The notes beneath the pieces are model-generated. The model saw nothing but the letters and a program-made list of their open reading frames with translations. It did no database searches and was not told where the DNA came from. A stretch of DNA of 49,835 bases from Bdellovibrionales bacterium (GTDB taxonomy: Bacteria > Bdellovibrionota > Bdellovibrionia > Bdellovibrionales > UBA1609). Below are positions 1-49,835 of the stretch, piece by piece. Location of the stretch: positions 1 through 49,835 of the forward strand of contig JAHDIR010000018.1 in NCBI GenBank assembly GCA_020630675.1. Direction: 5' to 3'. Made by a program: the position numbers and the translations under genes. Positions within the stretch are counted from its first letter, which is position 1. The number at the start of each line of letters is the position of its first letter.

Positions 1-34
1 TCCGTACTTTTGGGTGTAGAAGTGTGTCCGTACC

Positions 35-511
35 TTAAGGTTGGGTTTGTTCTTTTAATGCGCACCAGTCGATTTCTTGTTTTTTTCCACCGGTGTATGG
101 AATAGCTAAGCCTTTCTTTAATAAATGTTTTGAAATCGATTTGCGGCCAATATAAACATCTGCTAAAACTCTAAAATATTTTCCACGAGCCACATTTCTT
201 AACTCAAATTCTTGCACATTATGAAAAAGTTTTTCGACTTCATCTTTTGCCATAATTGCCATTTCATATTCACAAGTACTGCGGCCTTGATAATTTTTAA
301 TTTCACCCGTGTCGATACCACGAAGCCTCACTGATATTTGAGAGCCAAAAAATGAATGAACGTTGGGAATATCTACTACAATGGTGTCGCCATCATAATT
401 TCTAACAAACTCAACACATTTAAAACTACCCTTTCTGTGGTCACAACTTCCTGCTTGAGCAGCTGTAGAGATGAAGAAACAAAGTAAAGTAAAACTTGTT
501 ACTTTTAACAT
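35..511 (-). CDS. Secreted thermonuclease-like (SNase fold) protein
   Basis: Small exported protein of the staphylococcal-nuclease/thermonuclease fold, a family whose members hydrolyse DNA or RNA outside the cytoplasm. From the ATG at 511 the product is 158 residues: a Sec signal peptide (hydrophobic stretch ending STAAQA) followed by the SNase core. The core carries the typical YDGDTI strand, the LRGIDTGE segment and a late strand LADVYIGRKSISKHLLKKGLA, which match the family's D-G-D-T, R-x-x-G-I-D and 'L..v.v.g.nv...Lv..GlA' blocks. A TTG 39 bases upstream keeps the frame open but has no ribosome-binding sequence and would put extra residues before the signal peptide, so the ATG is preferred. 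Four cysteines outside the signal suggest disulphides, consistent with export. It is transcribed divergently from dapF. The family is clear; activity is inferred. Confidence 0.8.
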   Translation of the reverse strand: MLKVTSFTLLCFFISTAAQAGSCDHRKGSFKCVEFVRNYDGDTIVVDIPNVHSFFGSQISVRLRGIDTGEIKNYQGRSTCEYEMAIMAKDEVEKLFHNVQEFELRNVARGKYFRVLADVYIGRKSISKHLLKKGLAIPYTGGKKQEIDWCALKEQTQP

Positions 512-855
512 TGAACTCACTATAGATAGTTTCAAAAACCCTCCCGACAACTAAATGTAGTCAAACCTAGTTCAGCTTAAACTTGTAAATATTTCAAACT
601 ATAATTTATTTTCTCTTTAAAATTAACGCAGAGTTATTTATTAAGTAACTGAAATTACTTTAAAAATTAAATATTTGAAATGTTCGCCTCATGAACTTCT
701 AATAGAACTCAGGCCTACTTTAAGGTTCTCAACTCTTTTTATGGCTAAAATTTAAGCACAAATCAGGACTAAACCTTGTATTATTGCGTTTATTTTTGTG
801 AGTTGAGAGTAAAACCATTGCAGGTTGAGAAAGAACCCAATAACTTGGATACACT
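512..855. other. Divergent intergenic region without a gene
   Basis: No convincing gene lies between the nuclease and dapF. The stretch is AT-rich and must hold both divergent promoters. It contains a 9-bp inverted pair, TCTCAACTC at 727-735 and GAGTTGAGA at 800-808, and a further GTTGAGA copy at 824-830, which may be one regulator's repeated site. A TACACT hexamer directly abuts the dapF ATG. Confidence 0.4.
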
Positions 856-1719
856 ATGTTTGAAGACTTTCCTGATTTTAAATTATACCTAATGAGTGGA
901 ACTGGAAACAGTTTTGCTATCACAAATTTTATGGCTCAAGAAAAAATAAACTCTTTACCGAGTTTATTTGGCGTAAACACCTTAAACGAAATGGCCAAAC
1001 ACATTTGTAAACTGACAAAAGTTGATGGCTTTATTGTCATTACCGAAGCAGATGAAAAGGCAAATGATTACAAATGGGTGTTTCATAATGCCGATGGGTC
1101 TCCCGCCGAAATGTGTGGAAATGCAGCCCGATGCGTAGGGCATTTGTGCTTTAAAAATCATTTAGCTGGGCAAGAGCACAACTTTGAAACTTCAGCAGGT
1201 GTCATCAATATTTTTGTTCAGTCGGAGAATGAGGTTCATGTTAAAATGCCCAGTATCAAAAATGAAACCTTTGAGCAAAGCATTGAATATGGCTCTGAAT
1301 CTCTAAACTATAGCTACTTAAATACAGGTGTTCCCCATAGTGTTTTTAAAATTAATAAATTTGAAGAATATCGAAGCTTAACTGAGCTTGCCGCAAAAGT
1401 GAGAAAACAACAGTTGCACCACCCTGACGGAAGTAATGTTACATTTTATTCGCCAACAAAAGATAACTCTATTCAATCAGTGAGTTATGAACGAGGAGTC
1501 GAGGGTTTTACCGAGGCTTGTGGCACGGGCGCAGTTGCCGCCGCCCATTGTTACGCTCATGAGCATAAAGACCAGAAAGTGAAGGTGCAAATGCCTGGCG
1601 GCGCTGTAACAGTTGATTTCTCTGGGGATACGCCTTACCTTATTGGACCTATCTCTTACAAATCAACCTTATTTACTGAGGACATAGAGGAATTATGGAC
1701 GAACTCGTTTACGGATTGA
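856..1719 (+). CDS. dapF: Diaminopimelate epimerase
   Basis: Converts LL- to meso-diaminopimelate, the last step before lysine and the cross-linking residue of Gram-negative peptidoglycan; cytoplasmic and cofactor-independent. At 287 residues it is close to the family norm (about 275). Both catalytic cysteines are visible: C87 in MCGNAARC and C222 in EACGTGAVAAA. The N-terminal block reads GTGNSF where most DapF proteins have G-x-GNDF, so the usual Asp is Ser. The ATG at 856 gives only about six residues more than the usual start and is the only sensible one; no strong ribosome-binding sequence precedes it. The 3' end overlaps the next gene by 25 bases, implying co-transcription. Identification is firm; the effect of the D-to-S change is unknown. 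Confidence 0.93.
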   Translation: MFEDFPDFKLYLMSGTGNSFAITNFMAQEKINSLPSLFGVNTLNEMAKHICKLTKVDGFIVITEADEKANDYKWVFHNADGSPAEMCGNAARCVGHLCFKNHLAGQEHNFETSAGVINIFVQSENEVHVKMPSIKNETFEQSIEYGSESLNYSYLNTGVPHSVFKINKFEEYRSLTELAAKVRKQQLHHPDGSNVTFYSPTKDNSIQSVSYERGVEGFTEACGTGAVAAAHCYAHEHKDQKVKVQMPGGAVTVDFSGDTPYLIGPISYKSTLFTEDIEELWTNSFTD

Positions 1720-2771
1720 AGCTAATAAAAAAAAATATGGAAACTTCCGACTCTGCCACTTTATTTTTTGAAGTGGGAAGTGAACTGACTGAACGGTTTA
1801 AGTATTTACCTGGACAATTCGTCACTATGCAATTGCTGGTGAACGGCCAACTTGCCCAAAGAAGTTACTCTCTTAGCTCTGCTCCTCATGAGAACCAATT
1901 CACCATTACGGTTAAAAAAATTACGGGGGGCTTAGCCTCAGGGTACTTAGTTGAAGACCTTGAGGTTGGCAAAGTCATTCCCATGACTCCTCCGGCGGGT
2001 GTTTTTACTTATTCTCAAAAAAAAGTCACTCAGGAGCACATTGGCTTAATTGCCGCAGGAAGCGGTATTACTCCCCTGTTTTCCATTTTAAAATCAGCCT
2101 TATTAGACGACAAAAGCGTGACATTACTTTATTGTAATCGTGATCAAAATAATATTATTTTTAAAAGTGAACTTGATGAACTCGAAAAAAAACACCCTAA
2201 ACTTAAAGTTGTTCATACACTGAGCCAGTGCAAAGAGGGTTGGACAGGCCTTAAAGGGCGAGCTAATAAAGACACTCTAAAAAGTACCTTCCAAGACTTA
2301 CAAAACCAAGAAGCCCACTATTATATGTGTGGTCCGCTGGGGCTAATGACAACCACTGAAGATGCCTTGGTCGAAATGAATGTCGATAAAAAGTTTATTC
2401 ATAAAGAAGATTTTAACCCCGTAGTGGCCACGGTAGATGAAGACAGTGATGGTGTTTTTATTGGTGACAAAGAACAAGCCCAAGCAACATGTGAGTCCTT
2501 AACTGTGGTTTTAAACGAAGAAACTTTTGAAGTTAAACCCGACCCTACTAAAACTATTTTGGAAATTCTGATTGATGAAGGCAAAAACCCTCCTTACTCC
2601 TGTATGGACGGAGCTTGCATGGCTTGTCTAGCTAAAGTGACAGAGGGCTTAGTTCACCAAGACGACCCTGGCATTTTAACTGATGATAGTATTGAAGATA
2701 AAGAAATTCTAACTTGTAAAGCTAAGCTTGCCAGCAAAAAAGTGACTGTTAATTACGACGACCTTTTCTAA
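1695..2771 (+). CDS. Ferredoxin-NAD(P)H reductase with C-terminal 2Fe-2S domain (PaaE-like)
   Basis: Electron-transfer flavoprotein of the ferredoxin-NADP+ reductase superfamily fused to a plant-type [2Fe-2S] ferredoxin, the layout of phenylacetyl-CoA epoxidase reductase PaaE and related oxygenase reductases. Three parts are visible in order: an FAD barrel with RSYSLSSAP (about residues 57-65), an NAD(P) domain with GSGITPLFSIL and MCGPLGLM, and a ferredoxin domain with C303-x4-C308-x2-C311 and C341. Length (358 residues) fits PaaE. The start is supported by GAGG five bases upstream of the ATG inside the end of dapF. No other paa genes or oxygenase subunits are next to it, so its partner is unknown; the dapF linkage looks positional rather than functional. 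Confidence 0.85.
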   Translation: MDELVYGLKLIKKNMETSDSATLFFEVGSELTERFKYLPGQFVTMQLLVNGQLAQRSYSLSSAPHENQFTITVKKITGGLASGYLVEDLEVGKVIPMTPPAGVFTYSQKKVTQEHIGLIAAGSGITPLFSILKSALLDDKSVTLLYCNRDQNNIIFKSELDELEKKHPKLKVVHTLSQCKEGWTGLKGRANKDTLKSTFQDLQNQEAHYYMCGPLGLMTTTEDALVEMNVDKKFIHKEDFNPVVATVDEDSDGVFIGDKEQAQATCESLTVVLNEETFEVKPDPTKTILEILIDEGKNPPYSCMDGACMACLAKVTEGLVHQDDPGILTDDSIEDKEILTCKAKLASKKVTVNYDDLF

Positions 2772-2796
2772 TTTGCAGGACCACAAACATTTATAG

Positions 2797-2828
2797 CAAA
2801 AAATAAAAGTGGGCCTTTTTTTTATTAA
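2797..2828. terminator. Possible weak terminator between convergent genes
   Basis: An A-rich arm ending AAAAG and a T-rich arm starting CCTTTTTTTT flank a short TGGG loop, 25 bases past the reductase stop. The stem is almost all A-T and only moderately convincing. Confidence 0.3.
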
Positions 2829-2862
2829 CTCAAAACTAGTTTTTAACATCAAACGCTTTGAG

Positions 2863-3543
2863 TTAAGCAATTTGATTCAAAAAATTTTTTACCTTATCTA
2901 TTACAGGCAACGGAATTTCATGCTGTCCTTTAAAATTTAAAAACTCTCCGCTGACTCCTGACTGTGTGAAACTATCGTACAGTCGCCTAGCTTCATCAAA
3001 ACTTAATATGGGGTCTTGCTCGCCATGAGACTGAATAAAAGGAACATCTTTTAATAGCGACAGCTTTTTAGACCAACTCGCCTCATCCACGTAGGAGCCA
3101 GACAATAAAATTAAGCCTTTAAGCTGCGAAGCTAGGTAAAAGCTCAGCTCGGTGCTTAACATTGCTCCCTGACTAAAGCCTCCTAAAATAAGATGATCAT
3201 TTTGGGGAAGAATTTCTTTAATAAATTTCAAAAGACGATCACGAGCCTCATCCAAGCCGGCAGGGCGCACACCTGCCAAGTCACGAAACTTTCCTTCTCT
3301 CATAGCGGCTTCATAAGCCACCATATCGATGGGAAACCAAGCTCGGCTATCCATCATTGGTGACATATTCAATTTTAAAAAACCATTTACAAAGTACCAG
3401 TTGTGTAGGCTTTGTGGGTCCCAATAGTTTTTTAAAGACAAAAGATCATGAGCATTGGCACCATAGCCATGTAATATCACAATATGGTTTTGAGAGGATT
3501 TATTTAAACTTTGTACACATTCTAAGTTAGCTATTACTTTCAT
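2863..3543 (-). CDS. Alpha/beta hydrolase, phospholipase/carboxylesterase family
   Basis: Serine hydrolase of the COG0400 phospholipase/carboxylesterase (acyl-protein thioesterase-like) group, which cleaves short carboxyl esters or thioesters. The triad is visible: nucleophile Ser in GGFSQGAM, Asp in GEQDPILSF and His in FKGQHEIP, with the oxyanion-side HGYGANAHDL motif near the N terminus. Length (226 residues) is typical. There is no signal peptide, so it is likely cytoplasmic. It is monocistronic, convergent with the reductase gene and divergent from the membrane-protein gene at 3727. The substrate cannot be inferred. Confidence 0.85.
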   Translation of the reverse strand: MKVIANLECVQSLNKSSQNHIVILHGYGANAHDLLSLKNYWDPQSLHNWYFVNGFLKLNMSPMMDSRAWFPIDMVAYEAAMREGKFRDLAGVRPAGLDEARDRLLKFIKEILPQNDHLILGGFSQGAMLSTELSFYLASQLKGLILLSGSYVDEASWSKKLSLLKDVPFIQSHGEQDPILSFDEARRLYDSFTQSGVSGEFLNFKGQHEIPLPVIDKVKNFLNQIA

Positions 3544-3726
3544 TTAACACCTCATAACTTTGCACTAGGGCCTCATTATCGTCAGACCTTAGCCCGGATC
3601 AAAATAGAACTATCAATCATAAAATTATCTCAAAAAAAGCTTAACTAGACAAAATGTCAATAGCTAGGCCAACTTTATACTTTAAGATTAACCCTGGATC
3701 TTCTTTCATATAGTCTAAAGATAGCT

Positions 3727-4773
3727 ATGTTTACAACTATAAAAAGTAAGTACAATCTAAATGCTCTATTTTTTGTTATTGGTTTTATCTTTGATTTAAT
3801 CACCTTAAACCGCATTGACCAAGGCTTTCTGCTAATACAACAAGCAGGATTTTTAGTTTGTATTTTAGTTTTAATTTTTATTGAGTTTGGTTTTCAGCTA
3901 GGCCTTAAGCTTCCAGCTTTTATTCTAAAATACAAAACATTTGCTATGCATTTTTTAATGGGTAGTTTACTAAGCGCTTTTGTTATTTTTTATTTCCTCA
4001 GCTCCTCAGGGCTGACATCTTTTGCCTTTGTTCTTGCTATTGTCAGCCTATTAATTCTTAATGAATTGCCTCAGTTTCAATCAATTAGTCTTCCTTTTAA
4101 GGTGACCTTATTTTCTATTTGTTTAGTTTCCTATTTGTCATATACCACTCCAATTTGGTTAGGGCATATTGGTTTAGCCCCACTTTTATTATCAGCAATT
4201 ATTTTTATTCTTATCACAACACTTAATACTTATATTTTACAAAAACTCACTCTTAACGATAAGTTTATAACTAAAAATTTAACTATTCCAAGTTTGTGCA
4301 CCTTAACTGTCTTTCTTGGACTTTATTTCACTCGTGTCATACCTCCCGTCCCACTATCTATTAAAAAAATTGGTATTTACAGGTCTATAGAAAAAAAGGA
4401 AAAACAATATATCTTAGGCTATAAAAAACATCCTTGGAAATTTTGGTTAAGTGGGGAGCAAAATTTTCATTATCAAAGTGGGGATAAAGTTTTTTGCTTT
4501 GCAGGAATTTTTTCGCCAACAACTTTTAGTGATCAAGTTAAATTTAATTGGTACGTCAAACAAAATAACCAATGGGTTTTGAGTGATTCTATTGCTATTA
4601 AAATTTCTGGAGGTCGAGATAAAGGCTTTAGAGCCTACTCTTTTAAAAGTAAAGTGAGCCCCGGACAATGGAGAGTAAAGATATTAACTCTTGATAATCG
4701 TGAAATTGGAAGAACTACATTTTACGTCAGCGAAGGAAGCTCTCCCTACAGCCTTGCTCAAGAAACCTATTAA
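3727..4773 (+). CDS. Polytopic membrane protein with C-terminal DUF2914 domain
   Basis: The first about 210 residues form a series of hydrophobic helices (six or more likely membrane spans). The last about 130 residues form a soluble domain with the features of DUF2914: a conserved FSPTTF segment, alternating strands, a GGRDKGFRAYSFK stretch and SPGQWRVKILTLDNREIG near the end. DUF2914 is of unknown function and often follows membrane segments in Gram-negative proteins. No ribosome-binding sequence is evident before the ATG; a TATAGT hexamer at 3709-3714 would place transcription only a few bases before it. It ends 30 bases from the convergent msrA end, with no clear terminator. Confidence 0.7.
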   Translation: MFTTIKSKYNLNALFFVIGFIFDLITLNRIDQGFLLIQQAGFLVCILVLIFIEFGFQLGLKLPAFILKYKTFAMHFLMGSLLSAFVIFYFLSSSGLTSFAFVLAIVSLLILNELPQFQSISLPFKVTLFSICLVSYLSYTTPIWLGHIGLAPLLLSAIIFILITTLNTYILQKLTLNDKFITKNLTIPSLCTLTVFLGLYFTRVIPPVPLSIKKIGIYRSIEKKEKQYILGYKKHPWKFWLSGEQNFHYQSGDKVFCFAGIFSPTTFSDQVKFNWYVKQNNQWVLSDSIAIKISGGRDKGFRAYSFKSKVSPGQWRVKILTLDNREIGRTTFYVSEGSSPYSLAQETY

Positions 4774-4803
4774 ATCTATAAACTTAGAACTGTAATGATT
4801 GAA

Positions 4804-5268
4804 TTAAATTTTACAAGTACCAATGCCATTTTTTTCAAGGTAACACTGATGATACTCCTCGGCTTTGTAAAAAGTAGAAGCCTTTGTCACCTCAGTCACA
4901 ATGGTACGGCCAATTTCTTGCTGCCTATTAGACATAGATTTAAGGGCCGCCTCTTGCTGCTCTTGACTGTGAAAAAATAGAGCTGAACGATATTGCGTTC
5001 CAATATCAGGCCCCTGCTGATTTAAGGTCGTTGGGTCATGTAAGTGCCAAAAAATTTCAAGAAGTTTTTCGAAGCTCACTTCGTCAGGATTGAAAGTTAT
5101 ATCAACCACTTCGGCATGGCCCGTTTCCCCTGTGCAGACTTGTTCATAACTAGGGTTTTGTGTTTGACCACCCATATAGCCGACTTGAGTAGATGTGACC
5201 CCAGTAGTTTCTTTAAATTTTTGTTCTACCGACCAAAAACAACCGGCTGCGAAAGTAGCTTTATTCAT
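4804..5268 (-). CDS. msrA: Peptide-methionine (S)-S-oxide reductase
   Basis: Repairs the S-epimer of methionine sulfoxide in oxidised proteins. The catalytic cysteine is C10 in the family hallmark GCFW, followed by the conserved GYMGG, YEQVCTGETGHAEVVDI and FWHLHDPT blocks. Resolving cysteines are probably C142 and C152 near the C terminus, as in thioredoxin-recycled MsrA. Length (154 residues) is on the short side but complete, and there is no signal peptide. It lies downstream of the RRM gene on the same strand. The partner enzyme MsrB is encoded separately at 8.3-8.7 kb, so the two are not fused as in some bacteria. Confidence 0.93.
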   Translation of the reverse strand: MNKATFAAGCFWSVEQKFKETTGVTSTQVGYMGGQTQNPSYEQVCTGETGHAEVVDITFNPDEVSFEKLLEIFWHLHDPTTLNQQGPDIGTQYRSALFFHSQEQQEAALKSMSNRQQEIGRTIVTEVTKASTFYKAEEYHQCYLEKNGIGTCKI

Positions 5269-5345
5269 AAAAAATAAAATATAGAATCAACAAGAGGGGG
5301 TCAAATTAATATTTTTGAACCTGCTTTTTAGAAAATCTTAAGATA

Positions 5346-5603
5346 TTAAAATGTGTTGGAATTAGCCGACTGAACTCTTAGCTTTCGACCATTTATATCT
5401 AAACCATTTAAAGATTCTAAGGCACGCTCAGCTTCATGATCTGTTGTCATTTCTATAAAACCATAACCTTTTGATGTGCGGTCAAATGGGTCTCTGACTA
5501 ACTTTACTTTATGAACTTTTCCCACCTTCGAAAAAATTTCAATAAGATCGTGCTCACTCATTTGAAAATCAATATTGCCTACATATAATTTAGAACCAAA
5601 CAT
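5346..5603 (-). CDS. RRM-type RNA-binding protein
   Basis: Single RNA-recognition-motif protein of 85 residues, the size of the bacterial Rbp family that binds single-stranded RNA and is often cold- or stress-responsive. RNP2 is seen as KLYVGNI at the N terminus and RNP1 as KGYGFIEM in the middle, with the fourth-strand segment KLRVQSA at the end. No glycine-rich tail follows. The start is the only ATG in a good position, with TTGGAGTTACC just upstream supplying GGAG. It stands alone, 78 bases upstream of msrA. The RNA targets are not known. Confidence 0.88.
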   Translation of the reverse strand: MFGSKLYVGNIDFQMSEHDLIEIFSKVGKVHKVKLVRDPFDRTSKGYGFIEMTTDHEAERALESLNGLDINGRKLRVQSANSNTF

Positions 5604-5701
5604 GGTAACTCCAAAAAAAATAATCTCGTTAAGATATTATTTTACGATCCACAGAAGAACAGTTCAAATTTTTGAGAAGATCTCTAACGGTTCGACCAGG
5701 C

Positions 5702-6718
5702 TTAACTAGCCTTTTGCAGAGAAGCTTTGCTACTAAAAGCTAGGTTGTCGAGAAACTCATCTGGACTTACAACTGCCTCTTTAACTCCGCCTAAACCTAA
5801 ATGTCTCCTCACCGCACGAGCAATGGAAACAGAAGACTCAGGATCAAAGCTTTGATCCGGCGTAATTACATCGCGAACAAAATCTAATTCAGAAGCAACA
5901 ATGGCAAGCCCACAACTTTTAGCTTCTAACAAAGGTAATCCTAAAGATTCGGATAAAGAGGGGAAAATTAAAGTTTCATGAGAAAGGAGCTCTTCAAAAA
6001 CCTGCTCATGGTTGATGTCAGTGACAAGTCGAATAAAAGAAGAGGCGGTACTTTCCTTAATTCTACTTTTAAGTTTTTGTAACTGCTGTCCTGAAGCCAC
6101 TAAAGTTAATGCTGGAGCGACTTGTTGCCCCACCAAATACTCCCAAGCTAAAATAAGTTTTTCATGATTTTTGTGAGGAAGAAAGCTCGAAACATAAATA
6201 AAGCTGTTCTTTTTTTTTGCTTTTGTACTTACTGTTTTTGCGATGTGACCAAAAGGTGCCACTTTAATATTTACAGGCTTGCCTAAGGTTCGACGTAAAC
6301 TCATCTGCATACTTCGATTTTGTACAATATAGCCATCGGCATGCGCGTTAAATATTTTTAACCACCATTGGTTAATTCTTCCTCTTATGTCAGTAAATTT
6401 TAACTTTTCAAGCAGCAAAGCATTTTGATGAAAAACACTCACTCGACAAGGGAAAGGAATAAGCGGCGGGCGATTTGAAAAAAATAATACATGATCTTCT
6501 TTTTTAACTCTTTTTCTGAGATCAACCTGACTGATATACTCACTAACTAAGCCATGCTGATAAAACGCTGAGTTTTCTAAACTTGAAAATTCTTTATAAA
6601 TACGCTGATCAAGGACTACATTTTTAATGAGCGAGCTTTCTGACTTAATGAGCTGACGCAAGAGAACTAAACCGCCCCCTGTGTTGATACCTAATGCATG
6701 TATGTGAATATGTCCCAT
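5702..6718 (-). CDS. Glycosyltransferase, GT-B fold (family 4-like)
   Basis: Retaining nucleotide-sugar glycosyltransferase, likely acting at the cytoplasmic face of the membrane. It begins HIHALGINTGGGLVLL, the glycine-rich N-terminal loop of GT-B enzymes. The C-terminal half has the GT4 signatures SFLPHKNHEKLILAW and SESLGLPLLEAKSCGLAIVASELDFVRDV; the E-x7-E pair of the catalytic/donor site is present in the latter. At 338 residues it is somewhat shorter than many GT4 enzymes but has both lobes. There are no other sugar genes next to it. Acceptor and donor are unknown; an envelope polysaccharide is the general expectation. Confidence 0.8.
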   Translation of the reverse strand: MGHIHIHALGINTGGGLVLLRQLIKSESSLIKNVVLDQRIYKEFSSLENSAFYQHGLVSEYISQVDLRKRVKKEDHVLFFSNRPPLIPFPCRVSVFHQNALLLEKLKFTDIRGRINQWWLKIFNAHADGYIVQNRSMQMSLRRTLGKPVNIKVAPFGHIAKTVSTKAKKKNSFIYVSSFLPHKNHEKLILAWEYLVGQQVAPALTLVASGQQLQKLKSRIKESTASSFIRLVTDINHEQVFEELLSHETLIFPSLSESLGLPLLEAKSCGLAIVASELDFVRDVITPDQSFDPESSVSIARAVRRHLGLGGVKEAVVSPDEFLDNLAFSSKASLQKAS

Positions 6719-6786
6719 ATCAAGACTTATCGGTTAGACCGAAAGAACTGTTGAGACTGTTAAAAATTACAAGACTTTGGGCCCAC

Positions 6787-6840
6787 AAAAAAAGCTGACT
6801 TCAAATATACATAGCTTTCAGCTCAAAATTTAGAGCTGAA
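6787..6840 (-). terminator. Structured 3' region with T-run after the yhdH operon
   Basis: Read on the minus strand, TTCAGCTC and GAGCTGAA form a perfect 8-bp hairpin with an 8-base loop. About 18 bases later comes TCAGCT immediately followed by seven T residues. TCAGCT can also pair with the AGCTGA inside the second arm, so two alternative stems are possible, one of them ending in the T-run as an intrinsic terminator does. Confidence 0.55.
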
Positions 6841-6867
6841 TAAAAGTTACGTCCTGTATTTTTAAAT

Positions 6868-7833
6868 TTAGAATTGTACGAGAACTCTGCCCGTAATTTT
6901 ACGCTCTAGAATTTTATGGCTATAGCTTTCGATTTCATTTAAACAAACAGTGTGAGAGCTTTCCAAAAACAAGGGCTTATTTTTAGATAAAGATTGCCAT
7001 ATTTTCTTTCGTAAAAGAGCTGGGCAATTGTTAGAACTTACCCCTAAAAGATTCACTCCCCTTAAAATAAAAGGCATTACCGTCGACTTAAGTTGATAAC
7101 CTCCAGCCAAACCTATAGAGGCCACCTGACCATAGATTTGAACTTGGGGAATAATGTCATTTAAAAGGTCACCGCCAACATTATCAATGCAGCCACTCCA
7201 AGCTACAGACTCCAAAGGGCCACAGTTTCTTTTAATATCATCTGGCGCAATCACCTGCTGAGCCCCTAGCTTTGTTAGCCAATCTTTGGCCTCTGGCTTA
7301 CCAGTCATTGCTGTGACAGAATAGCCTTTTTGGGCTAAAATTTGAACGGCAAAACTACCCACCCCTCCGCTGGCACCAGTCACTAGTACTGGACGCTTTT
7401 GACTCAAACCGTTTAATTCCATTTTAAAAATGGCTAGTGCCGCTGTAAAACCAGCTGTTCCTAAAGTCATAATTTCTTGAGGACTGAAGGAGCCAGGAAG
7501 AGGCAAACATAAATCATCAGAAAGGATGACACTTTGGCTATAGCCCCCGTTATACTTTTCTCCAAGGTCTCCACCTGTTTGAAAAACAAGATCACCTTTT
7601 TTAAATTTTTTAGATTTTGACTCAAGCACTTCTCCGCAAACATCTATGCCTGGCACTAAGGGAAATTTTTTTAAAATTTTTCCACTGCCCGACACAGCAA
7701 GAGCATCTTTGTAATTTATACTTGAAAACAAAGTACGAATTAAAACTTGATGATCTTGTAATGACTCTTTGGGTAAAGAGGCTATTTTAACTGAGTGCTC
7801 AGGCTGGTTATTTACAATTAAAGCCTGACTCAT
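6868..7833 (-). CDS. YhdH/AcuI-family quinone oxidoreductase / acryloyl-CoA reductase-like
   Basis: Zinc-free medium-chain dehydrogenase/reductase of the YhdH/YhfP/AcuI group; characterised AcuI enzymes reduce acryloyl-CoA to propionyl-CoA with NADPH. Seen here are the N-terminal INYKDALAVSG and PLVPGIDVCGEV motifs, a Rossmann fold with VLVTGASGGVGSFAVQILA, and GRVLVQF at the C terminus, all standard for this subgroup. Length (321 residues) is typical. It overlaps the phosphatase gene upstream by four bases (ATGA), so the two are translationally coupled. The structured T-rich region just downstream probably ends the operon. Group membership is confident, the exact substrate is not. Confidence 0.83.
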   Translation of the reverse strand: MSQALIVNNQPEHSVKIASLPKESLQDHQVLIRTLFSSINYKDALAVSGSGKILKKFPLVPGIDVCGEVLESKSKKFKKGDLVFQTGGDLGEKYNGGYSQSVILSDDLCLPLPGSFSPQEIMTLGTAGFTAALAIFKMELNGLSQKRPVLVTGASGGVGSFAVQILAQKGYSVTAMTGKPEAKDWLTKLGAQQVIAPDDIKRNCGPLESVAWSGCIDNVGGDLLNDIIPQVQIYGQVASIGLAGGYQLKSTVMPFILRGVNLLGVSSNNCPALLRKKIWQSLSKNKPLFLESSHTVCLNEIESYSHKILERKITGRVLVQF

Positions 7834-8315
7834 AGTTTATTTTCGTCCATAAGCTTTTCAAACAAACCTTCACAAGCATCTTCAATAATGTCTAAAGTTA
7901 ATTCAAAACCATCCATGCCCTTGTAATAAGGGTCTGGCACATGATTCACGTCATGCTGAGTGCAGTAACTCACCATAGAAGTGACTTTTTCTTGGGCCTC
8001 AGAATCCGGCGCCAAGTCCAAAACATCCTGAAAGTTATCGTGGTCCATGGTTATAATATAATCAAATTTTTCAAAATCTTTTTTAAAATCAAAGGCGCGA
8101 GAAATACTTTCTAGCTCATAACCTCTAAGTTTAGCTGCTTCTTGCATGCGGCCATCAGCAGGGGCACCTTCGTGGTAGGCTGAGGTTCCTGCAGAGTCTA
8201 TATAAAAGCTCTCTGCTTTATTTTCTTGAACAAGAAGATGTTTAAAAAAACCTTCAGCGGCCGGTGAACGACAAATATTGCCTAAACAAACAAATAGAAC
8301 ACTGACCTTAGACAT
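7830..8315 (-). CDS. Low-molecular-weight protein-tyrosine-phosphatase
   Basis: Cytoplasmic phosphatase of the LMW-PTP family, related to Wzb/YfkJ/PtpA. The P-loop is complete: C10-LGNIC-R16-S17 near the N terminus, with the general-acid DPYY motif late in the protein (the VPDPYYKG segment). Length (161 residues) is the family norm. It is the middle gene of msrB - phosphatase - yhdH, with a 12-base gap upstream and a four-base overlap downstream. No tyrosine kinase or polysaccharide co-polymerase lies beside it, so a Wzb-like role is not supported by context. Confidence 0.9.
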   Translation of the reverse strand: MSKVSVLFVCLGNICRSPAAEGFFKHLLVQENKAESFYIDSAGTSAYHEGAPADGRMQEAAKLRGYELESISRAFDFKKDFEKFDYIITMDHDNFQDVLDLAPDSEAQEKVTSMVSYCTQHDVNHVPDPYYKGMDGFELTLDIIEDACEGLFEKLMDENKL

Positions 8316-8327
8316 TTATCACCTCAT

Positions 8328-8723
8328 TTAAGATTTTGATTTTAAATTTAGAGCTACAGAATTAATACAGTAACGTTTACCGGTTGGTTGTGGGCCGTCA
8401 TCAAAAACATGCCCCAAATGAGCGTCACAGTTTTTACACAAAACTTCCGTTCTTTTTCTAAATAAAGAGTTATCAGGCTTAAAAATAATATTACCATCTT
8501 TCATATCATAAAAGCTTGGCCAGCCCGTCCCTGAGTCAAATTTAGTGCTCGAATCAAACAACTCTGTTTCACAACATATGCAAGAATAAACCCCATCCTC
8601 TTTTGACAGAGCATAACTTCCTGAAAAGGGTTTTTCAGTGCCTTTTTTTCTTGTCACTTTAAACGCTTCTTTTGATAGTTTTTCTTTCCAATAAGATTCA
8701 GGTTTATTTTTAAGATCACTCAT
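8328..8723 (-). CDS. msrB: Peptide-methionine (R)-S-oxide reductase
   Basis: Reduces the R-epimer of protein methionine sulfoxide, complementing MsrA. The structural zinc site is visible as two CxxC pairs (CICC and CKNC), followed by [10 protein letters not shown], and the catalytic cysteine is in RYCINSVAL near the C terminus. Length (131 residues) is normal for a stand-alone cytoplasmic MsrB. A CCTCC-complement (GGAGG) precedes the ATG by a few bases. First gene of the msrB - phosphatase - yhdH operon, divergent from the nitroreductase gene. Confidence 0.94.
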
Positions 8724-8926
8724 ATTTAACCTCCTGATTTTCAGGCCTATTATTGAAAAGAAAATATAGAGGAAAAGCGTTCCGTTATCAATACCTATTC
8801 AATTGATCACTGATTTCTAGAAAAGCATTGAATATTTTCATTCCTTAGCTCAATTTAATAATGTAGTGCCGTTAAGGTTAACTTCGAAATCACTACAAGG
8901 CTTAGCCATTAAACCTTGAGGACTTA

Positions 8927-9478
8927 ATGAATAAAAATATTAAAGACATCATTTTTGAGCGTAGAACTATTCACAATTATAATCAGAACATTGTTTCTGA
9001 TGAAATCATTAACGAATCGATTGATTGTTTTTTACAAGCTCCTAATCATCGCCATACGCAACCTTGGAAAATAAAAATAGCCAATAGACCTCAAAGAGAG
9101 CGACTTGCCGAAGATGCCGTTGAAATGAAAAAAACAAAAAAAGAGCTTTCTGAAACCCAAATTAAAGCCATTAAAGCAAAATACACCTGCCCTAGCCATT
9201 TACTAGTGATTTTGCAAATTAAATCTGACAGTGAGTTTCAATCTAAAGAAGATTACGCGGCTATTTCCTGTGGTTTAATGAATATGAGTTTGTATTTATG
9301 GGATAAAAATGTAGGCACAAAATGGTCAACAGGTGGAATCACACGATCGGAAAAAACCTATCAGCTCTTAGATGTTGATGAAAATGTATATGAGATTGTT
9401 GGATTTATGTGGGCCGGTCATTATGATCACACGCCCAAAAAGCCGGCTAAATTAGCGGCTGAAGATGTAATTATTTAA
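8927..9478 (+). CDS. Nitroreductase-family flavoprotein
   Basis: FMN-dependent NAD(P)H oxidoreductase of the nitroreductase superfamily. The N-terminal block IIFERRTIHNYN corresponds to the FMN-phosphate-binding RRSxR.F region, followed by APNHRHTQPWKI (the 'aPS..N.QPw' motif). The C-terminal block GIVGFMWAGH-like (EIVGFMWAGHYDHTPKKP) corresponds to the 'v.G.p' segment. Length (183 residues) is on the short side but matches smaller members. The start is supported by TTGAGGA nine bases upstream. Monocistronic, with a large inverted repeat 20 bases after its stop codon. The natural substrate is unknown. Confidence 0.82.
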   Translation: MNKNIKDIIFERRTIHNYNQNIVSDEIINESIDCFLQAPNHRHTQPWKIKIANRPQRERLAEDAVEMKKTKKELSETQIKAIKAKYTCPSHLLVILQIKSDSEFQSKEDYAAISCGLMNMSLYLWDKNVGTKWSTGGITRSEKTYQLLDVDENVYEIVGFMWAGHYDHTPKKPAKLAAEDVII

Positions 9479-9497
9479 ATATTGAAAAAATCCTGTA

Positions 9498-9543
9498 AGT
9501 CGCACAAATAATATAACCCCTAATTCATAGTATTTGTGCGACT
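9498..9543. repeat. Perfect 13-bp inverted repeat with 20-base loop
   Basis: AGTCGCACAAATA at 9498-9510 is exactly reverse-complemented by TATTTGTGCGACT at 9531-9543. It begins 20 bases after the nitroreductase stop. No T-run follows on the plus strand; on the minus strand a run of six T lies eight bases beyond the stem. It could be a processed 3' hairpin or a mobile-element remnant end. Confidence 0.85.
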
Positions 9544-9978
9544 CAACTTCGCAGACTTGGCCTCTCTCAATTCAGGCCTTCTTCCCCCTCTTTGGCTTAT
9601 GCTCCCCAGCACTTACCTTTCACTTCTTCTTTTGAATTCCCCAATTCTCTTTAAGAAGTTCCCCTTTTTTATTCCCTTCCCCTGAGGTCAATCTAATCGG
9701 CACAGGAATATAAGTAAAATTGTTTATTTTCAGAAGTCTCATAAGTTATTTTTATATGATTTTGGATTATTTTCCTGCTTTTTCTATTATTAAGCCTTGT
9801 CAGGCCTCAAATCAAAATAAAAGCCACTTCACAGAAGGCCCATAAGACATTCAGGAGTAAATATTCAGTTATTTAAGCCAAGAATTTCTTTATATAAGAA
9901 AAAGTTTTAAGAGTTGAGTTTAAAAACCAAGGAATAATTTCACTGTATGAACTCTATTCTAAACACCACCTAACAATC

Positions 9979-10022
9979 TAAATGTCTCACTTTAAAACAC
10001 TCTATTCAAAATGAGACATTTA
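9979..10022. repeat. 15-bp inverted repeat (one mismatch) upstream of the coiled-coil gene
   Basis: Bases 9979-9993 and 10008-10022 are reverse complements except for one position, with core arms AAATGTCTCA and TGAGACATTT and a 14-base spacer. It ends 72 bases before the ATG at 10095, where an upstream operator or a leader hairpin would be expected. No T-run follows. Confidence 0.8.
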
Positions 10023-10094
10023 TTCACATTAATCACCTAAAATCCGATAAAATAAAGTGGAACTTAATGCCTTAAAGGAAAACAAGGATTGGTC

Positions 10095-11651
10095 ATGATA
10101 AATTTATTTCGTGTAAGCCTAATTTCAACAATATGCCTAATGCTTTTTTTAAATGCATTTGCACAAAATAATCAATCTAATGATAATAATTCCAATCAAT
10201 TGGCTTTCTATAAAGAGTGTTACTCAAGAGGAAATAGACTAAATAACGACAAGTGTAATGACTGGCAAAAAAGGCTTGATGCAGAAATTCAAACAGAAGA
10301 AAAGAAACTACTTGAGGAATGTAAAAGTTCTTACAGTGATTTTAATAAAATTAAAAAAGAAACCCTAAATGCATGCTCAAAAGCGTCTCTTGGTTTAGAT
10401 AGCTGCAATCAAAAAGTGAATGAATGTGAACAGAAAAGTAGTCAGGAAAGAAGGAGCTCAAGATTATCTATAACTAACCCTAGAAACAATGAAACCAAGC
10501 TTGATGCTTGCTCTCTCACTGCTTTAAAAAACTTTGGATCTTTAGAAAAAAAGGTTAAAATATATGATGAAAAAGCAAATAGAGCCAAAGAAGAGCTTAA
10601 AGATGCTAAGAGCGAAATTTTAAATAAGGTGAAAGAACAGGAAAGCCTTCAAACTGACCTAACAGAGGCTAGAAGTGCTATTGAAGACTTTTTGCGAGAG
10701 TCTAAAGTTCGTCTAGAACAACAATTTAACAACCAACAAAAAAGCGCAGCAGCCATAGAAAATGACATTCATGATGCCAGACAAATAGTCAGTAATTTTA
10801 ATGATGATACACAATTAAGAGTTACTGAATTTGATGAAAAAATAGAAGAAATTGAAGCAAAATGTGGTCAAGTTGCGGCCAACGAATTTAAACAACAAGA
10901 AATTGAATATCAAAAAAATATTAGCCAACAAGCCACTAGTGGCCAATACAAAACCAATGGCTTTGGTTTGTTTTTTGGACGGGTTACCCCAAAAAGAAAT
11001 AATACCAAAAATGTAGACTATCAAATGCGCAAAAAATGGTTAAATTACCTGAAAGCCAACTGTACTTTAAGTGACACCACCAAACTACAAAGAAAAAAGT
11101 TAGAAAGAGCTAAAGAACAAGCCAAACAGGCCTTAGAAAAAGCAAAAACAGAGGCTGATCGTACCATTTTAGCTAAACAAAAAGAGCTTAAGCAGGTCCT
11201 TGCTAATGCTCCTGAGGAGCTTAAAAATTTTCATGCAAAAGAGGCAAGTCTTCTTAAGGCATTACAGGATAAAGAAGCTAGTATTCTATCGCAATTGAAC
11301 AGACTTTCGGCAGAGTTGGTTGAGTTGCAAAAAAATCAAAGGCAAGCCACTAAGGACATGGCTAACAGTCAGCGCTTGCAACAAACTTTAGAAGAAGCCA
11401 TCGGTGATAAACAAGCTGAAGTTCAAGCAGATGGCATAGATACAGAGGTTACACGTGAGGACATTACTGATTTATTTTCAAATATGAGAGCGTTTAATGA
11501 AAAACAAGCTGAGGCACACGGAATTTGCCAGTGCGCAAAGGCTACAACACCTCCGCAAAATATCAGTAAGTGCGGACAACTGCAACCCTTGGATGGTCGA
11601 CAAACAAGAACCCAAAAGAATACTTTACAGAGAGGCGACTCTGCCCAATAG
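10095..11651 (+). CDS. Exported coiled-coil protein of unknown function
   Basis: 518 residues from the ATG at 10095, which has AAGGA six bases upstream; a TTG six bases earlier is less likely. A Sec signal peptide (LISTICLMLFLNAFAQ) is followed by an Asn/Gln-rich linker and a Cys-containing N-terminal region with at least seven cysteines in the first about 110 mature residues. Most of the rest is Lys/Glu/Gln/Ala-rich helix with heptad character (about residues 140-270 and 330-450), interrupted near residue 290 by a Gly/Phe-rich segment (NGFGLFFGR). A short C-terminal CQC segment and a Thr/Gln-rich tail end the protein. I recognise no named family. Periplasmic localisation and self-association are inferred. 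It sits 125 bases before the PBP1A gene. Confidence 0.7.
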   Translation: MINLFRVSLISTICLMLFLNAFAQNNQSNDNNSNQLAFYKECYSRGNRLNNDKCNDWQKRLDAEIQTEEKKLLEECKSSYSDFNKIKKETLNACSKASLGLDSCNQKVNECEQKSSQERRSSRLSITNPRNNETKLDACSLTALKNFGSLEKKVKIYDEKANRAKEELKDAKSEILNKVKEQESLQTDLTEARSAIEDFLRESKVRLEQQFNNQQKSAAAIENDIHDARQIVSNFNDDTQLRVTEFDEKIEEIEAKCGQVAANEFKQQEIEYQKNISQQATSGQYKTNGFGLFFGRVTPKRNNTKNVDYQMRKKWLNYLKANCTLSDTTKLQRKKLERAKEQAKQALEKAKTEADRTILAKQKELKQVLANAPEELKNFHAKEASLLKALQDKEASILSQLNRLSAELVELQKNQRQATKDMANSQRLQQTLEEAIGDKQAEVQADGIDTEVTREDITDLFSNMRAFNEKQAEAHGICQCAKATTPPQNISKCGQLQPLDGRQTRTQKNTLQRGDSAQ

Positions 11652-11776
11652 CCACTAAACAGGCTTCACCCTACTAGTGTTTTCCCTTTTTATACGATGC
11701 ATAGAAGGTGTATCTTCGTTTAATTCATTATAGGATAACCTGCTTATCTTTTATATGAATATACGGAGCCTCCCTT

Positions 11777-14479
11777 ATGTCTGGAAAGAAAATACTTGTA
11801 AGTTTAGTGGGTTTATTTTTGGTTGGTGTGATTGTCTTTGTTGGCATCATTGTTGTTTTTTCAAAAGACCTTCCCAAGCTCATTACCCTGGAAGACTATC
11901 AACCACTTTTAGTTAGCGAAGTTTTTGATAGAAACCAAGATAAAATTGGAGAATTCTTTAGAGAACGGCGCAAACTGACCCCTGTTGATAAAATTCCTAA
12001 AATTGTGAAGCAAGCTTTTATAGCCGCTGAGGACGCCTCTTTTTATGATCATAGTGGTGTTAACCCCGTGGCTATTCTTCGTGCCTTTCTAGCTAACTTA
12101 AAAGCTGGCCGTAAAGTTCAAGGTGGATCCACCATTACACAACAGGTGGCAAAAACCATTATCTTGAACGACGGTAGAAGAAATTACTCACGAAAAATTA
12201 AAGAAGCCATACTAGCATTTAAAATGGAGCAAACTTTAAAAAAAGAAGAAATTCTTTATTTGTATCTCAACCAAATTTATTTTGGTCATGGAGCTTACGG
12301 TATCGCTGTTGCTAGTGAAACCTACTTTAGAAAACCTTTAGAAGAAATTACTGTTCCGGAGGCAGCTTTATTGGCTGGGCTTCCAAAGGCTCCCACTAAA
12401 TACACCCCCGTTTACAAGCCCAAATCAGCTAAAATTAGACAAACTTATGTTTTAAGACGAATGGCCGAAGAAGGTTTTATCAGTAAAAAGGTGTCCGAAG
12501 AGGCTATTAACCAAGAGTTAAAAGTTTATACAAAAATTGAATATCAAAAAAAGGCTCCTTATTTTTTAGAAACTCTTCGACAAACTTTAAATAAACACTT
12601 AGGGGAAAAGGCCGTTCTAGATGAGGGGTTAAAGATATATACCGGACTAGATATTGAAAAACAAATATCGGCTCAAGCCCAAGTCAGAAAAGGCCTTGAA
12701 GATCTTGATAAACGCCAAGGCTATCGTGGCCCTTTAACTCAAATAACGGATATGGAAAAAATTTCTGAATTTTTACTAAAAAATAGAGATCAGTTAATTA
12801 ATGAGTACTCTCCTTTAAAAATTATTCGCGCCGATGGTACCATTTATGACAAAGAGCCTTTAAACCTCACTGGTAAAAATAAAGAGGGTGAATATCTTCC
12901 TAACCTTCCCCCATATATTGAAGTGGGAGACACTGTTAAGGCTATTGTTACTAACGTAAGTGACTCTCAAGGAGTGGTTACTGTTCGCTTTGCTGAATCC
13001 AAAGGTATGATTGATTTTGAAACCATGAAATGGGCCAGAAAACCTAACCCAAAAGTTTCTTTGAAATGGGGCGAAATTAAAAAACCATCGGCTGCTCTCA
13101 AAAAGGGTGATGTCATTTTAGCCCGAATTGTTAATAAAGTTTTTGAGCGTGACCGTTTTAAAGACGCTATTAAAAAGGCTAAAGAACAAAGCTCTTGGCC
13201 TGAAAATATTCCCAACTACCCTCGTCACGCTGAAGTGGTTCTTGAGCAAGAGCCTATCGCTCAAGGCGCTCTTTTATCTTTAGATAACAAAACGGGCGAT
13301 ATCTTAGCTATGGTCGGTGGTTATGATTTTTCAAAGTCCGAGTATAACTGCAGCATTCAAGCCTCCCGTCAGTCGGGCTCATCTTTTAAAGCCTTTGTTT
13401 ACGCTTCGGCCCTTGATCGTGGTTACACACCGACCACTATGCTTGTAGATGCTCCCCTTGTGTTTACCGAAAAAGATAGCTCATTTGAAGACGGTGTAAA
13501 AAAATGGAAACCTGAAAACTACACCCACAAATTTAAAGGAGATATTCTTTTCAGAAATGCCCTTGCACAATCTTTAAATATTCCAACAGTGAAAGTTATT
13601 CAGGACTTAGGTGTTCCTTGGGTGGCCGACTACGCTAAGCGCTTAGGAATTTTTAGCACATTAAATATGGACTACACTCTTGCTTTGGGTTCAAGCGGAG
13701 TTACTCTTTATGAAGTCACAAAAGCTTTTGCCCACTTTGCCAGACTTGGCCGCCGTATGGAGCCAATGTTACTTCGAGAAGTTTTAAATGCCAAAGGTGA
13801 GCTGGTTCTTGATAAACTCAGTTTGGATGATCGTTTTTCTGAAGAAATTAACGCTGTAGAAACTGAAATGGAAGAACGACGCCAAAAAAGTTTGGCTGGA
13901 AAATCAGCCACCTCAAATGACGAGGTAGACCCTAACGCTGAGGAGTCACAAAAAAGAATTACACCTAAGTTATTTTTTAAAGATAGCGATCAGTTAATAA
14001 AACCCACAACAGCTTACCTAACCACTTCTTTATTAAAGGCCGCCACTGGTGAACCTAGTTCTACAGGTTTGAGAGCCAGTAATTTAGGGCGCCCTTTAGC
14101 CGGCAAAACAGGAACCACTAACGGAGCTTTTGACGCTTGGTTTGTTGGCTATACTCCACAAATCACTACCGGTGTATGGTCTGGGTATTTGACAGAGCAA
14201 TCACTAGGAGCTGGAGAAGGTGGAGGAAAAACATCTTTACCAATTTGGCTTGAGTATATGAAGGTTGCTCACAAAGACTTACCGAAAGAAGACTTTCCTG
14301 TTCCTGCTGGAATCACATTTGTTAATATTGATAACACCACAGGAAAGATCGTCACAGAAGCTTCAGAAGAAACTGTATTACAAGCTTTTGCTACCGGCAC
14401 TGAGCCAACAGAAAGTGAAAATCTCCCTACAGAAGAAGACACAAAAAACTTTTATAAGGATGATTTAGCCGATGAATGA
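11777..14479 (+). CDS. mrcA: Penicillin-binding protein 1A (bifunctional transglycosylase/transpeptidase)
   Basis: Class A PBP that polymerises lipid II and cross-links peptidoglycan in the periplasm, anchored by one N-terminal membrane helix (residues about 6-28). The GT51 domain has EDASFYDHSG with catalytic E85 and GGSTITQQ (116-123). An OB-like insertion lies between the two catalytic domains, as in PBP1A rather than PBP1B. The transpeptidase has S535-SFK (SxxK), SLN in QSLNIPT and K777-TGTT. The C-terminal tail is acidic and Thr/Glu-rich. Length (900 residues) is slightly above E. coli PBP1A (850). GGAG precedes the ATG. Its stop overlaps the start of the UvrA-family gene by eight bases. 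Confidence 0.93.
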   Translation: MSGKKILVSLVGLFLVGVIVFVGIIVVFSKDLPKLITLEDYQPLLVSEVFDRNQDKIGEFFRERRKLTPVDKIPKIVKQAFIAAEDASFYDHSGVNPVAILRAFLANLKAGRKVQGGSTITQQVAKTIILNDGRRNYSRKIKEAILAFKMEQTLKKEEILYLYLNQIYFGHGAYGIAVASETYFRKPLEEITVPEAALLAGLPKAPTKYTPVYKPKSAKIRQTYVLRRMAEEGFISKKVSEEAINQELKVYTKIEYQKKAPYFLETLRQTLNKHLGEKAVLDEGLKIYTGLDIEKQISAQAQVRKGLEDLDKRQGYRGPLTQITDMEKISEFLLKNRDQLINEYSPLKIIRADGTIYDKEPLNLTGKNKEGEYLPNLPPYIEVGDTVKAIVTNVSDSQGVVTVRFAESKGMIDFETMKWARKPNPKVSLKWGEIKKPSAALKKGDVILARIVNKVFERDRFKDAIKKAKEQSSWPENIPNYPRHAEVVLEQEPIAQGALLSLDNKTGDILAMVGGYDFSKSEYNCSIQASRQSGSSFKAFVYASALDRGYTPTTMLVDAPLVFTEKDSSFEDGVKKWKPENYTHKFKGDILFRNALAQSLNIPTVKVIQDLGVPWVADYAKRLGIFSTLNMDYTLALGSSGVTLYEVTKAFAHFARLGRRMEPMLLREVLNAKGELVLDKLSLDDRFSEEINAVETEMEERRQKSLAGKSATSNDEVDPNAEESQKRITPKLFFKDSDQLIKPTTAYLTTSLLKAATGEPSSTGLRASNLGRPLAGKTGTTNGAFDAWFVGYTPQITTGVWSGYLTEQSLGAGEGGGKTSLPIWLEYMKVAHKDLPKEDFPVPAGITFVNIDNTTGKIVTEASEETVLQAFATGTEPTESENLPTEEDTKNFYKDDLADE

Positions 14480-17357
14480 AAAAATTAAACTGCGGGGGGT
14501 TAAGCAAAATAACTTAAAGTCTGTAGATATTGATATCAAATTAGGCTCCTTTACTACCATTTGCGGGCCAAGCGGGTCTGGTAAAAGCTCTCTTGCTTTT
14601 GACACTCTCTATGCCGAAGGCCAGCGACGTTATATTGAAAACCTATCAAACTACACCAAACAATTTTTGAATAAAGCGCCAAAGCCAGACATTGAGTCTA
14701 TTGAAAATATTCCGCCAGCTATTTCTTTAGAACAAAAAAATAGTGTGAAGTCTTCCCGCTCATCTGTGGGTACTACAACTGAAATTGCCGACCACTTAAG
14801 GCTACTCTTTGAAAAGGCGGGTTCAGCTTTTTGCCCAGAACATAACATTCAATTGGCAAAACATAATTCGCAAAGCGCAACACAGCTGATTCTTGAGCAA
14901 TTTAAAAAGAAAAGAGGTTATATCATGTTTCCTCTGCAAAAAAAGAATTTGAACTTAAAACCAAAAATATTACTACAAAGCCTAATTCAAGATGGTTTTG
15001 TGCGAGTGTATATTCCAAAAACCACTCGCAAGAAAAAAGTTACTAAAAAGAAAACTACACAAAAAAAAATAAGTGTGAGTTTAAAAAACTTTCAAAAAGT
15101 AACTCTCGGTGATTTTTATGAATTAACTGACTCAAAATTTAGTAAGTCAGGACTGCCCGCCAAAGATATTTATATAGTTGTTGATCGCTTAGCTTTTAAC
15201 AAAGACAGTGAAACTCGTATTTTTGATTCCATTTACCAAGCCTTTAATGGTTCTACAAAATACAATAATTTAAGTCGGGCAAAAGCCAGTTTAATTACCA
15301 CCACTGGTGAACTTATTTCTTTTAGCGAAGATTACTCTTGCTCTGTCTGTGACTATACTTTTCCCAATATAGACTCTCGCCTCTTTAGCTTTAACTCACC
15401 CATTGGAGCCTGTGAAAGCTGCAGTGGCTTTGGTAATATTTTACAGATAGACCCTCAAAAAGTAATTCCAAACCCTAAGCTTACACTGAGGGAAGGAGCT
15501 ATTAAGCCCTTCACTATGCCTAGTGGCAAATCCGACAATCGCAAGATGGTTCGCTATTGCGAAAAAGCCAAAATTAGCCTTGATGTGCCTTGGGATGAAC
15601 TTCCAAAGAAACATCAAAAAGCTATCTGGGACGGAAATAAAGATTTTTATGGCGTTCTTGGTGTTTTTGATTATTTAGAAACAAAAAAATACAAAATGCA
15701 TGTGAGAGTGTTTTTGGCTCGTCACAAAAGCCCAAGCCCTTGCCCTACCTGCAAGGGTTCACGCCTAAAAGCAGAAAGCCTTCAGGTTTTAGTAAATGAT
15801 AAAAATATTTCAGAGCTATCCTCCATGACGATTGCTCGGCTTCATAGCTTCGTGACCCAACTCAAGCTCTCTCCTGAACAAAAAGAAATTTGTAAAGAAG
15901 TCTTGTTACAACTGAGTTCAAGACTGTCTTACCTTTTACAAGTGGGAGTCGGGTACTTGACCTTAGATCGTCCAACAAAAACGCTTTCTGGCGGTGAGTT
16001 TCAGCGAATTATGTTATCAAACCAGCTTGGCATGGGTTTATCGCAAACTCTCTATGTATTAGATGAACCAACCATCGGCTTACACCCCAGAGACAACGAT
16101 CGCCTGATCGAAATATTAAAGCAATTAAATGAACTTGGAAATACACTCGTTATTGTCGAGCATGATCATGATATAATTAAAAATAGTACTCATGTTATAG
16201 AGCTAGGCCCAGGCTCTGGACACCTTGGTGGCGAAATAATTTATGAGGGCCCCATGGAAAACTTTAAAGACTGTAAAGAATCCAATACAGCCATGCACCT
16301 AAACCCCAATCACTGGGTGCCGATGAAAACTCCCCGAACCATTAACTTTAACAATGAACGCTACACTCTTGAGCTAAAAGGCTGTTCCAGTAATAACTTA
16401 AAAAATGTTGATGTTAAAATTCCACTTAATCGTTTAGTCACTGTCACTGGAGTGAGTGGTTCTGGGAAATCGACCCTAATTAGCAACACCCTTTACCCCG
16501 CCCTCGCCCGAGAGTTGGGTCTTGAATATTTACCTGGAGGTCAATTTAAAAGCATTAAAGGCCTGCAAAATGTTAAAAATGTTTTGTATATCGATCAGTC
16601 ACCAATCGGTAAAACTGCGCGAAGTACCCCCGTCAGTTATTTAAAAGTTTATGATGCCATAAGAACATTAATGGCTTCTTCCAGCGAAGCCCACGCCCGA
16701 GGCTATACCCCATCAACATTTAGCTTAAATGTTGATGGAGGTCGATGCCCCGTCTGCAAAGGTATTGGCTTTGAAGTGATTGATATGATGTTTATGGACG
16801 ATATTCGTATTGAATGTGAAGCCTGTGATTCTAAAAAATTTCGACCCGAGGTTTTAGAAATTAAATTTCGAGGTAAAAATATTTTTGAAGTTTTATCTCT
16901 CACAGTTAAAGAAGCTATGGACTTTTTTGTGTCTTACCCAAATATAAGACGCCCCCTTTCTTTGTTAAAAGAAGTGGGGCTTGATTATATACAGCTTGGT
17001 CAAACAGCTAACACCTTAAGCGGAGGGGAAAGCCAACGCCTGAAAGTGGCCAAAGAAATACACGCCACCAACCAACATGCCACTCTTTATATCTTAGATG
17101 AGCCAACAACAGGCCTACACTATGATGAAGTTCAGTTGCTCATAAAAGTACTCAATAAACTCATTGTTGCCGGTGGCAGCGTCATTCTTATTGAGCATAA
17201 TTTAGAGGTCATTAAAAACTCTGACTACATTATTGATTTAGGCCCTGAGGCTGGCTCTGGAGGTGGTAAAATCATTGCCCAAGGTAGCCCTGAAGAAATT
17301 ATAAAAGTGAAAAAAAGCCATACGGGAAGGTACTTAAAAGAATACATCCGCCGATAA
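14472..17357 (+). CDS. uvrA: UvrA-family excinuclease ATPase (possibly a divergent paralogue)
   Basis: Damage-recognition ATPase of nucleotide excision repair, with two ABC modules. Visible in order: Walker A GPSGSGKSS (32-40) followed by LAFDTLYAEGQRRY; a UvrB-binding-like insert carrying a Lys-rich stretch near residues 181-200; a zinc module CSVC...CESC; ABC signature LSGGEFQR with LDEPTIGLHPRDN; a second Walker A GVSGSGKST; a second zinc module CPVC...CEAC; and LSGGESQR with LDEPTTGLH. Length (961 residues) is normal. The first signature reads FQRIMLSNQLGMGL where canonical UvrA has AQRIRLATQIGSGL. This difference and the Lys-rich insert suggest a divergent UvrA beside a possible canonical copy elsewhere. 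Translation is probably coupled to PBP1A. Confidence 0.88.
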   Translation: MNEKIKLRGVKQNNLKSVDIDIKLGSFTTICGPSGSGKSSLAFDTLYAEGQRRYIENLSNYTKQFLNKAPKPDIESIENIPPAISLEQKNSVKSSRSSVGTTTEIADHLRLLFEKAGSAFCPEHNIQLAKHNSQSATQLILEQFKKKRGYIMFPLQKKNLNLKPKILLQSLIQDGFVRVYIPKTTRKKKVTKKKTTQKKISVSLKNFQKVTLGDFYELTDSKFSKSGLPAKDIYIVVDRLAFNKDSETRIFDSIYQAFNGSTKYNNLSRAKASLITTTGELISFSEDYSCSVCDYTFPNIDSRLFSFNSPIGACESCSGFGNILQIDPQKVIPNPKLTLREGAIKPFTMPSGKSDNRKMVRYCEKAKISLDVPWDELPKKHQKAIWDGNKDFYGVLGVFDYLETKKYKMHVRVFLARHKSPSPCPTCKGSRLKAESLQVLVNDKNISELSSMTIARLHSFVTQLKLSPEQKEICKEVLLQLSSRLSYLLQVGVGYLTLDRPTKTLSGGEFQRIMLSNQLGMGLSQTLYVLDEPTIGLHPRDNDRLIEILKQLNELGNTLVIVEHDHDIIKNSTHVIELGPGSGHLGGEIIYEGPMENFKDCKESNTAMHLNPNHWVPMKTPRTINFNNERYTLELKGCSSNNLKNVDVKIPLNRLVTVTGVSGSGKSTLISNTLYPALARELGLEYLPGGQFKSIKGLQNVKNVLYIDQSPIGKTARSTPVSYLKVYDAIRTLMASSSEAHARGYTPSTFSLNVDGGRCPVCKGIGFEVIDMMFMDDIRIECEACDSKKFRPEVLEIKFRGKNIFEVLSLTVKEAMDFFVSYPNIRRPLSLLKEVGLDYIQLGQTANTLSGGESQRLKVAKEIHATNQHATLYILDEPTTGLHYDEVQLLIKVLNKLIVAGGSVILIEHNLEVIKNSDYIIDLGPEAGSGGGKIIAQGSPEEIIKVKKSHTGRYLKEYIRR

Positions 17358-17397
17358 GCTATTGCCTATTGCGTCGAAATCTACTAAAAACAAGCCC

Positions 17398-19107
17398 ATG
17401 ATACAGATGTTGCGCCGGCTTTTACCCGAATTCAAACCCCACCTTGCTAGTTTACTTTTTGCTTTTGCCTTGGGCGCCATTATGTCCGGTATTAAAGCCC
17501 TCATTCCAGACTTATTTCACGACCTTACCGAAGCCTGGAGAATACAAGACAAGGTCACTTCTTTTGAAGTTCCCTTTATTATATGTGGGCTCTGGGTAGT
17601 TATCAGCATTTTAAGATACGTGCATATGTATATCATGAGATATATTACTGAGATCATCACTATTAACTTTAGAAAAAAGTTAATGAATAAATACCTCAAT
17701 CTCAACCTAAGCTTTATTCAAGAATTTCAAAGAGGATCTGGCGGGCTTATGAGCCGTATGATGAACGATATAGTTATCATTCAAAATGATCTCATGAAAA
17801 TCGCAGTCATATTTCGCGAACCAATTTTAATTTTATTTATTTTTGCGTATCTTATCTACTTAGATTGGAAACTGGTCGCCTTCATTATTGTAGCCGCTCC
17901 TTTGATATCTCTGATTTTGAAATGGCTAGCTAAAAAATTACGAAGTGTTGGCCACTCCAATCAAGAAAGAATGGAAGACTTAACAAAAACCCTTAAAGAG
18001 AGTTTAGACGGAGCCCGTATTGTACAATCTTTTAATTTAGAAAGTGAGTTAAATGAGAAATTTGATTCTCAAGCCAAAGACTATTTAAGTCTGCGCAAGA
18101 AAATTGTGAAATTTGAAGAGGCTGCGGGCCCTCTGTCTGAATCTATTTCTACTCTAGCTTTAGCATTTTTACTCACTTATATCGGAAATCAAATTTTAAA
18201 AGGGCACTTAAATATTGAACAGTTTTTAAGCTTTAGTATAGCCCTTACCATGCTTTCTGAAGCCATTCGCAAGGTTCAACAGGCCTTCATTAAATTACAG
18301 CAAGTCAATGTTGCTGTGGAAAGAATGAACCAAGTTTTAGAAACCCAGCAAATGGTACCTGAATTAGACTCTCCTATTCCTTTTCCAAAAAATTGGTCTC
18401 ATATTCAGTTTGAAAATGTGAGTTTTTCTTACGGTAACAACAAAGTCCTCGACCGAGTTCAACTCGATGTCAAAAAAGGAGAAATGGTCGCTTTTGTAGG
18501 AAGCAGCGGAGGTGGCAAAACTACTCTCGTAAATTTAATTCCTCGTTTTTTTGATGCCAGCGAAGGGTTTATAACTATTGATGGCCAAAAAACAGTTGAT
18601 ATGAACTTAAAAGATCTTCGCAACAATATTGCTTTAGTATCTCAAGATGTTTTTTTATTTTCAGACACTATTCGAAAAAATATTCAGTATGGCTCTAAAA
18701 CAAACACTGACATTGAAAAAGCCTGTAAACATGCCTTTGCCCACGATTTTATTTTAAACACCCCCAAAGGTTACGACTCTCAGGTTGGAGAAATTGGCAA
18801 TAAGCTCTCTGGTGGGCAAAAACAACGTCTTAGCATTGCCAGGGCTTTTCTTAAAAATGCACCTATCTTAATTCTTGATGAAGCCACTAGTGCGCTGGAT
18901 TATGAAAGTGAGCAAGAGGTACAAAAAGGCTTATTAAAGCTCATGGAAGGTCGAACTGTTTTTGTCATTGCTCACAGGCTATCGACAGTTATTAACGCCG
19001 ATAAAATTGTTGTTCTTAATAAAGGGCGCGTTTGCGAAGTGGGAACTCATGAAGAGTTACTGGCCAAAAATGGAGAGTACACTAAGCTTTACGAAATGCA
19101 GGGCTAG
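17398..19107 (+). CDS. MsbA-like ABC exporter (fused permease-ATPase)
   Basis: Type I ABC exporter half-transporter: six membrane helices in the first about 300 residues (including an SGGLMSRMMNDI coupling-helix region), then the nucleotide-binding domain. The NBD has Walker A GSSGGGKTT, Q-loop ALVSQDVFLF, signature LSGGQKQR, Walker B ILILDEATSALD and switch His in IAHRLSTV. Architecture and length match MsbA, the lipid A flippase, but multidrug exporters share it. No good ribosome-binding sequence is seen; candidate starts are TTG 17362, ATG 17398 and ATG 17407, and 17398 is chosen as a compromise. It follows the UvrA gene within 40 bases and is likely in the same transcript. Substrate identity is inferred. 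Confidence 0.85.
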   Translation: MIQMLRRLLPEFKPHLASLLFAFALGAIMSGIKALIPDLFHDLTEAWRIQDKVTSFEVPFIICGLWVVISILRYVHMYIMRYITEIITINFRKKLMNKYLNLNLSFIQEFQRGSGGLMSRMMNDIVIIQNDLMKIAVIFREPILILFIFAYLIYLDWKLVAFIIVAAPLISLILKWLAKKLRSVGHSNQERMEDLTKTLKESLDGARIVQSFNLESELNEKFDSQAKDYLSLRKKIVKFEEAAGPLSESISTLALAFLLTYIGNQILKGHLNIEQFLSFSIALTMLSEAIRKVQQAFIKLQQVNVAVERMNQVLETQQMVPELDSPIPFPKNWSHIQFENVSFSYGNNKVLDRVQLDVKKGEMVAFVGSSGGGKTTLVNLIPRFFDASEGFITIDGQKTVDMNLKDLRNNIALVSQDVFLFSDTIRKNIQYGSKTNTDIEKACKHAFAHDFILNTPKGYDSQVGEIGNKLSGGQKQRLSIARAFLKNAPILILDEATSALDYESEQEVQKGLLKLMEGRTVFVIAHRLSTVINADKIVVLNKGRVCEVGTHEELLAKNGEYTKLYEMQG

Positions 19108-19356
19108 TCGGTTATCTTTACTAGCTCTCATCTACTAATGACAACTTTTTCCTCAACGATCAGTGACAGTGACAGTTTTTTTGCCTCAATGTCTGCTATC
19201 AAAGTTTTTATCACTTTAACACCATAAAATTTCTCACCTTGATACAAAGTCTCGACTATTGTCGATGAATTACACAAAAAAAATGTCTAATTTCTCAAGT
19301 TGTCTATTCTTTTGACGATAAGTTTTTTACAGATACAAACTTTTTGGGAGAATGAA

Positions 19357-20907
19357 ATGATTAATTGGGATGAGTTTGAACATATTCACGTCATAAAAAA
19401 ACTTAAGCAAATTCTTAATTCATGGTGGAATATTGATACTATTTTTACCGATGAAAAAGGAAATATTAGAGGTGTTGATTTTGGAAGCCCAAAACTCATT
19501 AACCCAGCAGTAAAGCTGTTTCTCTCAAAGGATACGTCCAGAGATAGTTTGGCTCATGAAGTGGCTAAAAGTGTTGAAGACTTAAAAATATCACAAAACA
19601 GGTATTCTATCAGAAAGTGGGAAACCGCTGGGTTTGATATGGCCGTTGTTCCCATAGTTATAGATAATGAGTTTATGGGATCTGTTGTTGCTCTTGGATT
19701 TTTAAAAGACGATGACAACAACCAAAGACTTCCAGAGATTAAAGAAAGATTGGCTATTTTTGGAGCCAGCAGTGATATCATCAGCCAAGCAGCATCTAAC
19801 ATTCGTTACATCGATGACAAAAGTAGAGATCATTTCACTCAACTTGTTGAGCTAGTTGCCCAAGAGATTGTTACTCTTCATTTAGAAATTACTTCTAGAG
19901 AAAATCGAATTAAAGAACTGAATAAAGAATTAGGGAGTCGTTATAAGTATGATAATATGATTGGTAAATCAAAACCAATGCAAAGCTTATACTCTTTACT
20001 CGATAAAATAAGGGGCGCTGACAGTACCGTTCTTATTCAAGGAGAAAACGGAACAGGAAAAGAGCTCATTGCTAAAGCCATCCATTACAACTCTTTACGT
20101 AAAGAAAAACACCTGGTCATACAAAACTGCTCAGCATTTAATGATAATTTATTAGAATCAGAGCTTTTTGGTCACGCCAAAGGTTCATTTACAGGAGCCA
20201 TTAAAGATAAAAAAGGTTTGTTTGAAATTGCCGACAAAGGAACATTCTTTCTCGATGAGATTGGTGACACTTCTCCAACAATGCAAGTAAAACTTCTTCG
20301 TGTTTTACAAGAGGGAACTTTTACCCCTGTCGGATCTATTGAATCCAAAAAAGTAAATGTACGAGTCATTGCAGCGACAAACAAACACCTCAAAGAAATG
20401 GTAGAAAAAGGAACTTTTCGTGAAGATTTATACTACCGCTTAAACGTTATTAATATTGCCGTTCCGGCATTAAAAGAACGTATTGATGATATACCTTTGT
20501 TAACTGAATTTTTCCTCAATAAAGATAGTAATGGTGGACCGGCCCGAGGCCTTACAAAAAGAGCCCTTGAAAAACTTTATGACTATCACTGGCCTGGAAA
20601 TGTTCGAGAACTCCAAAACGAAATGGAAAGAGCGGTTGTTTTATCTGGTAATGAAACAAAAATCACTGCAGATATGCTTTCGCCTAAGATTATAAATGCC
20701 AATACAAAAACTAATGTGCAAGGATCAAGAGTGCATGGAAAGTTAAAGGATGCTCTAGAAGACCTTGAAAAAGAAATGATTGAAGCTGGTTTAAGACGAA
20801 CAGGCTGGAATAAATCTAAGCTTGCCAAAGAGCTTGGTATTAGTCGTGCCGGTCTTATCATGAAGGTTGAAAAATACAGTCTAGATAAAAGAAAAATGGC
20901 AAAATAA
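19357..20907 (+). CDS. Sigma-54-dependent transcriptional activator
   Basis: Enhancer-binding AAA+ protein that remodels RNA polymerase-sigma-54. The start at ATG 19357 is fixed by GGGAG six bases upstream; a TTG 57 bases earlier lacks this. The N-terminal about 170 residues look like a GAF/PocR-type sensory domain rather than a receiver (no phospho-acceptor pattern). A linker helix follows. The AAA+ domain then has Walker A GENGTGKE (229-236), the sigma-54 loop as GSFTGA (276-281, usual GAFTGA), Walker B TFFLDEIGD, and an arginine-finger region REDLYYRLN. A Fis-type helix-turn-helix (KSKLAKELGISRAGLIMKVEK) ends the protein. Length is 516 residues. A perfect intrinsic terminator follows. Regulated genes are unknown; the next gene has a -24/-12 element. 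Confidence 0.92.
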   Translation: MINWDEFEHIHVIKKLKQILNSWWNIDTIFTDEKGNIRGVDFGSPKLINPAVKLFLSKDTSRDSLAHEVAKSVEDLKISQNRYSIRKWETAGFDMAVVPIVIDNEFMGSVVALGFLKDDDNNQRLPEIKERLAIFGASSDIISQAASNIRYIDDKSRDHFTQLVELVAQEIVTLHLEITSRENRIKELNKELGSRYKYDNMIGKSKPMQSLYSLLDKIRGADSTVLIQGENGTGKELIAKAIHYNSLRKEKHLVIQNCSAFNDNLLESELFGHAKGSFTGAIKDKKGLFEIADKGTFFLDEIGDTSPTMQVKLLRVLQEGTFTPVGSIESKKVNVRVIAATNKHLKEMVEKGTFREDLYYRLNVINIAVPALKERIDDIPLLTEFFLNKDSNGGPARGLTKRALEKLYDYHWPGNVRELQNEMERAVVLSGNETKITADMLSPKIINANTKTNVQGSRVHGKLKDALEDLEKEMIEAGLRRTGWNKSKLAKELGISRAGLIMKVEKYSLDKRKMAK

Positions 20908-20934
20908 ATAAATTTATTTCCTTACTATTTATAA

Positions 20935-20966
20935 AACGAGAGCTGTATGAGCTCTCGTTTTTTTTT
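20935..20966 (+). terminator. Rho-independent terminator
   Basis: AACGAGAGCT (20935-20944) and AGCTCTCGTT (20950-20959) are perfect 10-bp arms with a GTATG loop, running into a nine-T tract. It lies 27 bases after the sigma-54 activator stop. Confidence 0.95.
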
Positions 20967-21244
20967 GTAATTCGTTCATGTCTGTCACAAATATTATTAA
21001 CCACAGTCCAAAGAATAACTGTGTTTAATTTCAACAGATAAGCTTGTAAGTTCTTCACAGCAAAAAACAAATACCGACATCATCTTAACGTAAGTACATA
21101 ATATTACATTGTTTATTTGCCTCAATCAAAGCTATTTGCTGTCTACCCCTTCGACACTTTTCAACGGCTCAACAACGCCCATTTACGGCACATATCTTGC
21201 CTATATCTTTGTATAATCTTCTTCCCCGCTTGGAGCCGTAGAAC
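20967..21244. other. Intergenic region with sigma-54 promoter, otherwise empty
   Basis: With the terminator, this fills the 337-base gap between the two regulator genes. Apart from the -24/-12 element near its end no gene is visible. Upstream activator sites would be expected about 80-150 bases before the promoter, but no clean dyad stands out. Confidence 0.5.
21187..21200 (+). promoter_or_regulatory. Sigma-54 (-24/-12) promoter
   Basis: GGCAC, then five bases (ATATC), then TTGC: the exact GG/GC spacing of the sigma-54 consensus TGGCAC-N5-TTGCW, deviating only at the first base and the last. A TATAAT hexamer at 21212-21217 without a matching -35 is also present. The element is 45 bases upstream of the ATG at 21245, leaving a short leader with GGAG. 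Confidence 0.65.
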
Positions 21245-22147
21245 ATGAAACCATCGCTAATAAATAGTGGAAATGCCGCCAAGGCTTTTGAAAATATAAT
21301 TGATAAAACTTCCTACCTGCTCAATTGCCACTACAACATTGATTTAAAATTTGTTCGCAAAGAAATCGTAGAAAAAGAGTCATTGTTTAAACTCCAGGTG
21401 ATCGAAAATAATTTATTTATATATCCGGTTAATTTTGCCGGAGCTTTTCAGGGACTTATAGAAATTCACTGCTCTAAAAAGCTTAGTCTCGTAGAAATAA
21501 ACAAGGTCAGAAATATCTTAAGCCTGTGCGTGAAATCTGCCTCGCAATACTTTGAACGTACAGTTCTTCTTCAACAGTTAGAAAATCATTTAAAACTTCA
21601 GATTGCCCCTAAGGCCTCTAAAGTGATTGATTTTAGTAACTTCAAAAAGAATCGAAAAATTGTTTCTCTTCATGAAGACATTTCCACTTCCGACATTATA
21701 CAAGCCCATCCTCCCATATTTATTGAGGGTCAAGACCACCAAGATATTCGCAAACTCGCCCTTGAGCTCCATTACTTTCTAAAACATAAATCATTTGTAA
21801 ACTTCGTAGACATCGCTAATAACATTAACCATATTGAGGACATCTTAGCTTTGCAGGAATCTACTATTTATATCGATGAAATTCACAGGCTCAGCTTTAC
21901 TCACAAAATTTTACTGCTGGATTACTTTACTGAGTTTCACAGCGAAGGTTACCCATTAATTATCTCTAGCTCTCAACAAAAATACAATATGCTGATTAAC
22001 AACTCCCTTAATCGTACTTTATTAAAATTTCTTTCTACCTATCATGTGCGCTTAACAAAACCGTTTTCAGAAATTAAAAAAAATGGCCTAACAACATTTC
22101 TTACCAACTTACTCCGAGACCCTAAGTTTTTTGATGATAGTCATTAA
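21245..22147 (+). CDS. Degenerate sigma-54 activator-like protein lacking Walker A and HTH
   Basis: A 300-residue protein that reads like a shortened relative of sigma-54 activators. Residues 1-115 resemble a GAF-like sensory domain. After a linker, the segment PPIFIEGQDHQD (about 164-175) sits where an activator has its Walker A (V-L-I-x-GESGTGKE) but lacks GxxGxGK. STIYIDEIHRLSFTHKILLLDYF corresponds to the Walker B region (TLFLDEIGELS..xQxKLL), and the sigma-54-binding GAFTGA loop is absent. There is no C-terminal helix-turn-helix. GGAG lies nine bases before the ATG. ATP hydrolysis and DNA binding therefore look lost; it may act as a sensor or a dominant partner of a full-length activator. 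Relationship is inferred from pattern only. Confidence 0.6.
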   Translation: MKPSLINSGNAAKAFENIIDKTSYLLNCHYNIDLKFVRKEIVEKESLFKLQVIENNLFIYPVNFAGAFQGLIEIHCSKKLSLVEINKVRNILSLCVKSASQYFERTVLLQQLENHLKLQIAPKASKVIDFSNFKKNRKIVSLHEDISTSDIIQAHPPIFIEGQDHQDIRKLALELHYFLKHKSFVNFVDIANNINHIEDILALQESTIYIDEIHRLSFTHKILLLDYFTEFHSEGYPLIISSSQQKYNMLINNSLNRTLLKFLSTYHVRLTKPFSEIKKNGLTTFLTNLLRDPKFFDDSH

Positions 22148-22190
22148 ATAAATCTTTTCTTAGCTTAAAAAAATAAATTAAATTTTAATA

Positions 22191-22220
22191 TTGAAGCCTT
22201 CCTCATTGTTCGACTATAAT
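22191..22220 (+). promoter_or_regulatory. Sigma-70-type promoter for amgK-murU, probably leaderless
   Basis: TTGAAG at 22191-22196 and a perfect TATAAT at 22215-22220 are separated by 18 bases. The expected start of transcription, about seven bases after the -10, coincides with the ATG at 22227, which has no ribosome-binding sequence. Confidence 0.6.
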
Positions 22221-22226
22221 TTGAAT

Positions 22227-23237
22227 ATGGAAGCTTTTTCACCATTTCTAGAGAAGTCACTAAATACGACTGAATACAAGGTTTTGCCTTTGGCCGGTGA
22301 TGCCAGTTCTCGCAAGTATTCTCGTATTGTGTTTGAAGATAATAGTTACATTCTTATGAGCTGGGAACCTTTCCAGCCTGAATCTTATCCCTTTTTAACC
22401 GTCGGAGAGCTTTTTGCTCGCCATGATGTTCAAGTGCCAAAAATTATTGGCCAAGACGGTGAACTGGGCTTGCTCTTAATTGAAGACCTTGGTGATCTTA
22501 CTCTAGAAAGAAAGTTCTGGGAGTTTCAAGATCAAAAAAATATTCTACCTTACTACGAAAAGTCTATTGAGGAGCTGATTAAAATTCAGTTTCTTACTAC
22601 CAGCAGCTCTGATAAATCTTGCATTGCCTTTCAAACTAAATTTGATCATGACAAGTTTTTATGGGAGTTCAATTATAGCTTTAAACACTTATTTGAAGGA
22701 GTTTTAAAATTTAAGTTTGAAGACAGTTTTAAAAAAGAACTCTCTTCTGTTTTTTCTCAGGTCAGTGAGCGTTTAGCTTCTCATTCAAACCATATTGCCC
22801 ACCGAGATTATCACTCAAGAAACTTGATGATTAAATGGGGAGATATTAAAGTGATTGATTTTCAAGATGCACGTCTTGGCCCCCTACAATATGATCTTGT
22901 TAGTCTTTTGCAGGATAGTTATGTCAATCTCAATACCAATAGCCAAAACCACTTGATAAACTATTATAAAGAGTTTGCAAAAAGTCACTCCATGACCTCT
23001 GTTGCTAGTGAAGAGTTTGATGAGATATATAAAATTCAAACTATACAAAGATGTTTAAAAGCCTGTGGAAGTTTTGCTAGTTTTTATATGCTACGAAATG
23101 ATAAACGCTATTTAAAATATTTAGACAAAACTCTGAACACAGTTTTTAGTGAGCTTATTGAGCTCAACTCACTAAACCCTCTTGTTAAATTAATTAATGA
23201 CAGCGGGGCCTTGTCTTATGATTATGGTAAATTATGA
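22227..23237 (+). CDS. amgK: AmgK-like anomeric MurNAc/GlcNAc kinase
   Basis: Aminoglycoside-phosphotransferase-fold sugar kinase. Characterised AmgK phosphorylates MurNAc (and GlcNAc) at C1 in the recycling route that bypasses MurA/MurB. The protein has the AmgK-type N-terminal GDASSRKYSRI, LLIEDLGDLTLE, catalytic HRDYHSRNLMI and metal-binding VIDFQDARLGPLQYDLVSLL, which distinguish this group from drug phosphotransferases. Length is 336 residues. The ATG at 22227 is chosen because the upstream TTG at 22191 is the -35 of a good promoter. It overlaps the next gene by four bases (ATGA), and that gene encodes the expected uridylyltransferase partner. Function is strongly supported by the pair. 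Confidence 0.85.
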   Translation: MEAFSPFLEKSLNTTEYKVLPLAGDASSRKYSRIVFEDNSYILMSWEPFQPESYPFLTVGELFARHDVQVPKIIGQDGELGLLLIEDLGDLTLERKFWEFQDQKNILPYYEKSIEELIKIQFLTTSSSDKSCIAFQTKFDHDKFLWEFNYSFKHLFEGVLKFKFEDSFKKELSSVFSQVSERLASHSNHIAHRDYHSRNLMIKWGDIKVIDFQDARLGPLQYDLVSLLQDSYVNLNTNSQNHLINYYKEFAKSHSMTSVASEEFDEIYKIQTIQRCLKACGSFASFYMLRNDKRYLKYLDKTLNTVFSELIELNSLNPLVKLINDSGALSYDYGKL

Positions 23238-24241
23238 ATGCCATACTGTTGTCCGCAGGTTTTGGAAAGCGGTTCTTACCTTACACTAACACAATAGCTA
23301 AACCCTCAATTCCTTTTTTTGATATTCCTTTTCTATGTTATTCCTTATATTACGCTCAAAAATTCGGCAGTCAAAAAGTCGTCATAAACACTCATCATTT
23401 ACCAAGTTCGGTTCAGCAAACCGTTCAAAACTACAAAAAATTTCTATCTATAGATACTGAGTTTGTTCACGAGTCTCCCCACATTCTTGATAGTGGAGGA
23501 GGAATTAAAAATTCAGAAAGCATTTTATCTTCTTCTGACGAGAGCTTCTTTTTTGTATTTAACACCGACATTCCCCATATATTTCCACAACTAGATATAT
23601 CTTCAATGATAAAAAAACACCTTGAGCAAAAAGCTCTCGCCACATTCATAACCTGTGACTTAAAAGAATTGGGCACCCAAGTTAGCGGTGTGTGGACAGA
23701 AAAAAATAGTTTAGAAATAAAAGATTTTGGTCTGGGCCCCAAAGAAAGCTTACGCTGCCGTCACTATACCGGCTTCATGATTTTGTCGAATGAAATTTTC
23801 AAACATCAACCGCCCAAGAACCAACCCCATAATATCATCTATGACGCTATTTTGCCGGCCTTAAAAAACCAATCCAAAAGAGCTTTTTGCCACCACCTGG
23901 AACCTCTTCACTGGCTAGAAACAGGCAACCTCAAGAGCTACTTAGAAGCTAGTTTTGCAACAATAGATCAGTTGATTCACAAACCAGAATGTCATTACTC
24001 TAAAGAGTTTACTCGCCTGCATAGCTTTTTTAACAACTCTTGGTTTATGCATAGCGACAGCTTGCGCCAAATCATCAGCATATCCCCAATAAACCCTAAT
24101 AAACTAAATTTGTATAAGGGCCATGTTATTGATTTTTCTAGGCCCCAGGAAAACAACTCCGTTTATCTAGAAAATTCTGTCATTAGCTCCAAGGCACACA
24201 TTAGCCCTGGCCAAACCCTATCAAACACTCTTGTGCTTTGA
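23234..24241 (+). CDS. murU: MurU-like sugar-1-phosphate nucleotidyltransferase
   Basis: GT-A-fold nucleotidyltransferase; in the AmgK/MurU pathway it converts MurNAc-1-phosphate to UDP-MurNAc. It begins MNAILLSAGFGKRFLPYT, the nucleotide-binding signature, with AKPSIPFFDIPF supplying the conserved Lys-Pro, HILDSGGGIKNSE the substrate loop, and FNTDIPHIFP in the metal-site position (usual N-x-D). At 335 residues it is longer than the roughly 225-residue Pseudomonas MurU; the extra about 100 C-terminal residues resemble a left-handed-helix or accessory tail (late segment VYLENSVISSKAHISPGQ). Coupled to amgK by a four-base overlap. Substrate assignment rests on the pairing. Confidence 0.78.
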   Translation: MNAILLSAGFGKRFLPYTNTIAKPSIPFFDIPFLCYSLYYAQKFGSQKVVINTHHLPSSVQQTVQNYKKFLSIDTEFVHESPHILDSGGGIKNSESILSSSDESFFFVFNTDIPHIFPQLDISSMIKKHLEQKALATFITCDLKELGTQVSGVWTEKNSLEIKDFGLGPKESLRCRHYTGFMILSNEIFKHQPPKNQPHNIIYDAILPALKNQSKRAFCHHLEPLHWLETGNLKSYLEASFATIDQLIHKPECHYSKEFTRLHSFFNNSWFMHSDSLRQIISISPINPNKLNLYKGHVIDFSRPQENNSVYLENSVISSKAHISPGQTLSNTLVL

Positions 24242-24275
24242 ATTTTTCTTTCTGATCAACAAAAAGAGGTGACAT

Positions 24276-24302
24276 TTTACAAACCTAATTCTGTCATATA
24301 AT
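24276..24302 (+). promoter_or_regulatory. Probable promoter of the DUF2780 gene with flanking dyad
   Basis: TATAAT at 24297-24302 with TTTACA at 24276-24281 (15-base spacer). The promoter is framed by AGGTGACATT (24267-24276) and AATGTGACCT (24300-24309), reverse complements apart from one position, which could be an operator. Confidence 0.45.
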
Positions 24303-24359
24303 GTGACCTAGCAACTAATACTTACTTTGCAATTTAACTTAAACAAAAGGAGTTCATAA

Positions 24360-24758
24360 ATGAACGAATTATTTGGAATGCTAACTTCACAATTAGGCGT
24401 AGACTCAAACCAAGCCAAAGGCGGCGTGGGCGCAATTTTAAATATGGCCAAAGAAAAACTTTCTGAAGGTGACTTTTCACAAATAACAAATGCTTTAGGT
24501 GGTGATGTTAGTGAGGCTTTAAATGCTGCTCCTGCTGCTGGAGATGCTGGTGGTGGTCTTGGTGGAATGTTAGGCGCTGCTACTTCTGCTCTTGGCGTTG
24601 ATATGGGTGGACTAGGAAAGTATGCTGCTTTAGCCGGAGCCTTTAAGTCATTAAACTTAGATGCAGAAATGGTTTCTAAGTTTGCCCCTATTGTTATGGA
24701 TTTTGTAAAAAGCAAAGGCGGCGATGGAGTTACTGATTTACTTAAAAAGTTTTTATAA
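24360..24758 (+). CDS. DUF2780 (VcgC/VcgE-like) protein
   Basis: Small 132-residue protein of the DUF2780 type: an N-terminal helical segment with GVDSNQAKGGVGAILNMAKEKLS, a flexible Ala/Gly-rich middle (AAPAAGDAGGGLGG) and a helical C terminus ending GVTDLLKKFL. The family has no established function. There is no signal peptide or membrane span. AAGGAG before the ATG predicts strong translation, and the gene has its own promoter and terminator, so it is probably an abundant single-gene product. A 135-codon open frame on the opposite strand is an artefact of the Ala/Gly-rich codons. Confidence 0.75.
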   Translation: MNELFGMLTSQLGVDSNQAKGGVGAILNMAKEKLSEGDFSQITNALGGDVSEALNAAPAAGDAGGGLGGMLGAATSALGVDMGGLGKYAALAGAFKSLNLDAEMVSKFAPIVMDFVKSKGGDGVTDLLKKFL

Positions 24759-24829
24759 ACTAATTAGATAAATCAATACAACAAACAAAAATTATTCGTG
24801 CCCTAAAACTTTCTTGGGCACAAATAACT

Positions 24830-24858
24830 AAGGGCCTAAACAGGCCCTTTACTTTTTT
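24830..24858. terminator. Bidirectional terminator between convergent genes
   Basis: An 8-bp stem, AAGGGCCT and AGGCCCTT with an AAAC loop, is followed on the plus strand by TTACTTTTTT. It overlaps the stop codon of the minus-strand ATPase gene. A smaller GTGCCC/GGGCAC stem lies at 24798-24821. Confidence 0.8.
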
Positions 24859-26303
24859 AAAGACCCTAAAATTCCTCGAATTAACGAACGCCCCAGTGAC
24901 GAACCCACTGATCGAAGTACAGATTTAGTAAAGGCTTCACCAAAAGATTGTCTTGGGCGACCTACTGATTTTTTTTCTTTAAATGCTTTTTTCTCTACTT
25001 CCATATTTTCTTTCATTTTTTCTTCTTGTCTTTTTTTAAGTTCTTCAAAAGCAGAGTGTCTATCTAGTTGCTTGGAATAAATTCCGTTTAATGGTGAACG
25101 AGAAATGAGTTCCTTTCTTTTTTCATCTTCAATGGGCCCCATTTGGCTTTTGGGTGGGCAAATTAAAGTTTGCTCAACCATTTGTGGTGCTCCATCTAAG
25201 TTTAACGTTGATACCAAAGCCTCACCCGTTTTTAAGTTGGTGATGGTTTCTTCAGTGTTAATGTCAGGGTTAGGCCTGAATGTTCCGGCCGCAGCCTTCA
25301 CGTCTTTTTGATCTTTTGCTGTAAAGGCTCGCAAGGAATGTTGTATGCGATTTCCCAGCTGTCCTAAGATATCTTCAGGAATATCCATAGGGTTTTGTGT
25401 GACAAAATAAACTCCCACTCCTTTAGAGCGAATTAAGCGAACCACCATTTCTATTTTTTCTATAAGAGCTTTTGGTGCATCATCAAAAAGAAGATGAGCT
25501 TCATCAAAGAAGAAAACCATTTTGGGTTTTTCTGGATCTCCCACCTCTTCGAGATTTTCAAACAACTCCGACAAAAGCCATAACAAAAAACTTCCGTAAA
25601 GTCGTCGGTCATTCATAAGCTCACGCGCATCTAGGATATTGATCACACCGTTACCAGAAAAATCACATTGCATAAGGTGGTTTAAATCTAAACCTGGCTC
25701 GTTAAAAAAATGATCCCCTCCAGCCTCTTGAAGAGTAATGAGCTTTCTTTGAATAGCTCCCACTGTGACTTTCGCAATATTGCCATAATCATTTTTTATT
25801 TCTTTTGCATTTTCAGACATATTTTTTAAAATTTCTCTTAAGTCTTTAATATCTAGAAGGAGTAAGCCCTCATCATCAGCAAACTTAAAAGCCATATGAA
25901 CTACATCGGTTTGGGCACTATTTAAATCTAGAATACGCGCCAAAAGAACAGGACCCACCTCAGATACTGTCGCCCGTATAGGCAAACCTTTTTTGCCATA
26001 TAAATCCCAAAATGTTGATGGGTACCCCCTAAATTCAAAGTTTTCTAATTTAATTTTTTCTACGCGCTCTTGAATTTTTGGGTGGTCATTGCCGGCAACG
26101 CACAGTCCAGAGAGATCTCCTTTGACGTCGGCCGTAAAGACTGGAACTCCCATGCTTGAGAATTGTTCTGCTAAAATTTGTAGGGTCACTGTTTTTCCTG
26201 TGCCCGTGGCTCCTGCAATTAAACCATGACGGTTAGCCATTTTAGGCTCTATACCAATTTGTTGCCCTTTTGAGTTCACACCTAAAATAATTTTGTTTAG
26301 CAT
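24849..26303 (-). CDS. HerA-like DUF853 ATPase
   Basis: P-loop ATPase of the HerA/FtsK-like DUF853 (YjgR) family, implicated by family membership in DNA or protein translocation but not well characterised. Seen here are Walker A GATGTGKT near residue 31, the FTADVKGDLSGL segment typical of DUF853, Walker B VFFFDEAHLLFDDAP, and a late arginine-rich LGNRIQHSLRAF. The C-terminal about 90 residues are Lys/Glu-rich, ending RSLIRGILGSLKK as is usual for the family. Length (484 residues) is typical. No nuclease (NurA-like) partner is adjacent. Family assignment is firm; role is unknown. Confidence 0.85.
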   Translation of the reverse strand: MLNKIILGVNSKGQQIGIEPKMANRHGLIAGATGTGKTVTLQILAEQFSSMGVPVFTADVKGDLSGLCVAGNDHPKIQERVEKIKLENFEFRGYPSTFWDLYGKKGLPIRATVSEVGPVLLARILDLNSAQTDVVHMAFKFADDEGLLLLDIKDLREILKNMSENAKEIKNDYGNIAKVTVGAIQRKLITLQEAGGDHFFNEPGLDLNHLMQCDFSGNGVINILDARELMNDRRLYGSFLLWLLSELFENLEEVGDPEKPKMVFFFDEAHLLFDDAPKALIEKIEMVVRLIRSKGVGVYFVTQNPMDIPEDILGQLGNRIQHSLRAFTAKDQKDVKAAAGTFRPNPDINTEETITNLKTGEALVSTLNLDGAPQMVEQTLICPPKSQMGPIEDEKRKELISRSPLNGIYSKQLDRHSAFEELKKRQEEKMKENMEVEKKAFKEKKSVGRPRQSFGEAFTKSVLRSVGSSLGRSLIRGILGSLKK

Positions 26304-26517
26304 TTATTATCCCCATCTTTTTATTTTAATAAAACCTATTAATATCAATGTCTTTCCTCTTGAGCAATCTCTTAAAATACCTATGCCTCGCCTTATTATA
26401 AAAACTCACAACCCATAAGAGAATCATTATGTTTTTATTACAATTTATTCATTTTCAAAGCTTGCTCATAAGTCTTAAGGTATTTTAATCACTTTGAATG
26501 TTCTTGGGGGAGAAATC

Positions 26518-27792
26518 ATGAAAAGACTATTTATTAGCTTAGTGCTTTTGTTGTCAGTTCCAACCTACGCTGATGTTTGGACTTCGTTTAATACTTGGGA
26601 TCAACGTTGGGAAGATCAGTACTCTGAGTGGGTTACTACTGACTGGCATGCCCATATTTTCACCGATGAAAAAAGTGTTTACTACGGAATACCCACCGAT
26701 TGTGCCGATGCCAGTTATGCCATGCGTGCTATTTTTGCTTATGAAAACAATCTCCCTTTTGCTGTTAACGACCCTACTCGAAATTCTAAAAAACCAATAT
26801 CTAATAAAATGAAACGTTGGGATAAGTTTCCGCAAAATATTGATCGCCTAAAAGCTTTTATTAAATTACTGGCCATGACGCTCAGTACAGCCTCTATGCC
26901 CCAGGACACAGTGCCCGTGGCTCTCAACCGCGACAGCCTTCTTCCTGGAATAACTTATGTAAAGCCAGGAGTGCATAGTTATCAAATTATAGAATGGGCA
27001 AAACAAGGCTTTCCAGTGACTTTAAACTCAACAACACCTTATAGCCTTAAAACTTTACACAAATATTTAAGTTTTCCAGCCTACGTACCTGAAGACTATA
27101 CAAGGTTTAGTGACGGATATCGTCGCTTCAAAAGACCCGACGAACTATATAAACCAACATCCTCCCTAGAAGGCTTTAGCCTTGAGCAATTTCAGGTCAG
27201 TCAAAAACTAAATGCTCATGTTATTAATTTCAATGACTATATTATTGAAAAAACTCAATTGGTTAAAGAAGGGGTCAAAGATAAAACTCGCCGATTGATG
27301 TTTAATATTTGCTACTCTTCTTTTAACCGCATCAGTGTGATCAAAGAAGCTACAGATTATTATAACAAAATAACAAATAACGGCCGCTCTTGCATGAATG
27401 CTAGTGAATTTGATCAATACTCTACTTACTCTAGAGACAAGCGTTTAAAAGAATATTTTGTTCGCTTAAAAAACTTTATGGACGTAACAGTAGAGTTCCA
27501 AACAGAAGAAAGAAGCTCTACTCCTCCTGATAAATACTTTCACCTTAAACCCTATGCACTCGATATATTTACAGATAACCCAGATAATTACCGACGAACG
27601 AAAGAACAATTTTTAAACTTTTGTGAATTAGATTATGCACCAGGAAAAGTCATTGATGTGCGTGAACTTTGGCAAAGAATTAAGCATGACCAACTCATTC
27701 AAAACCCTAACTCAAGCATTGAGTGGAGATGGGGCGAGCATCCAGCTGGGTATTTTCAAACTAGCTGTCCATCTTACCAGGAAAGCTATTAA
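26518..27792 (+). CDS. Exported protein of unknown function with Cys/His motif
   Basis: 424 residues from the ATG at 26518, which has GGGGGAG about five bases upstream; an ATG 24 bases earlier would add residues in front of the signal peptide. A Sec signal peptide (MKRLFISLVLLLSVPTYA) is followed by an aromatic-rich mature start. The segment IPTDCADASYAMRAIFAYENNLPF around C62 looks like the nucleophile helix of a papain-fold (transglutaminase- or NlpC/P60-like) enzyme, and GVHSYQIIEW around H153 could supply the His. I do not recognise the family, so an enzymatic role in the periplasm is conjecture. Only three bases separate its stop from the next gene, indicating an operon. Confidence 0.6.
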   Translation: MKRLFISLVLLLSVPTYADVWTSFNTWDQRWEDQYSEWVTTDWHAHIFTDEKSVYYGIPTDCADASYAMRAIFAYENNLPFAVNDPTRNSKKPISNKMKRWDKFPQNIDRLKAFIKLLAMTLSTASMPQDTVPVALNRDSLLPGITYVKPGVHSYQIIEWAKQGFPVTLNSTTPYSLKTLHKYLSFPAYVPEDYTRFSDGYRRFKRPDELYKPTSSLEGFSLEQFQVSQKLNAHVINFNDYIIEKTQLVKEGVKDKTRRLMFNICYSSFNRISVIKEATDYYNKITNNGRSCMNASEFDQYSTYSRDKRLKEYFVRLKNFMDVTVEFQTEERSSTPPDKYFHLKPYALDIFTDNPDNYRRTKEQFLNFCELDYAPGKVIDVRELWQRIKHDQLIQNPNSSIEWRWGEHPAGYFQTSCPSYQESY

Positions 27793-27795
27793 GTT

Positions 27796-28473
27796 ATGAA
27801 AAAGCGCTATCTTGCCTCTGTACTTATTTTACTTCTATCCGTTATTCTATTTTATGAAACAGGCCCTAAACCTAAAAGTGGCTCCCCTTCTTTAAAAAAA
27901 GAAGTTTTAAAAACTTCTTTTTCAAAGACTCCAAATGACATAAAAAAGAAAAATTTCGTGATAAGAAATAAAAAAATTGATCGTAAAATAGAAATGGCCT
28001 CAAAACTTAAGCCTGTTGCTGACTGCTTAGAAAACAACCTTCAGCCCCACCTTTCTTTAACTGAAATTATGGAGGCCAAAGGCTGGACACAAGCCAATAA
28101 TAATAAAATTATTAAACGCAACTTAATTTATAAGTCGGGGGCTCTCGAAAAACGCTTAAGCATTGTCCCTGGTGATAATTCCAAAAGATGGACTGTAACC
28201 CTTTTTGATGTCGACAACGAAGGCCTGCCCATCCCTTTAGAAAAAAACCAAGTGCTTTTTCCTGAAGATGCTGAGCAATTATTTGCTTCTCAGCTAAAAG
28301 GAATGGCTTTATTGTCCGAAGAGGTCTTACTTGAGGTCGATCGTTCTGGCTTTTCAGGCAGCGTTTTAATGGCTAATAACTCAGTGGCAAAAGCACAATT
28401 ATTTTCATTAGATTCGAAAAAAATATTGGAATGCTTCTCTGACAATTGCCACTGCAATTCAGGATTTAATTAG
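27796..28473 (+). CDS. Membrane-anchored or exported protein of unknown function
   Basis: 225 residues: a short basic N terminus and one hydrophobic segment (YLASVLILLLSVILFYE) with no clear cleavage site, so it is more likely a signal anchor than a cleaved signal. A Lys/Pro/Ser-rich linker (about residues 25-65) follows, then a globular domain with mixed helices and strands. The C terminus carries a cluster of three cysteines (CFSDNCHC), suggesting a disulphide. No family recognised. It begins three bases after the stop of the exported Cys/His-motif protein, so the two products probably work together in the periplasm. Confidence 0.55.
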   Translation: MKKRYLASVLILLLSVILFYETGPKPKSGSPSLKKEVLKTSFSKTPNDIKKKNFVIRNKKIDRKIEMASKLKPVADCLENNLQPHLSLTEIMEAKGWTQANNNKIIKRNLIYKSGALEKRLSIVPGDNSKRWTVTLFDVDNEGLPIPLEKNQVLFPEDAEQLFASQLKGMALLSEEVLLEVDRSGFSGSVLMANNSVAKAQLFSLDSKKILECFSDNCHCNSGFN

Positions 28474-28605
28474 TAATACTAGATATTTACGACAAGGTGC
28501 GCGAGCATACCCCTGGCTTTTGAATACATTTAAGGCCTTGCCCTAGAAAACAAATCAGCTTAGTTATTAAGGGTTCCCATTATTTTAAATAAGGACTTTT
28601 AATTC

Positions 28606-29730
28606 ATGGCTAAAAAATCTGAAATCATGGTCACTGACAGTGAAGAAAACACTGCTTTTATTGATATGTCAGACGTTAAAATTAAAAAATTAAACCTTTG
28701 GAAAGGATGGTTCTGCGGCCTTGGCATGGAGAATATAAATATTCTAAATAGTGGACGAACTTTTGGCGCTGTTTGCAAAAGTGGAGGAGAGCTTGGCAAC
28801 ATTTATAAAAGTTTTGAGTTAAAAAAAGAACCAACAATTTGTCCTGTCGAGTCTTGTCATTGTGGCTCAGATATTTTTATTCCCAAAGCAAAAACAAAGG
28901 CTGAATTTGATAAAATTAAAAAGCATGATATCAATGCTCCCAGAGCTGTACTCGATAAAGCTATCGCATTTGATGGTAACTTTAAACTAAGAGAACTTAA
29001 TCGTATTGCTATTAATTGGAATGTTGGAAAACGATGTAATTTTGATTGCAGTTATTGTCCTGAATATGTTCATGATAAAAAAAGTCCCCACATACCTATG
29101 ACTGACTTTATGCAAGCGATTACAAACTTAGAAAAAAATCTTTCTGATGATAAAAAAATGAAAATTACTTTTTCTGGTGGTGAGCCCACCATTAATCCTA
29201 ATTTCTTTGCTTTTGTTAGCTATCTCAAAAATAAATTTAAAGAAGATATTACACTCGTTACTAATACCAATGGTAGCCGCACTAAAGACTATCTTTATAC
29301 TCTTAATAAGTTTTCGTCCCTTTTGTTCTCCGTACACCTTGAGTTTATTGACGTCGAAAAATTTATCAAAAAAATTTACTTTTTGGCCGAGAAAAGGCGC
29401 GATGAGGTTAAAAACTCTAAAGAGCACTTCATGACCATAAAAATTATGGTTACCCCCGATACGGTGACAAAAGGAAAAGATTTATTTTTTGAAGTCATTA
29501 AGGCAAGAAAATCGGCCCATGAATTCAAAGTTTCCATTGAACCCATTGTTAACAAAGAAGATGGATTTAAACTTTTAGAGTATACTCCTCAGCAAAAAAA
29601 ACTGGTTCAGCAAATTAATGAATACGATCGGCTAATGCAAAAAAACCTTAGCGCCTGGATTAAATACTTTACCAATAAAAAAATTCTAAAATCTAAACAA
29701 AAAATAAATGATACGATTGCAAGTCTTTAA
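28606..29730 (+). CDS. Radical SAM protein with N-terminal auxiliary cysteine domain
   Basis: Radical SAM enzyme of 374 residues. The [4Fe-4S]-SAM motif is C144-NFD-C148-SY-C151, followed by TFSGGEPTINPNF, the GGEP SAM-binding strand. Residues about 32-95 form a cysteine-rich domain (C37, C57, C79, C84, C86) with a WFCG...I.I...G...C....LGNIY pattern, which looks like the SPASM/Twitch-type auxiliary domain normally found after the barrel. The barrel is closest in this window to the protein at 46362 (shared RCNFDC.YC and GGEPTI.P.F), where the comparable cysteine domain is C-terminal. AAGGA lies ten bases before the ATG. Substrate unknown; no peptide substrate gene is adjacent. Confidence 0.85.
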   Translation: MAKKSEIMVTDSEENTAFIDMSDVKIKKLNLWKGWFCGLGMENINILNSGRTFGAVCKSGGELGNIYKSFELKKEPTICPVESCHCGSDIFIPKAKTKAEFDKIKKHDINAPRAVLDKAIAFDGNFKLRELNRIAINWNVGKRCNFDCSYCPEYVHDKKSPHIPMTDFMQAITNLEKNLSDDKKMKITFSGGEPTINPNFFAFVSYLKNKFKEDITLVTNTNGSRTKDYLYTLNKFSSLLFSVHLEFIDVEKFIKKIYFLAEKRRDEVKNSKEHFMTIKIMVTPDTVTKGKDLFFEVIKARKSAHEFKVSIEPIVNKEDGFKLLEYTPQQKKLVQQINEYDRLMQKNLSAWIKYFTNKKILKSKQKINDTIASL

Positions 29731-29770
29731 ATTTTTATAATTGAAAAGCCTAAATACAAAACAATAGACC

Positions 29771-31846
29771 TTACCAACCTGACGGTGGGCGATTGGCAAC
29801 AACTCCTTCTGAGCCAGCCCCCCCTAGAGGTAACTTTTCATCAAAGATTCCTTGAGAAAACAATTTCACAGAGTAACCAGTTCTGCCTCCGCTCACAGCG
29901 CAAGAACCTGGAACAAAATAAGACCGCTCATCATCAAAACCATCAGGGCTACAGTTAGAAAACCACGGCTTAACATTGGCGGGAGTGAAATTTAAAGCTT
30001 CTTCGCCATGAAGCCAAGCGGTTAATAAATGAGCTTTTTCTTTTATAAAGTAGAAGGACTCCGTTTTTTTATTTTTAACGTTTAAAGTGATTTGATCATT
30101 AACTCCAAAAGTCGGATTAGAGTCTAGCTTTTGCTTACTACCGAGGTCTCCTCTAATTTTTACTTGAGAAATATCACTTACTTTCTGCCCTGCTTTTAAA
30201 ATGCTATTTTTATTTTCTCTCAGTTTATTTAAATAAACTCTAGAAAAGTGAGGATCAATCGAATAATAGGTGACATCAAATAAATCAGGGGCAAGTGCCG
30301 AAACTTCTAGCTCTCCCAATCGAGAGGGTTGATTGTTTCTATAATCAAAATAAGTTATATCGTCTTCTTCTCCGTCCCAAAATTTTTGTAAAACCGTGAC
30401 ATAATTAAGAATACTTTCAGCTTGAAAATAACCAGCTCTTTCTAAGGAGTTTAACGCCAAGTTAGATGTTAAACCTTTTTTATCACCAGGAAATCTCGCG
30501 TAATTTGGAAAACGATTGGGCTCATCCTTTATGGCAGCTAAATCGACTGAACCCGGCAAAACTCTCGGAGCAATTAAGATATCTGTTTTTTCACCTGAAG
30601 AGCTTTTGTCACCAGGCTTCCAGCTCTCCCGATACCAAGGCCCTATACGTCCACCAAAGGGTTTGGCAAATGATTTTGCCGTGATTGTAAGAGGCTCACC
30701 AAAAGGAAAAAACAAAGGACGTATTTGCCTCGTCGCCTTAACGCCAGAATAAACCCACTGCCAAGGGTTTTTTTCTACCCCTAAACTGTATTGATAGATA
30801 TTATTAATGTTTTCCATTTCAGAAAAAGTTCTCAAAGCCCCTGAAAGGTCGACTCGATCAATAATACTTTTCACATTATCTCTGTTGGGGGCCTCGGCAA
30901 TGTGTCGGGCTCTTCCCGCTGAAGCACAATCACTTTGCTTGGGATACACATACAGTAAGGATGGTAAAATTGCTTGTTCACTCAACCAATCCTCTACTTT
31001 AACTCCACTCAAGGAATTATACAGTTCAATACTAGGTTCACCTTCTGTGCTTGCAAAAGTTAAATTATTTTTAACCATTTTAGTTACACCAGCAAATACA
31101 GAATCACCATTTAGGTCGTAAAAATTATTTCCTTCTTGGGATAAATTATTTGCTATACCATAAATAACTTCCTTTCTATTTTTTTGATCTAAGCGAAAGC
31201 CCAACATTATAGAGGCTCCATAAATATAATTAAAGGCCGCTATATTGTTACAGTCATTTTGAATCACCCTATAGCTATTATTTATCTGTCGATTTACTAA
31301 AGTTTGTTGAATAATCGCTGTTATACCTGGGTACTCTCTCACTTGGGGAGTTAAGTTAATATAGGCGTCTCTGCTTTTACATATATTTTGTTCTCTTGAA
31401 ACATGAGACCATTGAGGGCCATACCCCATGCAAACAGCTGGTGTAATTTGCGCAACCTCCCCTGCTCCTCTTGGGTTAGGAATAAATATATTTTCATCGA
31501 CAAAATTGGCAACCCTACGAGCCGGGTGAGACTTTGTTGCTGAGTAGTCTTCTCCTCCAATTCCAAATTGACCCAAAAATCTATAGCGCCATGAAAGTAA
31601 CTTCCATGATTGTCTAATTTGATAATTTTGATGGGCCATTACGTTTAATAACTCGGCTTGCTTTTGGGCGGCATAATAGGCAGCCAAGTCTGTAGCATTT
31701 TGTAAATTTACTTTATCATGCACCACCAAAGCTACATTAATGGACATTGCAAAAAGAACAAACAACACCTGAAATATAATTGCAATAAAAATGGCCATTT
31801 GACCTTTTTGATTACCTAAAAGAGCGGGAGCATGACTTAACTTCAT
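29771..31846 (-). CDS. Large TadE/TadG-like pseudopilin-family protein
   Basis: Starts with a short polar leader, GNQKGQ, then one hydrophobic helix MAIFIAIIFQVLFVLFAMSINVALVV and the HDKVNLQNATDLAAYYAA segment, the N-terminal signature of Tad pilus TadE/TadG-like proteins. The remaining about 620 residues are a large extracytoplasmic region with several cysteines and no domain I recognise; no von Willebrand factor A motif is obvious, unlike classical TadG. The frame stays open back to a TTG at 31942, but ATG 31846 puts the leader right before the helix; neither start has a clear ribosome-binding sequence. No other tad genes are present here. Outer-surface or pilus-associated role is inferred. 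Confidence 0.65.
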   Translation of the reverse strand: MKLSHAPALLGNQKGQMAIFIAIIFQVLFVLFAMSINVALVVHDKVNLQNATDLAAYYAAQKQAELLNVMAHQNYQIRQSWKLLSWRYRFLGQFGIGGEDYSATKSHPARRVANFVDENIFIPNPRGAGEVAQITPAVCMGYGPQWSHVSREQNICKSRDAYINLTPQVREYPGITAIIQQTLVNRQINNSYRVIQNDCNNIAAFNYIYGASIMLGFRLDQKNRKEVIYGIANNLSQEGNNFYDLNGDSVFAGVTKMVKNNLTFASTEGEPSIELYNSLSGVKVEDWLSEQAILPSLLYVYPKQSDCASAGRARHIAEAPNRDNVKSIIDRVDLSGALRTFSEMENINNIYQYSLGVEKNPWQWVYSGVKATRQIRPLFFPFGEPLTITAKSFAKPFGGRIGPWYRESWKPGDKSSSGEKTDILIAPRVLPGSVDLAAIKDEPNRFPNYARFPGDKKGLTSNLALNSLERAGYFQAESILNYVTVLQKFWDGEEDDITYFDYRNNQPSRLGELEVSALAPDLFDVTYYSIDPHFSRVYLNKLRENKNSILKAGQKVSDISQVKIRGDLGSKQKLDSNPTFGVNDQITLNVKNKKTESFYFIKEKAHLLTAWLHGEEALNFTPANVKPWFSNCSPDGFDDERSYFVPGSCAVSGGRTGYSVKLFSQGIFDEKLPLGGAGSEGVVANRPPSGW

Positions 31847-32007
31847 TGGTATTATTTTAAACCTTTCTCGAAGCAATAGTAAGTCTTTCTTAAGTGTAAT
31901 GTTAAAATTTTTTATTTGTTTTTGACAGGTTTGAGCAATCAAGAGAACCTATTGCTTATTAGAGTTTATAAAAAATAAACATTACACTCTTTAAAGGCAT
32001 CAAATAT

Positions 32008-32820
32008 ATGTTAAAAAAAGTTTCTGCATCTTTACTCCACTACCTTAGTATAGTTCTTGTATTCATATCTTTCTCCTCCATAGCCAAAGGAAAAGTTTTA
32101 TTTGAAGGGTATTATAAAATCACTCTTGGACAGCAACATATTGGTTATGTTATTCAGAGGTATGAGTTTTTAAAAAAAGAACAGCAGTATCAATCCATTT
32201 ATTTTGTAAAAACCTCTATGTCTAATACTCAAACGACTGAAAGCTTGAATGCTTTGGCTACTAAAGACTTTAGACCTGTGAGTTATCAATATACTTACCG
32301 AGAAACTAGCCCGAACAAAGAAACCAACGTTAAGCTCATTGATGCAAAATTTAAAAATTTAAAAATGAAAGCTATTCTCACCGAAGGCGAGCTCAAAAAA
32401 GGAAAAAAACTTGTTAAGAAAGGGCTCGACTTAAAAATTAAAAAAGATAGCATCCTCTCTACTTTTTTAATTCATAAAATTTTAGCTACTGGTTTAAAAA
32501 GTAAAACAAACTACCCTTACAACGCCATAGCCGAAGAAGAAGGTAATCTTTACTCTGGTTCTGCAAAAACTGTAGGAGTGCAAAAAATAAACGGTAAAGA
32601 TGTCTTTAAAATATCTAATGACTTTAAAACTGACCACTTTAATAACCTAATGGACAGCTTTGGACATGTTTATAGCTTTGAAACCCCTAAGATTAAACTC
32701 AAAGGTCAGTTGGTAAAAAAGCCAGCTATGGCCACTAATGGTATTGGCTTAGATAAACAGTCTGTCCAGGCATTATTTAATAATATACCTAGTGGCACTA
32801 AAAATAACTTCTATAAATAA
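32008..32820 (+). CDS. Exported protein of unknown function
   Basis: 270 residues with a signal-like N terminus (VSASLLHYLSIVLVFISFSSIAKG) and a mature part made mostly of alternating beta strands: GYYKITLGQQHIGYVIQRYEFLK, then several Thr/Lys-rich strands. The pattern loosely resembles DUF3108-type periplasmic proteins, which carry 'G...lG.......' repeats, but this is not certain. There are no cysteines in the mature part. AAAGG lies about ten bases before the ATG. It is transcribed divergently from the TadG-like gene and is followed 165 bases later by nagZ. No function assigned. Confidence 0.55.
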   Translation: MLKKVSASLLHYLSIVLVFISFSSIAKGKVLFEGYYKITLGQQHIGYVIQRYEFLKKEQQYQSIYFVKTSMSNTQTTESLNALATKDFRPVSYQYTYRETSPNKETNVKLIDAKFKNLKMKAILTEGELKKGKKLVKKGLDLKIKKDSILSTFLIHKILATGLKSKTNYPYNAIAEEEGNLYSGSAKTVGVQKINGKDVFKISNDFKTDHFNNLMDSFGHVYSFETPKIKLKGQLVKKPAMATNGIGLDKQSVQALFNNIPSGTKNNFYK

Positions 32821-32985
32821 ATGGGTTAAACACTTAGACCTTCGTCTTAATAGATAATAACTTAAATATTTCAGAGGTTTACTGCCTGGTTGCTTGCTGA
32901 TATGCTAGCCATGAACTTTGGCCCTAGCTTTTCAAAACCTAAAGCTAGACCCAGCCAAACCCATTATTATTTTTAGGGAGCTCAT

Positions 32986-34089
32986 ATGCTAAACAACAAG
33001 TTAGGACAACTCTTCCAAATCGGCATTAGTGGTACCACTCTCACCAATGATGAAAAAAAATTTATTACTCAAAATAATATTGGTGGGATCATATTATTTG
33101 ATCGTAACTTAAAAGAGCCCCAACAGATTTTTGAACTTTGTGCTGAAATTCAATCACTAAAAGCCGCTAACGATATGCCTTTTATTATAAGTACAGATAT
33201 GGAGGGTGGGCGAGTTCACAGGATGAAACCACCATTTACCCAGTGGCCAGCTCTTCGTAAACTCTCCGACTTAGACTCTACCTCTTTAGCTTTTAAGTTT
33301 AGTCAGTCCATGGGAATTGAGCTGAAAGCCGTCGGAGTTAACCTTGATTTTGCCCCTTGCATAGATATTTTAACCAATCCAAAAAATGAAGTCATCGGAG
33401 ACCGGTCGGCCGGAATCGATCCTGAGATTGTGGCCAAAATTGGTTCAGCTCTTACTCGTGGTTATATTAAGTCTGATATCTTAACTTGCGCAAAACACTT
33501 TCCAGGTCATGGAAACACTATTGCCGATAGTCATGATGAGCTTCCTATTGAACAGCTCACCATGGATGAACTCAATGAACGTGAGCTTATTCCTTACAAA
33601 AAAATTATACGCTCCAAGGTCGACTTTATTATGACGGCTCATATAAAGTTCCCCAGCATTGATGCTGAAAACCCGGTGACATTTTCTAAAGCCTTCATAA
33701 CAGATCTTCTCAAAAATGAATTACGCTTCAAGAATATAGTTATTACAGACGATCTTGACATGAGGGCCCTTAGAAATCATTACGAAATAGCCGAAATTCC
33801 TATACTTGCCTTAAAGGCCGGTTGTGATTCTTTATTGTATTGTAATGAGCCTGAATCACCTGTGATTGCCCTCGAGGCCATAAAAAAACATCTTGAAACG
33901 GCCGATTCTGAATTTAAAAATCATATTGAGCAGGCCTACGAAAAAATGGCCCTCTTAAAGCGTGAAAAAGTTGCAAATATACAAATGCTTCCATTTGAAG
34001 TTAGCCAAACTGTGATTGGTCATCCCGATCATATTGAACTGGCTCAGGCCATTAATGACGGCATTAACCCTGAACTTACTAACGAATAA
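32986..34089 (+). CDS. nagZ: Beta-N-acetylhexosaminidase (GH3)
   Basis: Removes GlcNAc from GlcNAc-anhydroMurNAc muropeptides in the cytoplasm, feeding peptidoglycan recycling. GH3 NagZ features are all visible: STDMEGGRVHRM, GVNLDFAPCIDI, the KHFPGHGNT loop carrying the catalytic His, and VITDDLDMRAL with the nucleophile Asp. Length (367 residues) is near E. coli NagZ (341). No signal peptide, as expected. AGGGAG eight bases before the ATG is a strong ribosome-binding site. The CTAGCTTT/AAAGCTAG hairpin at 32924-32948 lies just upstream. Functionally it links to amgK-murU 9 kb away. Confidence 0.92.
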   Translation: MLNNKLGQLFQIGISGTTLTNDEKKFITQNNIGGIILFDRNLKEPQQIFELCAEIQSLKAANDMPFIISTDMEGGRVHRMKPPFTQWPALRKLSDLDSTSLAFKFSQSMGIELKAVGVNLDFAPCIDILTNPKNEVIGDRSAGIDPEIVAKIGSALTRGYIKSDILTCAKHFPGHGNTIADSHDELPIEQLTMDELNERELIPYKKIIRSKVDFIMTAHIKFPSIDAENPVTFSKAFITDLLKNELRFKNIVITDDLDMRALRNHYEIAEIPILALKAGCDSLLYCNEPESPVIALEAIKKHLETADSEFKNHIEQAYEKMALLKREKVANIQMLPFEVSQTVIGHPDHIELAQAINDGINPELTNE

Positions 34090-34135
34090 AAAATATGAAG
34101 GGCTAGTAAATATTAATTACCAGTAAATCATGCTT

Positions 34136-35641
34136 TTAAATTTGCAAGAAAGAAGGCAGCTCTTTGTAAATGATAGGGTCAACATAGTGTCGATAAAATA
34201 TTTTGGCCGTATTTGACAGCAGCATATGACGCTTCATATTGCTGTGACTATACTCGTTTCTTTCATATTTTCCAAACTGATGAAAGGCTGCCACTGAGCT
34301 CAACTTAAACGCTAGCCCCTTTCGAAACAAACGATAACCCAAGTCGGTGTCTTCAAAACCATAGTTTAAAAAAATCTTGCGAAAGCGCCCCACCTCTAAA
34401 AAATCTTTTCTTTTAAGAGCCAAGCCAAATGTACAAATATATTTCCATGGGCATCTGTAGCTCATCCAATTACCTTCATCTTCATAAAATTTCTTCCAGT
34501 AGCCATCATTTGGGTGAAATGAATTTTTATCAATATCAAAATCAGAACGATTTAAGTGAGAAATTTTCACTCCTTCATTTAAATAGTATCTCTTTATTTG
34601 AACCACAGAATGTTGCTTGAGTTCTAAAATTATTTTTTCAAGAGAATCTTTTAAAAATACAATATCTGCATCACTAAAAAGTAAGTCCTCACCCACGGCT
34701 TGTTTTACGCCCACATTTCTAGCTAAACCAGCACGAAACCTCTGATCTCCAGGTTGCCTAGGAATAATTCGAGGGTAATGAATAAGCTTAAAATTTATTT
34801 GAAAGCCTAACTTATGAAAGTTTTCCATAATAAAATCTGTTGTGCCGTCAGAGCTACCGTCATCGACTAAAATAATTTCGTAAGCTTCTTTTTTTATAGT
34901 TTGGTTATTTAAAAATTTTAAAGTTTGTAAGACTTCATTTTTGTTGTTGTAAGACGGTATAACTATGGATAGTTGTGGCTGAGAGGAATTGATCTTGTTT
35001 TCAAAAATAGGCTGAAAGCTGGCTTCTAAATCCATATCCTGAGCCACGCGGGTGTCATAAATATCGTGATCGGCCTCAAACTGTTTCTGATTAAGGTTTT
35101 TATCTTTTTTCATGAGCTCAGAGTGAAACTTAAACATTTCCCTACATTTTAAATACTTTTTCTTTCCTTTTTCATTTTGCAAAAAAATAAACTTTATTTT
35201 TGCCCGAACTGGTGCTGACAAGCTCAACCAATGTTTAACTATACCCTTCCAGTTTTGCTTGGTTACAATTAAATTAACCTGTGAAAACTCTGTGCGAACC
35301 AAGACAGGGGCCGATGTTAATTTTTCAAGACCGTCGGAAAGAACCTCAACCCTGTGGTAAGCCTTTAGTTTTTGCTGAGAGGCTCCTTTTAGGTCATCAA
35401 TATGAATTTGTAGCACTAAATTATTGTGTTCTAATTTGAGTGATTTCAAAAATGCATTATCACTCTTAGTCCCTTCAAAATTACAAGGTAATAACAAAGA
35501 CTTATAAGGAAGCATTTTTTGGGAAAGCCTTGGGCCATCCAAGGGGGTTAAATCTTGATGGGATTTACTGCCCCAATCTGAACAAAAATCACAAGCTTTA
35601 GAGCAGTTTTTTTTAAATTTTAATTTATAATGATTAACCAT
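34136..35641 (-). CDS. Fusion of a degenerate radical SAM-like domain with a GT2 glycosyltransferase
   Basis: 501 residues in two parts. Residues 224 to about 460 are an inverting GT-A family 2 glycosyltransferase: LSIVIPSYNN, VDDGSSDGTTD (D260, D261), metal-binding DAD (324-326) and GFEDTDLGYRL (E430, D431). Residues 1 to about 175 begin with a strand and C13-SKA-C17-DF-C20, the exact CX3CX2C spacing of radical SAM enzymes, and continue as alternating strands and helices that could be a half or partial barrel. The GGEP strand is missing; LLLPCNFEG occupies that place. Fusion of these two domains is unusual. It is divergent from the repeat-bearing GT2 gene at 35734. Glycosyltransferase activity is likely; radical chemistry is uncertain. 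Confidence 0.75.
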   Translation of the reverse strand: MVNHYKLKFKKNCSKACDFCSDWGSKSHQDLTPLDGPRLSQKMLPYKSLLLPCNFEGTKSDNAFLKSLKLEHNNLVLQIHIDDLKGASQQKLKAYHRVEVLSDGLEKLTSAPVLVRTEFSQVNLIVTKQNWKGIVKHWLSLSAPVRAKIKFIFLQNEKGKKKYLKCREMFKFHSELMKKDKNLNQKQFEADHDIYDTRVAQDMDLEASFQPIFENKINSSQPQLSIVIPSYNNKNEVLQTLKFLNNQTIKKEAYEIILVDDGSSDGTTDFIMENFHKLGFQINFKLIHYPRIIPRQPGDQRFRAGLARNVGVKQAVGEDLLFSDADIVFLKDSLEKIILELKQHSVVQIKRYYLNEGVKISHLNRSDFDIDKNSFHPNDGYWKKFYEDEGNWMSYRCPWKYICTFGLALKRKDFLEVGRFRKIFLNYGFEDTDLGYRLFRKGLAFKLSSVAAFHQFGKYERNEYSHSNMKRHMLLSNTAKIFYRHYVDPIIYKELPSFLQI

Positions 35642-35716
35642 AAGCCTTATTTAAACTGGCACACCAGGGAATTGACACTACGCAGCTATTACTGCCAATT
35701 GTTCTCTTTCTGCAAA

Positions 35717-35725
35717 TGATATAAC
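35717..35725 (+). promoter_or_regulatory. Extended -10 promoter of the WLPGK-repeat glycosyltransferase gene
   Basis: TGATATAAC combines a TG-N extension with a TATAAC -10 hexamer. Transcription would begin about base 35732, two bases before the ATG, which has no ribosome-binding sequence; a second candidate for a leaderless message. Confidence 0.45.
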
Positions 35726-35733
35726 TTCAAAAA

Positions 35734-37659
35734 ATGGGATTAAGCAATACAATTTCAGTGGTCATTCCCACGCACAAACGCCCTGCTGGCTTAAAAAACT
35801 TGCTTCAATCTTTGGTCAACCAAGACCTAGAACCTCATAAGTTTCAAGTGATTGTGGTTTCTAATTTTCATGACAAAAAAAGTGAACAAGTCGTTAATGA
35901 TTTTTCTCACCAACTATTTGACCTTAAATATTATGTGAGTGAACAAAAGGGCTGCAATATTGCCCGTAACTTTGGCTTACGCTTTTCATCTTGTGATATT
36001 GTTTATTTTGTAGATGACGACTGTGTTTTGAACTCCACGTCTCAACTACAACAAATTTTGAATTATCATAATTCACACCCAGATGCCTCAGGAATTGGCG
36101 GCGGCTATTTAGATCGAGAAGAAAACTTAAGTGCCTCTGAAGTTATTTACTCCAAAAATGCAAATCTTTGGCTAAAAAAATCAGCCAATGACAAAAATGA
36201 AACCCATCATTTGATTGGTGGAAACGCTTCTTACAAAAGAAACGTTTTTGAACAAGGCTATAACTACGACTCAAAAATAACTTTTGGTGGTTCGGAGGTA
36301 AGCCTTACCAAGCGCCTTTTTAATCATGGTCATAAACACTTGTTCTTTGAAGAGCTGAGCATATTACACGACTTAAAAGTGAATACATTTTCTATTCTCA
36401 AAAAAGGGTTTATGCAAGGGCGTGGAAAGCTTATAAACTCCTCCCACCATGAGGCTGATGTATTTGCAAGTCACATAAAAAGCATTATACCGCAAAAAGA
36501 CAATACTGTTGAACTTCAATCTGGCTACCAGTCACTCGTATGGTTTTTATTTCACCTAATGTTCAAGTTTGGTTTTCATTGGAGTTATTTTTGTCGCAAG
36601 AATAATATTAAAAATTGGCTGGGTGCCTTGGGAGCCTTTGGCTTTTTAGGAAAATATTTTTCTCTAAAAGTTCAAACCCGACAACGAAAGGTAAATATTG
36701 AATACAAAAGACAAACCAATAGGCTTTTTTGGTTTTCCGTGCGTGTGAAAAATTTTATTCGCCGAGGTTTTCGTTTTGTTGGTATTAAAGTTCATTGCTC
36801 ATGGAAAAAGATTAATTCTTTTTTTATAAAACATTACTACTCTCTTTCGAAAAAAATTCAAAAATTTTTACAGCGTTTAACTCGCCAGCTCTACTGGTGG
36901 CCAAATAAATTAAAAAAACATTGTCGGCGCCTTTACCACAAAACTTATAAACTCATACTAAGAAGAATATATTGGCTGCCTGGAAAGGTCGTACGGAACT
37001 GCAGGGCATTATACTTTAAGCTACATAAAATAATATTTCGAAAAATATACTGGCTGCCCGGAAAGGTGATGAGAATGATAAGAAACTTTTACTATAAGTT
37101 AAATAAGTATGTTTTTAGAAAAATATACTGGTTGCCTGGCAAAACTGTACGAAATTGCAGGGCCCTTTACTTTAAATTTCATAAAATTATTTTACGAAAA
37201 ATATACTGGCTACCGGGAAAGATGATGAGAATAATAAGAAATTTCTATTTTAAGTTAAATAAATATGTTTTTAGAAAAATATACTGGTTACCGGGAAAAA
37301 TCATGAGAACTCTTCGAACAGGCTACTACAAAGCGCGAAAATTTTGTTTACATAGCTACTATAAAATTAACAAAAAAATGATACGTCCCCTTTTCTGGTT
37401 GCCCGGAAAGATTAAGCGCAGTGCCTATAAGTATTTCCGAAAGGTGAAATACTTTTTTATAAAAACTTATTGGATTTTATACTCTTTGGGCTGGAAAATA
37501 CGTGGTTTTGTACAAAGCATTCCTTGGAAACTACGAGAGTATTGCTACAAAAAAGGCAGCCTTTTATGGCTAATATACTCTGCTCTGACAAAGCCCTATT
37601 ATTTTTTAAGATATCAGTTCAATAAAAGGCTTAGAAAGAAAACACTTTCAAAATCTTGA
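35734..37659 (+). CDS. GT2 glycosyltransferase with C-terminal basic WLPGK tandem repeats
   Basis: 641 residues. Residues about 6-240 are a GT-A family 2 domain: ISVVIPTHKRP, GCNIARNFGL and VDDDC (D94-D96, metal site). Residues 260-310 are hydrophobic and aromatic, possibly a membrane-associated segment. The rest is extremely basic and aromatic. Four perfect 26-residue units beginning IYWLPGK (412-437, 438-463, 464-489, 490-515) are flanked by diverged copies at 386, 516 and 553. Units 1 and 3, and 2 and 4, resemble each other most. The repeats alternate Arg/Lys with Tyr/Phe/Leu, as in amphipathic helices lying on an anionic membrane or lipid A. The gene is monocistronic, divergent from the fusion gene. 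Glycosyltransferase call is firm, repeat function is inference. Confidence 0.85.
   Translation: MGLSNTISVVIPTHKRPAGLKNLLQSLVNQDLEPHKFQVIVVSNFHDKKSEQVVNDFSHQLFDLKYYVSEQKGCNIARNFGLRFSSCDIVYFVDDDCVLNSTSQLQQILNYHNSHPDASGIGGGYLDREENLSASEVIYSKNANLWLKKSANDKNETHHLIGGNASYKRNVFEQGYNYDSKITFGGSEVSLTKRLFNHGHKHLFFEELSILHDLKVNTFSILKKGFMQGRGKLINSSHHEADVFASHIKSIIPQKDNTVELQSGYQSLVWFLFHLMFKFGFHWSYFCRKNNIKNWLGALGAFGFLGKYFSLKVQTRQRKVNIEYKRQTNRLFWFSVRVKNFIRRGFRFVGIKVHCSWKKINSFFIKHYYSLSKKIQKFLQRLTRQLYWWPNKLKKHCRRLYHKTYKLILRRIYWLPGKVVRNCRALYFKLHKIIFRKIYWLPGKVMRMIRNFYYKLNKYVFRKIYWLPGKTVRNCRALYFKFHKIILRKIYWLPGKMMRIIRNFYFKLNKYVFRKIYWLPGKIMRTLRTGYYKARKFCLHSYYKINKKMIRPLFWLPGKIKRSAYKYFRKVKYFFIKTYWILYSLGWKIRGFVQSIPWKLREYCYKKGSLLWLIYSALTKPYYFLRYQFNKRLRKKTLSKS
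36889..37467 (+). repeat. In-frame 78-bp repeats in a 156-bp higher-order array
   Basis: Coding repeats of 26 codons. The two dimers at 36967-37122 and 37123-37278 are the best-conserved pair. Between corresponding units I count 17 codons differing synonymously and 6 differing in amino acid, so the protein sequence has been kept while the DNA drifted. Diverged units flank the array on both sides. Confidence 0.9.
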
Positions 37660-37748
37660 GATGATTTTTTTTACAAAGCAAACCATTAAATCTGGTTAAA
37701 AAACCAAGCCTGATTTTAAATTCAAGCCAGTCAGCCTGTAGGTAAAGT

Positions 37749-38444
37749 TTACACCTCTCCAATAACCATGAAGCGGGTATAGTCCTTAAATTGTTTTTCC
37801 CCCTGGAAGTGAACTTTACTTAACCGACAATCTTCAACAAAATCGTCTAAACTGTCAGCGCAGTTAGTGTGTTGAACATGTAAGTCATAGTCATTACTTT
37901 GTAAGGCTACTTTTTTACCTTCGGGTAACATATTACGCCAAACAGAAAAATCAGCAATATGCTCACAAGAAGTGTTAATTAATAAGTCATTTCTCTCAGT
38001 TAAAGTGGCTAGCTCACCCATACCATTTTTGGTTTTAAGGGTGACCATCTCATAATTTAAATCAAATATATCTGCGGGAAAAGCCTTGAACTTCCACTTA
38101 TTATTAAACCAATCAATATTCATACTGTCTGCAATGTCGACGCACGCTTCATCTAGGTCGATGGAACGAATTTTTTCTATATTAAACTCATCTCGATCAG
38201 ATAAAATTGCAGCCATTAATCCATACCAACCACAAAGAATATGTACAGCACCCAAGTCTTTTCCAAAACAATTTAAAAGCTCTTTTTTAAGCCAAACCTT
38301 ACTAATGATTTGATTACGACTAAAGGCATCTGAAAAATCAATTTCTGGATAGCGCGCCATGGTTTTTCTTAAATTTTTTATTAAAGAACTTTCGGTATAT
38401 TCTTCTATTCCTTGAATTAAGTTAAGCGCTTTCGTTAAGTTCAT
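37749..38444 (-). CDS. Class I SAM-dependent methyltransferase-like protein
   Basis: 231 residues. The central part fits a Rossmann methyltransferase: GAVHILCGWYGLMAAIL stands for motif I (G-rich loop), and IRSIDLDEACVDIADSMN for the acidic-ended second strand that binds the SAM ribose. DLLINTSCEHIADFS follows in the motif IV position. The motif I glycine pattern (CGWYG) is unusual. The gene overlaps the upstream Twitch radical SAM gene by four bases (ATGA), so the products are made together and may act on the same substrate. The methyl acceptor is unknown. Confidence 0.68.
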   Translation of the reverse strand: MNLTKALNLIQGIEEYTESSLIKNLRKTMARYPEIDFSDAFSRNQIISKVWLKKELLNCFGKDLGAVHILCGWYGLMAAILSDRDEFNIEKIRSIDLDEACVDIADSMNIDWFNNKWKFKAFPADIFDLNYEMVTLKTKNGMGELATLTERNDLLINTSCEHIADFSVWRNMLPEGKKVALQSNDYDLHVQHTNCADSLDDFVEDCRLSKVHFQGEKQFKDYTRFMVIGEV

Positions 38445-39841
38445 AAAGACTGAGGCTCCAGTAACTCTATCATTTCAGGAAAAGTACTCTTAAAATCTGT
38501 ATTTCTAATTTTATCCATTTTAACAATGTATTCGTAAAATTCTGGCATTCTATTTGACCAATCCTCTGAGTTCATAAAACTCACCATCCCCTTTAACCGT
38601 TTTATTCCATAGGTATTTTCAAGAAATTCTTCGTCATCTCTAAAATTCTCTTTTAACCAATCATAAAATTCTTCGTACTTTTTCACAATTTTCTTTTTAA
38701 AATTTTCCGGAAACACTTTTACATTTAAATGTGCTGGGTGATAAACAAAATGATAATTAATCATTCCCGCCCCCAACGGCCAAGGATTAATTTTTTTGTA
38801 ATTCTGTTTTAACTTCCACTTAATAAAGTCAGGTATATAAAACATATTTAGCATTTGCACAGCACAGGCAATGGTGACTTCGATATGATCGTCAGTATTA
38901 TCTAATTTTCTGAGTTGTTTCTCAATAGAAGACCAAGCCGATGGGTGCCTAATATAGTCATTCATAGATCCAATGCTATCAATACTAAAGTGAAACCTAA
39001 CTCTTTTAAAGTGCTGCCAAAGATCATAAAGCCTGTCTGGCATTTCTATTCCATTACTATTATAACGAAGAACGATTTGTGAGGCATAGCCCCTATCAAT
39101 ACACTCCTGAAGAAGCTCGTAATGCTCTTCAATAATAGTGCTCTCTCCCCCGGCAAAATAAAGTTGCTTCATATGTGGTATTTGGTCATAAAGTTGCGAC
39201 CAAAACTGAGGGTTGTCCTTGTGCCAGTTATAGGTGGCCCCATCTACTTTGCCATGATTATCCCATACCATTAGTTTTTTTAGCGGAGCGCTTTCAATCT
39301 CTGGGTAAAGTTTTTTCCAATCTGACACCCACATAGAACTATCGTGAGGTGAACACATAATGCACTTGAGGTTACACTTCGTGCCCAAACGTAAATCTAC
39401 ATAATATAGTTTAGGGGGAACACTTCCGTCTTCTTTTGTGTCTGCTATGAGTTCATCAAGATTCACTCGACTTTGCCAATATTCGGTCTCCCAAATTCTT
39501 TTTGAGCGATGCCCAGCAAGCTCTTCTTTAAAGCACTTCACACAAGACGGCGGAACTTCATTATTAAGCATTTGATGACGGACACTTTTCATATAGTTAT
39601 TATTCCAGCCCGATAGTAGGTCTGTATGATTCAAGTTTGCTGGCTTACCATCGTCATTTTTTAAAATACCAACTTCACCGCCAAATTTTTTCTTATTTGT
39701 TTTACCTGCTGACGAAGCATTTGCCGTACAGCAAACCCTTAGATGCCCATTAGGTCGAGTTGAAAGATGAATCCAAGGCAAGACACAAAATGTACTATAT
39801 TTTTCTTGTAAATGAGACGGAAGGTTTTTCATATAAGGCAT
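38441..39841 (-). CDS. Radical SAM protein with N-terminal Twitch-type domain
   Basis: 466 residues. The N-terminal cysteine domain has FCVLPWIHLSTRPNGHLRVCC (C19, C37, C38) and C100-VK-C103, the pattern seen before the barrel in Twitch-containing radical SAM proteins. The radical SAM motif is C156-NLK-C160-IM-C163 and the SAM-binding strand reads YFAGGEST (230-235, E233). The paralogue at 45040 shares the order, the RSKRIWE/RSRRIYE segment and a NWH..NP.FW / NWHN.PSFW motif. Last-but-one gene of the minus-strand block; overlaps the methyltransferase gene by four bases. Similar families occur in bacterial surface-polysaccharide loci and, to my memory, in marine phages. Substrate unknown. Confidence 0.88.
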   Translation of the reverse strand: MPYMKNLPSHLQEKYSTFCVLPWIHLSTRPNGHLRVCCTANASSAGKTNKKKFGGEVGILKNDDGKPANLNHTDLLSGWNNNYMKSVRHQMLNNEVPPSCVKCFKEELAGHRSKRIWETEYWQSRVNLDELIADTKEDGSVPPKLYYVDLRLGTKCNLKCIMCSPHDSSMWVSDWKKLYPEIESAPLKKLMVWDNHGKVDGATYNWHKDNPQFWSQLYDQIPHMKQLYFAGGESTIIEEHYELLQECIDRGYASQIVLRYNSNGIEMPDRLYDLWQHFKRVRFHFSIDSIGSMNDYIRHPSAWSSIEKQLRKLDNTDDHIEVTIACAVQMLNMFYIPDFIKWKLKQNYKKINPWPLGAGMINYHFVYHPAHLNVKVFPENFKKKIVKKYEEFYDWLKENFRDDEEFLENTYGIKRLKGMVSFMNSEDWSNRMPEFYEYIVKMDKIRNTDFKSTFPEMIELLEPQSL

Positions 39842-39974
39842 ATCTTTCTATAACCTATTTGAAGGTAGTTAATCAATACTCATCAATGCCAAATCTTTAT
39901 TACTTTATGTCTTAAAAACATATTTACTCTCTCAATGAAAAAAGAGAACTTATAGGTTGTCTGCCAAGATCGTT

Positions 39975-41069
39975 TTATGTTCTTGTCTCATTGGCTTCAA
40001 ACTGAGCGGCAAAAGGATTAAATTCTTGGCCACAAGTTTTTGCACAGGCCTTTAGTTTTCCATTTTTAATTGATGAGCAATTCCAAGACTCAGGAAGAAT
40101 ATCTTGAAAAAAGGATCCATTTACAATGTGTTCAACACTATCATGAAAAGCACTTATACCTTCTATCCCACCACTTTTATCCAACAAACCCCAAATAGGA
40201 GAGCTCTTTGGCTTAAAGTACCACGGATATAACTGGTTAGCTGTCCAACAGCAAGGAAAGACATGGCCTTGAGCACTAATGTAAAGCGATTTTTCTTTTT
40301 CCACGCGGCAGCTAATGGGCGTTTTATCCAAGTAGTTTATAAGACTACCATACTTTTCCACCAAAGCTTTTTCTTTTTGCAAAGATGTATTCTGGTATTT
40401 TTCATTCAACGGCTTTTTTAAAGTGTATTCAATATTTTGATTTTTATCAAAAACCACTTGCTCATCTTTACCAGTAGACAAAGTGTTACTAAAAAACCTC
40501 CCCGTTTTTTTGACTACAAACTTATGAAAACCCATTTTTTTGCTCAGTGACCTTGCCTCTTCCACTTGATGTTCGTTATGAGCAAAAACTATAAAGTCCC
40601 AAATTGCCTTTCCACCTGCTTGAATAAAAGCTTCACAATTGTCCATAATTTTATCAAAGCTAGTATTTCTGCGGTAAATATGATTTGTATCAGCCAGGCC
40701 ATCTATACTGAAATTAATAGAGTTTATTGATTTGCCTAAAGTGTGCCAAAACTGGGTCGACCTTAAAGATCCGTTGGTAAACAGATCTAACCGTAAAGAA
40801 GGATTATGAGATTTAAAGTATTCAAAAATTTCAAGTAAGTCTTTTGCTGTTGCAGGGTCTCCGTAGTTTCCGCACAAGTATATTCTATTAAGTTGTTTTA
40901 AAAAATGAGGAGTAAAAATCTTCTTAGCTTGAGATAAATTTATTTCTTCAAGTGGAAGCTGAGGGTTTATAGACCCACCACAAATAGTTCGTAAACACAT
41001 AGGACAGGCCGCATTGCATTTACTTGATATCTCCAAATGAACAGTCTTAATTTCTGAGTATTTATACAC
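39975..41069 (-). CDS. Radical SAM/SPASM-type protein
   Basis: 364 residues with the classic order: radical SAM barrel first (C18-NAA-C22-PM-C25, then YLCGNYGDPATAKDL in the GGEP position, with GD-P rather than GGEP, and NFSIDGLADTNHIYRR), and a C-terminal SPASM-like domain (ISCRVEKEKSLYISAQGHVFPCC..., later WNCS and CAKTC). This is the layout of enzymes that modify peptides or sugars using extra Fe-S clusters. It lies 18 bases downstream of the radical SAM gene at 41088 on the same strand, so co-transcription is likely; 133 bases separate it from the next gene. Substrate unknown. Confidence 0.87.
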   Translation of the reverse strand: MYKYSEIKTVHLEISSKCNAACPMCLRTICGGSINPQLPLEEINLSQAKKIFTPHFLKQLNRIYLCGNYGDPATAKDLLEIFEYFKSHNPSLRLDLFTNGSLRSTQFWHTLGKSINSINFSIDGLADTNHIYRRNTSFDKIMDNCEAFIQAGGKAIWDFIVFAHNEHQVEEARSLSKKMGFHKFVVKKTGRFFSNTLSTGKDEQVVFDKNQNIEYTLKKPLNEKYQNTSLQKEKALVEKYGSLINYLDKTPISCRVEKEKSLYISAQGHVFPCCWTANQLYPWYFKPKSSPIWGLLDKSGGIEGISAFHDSVEHIVNGSFFQDILPESWNCSSIKNGKLKACAKTCGQEFNPFAAQFEANETRT

Positions 41070-41087
41070 TGATAACCACCACGATAA

Positions 41088-42269
41088 CTATCGACCTACT
41101 ACTGGAGGACCAAAACCAGTTTGCTCCATAATTTCAATTGATGGGTAAAGTGGCCATTTTGTTCCTGGCTTTCTTTTGGGAATTTTACTATCAGCACTAC
41201 TGACACAGCTACTGCTAATACAAGGGGCCGGTTGATCAAATAGTTTAAAACCCTTACCAATAAAGCCTAAAGGCTTATCAGCGCAGCTATAACTTCTTTT
41301 AATCGAGCCATCAGGCTCACGAATAATAATGCTTCGAAAACCTGCAGAGCACTCCCAGTCTTTAAAATTATTAAATCCAAAAGCGTTAAAGCGTTCGGCT
41401 TGATCGATATACCACTTTTTGCCATCACTGGCGTTCATTTCAACTTGAAAAGAATCTGTAATAGATTTTTTAAGGCCAAGGCGAGTTTTAGGTACAAGTT
41501 CCGCAGAATCAGGTTTTGCTTTTGGAGTTGGTAAAACTCTCACGCTACTTTTTCTCTGAATAAATTTGGTCTTAATTTGTTGAGGTAAACCCTTTTTCAT
41601 AAGATCTCGCATCCAGGGCTCATAGGCATCAACAACTGCCGTTGCCGTAGAATTACTTTGCGGCTTCAAGGTTACATTGAGCCCAGCGTGATGAAAGTAA
41701 TGAGCATTAATCCACAACTTTTGAAAAAATTCTGGCACCATAACAATGTTAATTGTTATATAAATCCCCTCTTCTTGTAATAAAAGAAGTTTTTCACGAA
41801 ACTGCTCTCGGTCGGCAAACTCATGGTGATAACTTGCCGTAATACTGACTTTATCAATTGGCTTGGTAACTTCTAAGTACTTTTTAAACCAAAATTTTCC
41901 GGGGCTAAGGTTAGAAGTCATATGCAAACTTTGAAAATTTGTATTTACTGTGTCATCGGCGTAGTGCTGCAGTAACTCCAGATAGCCTTTGTGTAAAGTG
42001 GGCTCTCCCCCACTAAAAGAAAAGTGAAAAGAGTTAAACCCCCTTTCCCTAGATTGCTTTTTTATTTCACGCATTGTGTCTTTTAAGAGTTCTGTCGAGC
42101 GATGATCTTTTTGAGTACTACTAGCATAAGGCCAACAATAAGAACAGCTGTAATTACAATACCTTCCAAGAAGCCAACTCACGCAAAATAAATCTTTGTT
42201 AAGTAAGCTCTTTTGGCCAACACTCTCGATTTGATCAAATGGAATTTGTGTGAAATCGTAGTTTTTCAT
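41088..42269 (-). CDS. Radical SAM protein with C-terminal auxiliary cysteine domain
   Basis: 393 residues; first gene of the minus-strand block. The radical SAM motif is C38-NYS-C42-SY-C45, followed by FHFSFSGGEPTLHKGYLELL. The C-terminal region has WECSAGFRSIIIREPDGS, YSCADKPLGF and PCISSSC, an arrangement like a SPASM/Twitch auxiliary domain. Its counterpart in the plus-strand block is the protein at 46362, which has the same order and a comparable NW-C...C...C..C tail. A promoter-like TTGCAG-18-TATAAA lies upstream on the minus strand. Substrate unknown. Confidence 0.87.
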   Translation of the reverse strand: MKNYDFTQIPFDQIESVGQKSLLNKDLFCVSWLLGRYCNYSCSYCWPYASSTQKDHRSTELLKDTMREIKKQSRERGFNSFHFSFSGGEPTLHKGYLELLQHYADDTVNTNFQSLHMTSNLSPGKFWFKKYLEVTKPIDKVSITASYHHEFADREQFREKLLLLQEEGIYITINIVMVPEFFQKLWINAHYFHHAGLNVTLKPQSNSTATAVVDAYEPWMRDLMKKGLPQQIKTKFIQRKSSVRVLPTPKAKPDSAELVPKTRLGLKKSITDSFQVEMNASDGKKWYIDQAERFNAFGFNNFKDWECSAGFRSIIIREPDGSIKRSYSCADKPLGFIGKGFKLFDQPAPCISSSCVSSADSKIPKRKPGTKWPLYPSIEIMEQTGFGPPVVGR

Positions 42270-42298
42270 TTTAAAACTTTAGTTAAAGAGGTTACTAT

Positions 42299-42328
42299 TT
42301 TATATCAAGATCTACCAAATAACTGCAA
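42299..42328 (-). promoter_or_regulatory. Probable promoter of the minus-strand radical SAM block
   Basis: On the minus strand TTGCAG and TATAAA are separated by 18 bases and end about 30 bases before the ATG at 42269. The perfect 12-bp palindrome ATGACTAGTCAT (42331-42342) abuts the -35 and could be an operator serving both directions. Confidence 0.45.
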
Positions 42329-42428
42329 AAATGACTAGTCATAAATACTCTAACCATGAATATAAAAATTTGAATTGTAGGTTATTTTATATAAAAATAT
42401 TGAACGCAAGTCAGAGCTTTGAGCCGGC

Positions 42429-43700
42429 TTGAGCACAGGGGCATATTTTATCAAAAAAATTATACATATATTATTATCAGTTTTGATTTTTTTATCGTTA
42501 GTTATAACTTTTGATTGTATTGCTTATTTATTTTATGGGGATCAAACTCACAATTACAAATTATACGTAAAAAGGTCAAAGAAAATTTCCTCAGAAAACT
42601 CTAGCTCTTTCACTAAAGACTCAAGTTTAATAACCAGGAATTTCACACAGTTTACAAATGAAAGAAAAATAGCCCACCCTTATCTTGGCTATACCTTTTA
42701 TCCGAGCCCTGAAATTGGCTTTAATCGAGATGGCTTTAGAGACTTTACTGACTTTCAAAAGATTAACAGCGCTAATTTTGTCATTGGAATTTTTGGAGGT
42801 TCCGTTGCCAGTGAGTTCGCAAGAAGCCTCAGTGATAAGGACGCGGCCTCTCTACTTGGAAAATTAAGTGAGATTAATCCTATATTTCATAATTTTCCTA
42901 ATATTAAATTTTTAAATTTTGCTATTTCTGCTTACAAACAGCCTCAGCAATTTATAGCAGCAACTCTCTTCTCAAAAAACATAAATTTTAGTATAAACAT
43001 TGATGGTTACAACGAAATTGTTACTTCAAATGGGTTGGAGTACCCAACTTTATTTCCTCAATACTCTCCGTTGCTTTATTCAAAAAATGATGTTTATTTG
43101 AAGAAATACTTCATGCTTCAGGAGGCTATAAATAATCGATTGAATTTCACTCTTCAAATAAAGGAATCAAAACTTCTATCCAAAAGTAAGTTGGTGCACT
43201 TATTTTGGAAGTCTTATTTAAAATTATCAAAACATAAAGAAAAAGAGATTTATTTAAATTTAAAAAAACATAAAGTCGCTAACTCAAACTATTATTCACC
43301 TAAAGACTACAACCATGCTAGATCTAACAAAGCCAATGTGTGGAAAGAATATATAAAAAAGCAATATGATTTCTTGAATTCACAAAAAATACCAAGCCTT
43401 TTCTTTTTGCAGCCAAACCAATATGTTAAAAACTCCAAAAAATACAGCAACGAAGAGTTACAAAAATTTATTTTTACAAGTAATAAAAATGTCTTTGTAT
43501 CAAAAGAGTATGAGAACCTAAAAAAAATTACATTAAATTTTAACCAAAGTGGCCTGCCTATTTTTGATCTAACAAAAATTTTTTCAAATACAAAAGCCAC
43601 AACTTATCGTGATAATATTTGCCATCTCAATAAACTTGGTAACAAAATTATGAAAGCTCATATTTTTAAAAAAATTATTCACCATTATAAAAACAATTAA
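42429..43700 (+). CDS. Membrane-anchored SGNH/GDSL-hydrolase-like protein
   Basis: 423 residues with one N-terminal membrane helix (IIHILLSVLIFLSLVITFDCIAYLF) and a large extracytoplasmic or periplasmic domain. SGNH-type blocks can be traced: VIGIFGGSVASEF (Ser of block I), FLNFAISAYKQPQQ (block II glycine region degenerate), NIDGYNEIV (block III Asn-like) and DNICHLNKLGNKIM near the C terminus (D-x-x-H of block V). Such proteins add or remove acyl groups on surface glycans. Only a TTG is available as start in a suitable place (42429) and it has no clear ribosome-binding sequence. First gene of the plus-strand block; 20 bases before the next radical SAM gene. Catalysis is inferred. Confidence 0.65.
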   Translation: MSTGAYFIKKIIHILLSVLIFLSLVITFDCIAYLFYGDQTHNYKLYVKRSKKISSENSSSFTKDSSLITRNFTQFTNERKIAHPYLGYTFYPSPEIGFNRDGFRDFTDFQKINSANFVIGIFGGSVASEFARSLSDKDAASLLGKLSEINPIFHNFPNIKFLNFAISAYKQPQQFIAATLFSKNINFSINIDGYNEIVTSNGLEYPTLFPQYSPLLYSKNDVYLKKYFMLQEAINNRLNFTLQIKESKLLSKSKLVHLFWKSYLKLSKHKEKEIYLNLKKHKVANSNYYSPKDYNHARSNKANVWKEYIKKQYDFLNSQKIPSLFFLQPNQYVKNSKKYSNEELQKFIFTSNKNVFVSKEYENLKKITLNFNQSGLPIFDLTKIFSNTKATTYRDNICHLNKLGNKIMKAHIFKKIIHHYKNN

Positions 43701-43720
43701 AATAACACGAGAGCTCACTT

Positions 43721-44986
43721 ATGAACAATAAGACAGAACAAAAAATTGCTTGCTATATTCCATGGGTTTCTATTTGGCCAACTCCGCAAGGGCAGGTGTA
43801 TCCATGCTGTGCTGCTAAAAACTCTCATGCACTCATTGGAAATTTAAAAGAAGATAGACTCAAAAATATTTTCAATAGCTCAAAAATGAAGGAGTTAAGG
43901 TTAAAATTTTTAACTGGAAAAGTTGACCCAATAGTTTGTCAAAAATGTGTAAAAAGAGAAAAGGCCCAGGGAAGCTCAATGAGAACAATGATTAATAAAT
44001 TATATTCAGACAAAGATGAGTTTTTTAAAAAAAAAACTAATCTTAAGGGTGAGTTTAGTAACTTCAAAATACTCTTCCTAGACTTTGTATGGTCAAATAA
44101 ATGTAATTTCAAATGTTCTCATTGCAAACCAGCATTTAGCAGTGCTCTCGGTTCTGACAAACGACTTAAGAACTTCTACAAATATAACTACAAAGGCGTG
44201 GAATCAATTCAGGATATTAACTCTAATACAATAGGCGATGTTTTTGATGTTCTCTCAGAAGTTGAAACAATTCACTTCAATGGAGGAGAACCTTTTCTAA
44301 TTCAAGAACACTACGACATTCTTGATTACTTAATAAGTATAAAAAGAACAGATGTAAAACTATGGTTTCATACCAATGGATCCAAGCTTGGGTTCGGCAA
44401 AAATAATATCTTGCACTATCTTGAAATTTTTAAAAATGTTAAAATATCTGTGAGTCACGATGGCTTTTCCAAATGCGGTGAGTTTGTTCGCAAAGGCTAT
44501 TCAGACGTAGTTTTTTTAAAAAACTATAAAATGCTCCAAAAGTATTGCCGTAGCGTTTACCCAGCGTTTTGTGTTCATGCTCTTAATCTTCCCTACTTAA
44601 CTGATACTATTGATTGGTATTTTAAAAACAATCTTATTGATGATCAGCAGTTACCTTCTATTAATATAATAACTGAGCCCAAACATATGAACTTTAAAAT
44701 TCATGACGAAAAAACTCTAGAAGAAGTGAGTATTCAAATGAAAAACTGGTTATACAAAAATACCTACCCCAGAAGAATACTTCATCAAGTTGAAAAAATT
44801 GCTAATGATATTGCTGATCTACACAGCCCAAATTCAAAAGACAATGATAGTTATTTAAAACTATCACAATACTTAAGTGCAAAAAAAGACTCAGGTCAAA
44901 ACCCAAGGCTTTTTATCCCCAAACTAAATAACTTCTTTAATTGGTTAGAAAAAAAATATCCGGAAAACTTCCCCTTAAATACTTAG
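43721..44986 (+). CDS. Radical SAM protein with N-terminal Twitch-type domain
   Basis: 421 residues. The N-terminal domain has C11-YIPWVSIWPTPQGQVYP-C29-C30, NLKEDRLKNIFNS (the 'lGnl....l..i.ns' segment) and C73-QK-C76. The barrel follows: C128-NFK-C132-SH-C135 and TIHFNGGEPFLIQEH as SAM-binding strand, then VSHDGFSKCGEFVRKGYSD. There is no C-terminal cysteine cluster. GAGAG about eight bases before the ATG supports the start. It sits between the SGNH-like gene and a second Twitch-first radical SAM gene. Substrate unknown. Confidence 0.88.
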   Translation: MNNKTEQKIACYIPWVSIWPTPQGQVYPCCAAKNSHALIGNLKEDRLKNIFNSSKMKELRLKFLTGKVDPIVCQKCVKREKAQGSSMRTMINKLYSDKDEFFKKKTNLKGEFSNFKILFLDFVWSNKCNFKCSHCKPAFSSALGSDKRLKNFYKYNYKGVESIQDINSNTIGDVFDVLSEVETIHFNGGEPFLIQEHYDILDYLISIKRTDVKLWFHTNGSKLGFGKNNILHYLEIFKNVKISVSHDGFSKCGEFVRKGYSDVVFLKNYKMLQKYCRSVYPAFCVHALNLPYLTDTIDWYFKNNLIDDQQLPSINIITEPKHMNFKIHDEKTLEEVSIQMKNWLYKNTYPRRILHQVEKIANDIADLHSPNSKDNDSYLKLSQYLSAKKDSGQNPRLFIPKLNNFFNWLEKKYPENFPLNT

Positions 44987-45039
44987 TTTACAGCTTTGTT
45001 ATTTGATGTTAGTTATGGTAAAAACCATTGGCAGCACAC

Positions 45040-46362
45040 ATGAAAAGATCAAAAACAAATTTTTGCCCAATACCGTGGCTGTTTCAGGCTGTACGATCAA
45101 ATGGAGACCTTCGTGTTTGCTGTCAAGCCAATGTATCTGCAAATAGAGGCTTACTCTTTAAGCACGAAAGCAAAACCCCATACAACGCAAGCTCTGACTC
45201 ACTTGAAGAAGCTCGCAATAGTGATGTCATAAAGAAAATGAGACAAAACATTCTAAATGGAATTTGGGATGATAACTGTAAACGATGTAAGGATGAAGAA
45301 AGTAACGGCCTTCGATCAAGACGAATCTATGAAAATGAACAATGGGATTTTAATGAAAGTTGTGCTCAAAGGGTAACTTCTATTAACGGTAAAATTAACA
45401 CATCTGAAGTTCCCATAAAATATTACGACTTGAGATTTGGTAACCATTGTAACTTGGCCTGCCGAATGTGTGGCCCCGCAGATAGTTCTGGTTGGTACAA
45501 AGATTGGGTTTTACTTAAAGAACGTTATAGCTTCAACGACACTCATGGGAAAGTTAACTTAACTCAAGTAGGCAATAAACTCACAACACAAGATTACAAT
45601 TGGCACAACAGCCCTTCATTTTGGAAACAACTGCAAACCAATATGAATAACATAATGCATATTTATATGGCCGGTGGAGAACCACTGCTTATTAAAAATC
45701 ACTATCAATTCTTAAGAGAATGCGTAAAACAAGGACGCGCAAAAAAAATAATTCTTGAGTACAACACTAACTGTACAATTGTACCCAATTTGGTGACAGA
45801 GTTATGGTCTCATTTTAAACAAGTCCGTATTGGAGCAAGTATTGACGGTTTTGGAGATTATATTGAATACCAAAGATATCCCTTAAAGTGGAAAGAAGTA
45901 CTAAAAAATCTTTATCTCATAAACCAGCTGCCTTCCAACATTGTTTGTTGGTTCGCTTTCACCGTTACGAGCTATAATATCTTTCACTTAACCGATTTTA
46001 TGAAATGGAAACTTATAGACTCTAAGCTTCACAAATTTAATTCTTCTCGCAAAAGACCAATCATAACTCCTCATATGGCTCATAAGCCATATCACTTAAA
46101 TATCCGAGCTCTGCCTCGCGAGCTAAAGATACAAGTACTTGAGAAATTTAAAAATTTTAATGCATGGATAATGCAGGAGCCCTTCAGCAGTAACTTGAAA
46201 GATGAATCTTTGAGAATTACTGATAATATTTCAAACTATATGATGACCCAAAATTATAACAATGACTACTGGCCAGAGTTTTGTAGCTTCACCACCAAAC
46301 TAGATAAAATTCGAAAACAAAACTTTCTGAGTTTACAACCAAACTTTAAGGAATTTTTTTAA
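45040..46362 (+). CDS. Radical SAM protein with N-terminal Twitch-type domain (paralogue of 38441)
   Basis: 440 residues from ATG 45040; a TTG 12 bases upstream is in frame but unnecessary. The N-terminal domain has FC9PIPWLFQAVRSNGDLRVC27C28 and C80-KR-C83. The barrel has C137-NLA-C141-RM-C144 and YMAGGEPLLIKNHYQFL. The order, the RSRRIYENEQW segment, a shared GPADSSGWYKDW / SPHDSSMWVSDW stretch and an NWHN.PSFW motif make it a clear paralogue of the protein encoded at 38441 on the other strand. Its stop codon and the ATG of the next gene overlap (TAATG), indicating translational coupling. Substrate unknown. Confidence 0.88.
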   Translation: MKRSKTNFCPIPWLFQAVRSNGDLRVCCQANVSANRGLLFKHESKTPYNASSDSLEEARNSDVIKKMRQNILNGIWDDNCKRCKDEESNGLRSRRIYENEQWDFNESCAQRVTSINGKINTSEVPIKYYDLRFGNHCNLACRMCGPADSSGWYKDWVLLKERYSFNDTHGKVNLTQVGNKLTTQDYNWHNSPSFWKQLQTNMNNIMHIYMAGGEPLLIKNHYQFLRECVKQGRAKKIILEYNTNCTIVPNLVTELWSHFKQVRIGASIDGFGDYIEYQRYPLKWKEVLKNLYLINQLPSNIVCWFAFTVTSYNIFHLTDFMKWKLIDSKLHKFNSSRKRPIITPHMAHKPYHLNIRALPRELKIQVLEKFKNFNAWIMQEPFSSNLKDESLRITDNISNYMMTQNYNNDYWPEFCSFTTKLDKIRKQNFLSLQPNFKEFF

Positions 46363-47534
46363 TGTCTGAGCCACTATCAATTATTAAATCTTTAAGCCCC
46401 AGCCCAATGTTGATCTCTTGGGATCTTGGACGAAGATGTAACTTTGATTGCACTTACTGCCCAGCACATAGGCATGACAGTACCAGCCCACATGCGCAAC
46501 AGAATGAACTCGAAACGACAGCTGATTTTGTTTACAAATACTTAAGCCTACTAATGCCTTATAGGAAAACTAAAAAAGTAAGTATTAGCTTTACTGGTGG
46601 AGAACCAACTATTCATCCGAAGTTCATTGATTTCTGCAAATGGTTAAGAACCACATATGAAAATAATTATCAGAAACAATACAAATTAAATTTAAGCCTA
46701 ACCTCTAATGGGGCAACATCCAAAGCAATTTGTGACGCTATTATTGAAAATTTAAATTTCATTACTATCTCCTACCATTGCGAAGGCCCTGAAAGACTCA
46801 AAGAAAAAGTTTTAGAAAATATTCTTTACTTCAAAAAAAATAAGTTTCCAATGAAAATAAATGTCATGTTTCACGCCAACCCAACTTACTTTCAAGAGTG
46901 TATTCATCTTTGTAAATTTTTATCTAAGCATGACATAGACTTTGTCCCCCGCATGATCGGAGAACATGATGATAACAACAAATACAATCACAAATATGAA
47001 GCATCGCAATTAAAATGGATGAAAGAATTCTGGAGAAGTGGTAGCTTAGATGAAGTAAATCTCTCAGACTCAGAAGATAATAATGAAAACTTAGACAAAA
47101 AAGTAATTCATAAAAAAAATGCCCGCAGCCTTGGCCGTCCATGTTGTGGAAAAAGAAAGATGGCTACCTGCAGCTCACAAAATAACCAATGGTCAGAAAC
47201 AAGCTTCTTAAGTTTTACAAAATTTAAAAATTGGCATTGTTCTGTTAATTGGTTTTTTCTTCATATCGAACAACAGAATAAAGCCATTTATCACCACCAA
47301 ACCTGCCAAGCAAGATTTGACGGTACTCGAGGAGCAATTGGAAGCACAGATGCTCCTGAAATAATTTTAAATAATTTAAAGAAACAACTCACGCAAAAAA
47401 AAATGCCAATTATTGTTTGTCCTAATAAAATTTGTGGGTGTGGCCTCTGCACTCCAAAGGCCTCTGAGCTAAATAGCCTGATATCGGCACTACCAGATCA
47501 CATAGACACTTCTGTTTTCGAGAATACTCAGTAA
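46362..47534 (+). CDS. Radical SAM protein with C-terminal auxiliary cysteine domain
   Basis: 390 residues. The radical SAM motif is C26-NFD-C30-TY-C33 and the SAM strand is SISFTGGEPTIHPKFIDF. The C-terminal domain has NWHCSVNWFFLHIEQQNK, HHQTCQARFDGTRGAIGS and VCPNKICGCGLC, the last cluster unusually dense. It is coupled to the upstream Twitch-first gene by TAATG with AAGGA about eight bases before the ATG. It pairs functionally with its neighbour in the same way as 41088 may pair with 38441. The 3' end overlaps the end of the convergent membrane-protein gene by seven bases. Substrate unknown. Confidence 0.88.
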   Translation: MSEPLSIIKSLSPSPMLISWDLGRRCNFDCTYCPAHRHDSTSPHAQQNELETTADFVYKYLSLLMPYRKTKKVSISFTGGEPTIHPKFIDFCKWLRTTYENNYQKQYKLNLSLTSNGATSKAICDAIIENLNFITISYHCEGPERLKEKVLENILYFKKNKFPMKINVMFHANPTYFQECIHLCKFLSKHDIDFVPRMIGEHDDNNKYNHKYEASQLKWMKEFWRSGSLDEVNLSDSEDNNENLDKKVIHKKNARSLGRPCCGKRKMATCSSQNNQWSETSFLSFTKFKNWHCSVNWFFLHIEQQNKAIYHHQTCQARFDGTRGAIGSTDAPEIILNNLKKQLTQKKMPIIVCPNKICGCGLCTPKASELNSLISALPDHIDTSVFENTQ

Positions 47535-48367
47535 AGATGTCTTTTGTTTTGCCAATTAAATACTCCCGGGCATATGAATATAGCCAATACAACGTATAGT
47601 GATTCAAAAAAAAGTATGGATAAAAGAAGTTTAGTACTTATATGAAAGAAGAGGATTAATACGCCATGTGGTAAATTTAATTCAACTTTAAAACACATAA
47701 AAAATTGCAAAACCTGAACTACCACAACTATTAGAAACGAAATATACAAAAAATCTGGGTAACCTAAAACAAATGATGCAAAATTTGTTAAAGGTACCTC
47801 CTCTGATATCCATCTCGACATGATATGAGACGCAGCAACATTGTAATTGAATATTGAGCCAGAAAATATTTTATTTATTCCAGCCAATAAATACGTCAAA
47901 GAACATATAACCTGGGCACCCATTAAAAACCTTATATTTTCTATTAGTTTTCTTTTGTTATTGCAGTTAAAAATTTTTCCAAAAGCAAAAAAAATTGCCG
48001 TTAATACCCATAAATGTAAATTGTGAGACACCTTACCAGATGAGTAATGAGTTGAGACATTAATGAACAAAAATAAAGCAAAACCTAATCTAAATAATTG
48101 ATGGAATGGATTTATCGCTGATAATATTGAAAAAATAAACTGTAGCATAAAGGAAATAATTAAAAAATAATATCTACCTTCTATAATCTCAAGCCACAAA
48201 ACAGACCATATTGGCTCCGGCATTAGAAAAAAATTTTTATTCGGGAGCCAGTCATAAAATATTGACTTTAGTGACAGAAGTATTGAAAGCAAATAATAAA
48301 ATTTGATAGAAATTATTGATGATGCCGACCTAACTCTAAGCTTTTGAAAACTACCTATACTCTTCAT
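47528..48367 (-). CDS. Multi-pass membrane protein, possibly HTTM-like
   Basis: 279 residues, mostly hydrophobic, with at least six probable membrane spans. Between spans lie polar aromatic loops such as FSGSIFNYNVAASHIMSRWISEEVP and the late FHISTKLLLSILFFESLYVVLAIFICP. The pattern (paired Trp/Pro loops and a His in a membrane-proximal segment) recalls HTTM proteins, distant relatives of vitamin K-dependent carboxylase, but I cannot confirm it. Coupled to the small membrane protein upstream by a four-base overlap (48364-48367). It is convergent with the radical SAM gene at 46362. Confidence 0.55.
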   Translation of the reverse strand: MKSIGSFQKLRVRSASSIISIKFYYLLSILLSLKSIFYDWLPNKNFFLMPEPIWSVLWLEIIEGRYYFLIISFMLQFIFSILSAINPFHQLFRLGFALFLFINVSTHYSSGKVSHNLHLWVLTAIFFAFGKIFNCNNKRKLIENIRFLMGAQVICSLTYLLAGINKIFSGSIFNYNVAASHIMSRWISEEVPLTNFASFVLGYPDFLYISFLIVVVVQVLQFFMCFKVELNLPHGVLILFFHISTKLLLSILFFESLYVVLAIFICPGVFNWQNKRHLY

Positions 48368-48861
48368 TCGACACAGTTCCTATTATTAATGCGAATTATA
48401 GGAGTTTTCATAGTACTTTGAATTTCAAGATCATCTAATTTTTTTGCAGCACTTAACTCATAGTTTACTCTCTTAATCCGAAAAGTAACATTACAATAAT
48501 TTGTGAACAATGACTTAAACAGTATCTCTATATCACCCTCCTTACCAGCTTTAGACATTCTAAATACTTTCTTTAAAAGTTTATATTTAAGGTCGGAAGG
48601 AATTTTTGTTGTCGACGGCAAGGTAAAATCTTTTATTTTCTGGCTATTTAAATAATTAAAAGAAATAATTTCAATACTATACCTGCTTTCATGTTTTTTA
48701 TAATGATCAAACATTGACCAACTTGAAATCGGAAATATCTCTTTGTTTTTATAAATGACAAGACTGCCAAAAAAAGTATGCCCTACATGTAATATAACAA
48801 TAAAAAATACTAAACGCATAGCATGACTATTACGTAATTTTTTTTTTAACCTTAGTGCCAA
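48364..48861 (-). CDS. Small single-span membrane protein, partner of the multi-pass protein
   Basis: 165 residues: a basic N terminus, one hydrophobic segment (MRLVFFIVILHVGHTFFGSLVIY) and an extracytoplasmic domain of about 125 residues including PISSWSMFDHYKKHES. A TTG start at 48861 is preferred over the ATG at 48819 because TGGAG lies seven bases before it, whereas the ATG has nothing. Its stop overlaps the next gene by four bases. A WSMF-type segment after the helix is, from memory, common in small proteins paired with HTTM-like proteins. Function unknown. Confidence 0.55.
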   Translation of the reverse strand: MALRLKKKLRNSHAMRLVFFIVILHVGHTFFGSLVIYKNKEIFPISSWSMFDHYKKHESRYSIEIISFNYLNSQKIKDFTLPSTTKIPSDLKYKLLKKVFRMSKAGKEGDIEILFKSLFTNYCNVTFRIKRVNYELSAAKKLDDLEIQSTMKTPIIRINNRNCVE

Positions 48862-48897
48862 CTTTTAACTCCAGAGAGCTGTATGGTAGATCATATC

Positions 48898-49554
48898 TTA
48901 ACGTTGATGCAATTGATTTAAAACTAGTTTATATGTTTCTTCATTCAACTCAACATTCAAGACCAATATCAAGGCATTGGGCTTAAAGCTAACCAAAGAA
49001 TGAACAAGTCTTGTATTCATAAAGTACAACTTTGCCGTATCGAAATGCAGTAACCTTCCATCTAAATTCACGTGCAAAGAAGATGGAGAACAATTAAAAA
49101 AAGCTATCAGACGAAAAACTTCACATCCCTCCCAGTATGCATCTCTATGAGGAGGAAATATACCTCCTTCATCAAGTTTTATTAAATGTGATCTACCAAG
49201 AAATTTTGTAAAAAATTTTAAAGAAGAAGAAATTGAAGAAAAATGGCTCCAATATTTTGTGGGAGCCTTAAAAGACATCTCGCCGTATTGAGTTCCATTC
49301 ATTTTATTCCATTCAAATACTGAATTTAAATCAATTTCTCCATTAGACTTACCATCAATTGAAAAAAGACTTAAACCAAACCTATTCGACCAAGGCTTGC
49401 TCTTATTATATGGAATCCAATCATTTTTGACACTCATTAGTTCACGCCTAAAAACATTTTCATCTACAGATGTTTTAAGAGAGTAAAAATTACCCAATGA
49501 TGATAATCTTCCAAATAAATATTCATAATTTTTATTTTTTTCTAAAACTTTCAT
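48898..49554 (-). CDS. Fe(II)/2-oxoglutarate oxygenase-like protein (Asp/Asn hydroxylase type)
   Basis: 218 residues. The second half has the double-stranded beta-helix facial triad: H136 and D138 in FPPHRDAYWEG, and H185 in NTRLVHSLVSF. R148 (EVFRLIAFFN) or a later basic residue may bind 2-oxoglutarate. This matches aspartyl/asparaginyl beta-hydroxylase-like and other small Fe(II)-dependent oxygenases, some of them phage-encoded. The N-terminal half is unrecognised. No clear ribosome-binding sequence precedes the ATG. It heads a minus-strand group with the two membrane-protein genes (36-base gap). Substrate unknown. Confidence 0.72.
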   Translation of the reverse strand: MKVLEKNKNYEYLFGRLSSLGNFYSLKTSVDENVFRRELMSVKNDWIPYNKSKPWSNRFGLSLFSIDGKSNGEIDLNSVFEWNKMNGTQYGEMSFKAPTKYWSHFSSISSSLKFFTKFLGRSHLIKLDEGGIFPPHRDAYWEGCEVFRLIAFFNCSPSSLHVNLDGRLLHFDTAKLYFMNTRLVHSLVSFKPNALILVLNVELNEETYKLVLNQLHQR

Positions 49555-49835
49555 TTTTATATTCTAACTAGTTTTTTTATAGCATCAAGGGATTAGCTCA
49601 ATGTAACATCCAAAAAATTAATATTTATAACTGGAATATAAAAATAGCTTCAAATGTTAAATTTTACCCGTCAATATCATAGTGTATGAAGTTCAAGTCA
49701 TCTCAAAAGATTAAATGAAGACTATATGTGAAAACATGAGATGTTCCTTGAAGTGGATGAGTTAACGTACTTCATTTTACGGATATATTTTAGAAAGTTG
49801 TGGATTTGAAAAAAATAAAATAGCGGCGTAACCTC
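49555..49835. other. AT-rich end of window, no gene seen
   Basis: 281 bases with no reading frame that has both a credible start and length. It should hold the promoter for the oxygenase group. A gene could begin outside the window. Confidence 0.5.

Follow-up and report, generated by a model that had tools for sequence, protein, structure and literature searches.

A conserved set of radical SAM enzymes shared by Bdellovibrionota and marine T4-type phages, with a possible role in glycan tailoring

Why does a single short stretch of a Bdellovibrionota genome carry six radical SAM (rSAM) genes, and are these the copies of a small module or the parts of one pathway? The window analysed here is a stretch of 49,835 nucleotides, the complete contig C26 of the 3.1-Mb genome of a Bdellovibrionales bacterium; Bdellovibrionota is the phylum of Bdellovibrio-type predators. 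Within 9.1 kb of the window, reading frames and motifs reveal six intact rSAM genes, three per strand, all encoding the CX3CX2C motif of the radical SAM superfamily (Table 1). A preceding sequence-only reading had described this arrangement, and all six frames are open at the positions it gave. Of the 22 PF04055 matches in the genome, seven fall on this 50-kb contig, six of them inside the 9.1 kb, where 0.06 rSAM genes would be expected by chance. C1, D1, A2 and D2 score above the PF04055 cut-off and C2 does so only when neighbouring stretches are included (29.7). A1 remains below it (25.5 versus 29.5) and instead passes NF033640 (N_Twi_rSAM), as do A2 and C2, all with more than 170 bits across the model; C1, D1 and D2 fall below the NF033640 cut-off. 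The claim of one Twitch-first enzyme per block holds for A1 and A2, but C2 is Twitch-first too, which makes three rather than two. Between the minus- and plus-strand blocks lies a divergent gap of 159 bp, in which promoter-like sites are not commoner than in shuffled sequences; of the postulated divergent promoter region, only the gap itself was seen.

Table 1. Genes of the rSAM island and its surroundings, with positions in the window
Gene	Positions	Strand	Assignment	Details
28606	28606-29730	plus	seventh rSAM, D-type domains reversed (cluster domain first)	related to GGEP type
GT1	34136-35641	minus	family 2 glycosyltransferase	PF00535 2.7e-21; extra ~210-aa N-terminal domain with CX3CX2C
GT2	35734-37659	plus	family 2 glycosyltransferase, repetitive basic C-terminus	PF00535 1.2e-22
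B1	37749-38444	minus	putative class I methyltransferase-like Rossmann protein	motif reading of alignment; overlaps A1 by 4 bp
A1	38441-39841	minus	Twitch-first rSAM enzyme, core of conserved set	466 aa; NF033640 431 bits (cut-off 170)
C1	39975-41069	minus	rSAM enzyme, C-terminal Cys cluster of SPASM type	364 aa; PF04055 38.8 bits
D1	41088-42269	minus	GGEP rSAM enzyme, C-terminal Cys cluster	393 aa; PF04055 43.6 bits
SGNH-like	42429-43700	plus	SGNH-like protein	visual reading of GGS...DxxH motifs
C2	43721-44986	plus	divergent Twitch-first rSAM enzyme	421 aa; NF033640 255 bits; long isolated branch in tree
A2	45040-46362 (ORF opens at TTG 45028)	plus	Twitch-first rSAM enzyme	440 aa (444 aa from 45028); NF033640 366 bits
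D2	46362-47534	plus	GGEP rSAM enzyme	390 aa; PF04055 45.4 bits
Oxygenase	48898-49554	minus	putative Fe(II)/2OG-type (aspartyl-hydroxylase-like) oxygenase	assigned by motif; Pfam search negative

The enzymes carry characteristic cysteine patterns. C1 features GNYGDP where the other rSAM enzymes of the island have GGE, and an alignment of its relatives retains Cys18, Cys22 and Cys25 together with Cys254, Cys273, Cys274, Cys342 and Cys346. In D1, Cys307, Cys329, Cys350 and Cys355 are invariant, and the orthologous group of this enzyme is sharply set off, with sampled scores falling from 384 to 87. Of the flanking functions named by the sequence-only reading, the two glycosyltransferases are borne out by Pfam, while the methyltransferase (B1) and the SGNH-like protein depend on a reading of motifs and match no Pfam or NCBIfam family. 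For B1, a search of the PDB also gave nothing meaningful. A distant relative of the SGNH-like protein (23% identity) is found next to an array of rSAM genes in a different Bdellovibrionota genome. The C-terminal model of GT1 matches the chondroitin polymerase K4CP (Z 24.4) as well as RmlT and TarS in a structure search whose list is filled by glycosyltransferases; comparing the profile of its N-terminal domain with the rSAM domain gave a weak likeness (best probability 34%).

The island had been interpreted as a duplicated two-enzyme module, A1 with D1 and A2 with D2, each copy specialized for its own glycan acceptor. A1 and A2 are indeed clear paralogues (32% identity, BLASTP 1.9e-79), A2 and D2 are coupled through overlapping stop and start codons, and the two divergent blocks have unequal G+C contents (31-34% in the right block, 35-37% in the left). 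The paralogy is distant, however, and within the genome A1 is closest to a 67% identical copy on contig C40 rather than to A2. D1 and D2 match only weakly (22% identity, 5e-11). In a 115-row tree, computed with a quick method and a simple model and carrying long-branch warnings, A1 belongs to a starred clade of 37 that also holds phage members, and A2 to a separate starred clade of six (99*), in which the window sequence is joined by two from Bdellovibrionota and three viral ones. In a 64-row tree, likewise from a quick method and with several long terminal branches, the starred clade around D1 counts 30 members and that around D2 counts 12 (98*), and long internal branches separate the two. 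Neither pair thus consists of mutual closest relatives, and D1 and D2 come close to lying in unrelated clades, which argues against co-duplication. Because the clades of A1, A2, D1 and D2 each mix Bdellovibrionota and viral members, the enzyme types are older than this genome. C1 is, moreover, tied to the first set as tightly as D1, which speaks against a module of two enzymes. Judged by these sequence comparisons, local duplication is excluded, and both pairs may have been duplicated in parallel very long ago. That the island contains two module copies, one per acceptor, is in our view very improbable.

Orthologues of A1, D1 and C1 are present in 12, 14 and 14 of 60 relative genomes, respectively, and all 12 A1-bearing genomes also hold D1 and C1 (Fisher 6.5e-11, with genomes taken as independent of kinship). 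The distribution of A1 in the phylum is patchy (20 of 369 genomes). No more than 2.5 kb separates A1 from C1 at 14 of the 18 Bdellovibrionota loci, and from D1 likewise at 14, although order and strand are shuffled; B1 relatives occur at eight of the 18 loci. The pairwise distances of A1, C1 and D1 correlate (Mantel 0.66-0.80, 36 loci). On one 936-kb contig (L049), a C1-like gene and relatives of D2, A2, D1, C1, A1, GTx and B1 share one stretch; GTx, a DGD-motif glycosyltransferase-like protein, was absent from the present genome when searched for. A1, C1 and D1 recur together in Bdellovibrionota, frequently accompanied by a B1-like protein, and glycosyltransferases are neighbours elsewhere as well.

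The same enzymes are found in marine phages. Profiles of A1 and D1 each match more than 500 IMG/VR stretches, with best identities of about 68% and 60%, respectively, among the matches listed. We examined 20 large viral records closely. Matches to gp23 (the T4-type capsid protein) and/or terminase above the cut-off identify 14 of the 20, contigs of 180-382 kb among them, as carrying T4-type virion genes; all 20 contain between 6 and 23 rSAM genes, and D1 is present in a single copy in 18. C1 accompanies A1 at 73 of 80 viral loci, and B1-like proteins and GTx do so at 69 each. Around D1, D2 lies within 3 kb at 19 of 80 viral loci and A2 at 13, and relatives of the putative oxygenase occur at 26, immediately adjoining D1 in eight. 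A2 and D2, which the sequence-only reading had paired, are both present at 16 phage D1 loci and stand next to each other at 11 of these. In one phage (L155), A2, D2 and D1 form a run of overlapping genes. That A2-D2 shares a gene run with D1 and A1 speaks against two separate modules. Such gene runs, together with the A2-D2 overlap in the window, are our main reason for regarding the island as one pathway: since the phage orthologues of D1 and D2 adjoin and in places overlap, the two enzymes represent two steps of one pathway rather than copies of a module. We conclude that five of the six enzymes, A1, C1, D1, A2 and D2, belong to one conserved set. Within 10 kb, some of its parts are missing at many phage loci, and viral contigs are mostly fragments. 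In cultured phages, the searches returned three weak A1 matches (21-29% identity) and no D1 match. Several matches in metagenome-assembled genomes outside Bdellovibrionota look like binned phage DNA; a Rickettsiales MED657 contig and an IMG/VR record, both matched, have the same size of 46,940 bases.

What does this set act on? We favour one conserved multi-enzyme rSAM pathway over a duplicated pair, most likely one that tailors a glycan, and our confidence in this reading is evenly balanced. Glycosyltransferases repeatedly lie beside the set: GT1 and GT2 do so here (GT2 being the name of the gene and also of glycosyltransferase family 2), with GT1 relatives at six or more other Bdellovibrionota A1 loci and relatives of the GT2 gene at several. 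By raw count, family GT2 provides the commonest neighbours in Bdellovibrionota loci (10 of 82 neighbour proteins). Relatives of the GT1 and GT2 genes were not seen in phage loci, though they occur near A1 in Bdellovibrionota. The phage neighbours include carbamoyltransferases, SDRs, aminotransferase-like and nitroreductase-like proteins, and Asp-hydroxylase-like and other 2OG-type oxygenases. Pelagimyophages carry rSAM cassettes in host-recognition clusters, beside glycosyltransferase and tail-fibre genes (PMC7029224). The glycan reading is favoured by these glycosyltransferase neighbours, by the sugar-type tailoring genes of the phages, by the pelagimyophage cassettes and by the lack of a conserved peptide gene in the bacterial loci and of a TGT-family protein in the viral records examined.

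Gene content, joint inheritance, linkage and the sharing with phages follow directly from the comparisons above; for substrate, chemistry and place of action, we infer the following scheme. The core common to Bdellovibrionota and large T4-type marine phages comprises A1, C1, D1, A2 and D2 plus B1, joined by GTx in other genomes. As in related families, each rSAM enzyme would generate a 5'-deoxyadenosyl radical by cleaving SAM at the CX3CX2C cluster, with the extra Fe-S clusters probably serving in binding or electron transfer. Successive radical changes (epimerization, deoxygenation or the formation of C-C or C-S bonds) would most likely be introduced into a sugar-nucleotide, a lipid-linked sugar or a glycan. 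The methyltransferase-like, oxygenase and SGNH proteins may tailor the product further, and GT1 and GT2 would place it on a surface glycan: that of the cell in Bdellovibrionota, and that of the virion or the infected host in phages. Action on a glycan is plausible, with chances close to even. Some points speak against it: A1 is conserved at 63-80% identity across the phylum, which is more than a variable surface sugar would suggest; the likeness of GTx to glycosyltransferases is weak (E 0.0026), and a PDB search with it returned nothing meaningful; and C2 and the SGNH-like protein showed no tie to the core. Somewhat more tentatively, we propose that Bdellovibrionota chromosomes and large T4-type ocean phages share an undescribed pathway of at least five rSAM enzymes that makes a radical-modified surface sugar, used by both at the interface formed by the cell surface or the virion.

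The strongest rival to glycan tailoring is the modification of a pilus, surface or virion protein, as anSME or other peptide-modifying rSAM enzymes would do it, with the neighbouring glycosyltransferases acting on the same protein. Twitch and SPASM domains are characteristic of enzymes that modify peptides, virion proteins are possible targets in phages, and Asp/Asn-hydroxylase-like oxygenases travel with the set. The fold of A1 lies equally near to peptide maturases and to sugar enzymes: its model matches sactisynthase (5why) and anSME with a Z score of 9.4, BlsE with 9.2 and DesII with 8.7, no substrate class standing out, and this predicted fold does not decide between a sugar and a peptide substrate. 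Against protein modification, no protein that could serve as substrate accompanies the set repeatedly in bacteria and phages alike; a conserved small ORF is also lacking, and the partners that do recur comprise glycosyltransferases, carbamoyltransferases and SDRs. We consider this explanation unlikely, and a small-molecule or RiPP product, such as an antimicrobial or signalling compound, a little more so. Clusters that combine several rSAM enzymes with methyltransferases, carbamoyltransferases and aminotransferases do recall aminoglycoside-like clusters. A 53-77-aa protein present at 15 of 80 viral A1 loci might pass for a peptide substrate, but its conservation extends along the entire protein and it is missing from all Bdellovibrionota loci tested, and we rejected it. 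Comparison of the available flanks of the Bdellovibrionota loci brought out no conserved small ORF, whereas an rSAM RiPP maturase system would call for a precursor gene; bacterial loci show no precursor-like ORF, in line with the earlier statement that a peptide substrate gene is missing, and the island in the window contains no recognized exporter.

Modification of nucleic acid, for instance a 7-deazaguanine-type hypermodification of phage DNA, appears the least probable of all. DNA modification is frequent in T4-type phages, a PP-loop (QueC-like) protein adjoins D1 in seven phage loci, and bacterial neighbourhoods also contain matches to QueC. A TGT-family (TGT-superfamily transglycosylase) protein was found in none of the 20 viral records, some of which may be fragments, while the control was detected in 14 of 14; a 7-deazaguanine DNA modification system was rejected on this ground. 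The enzymes are also not near QueE, and such a role would be unexpected in Bdellovibrionota.

How does this set relate to known systems? That marine T4-like phages can be rich in rSAM genes is already known: the genome TARA_ERS488813_N000010 carries 12 (PMC5332604). Such phages (PMC5332604, PMC7029224) resemble ours, by description, in being large, T4-type and endowed with many rSAM genes; the papers name no defined set or function, whereas here five orthologous enzymes are delineated that are also chromosomal. NF033640, to which A1, A2 and C2 belong, is a sequence family without assigned function, and A1 and A2 constitute two orthologous groups inside it. DesII, AprD4 and BlsE, rSAM enzymes acting on sugars or nucleosides, are all among the structural matches of A1 and resemble the set in fold and in the type of chemistry proposed, but we found no sequence relationship to them, and in structure A1 scores the same against peptide maturases. 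Those maturases, anSME and the sactipeptide enzymes, share an rSAM core with auxiliary cluster domains and are the best structural matches of A1, and anSME is also what D1 matches best by sequence in the PDB; they differ in that no substrate peptide or sulfatase lies beside the set here, and A1 has its auxiliary domain ahead of the rSAM core. In the open-licence literature searched, neither the defined set nor its tight phage linkage nor its presence in Bdellovibrionota chromosomes was described, and we found nothing relevant on rSAM enzymes in Bdellovibrio or in O-antigen or capsule loci and no published explanation for the many rSAM genes of marine T4-like phages. The set narrows a diffuse list of phage auxiliary genes to one pathway, and its five enzymes in bacterial chromosomes offer a cellular system for testing function. 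If they do tailor a glycan, this would add a route to surface sugars that runs through several rSAM enzymes and would suggest that surface-modifying chemistry is exchanged between a bacterial phylum and ocean phages.

The domain architecture of the GGEP-type enzymes varies. D2 is a single ORF here and two consecutive ORFs in many phages. The seventh rSAM gene of the contig, 28606, reverses the domain order: positions 276-374 of the D1 profile align with its residues 6-102, and positions 31-227 with residues 134-334. D2, fused or split, and 28606 with its reversed order therefore provide a useful case for the evolution of rSAM auxiliary domains.

A seventh radical SAM gene is present in the window. 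The first 100 residues of its product, at the N-terminus, match the C-terminal cysteine cluster domain of D1, the GGEP enzyme of the left block, and the remainder matches the D1 core. Judged from these matches, the order of the two domains is reversed relative to D1.

The N-terminal domain of GT1 opens with a CX3CX2C motif in the window's genus and in locus L057, while other GT1 relatives have this domain without the motif. It is possibly a reduced radical SAM domain joined to the glycosyltransferase. The C-terminal half of GT2 is basic and repetitive, with recurring KIYWLPGK units.

Features flanking the radical SAM blocks
Feature	Position	Strand	Remark
Seventh radical SAM gene	28606-29730		
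GT1, family 2 glycosyltransferase	34136-35641	minus	extra N-terminal domain, ~210 aa
GT2, family 2 glycosyltransferase	35734-37659	plus	
Two neighbouring genes	47528-48861	minus	one encodes a multi-TM protein

The G+C content of the right block (positions 42001-48000; 31-34%) is lower than that of the left block (35-37%), and the two blocks may therefore have arrived separately. The two minus-strand genes at 47528-48861 had no Pfam match and no relatives among the compared loci.

Another A1-type enzyme, 67% identical to the Twitch-first enzyme A1, lies on contig C40 of the same genome (L025:10594-19509). Encoded close to it are a protein resembling fatty acid desaturases and several that resemble Asp-hydroxylases or 2OG-oxygenases. 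In 15 of the 80 phage A1 loci (for example, L122:5500-5718), and also on three metagenome-genome contigs, there is a conserved protein of 53-77 aa, which was not found in the bacterial loci. In another Bdellovibrionota genome, more than 12 radical SAM genes form one island within ~30 kb (L031/L032, G051:C1:738001-778000).
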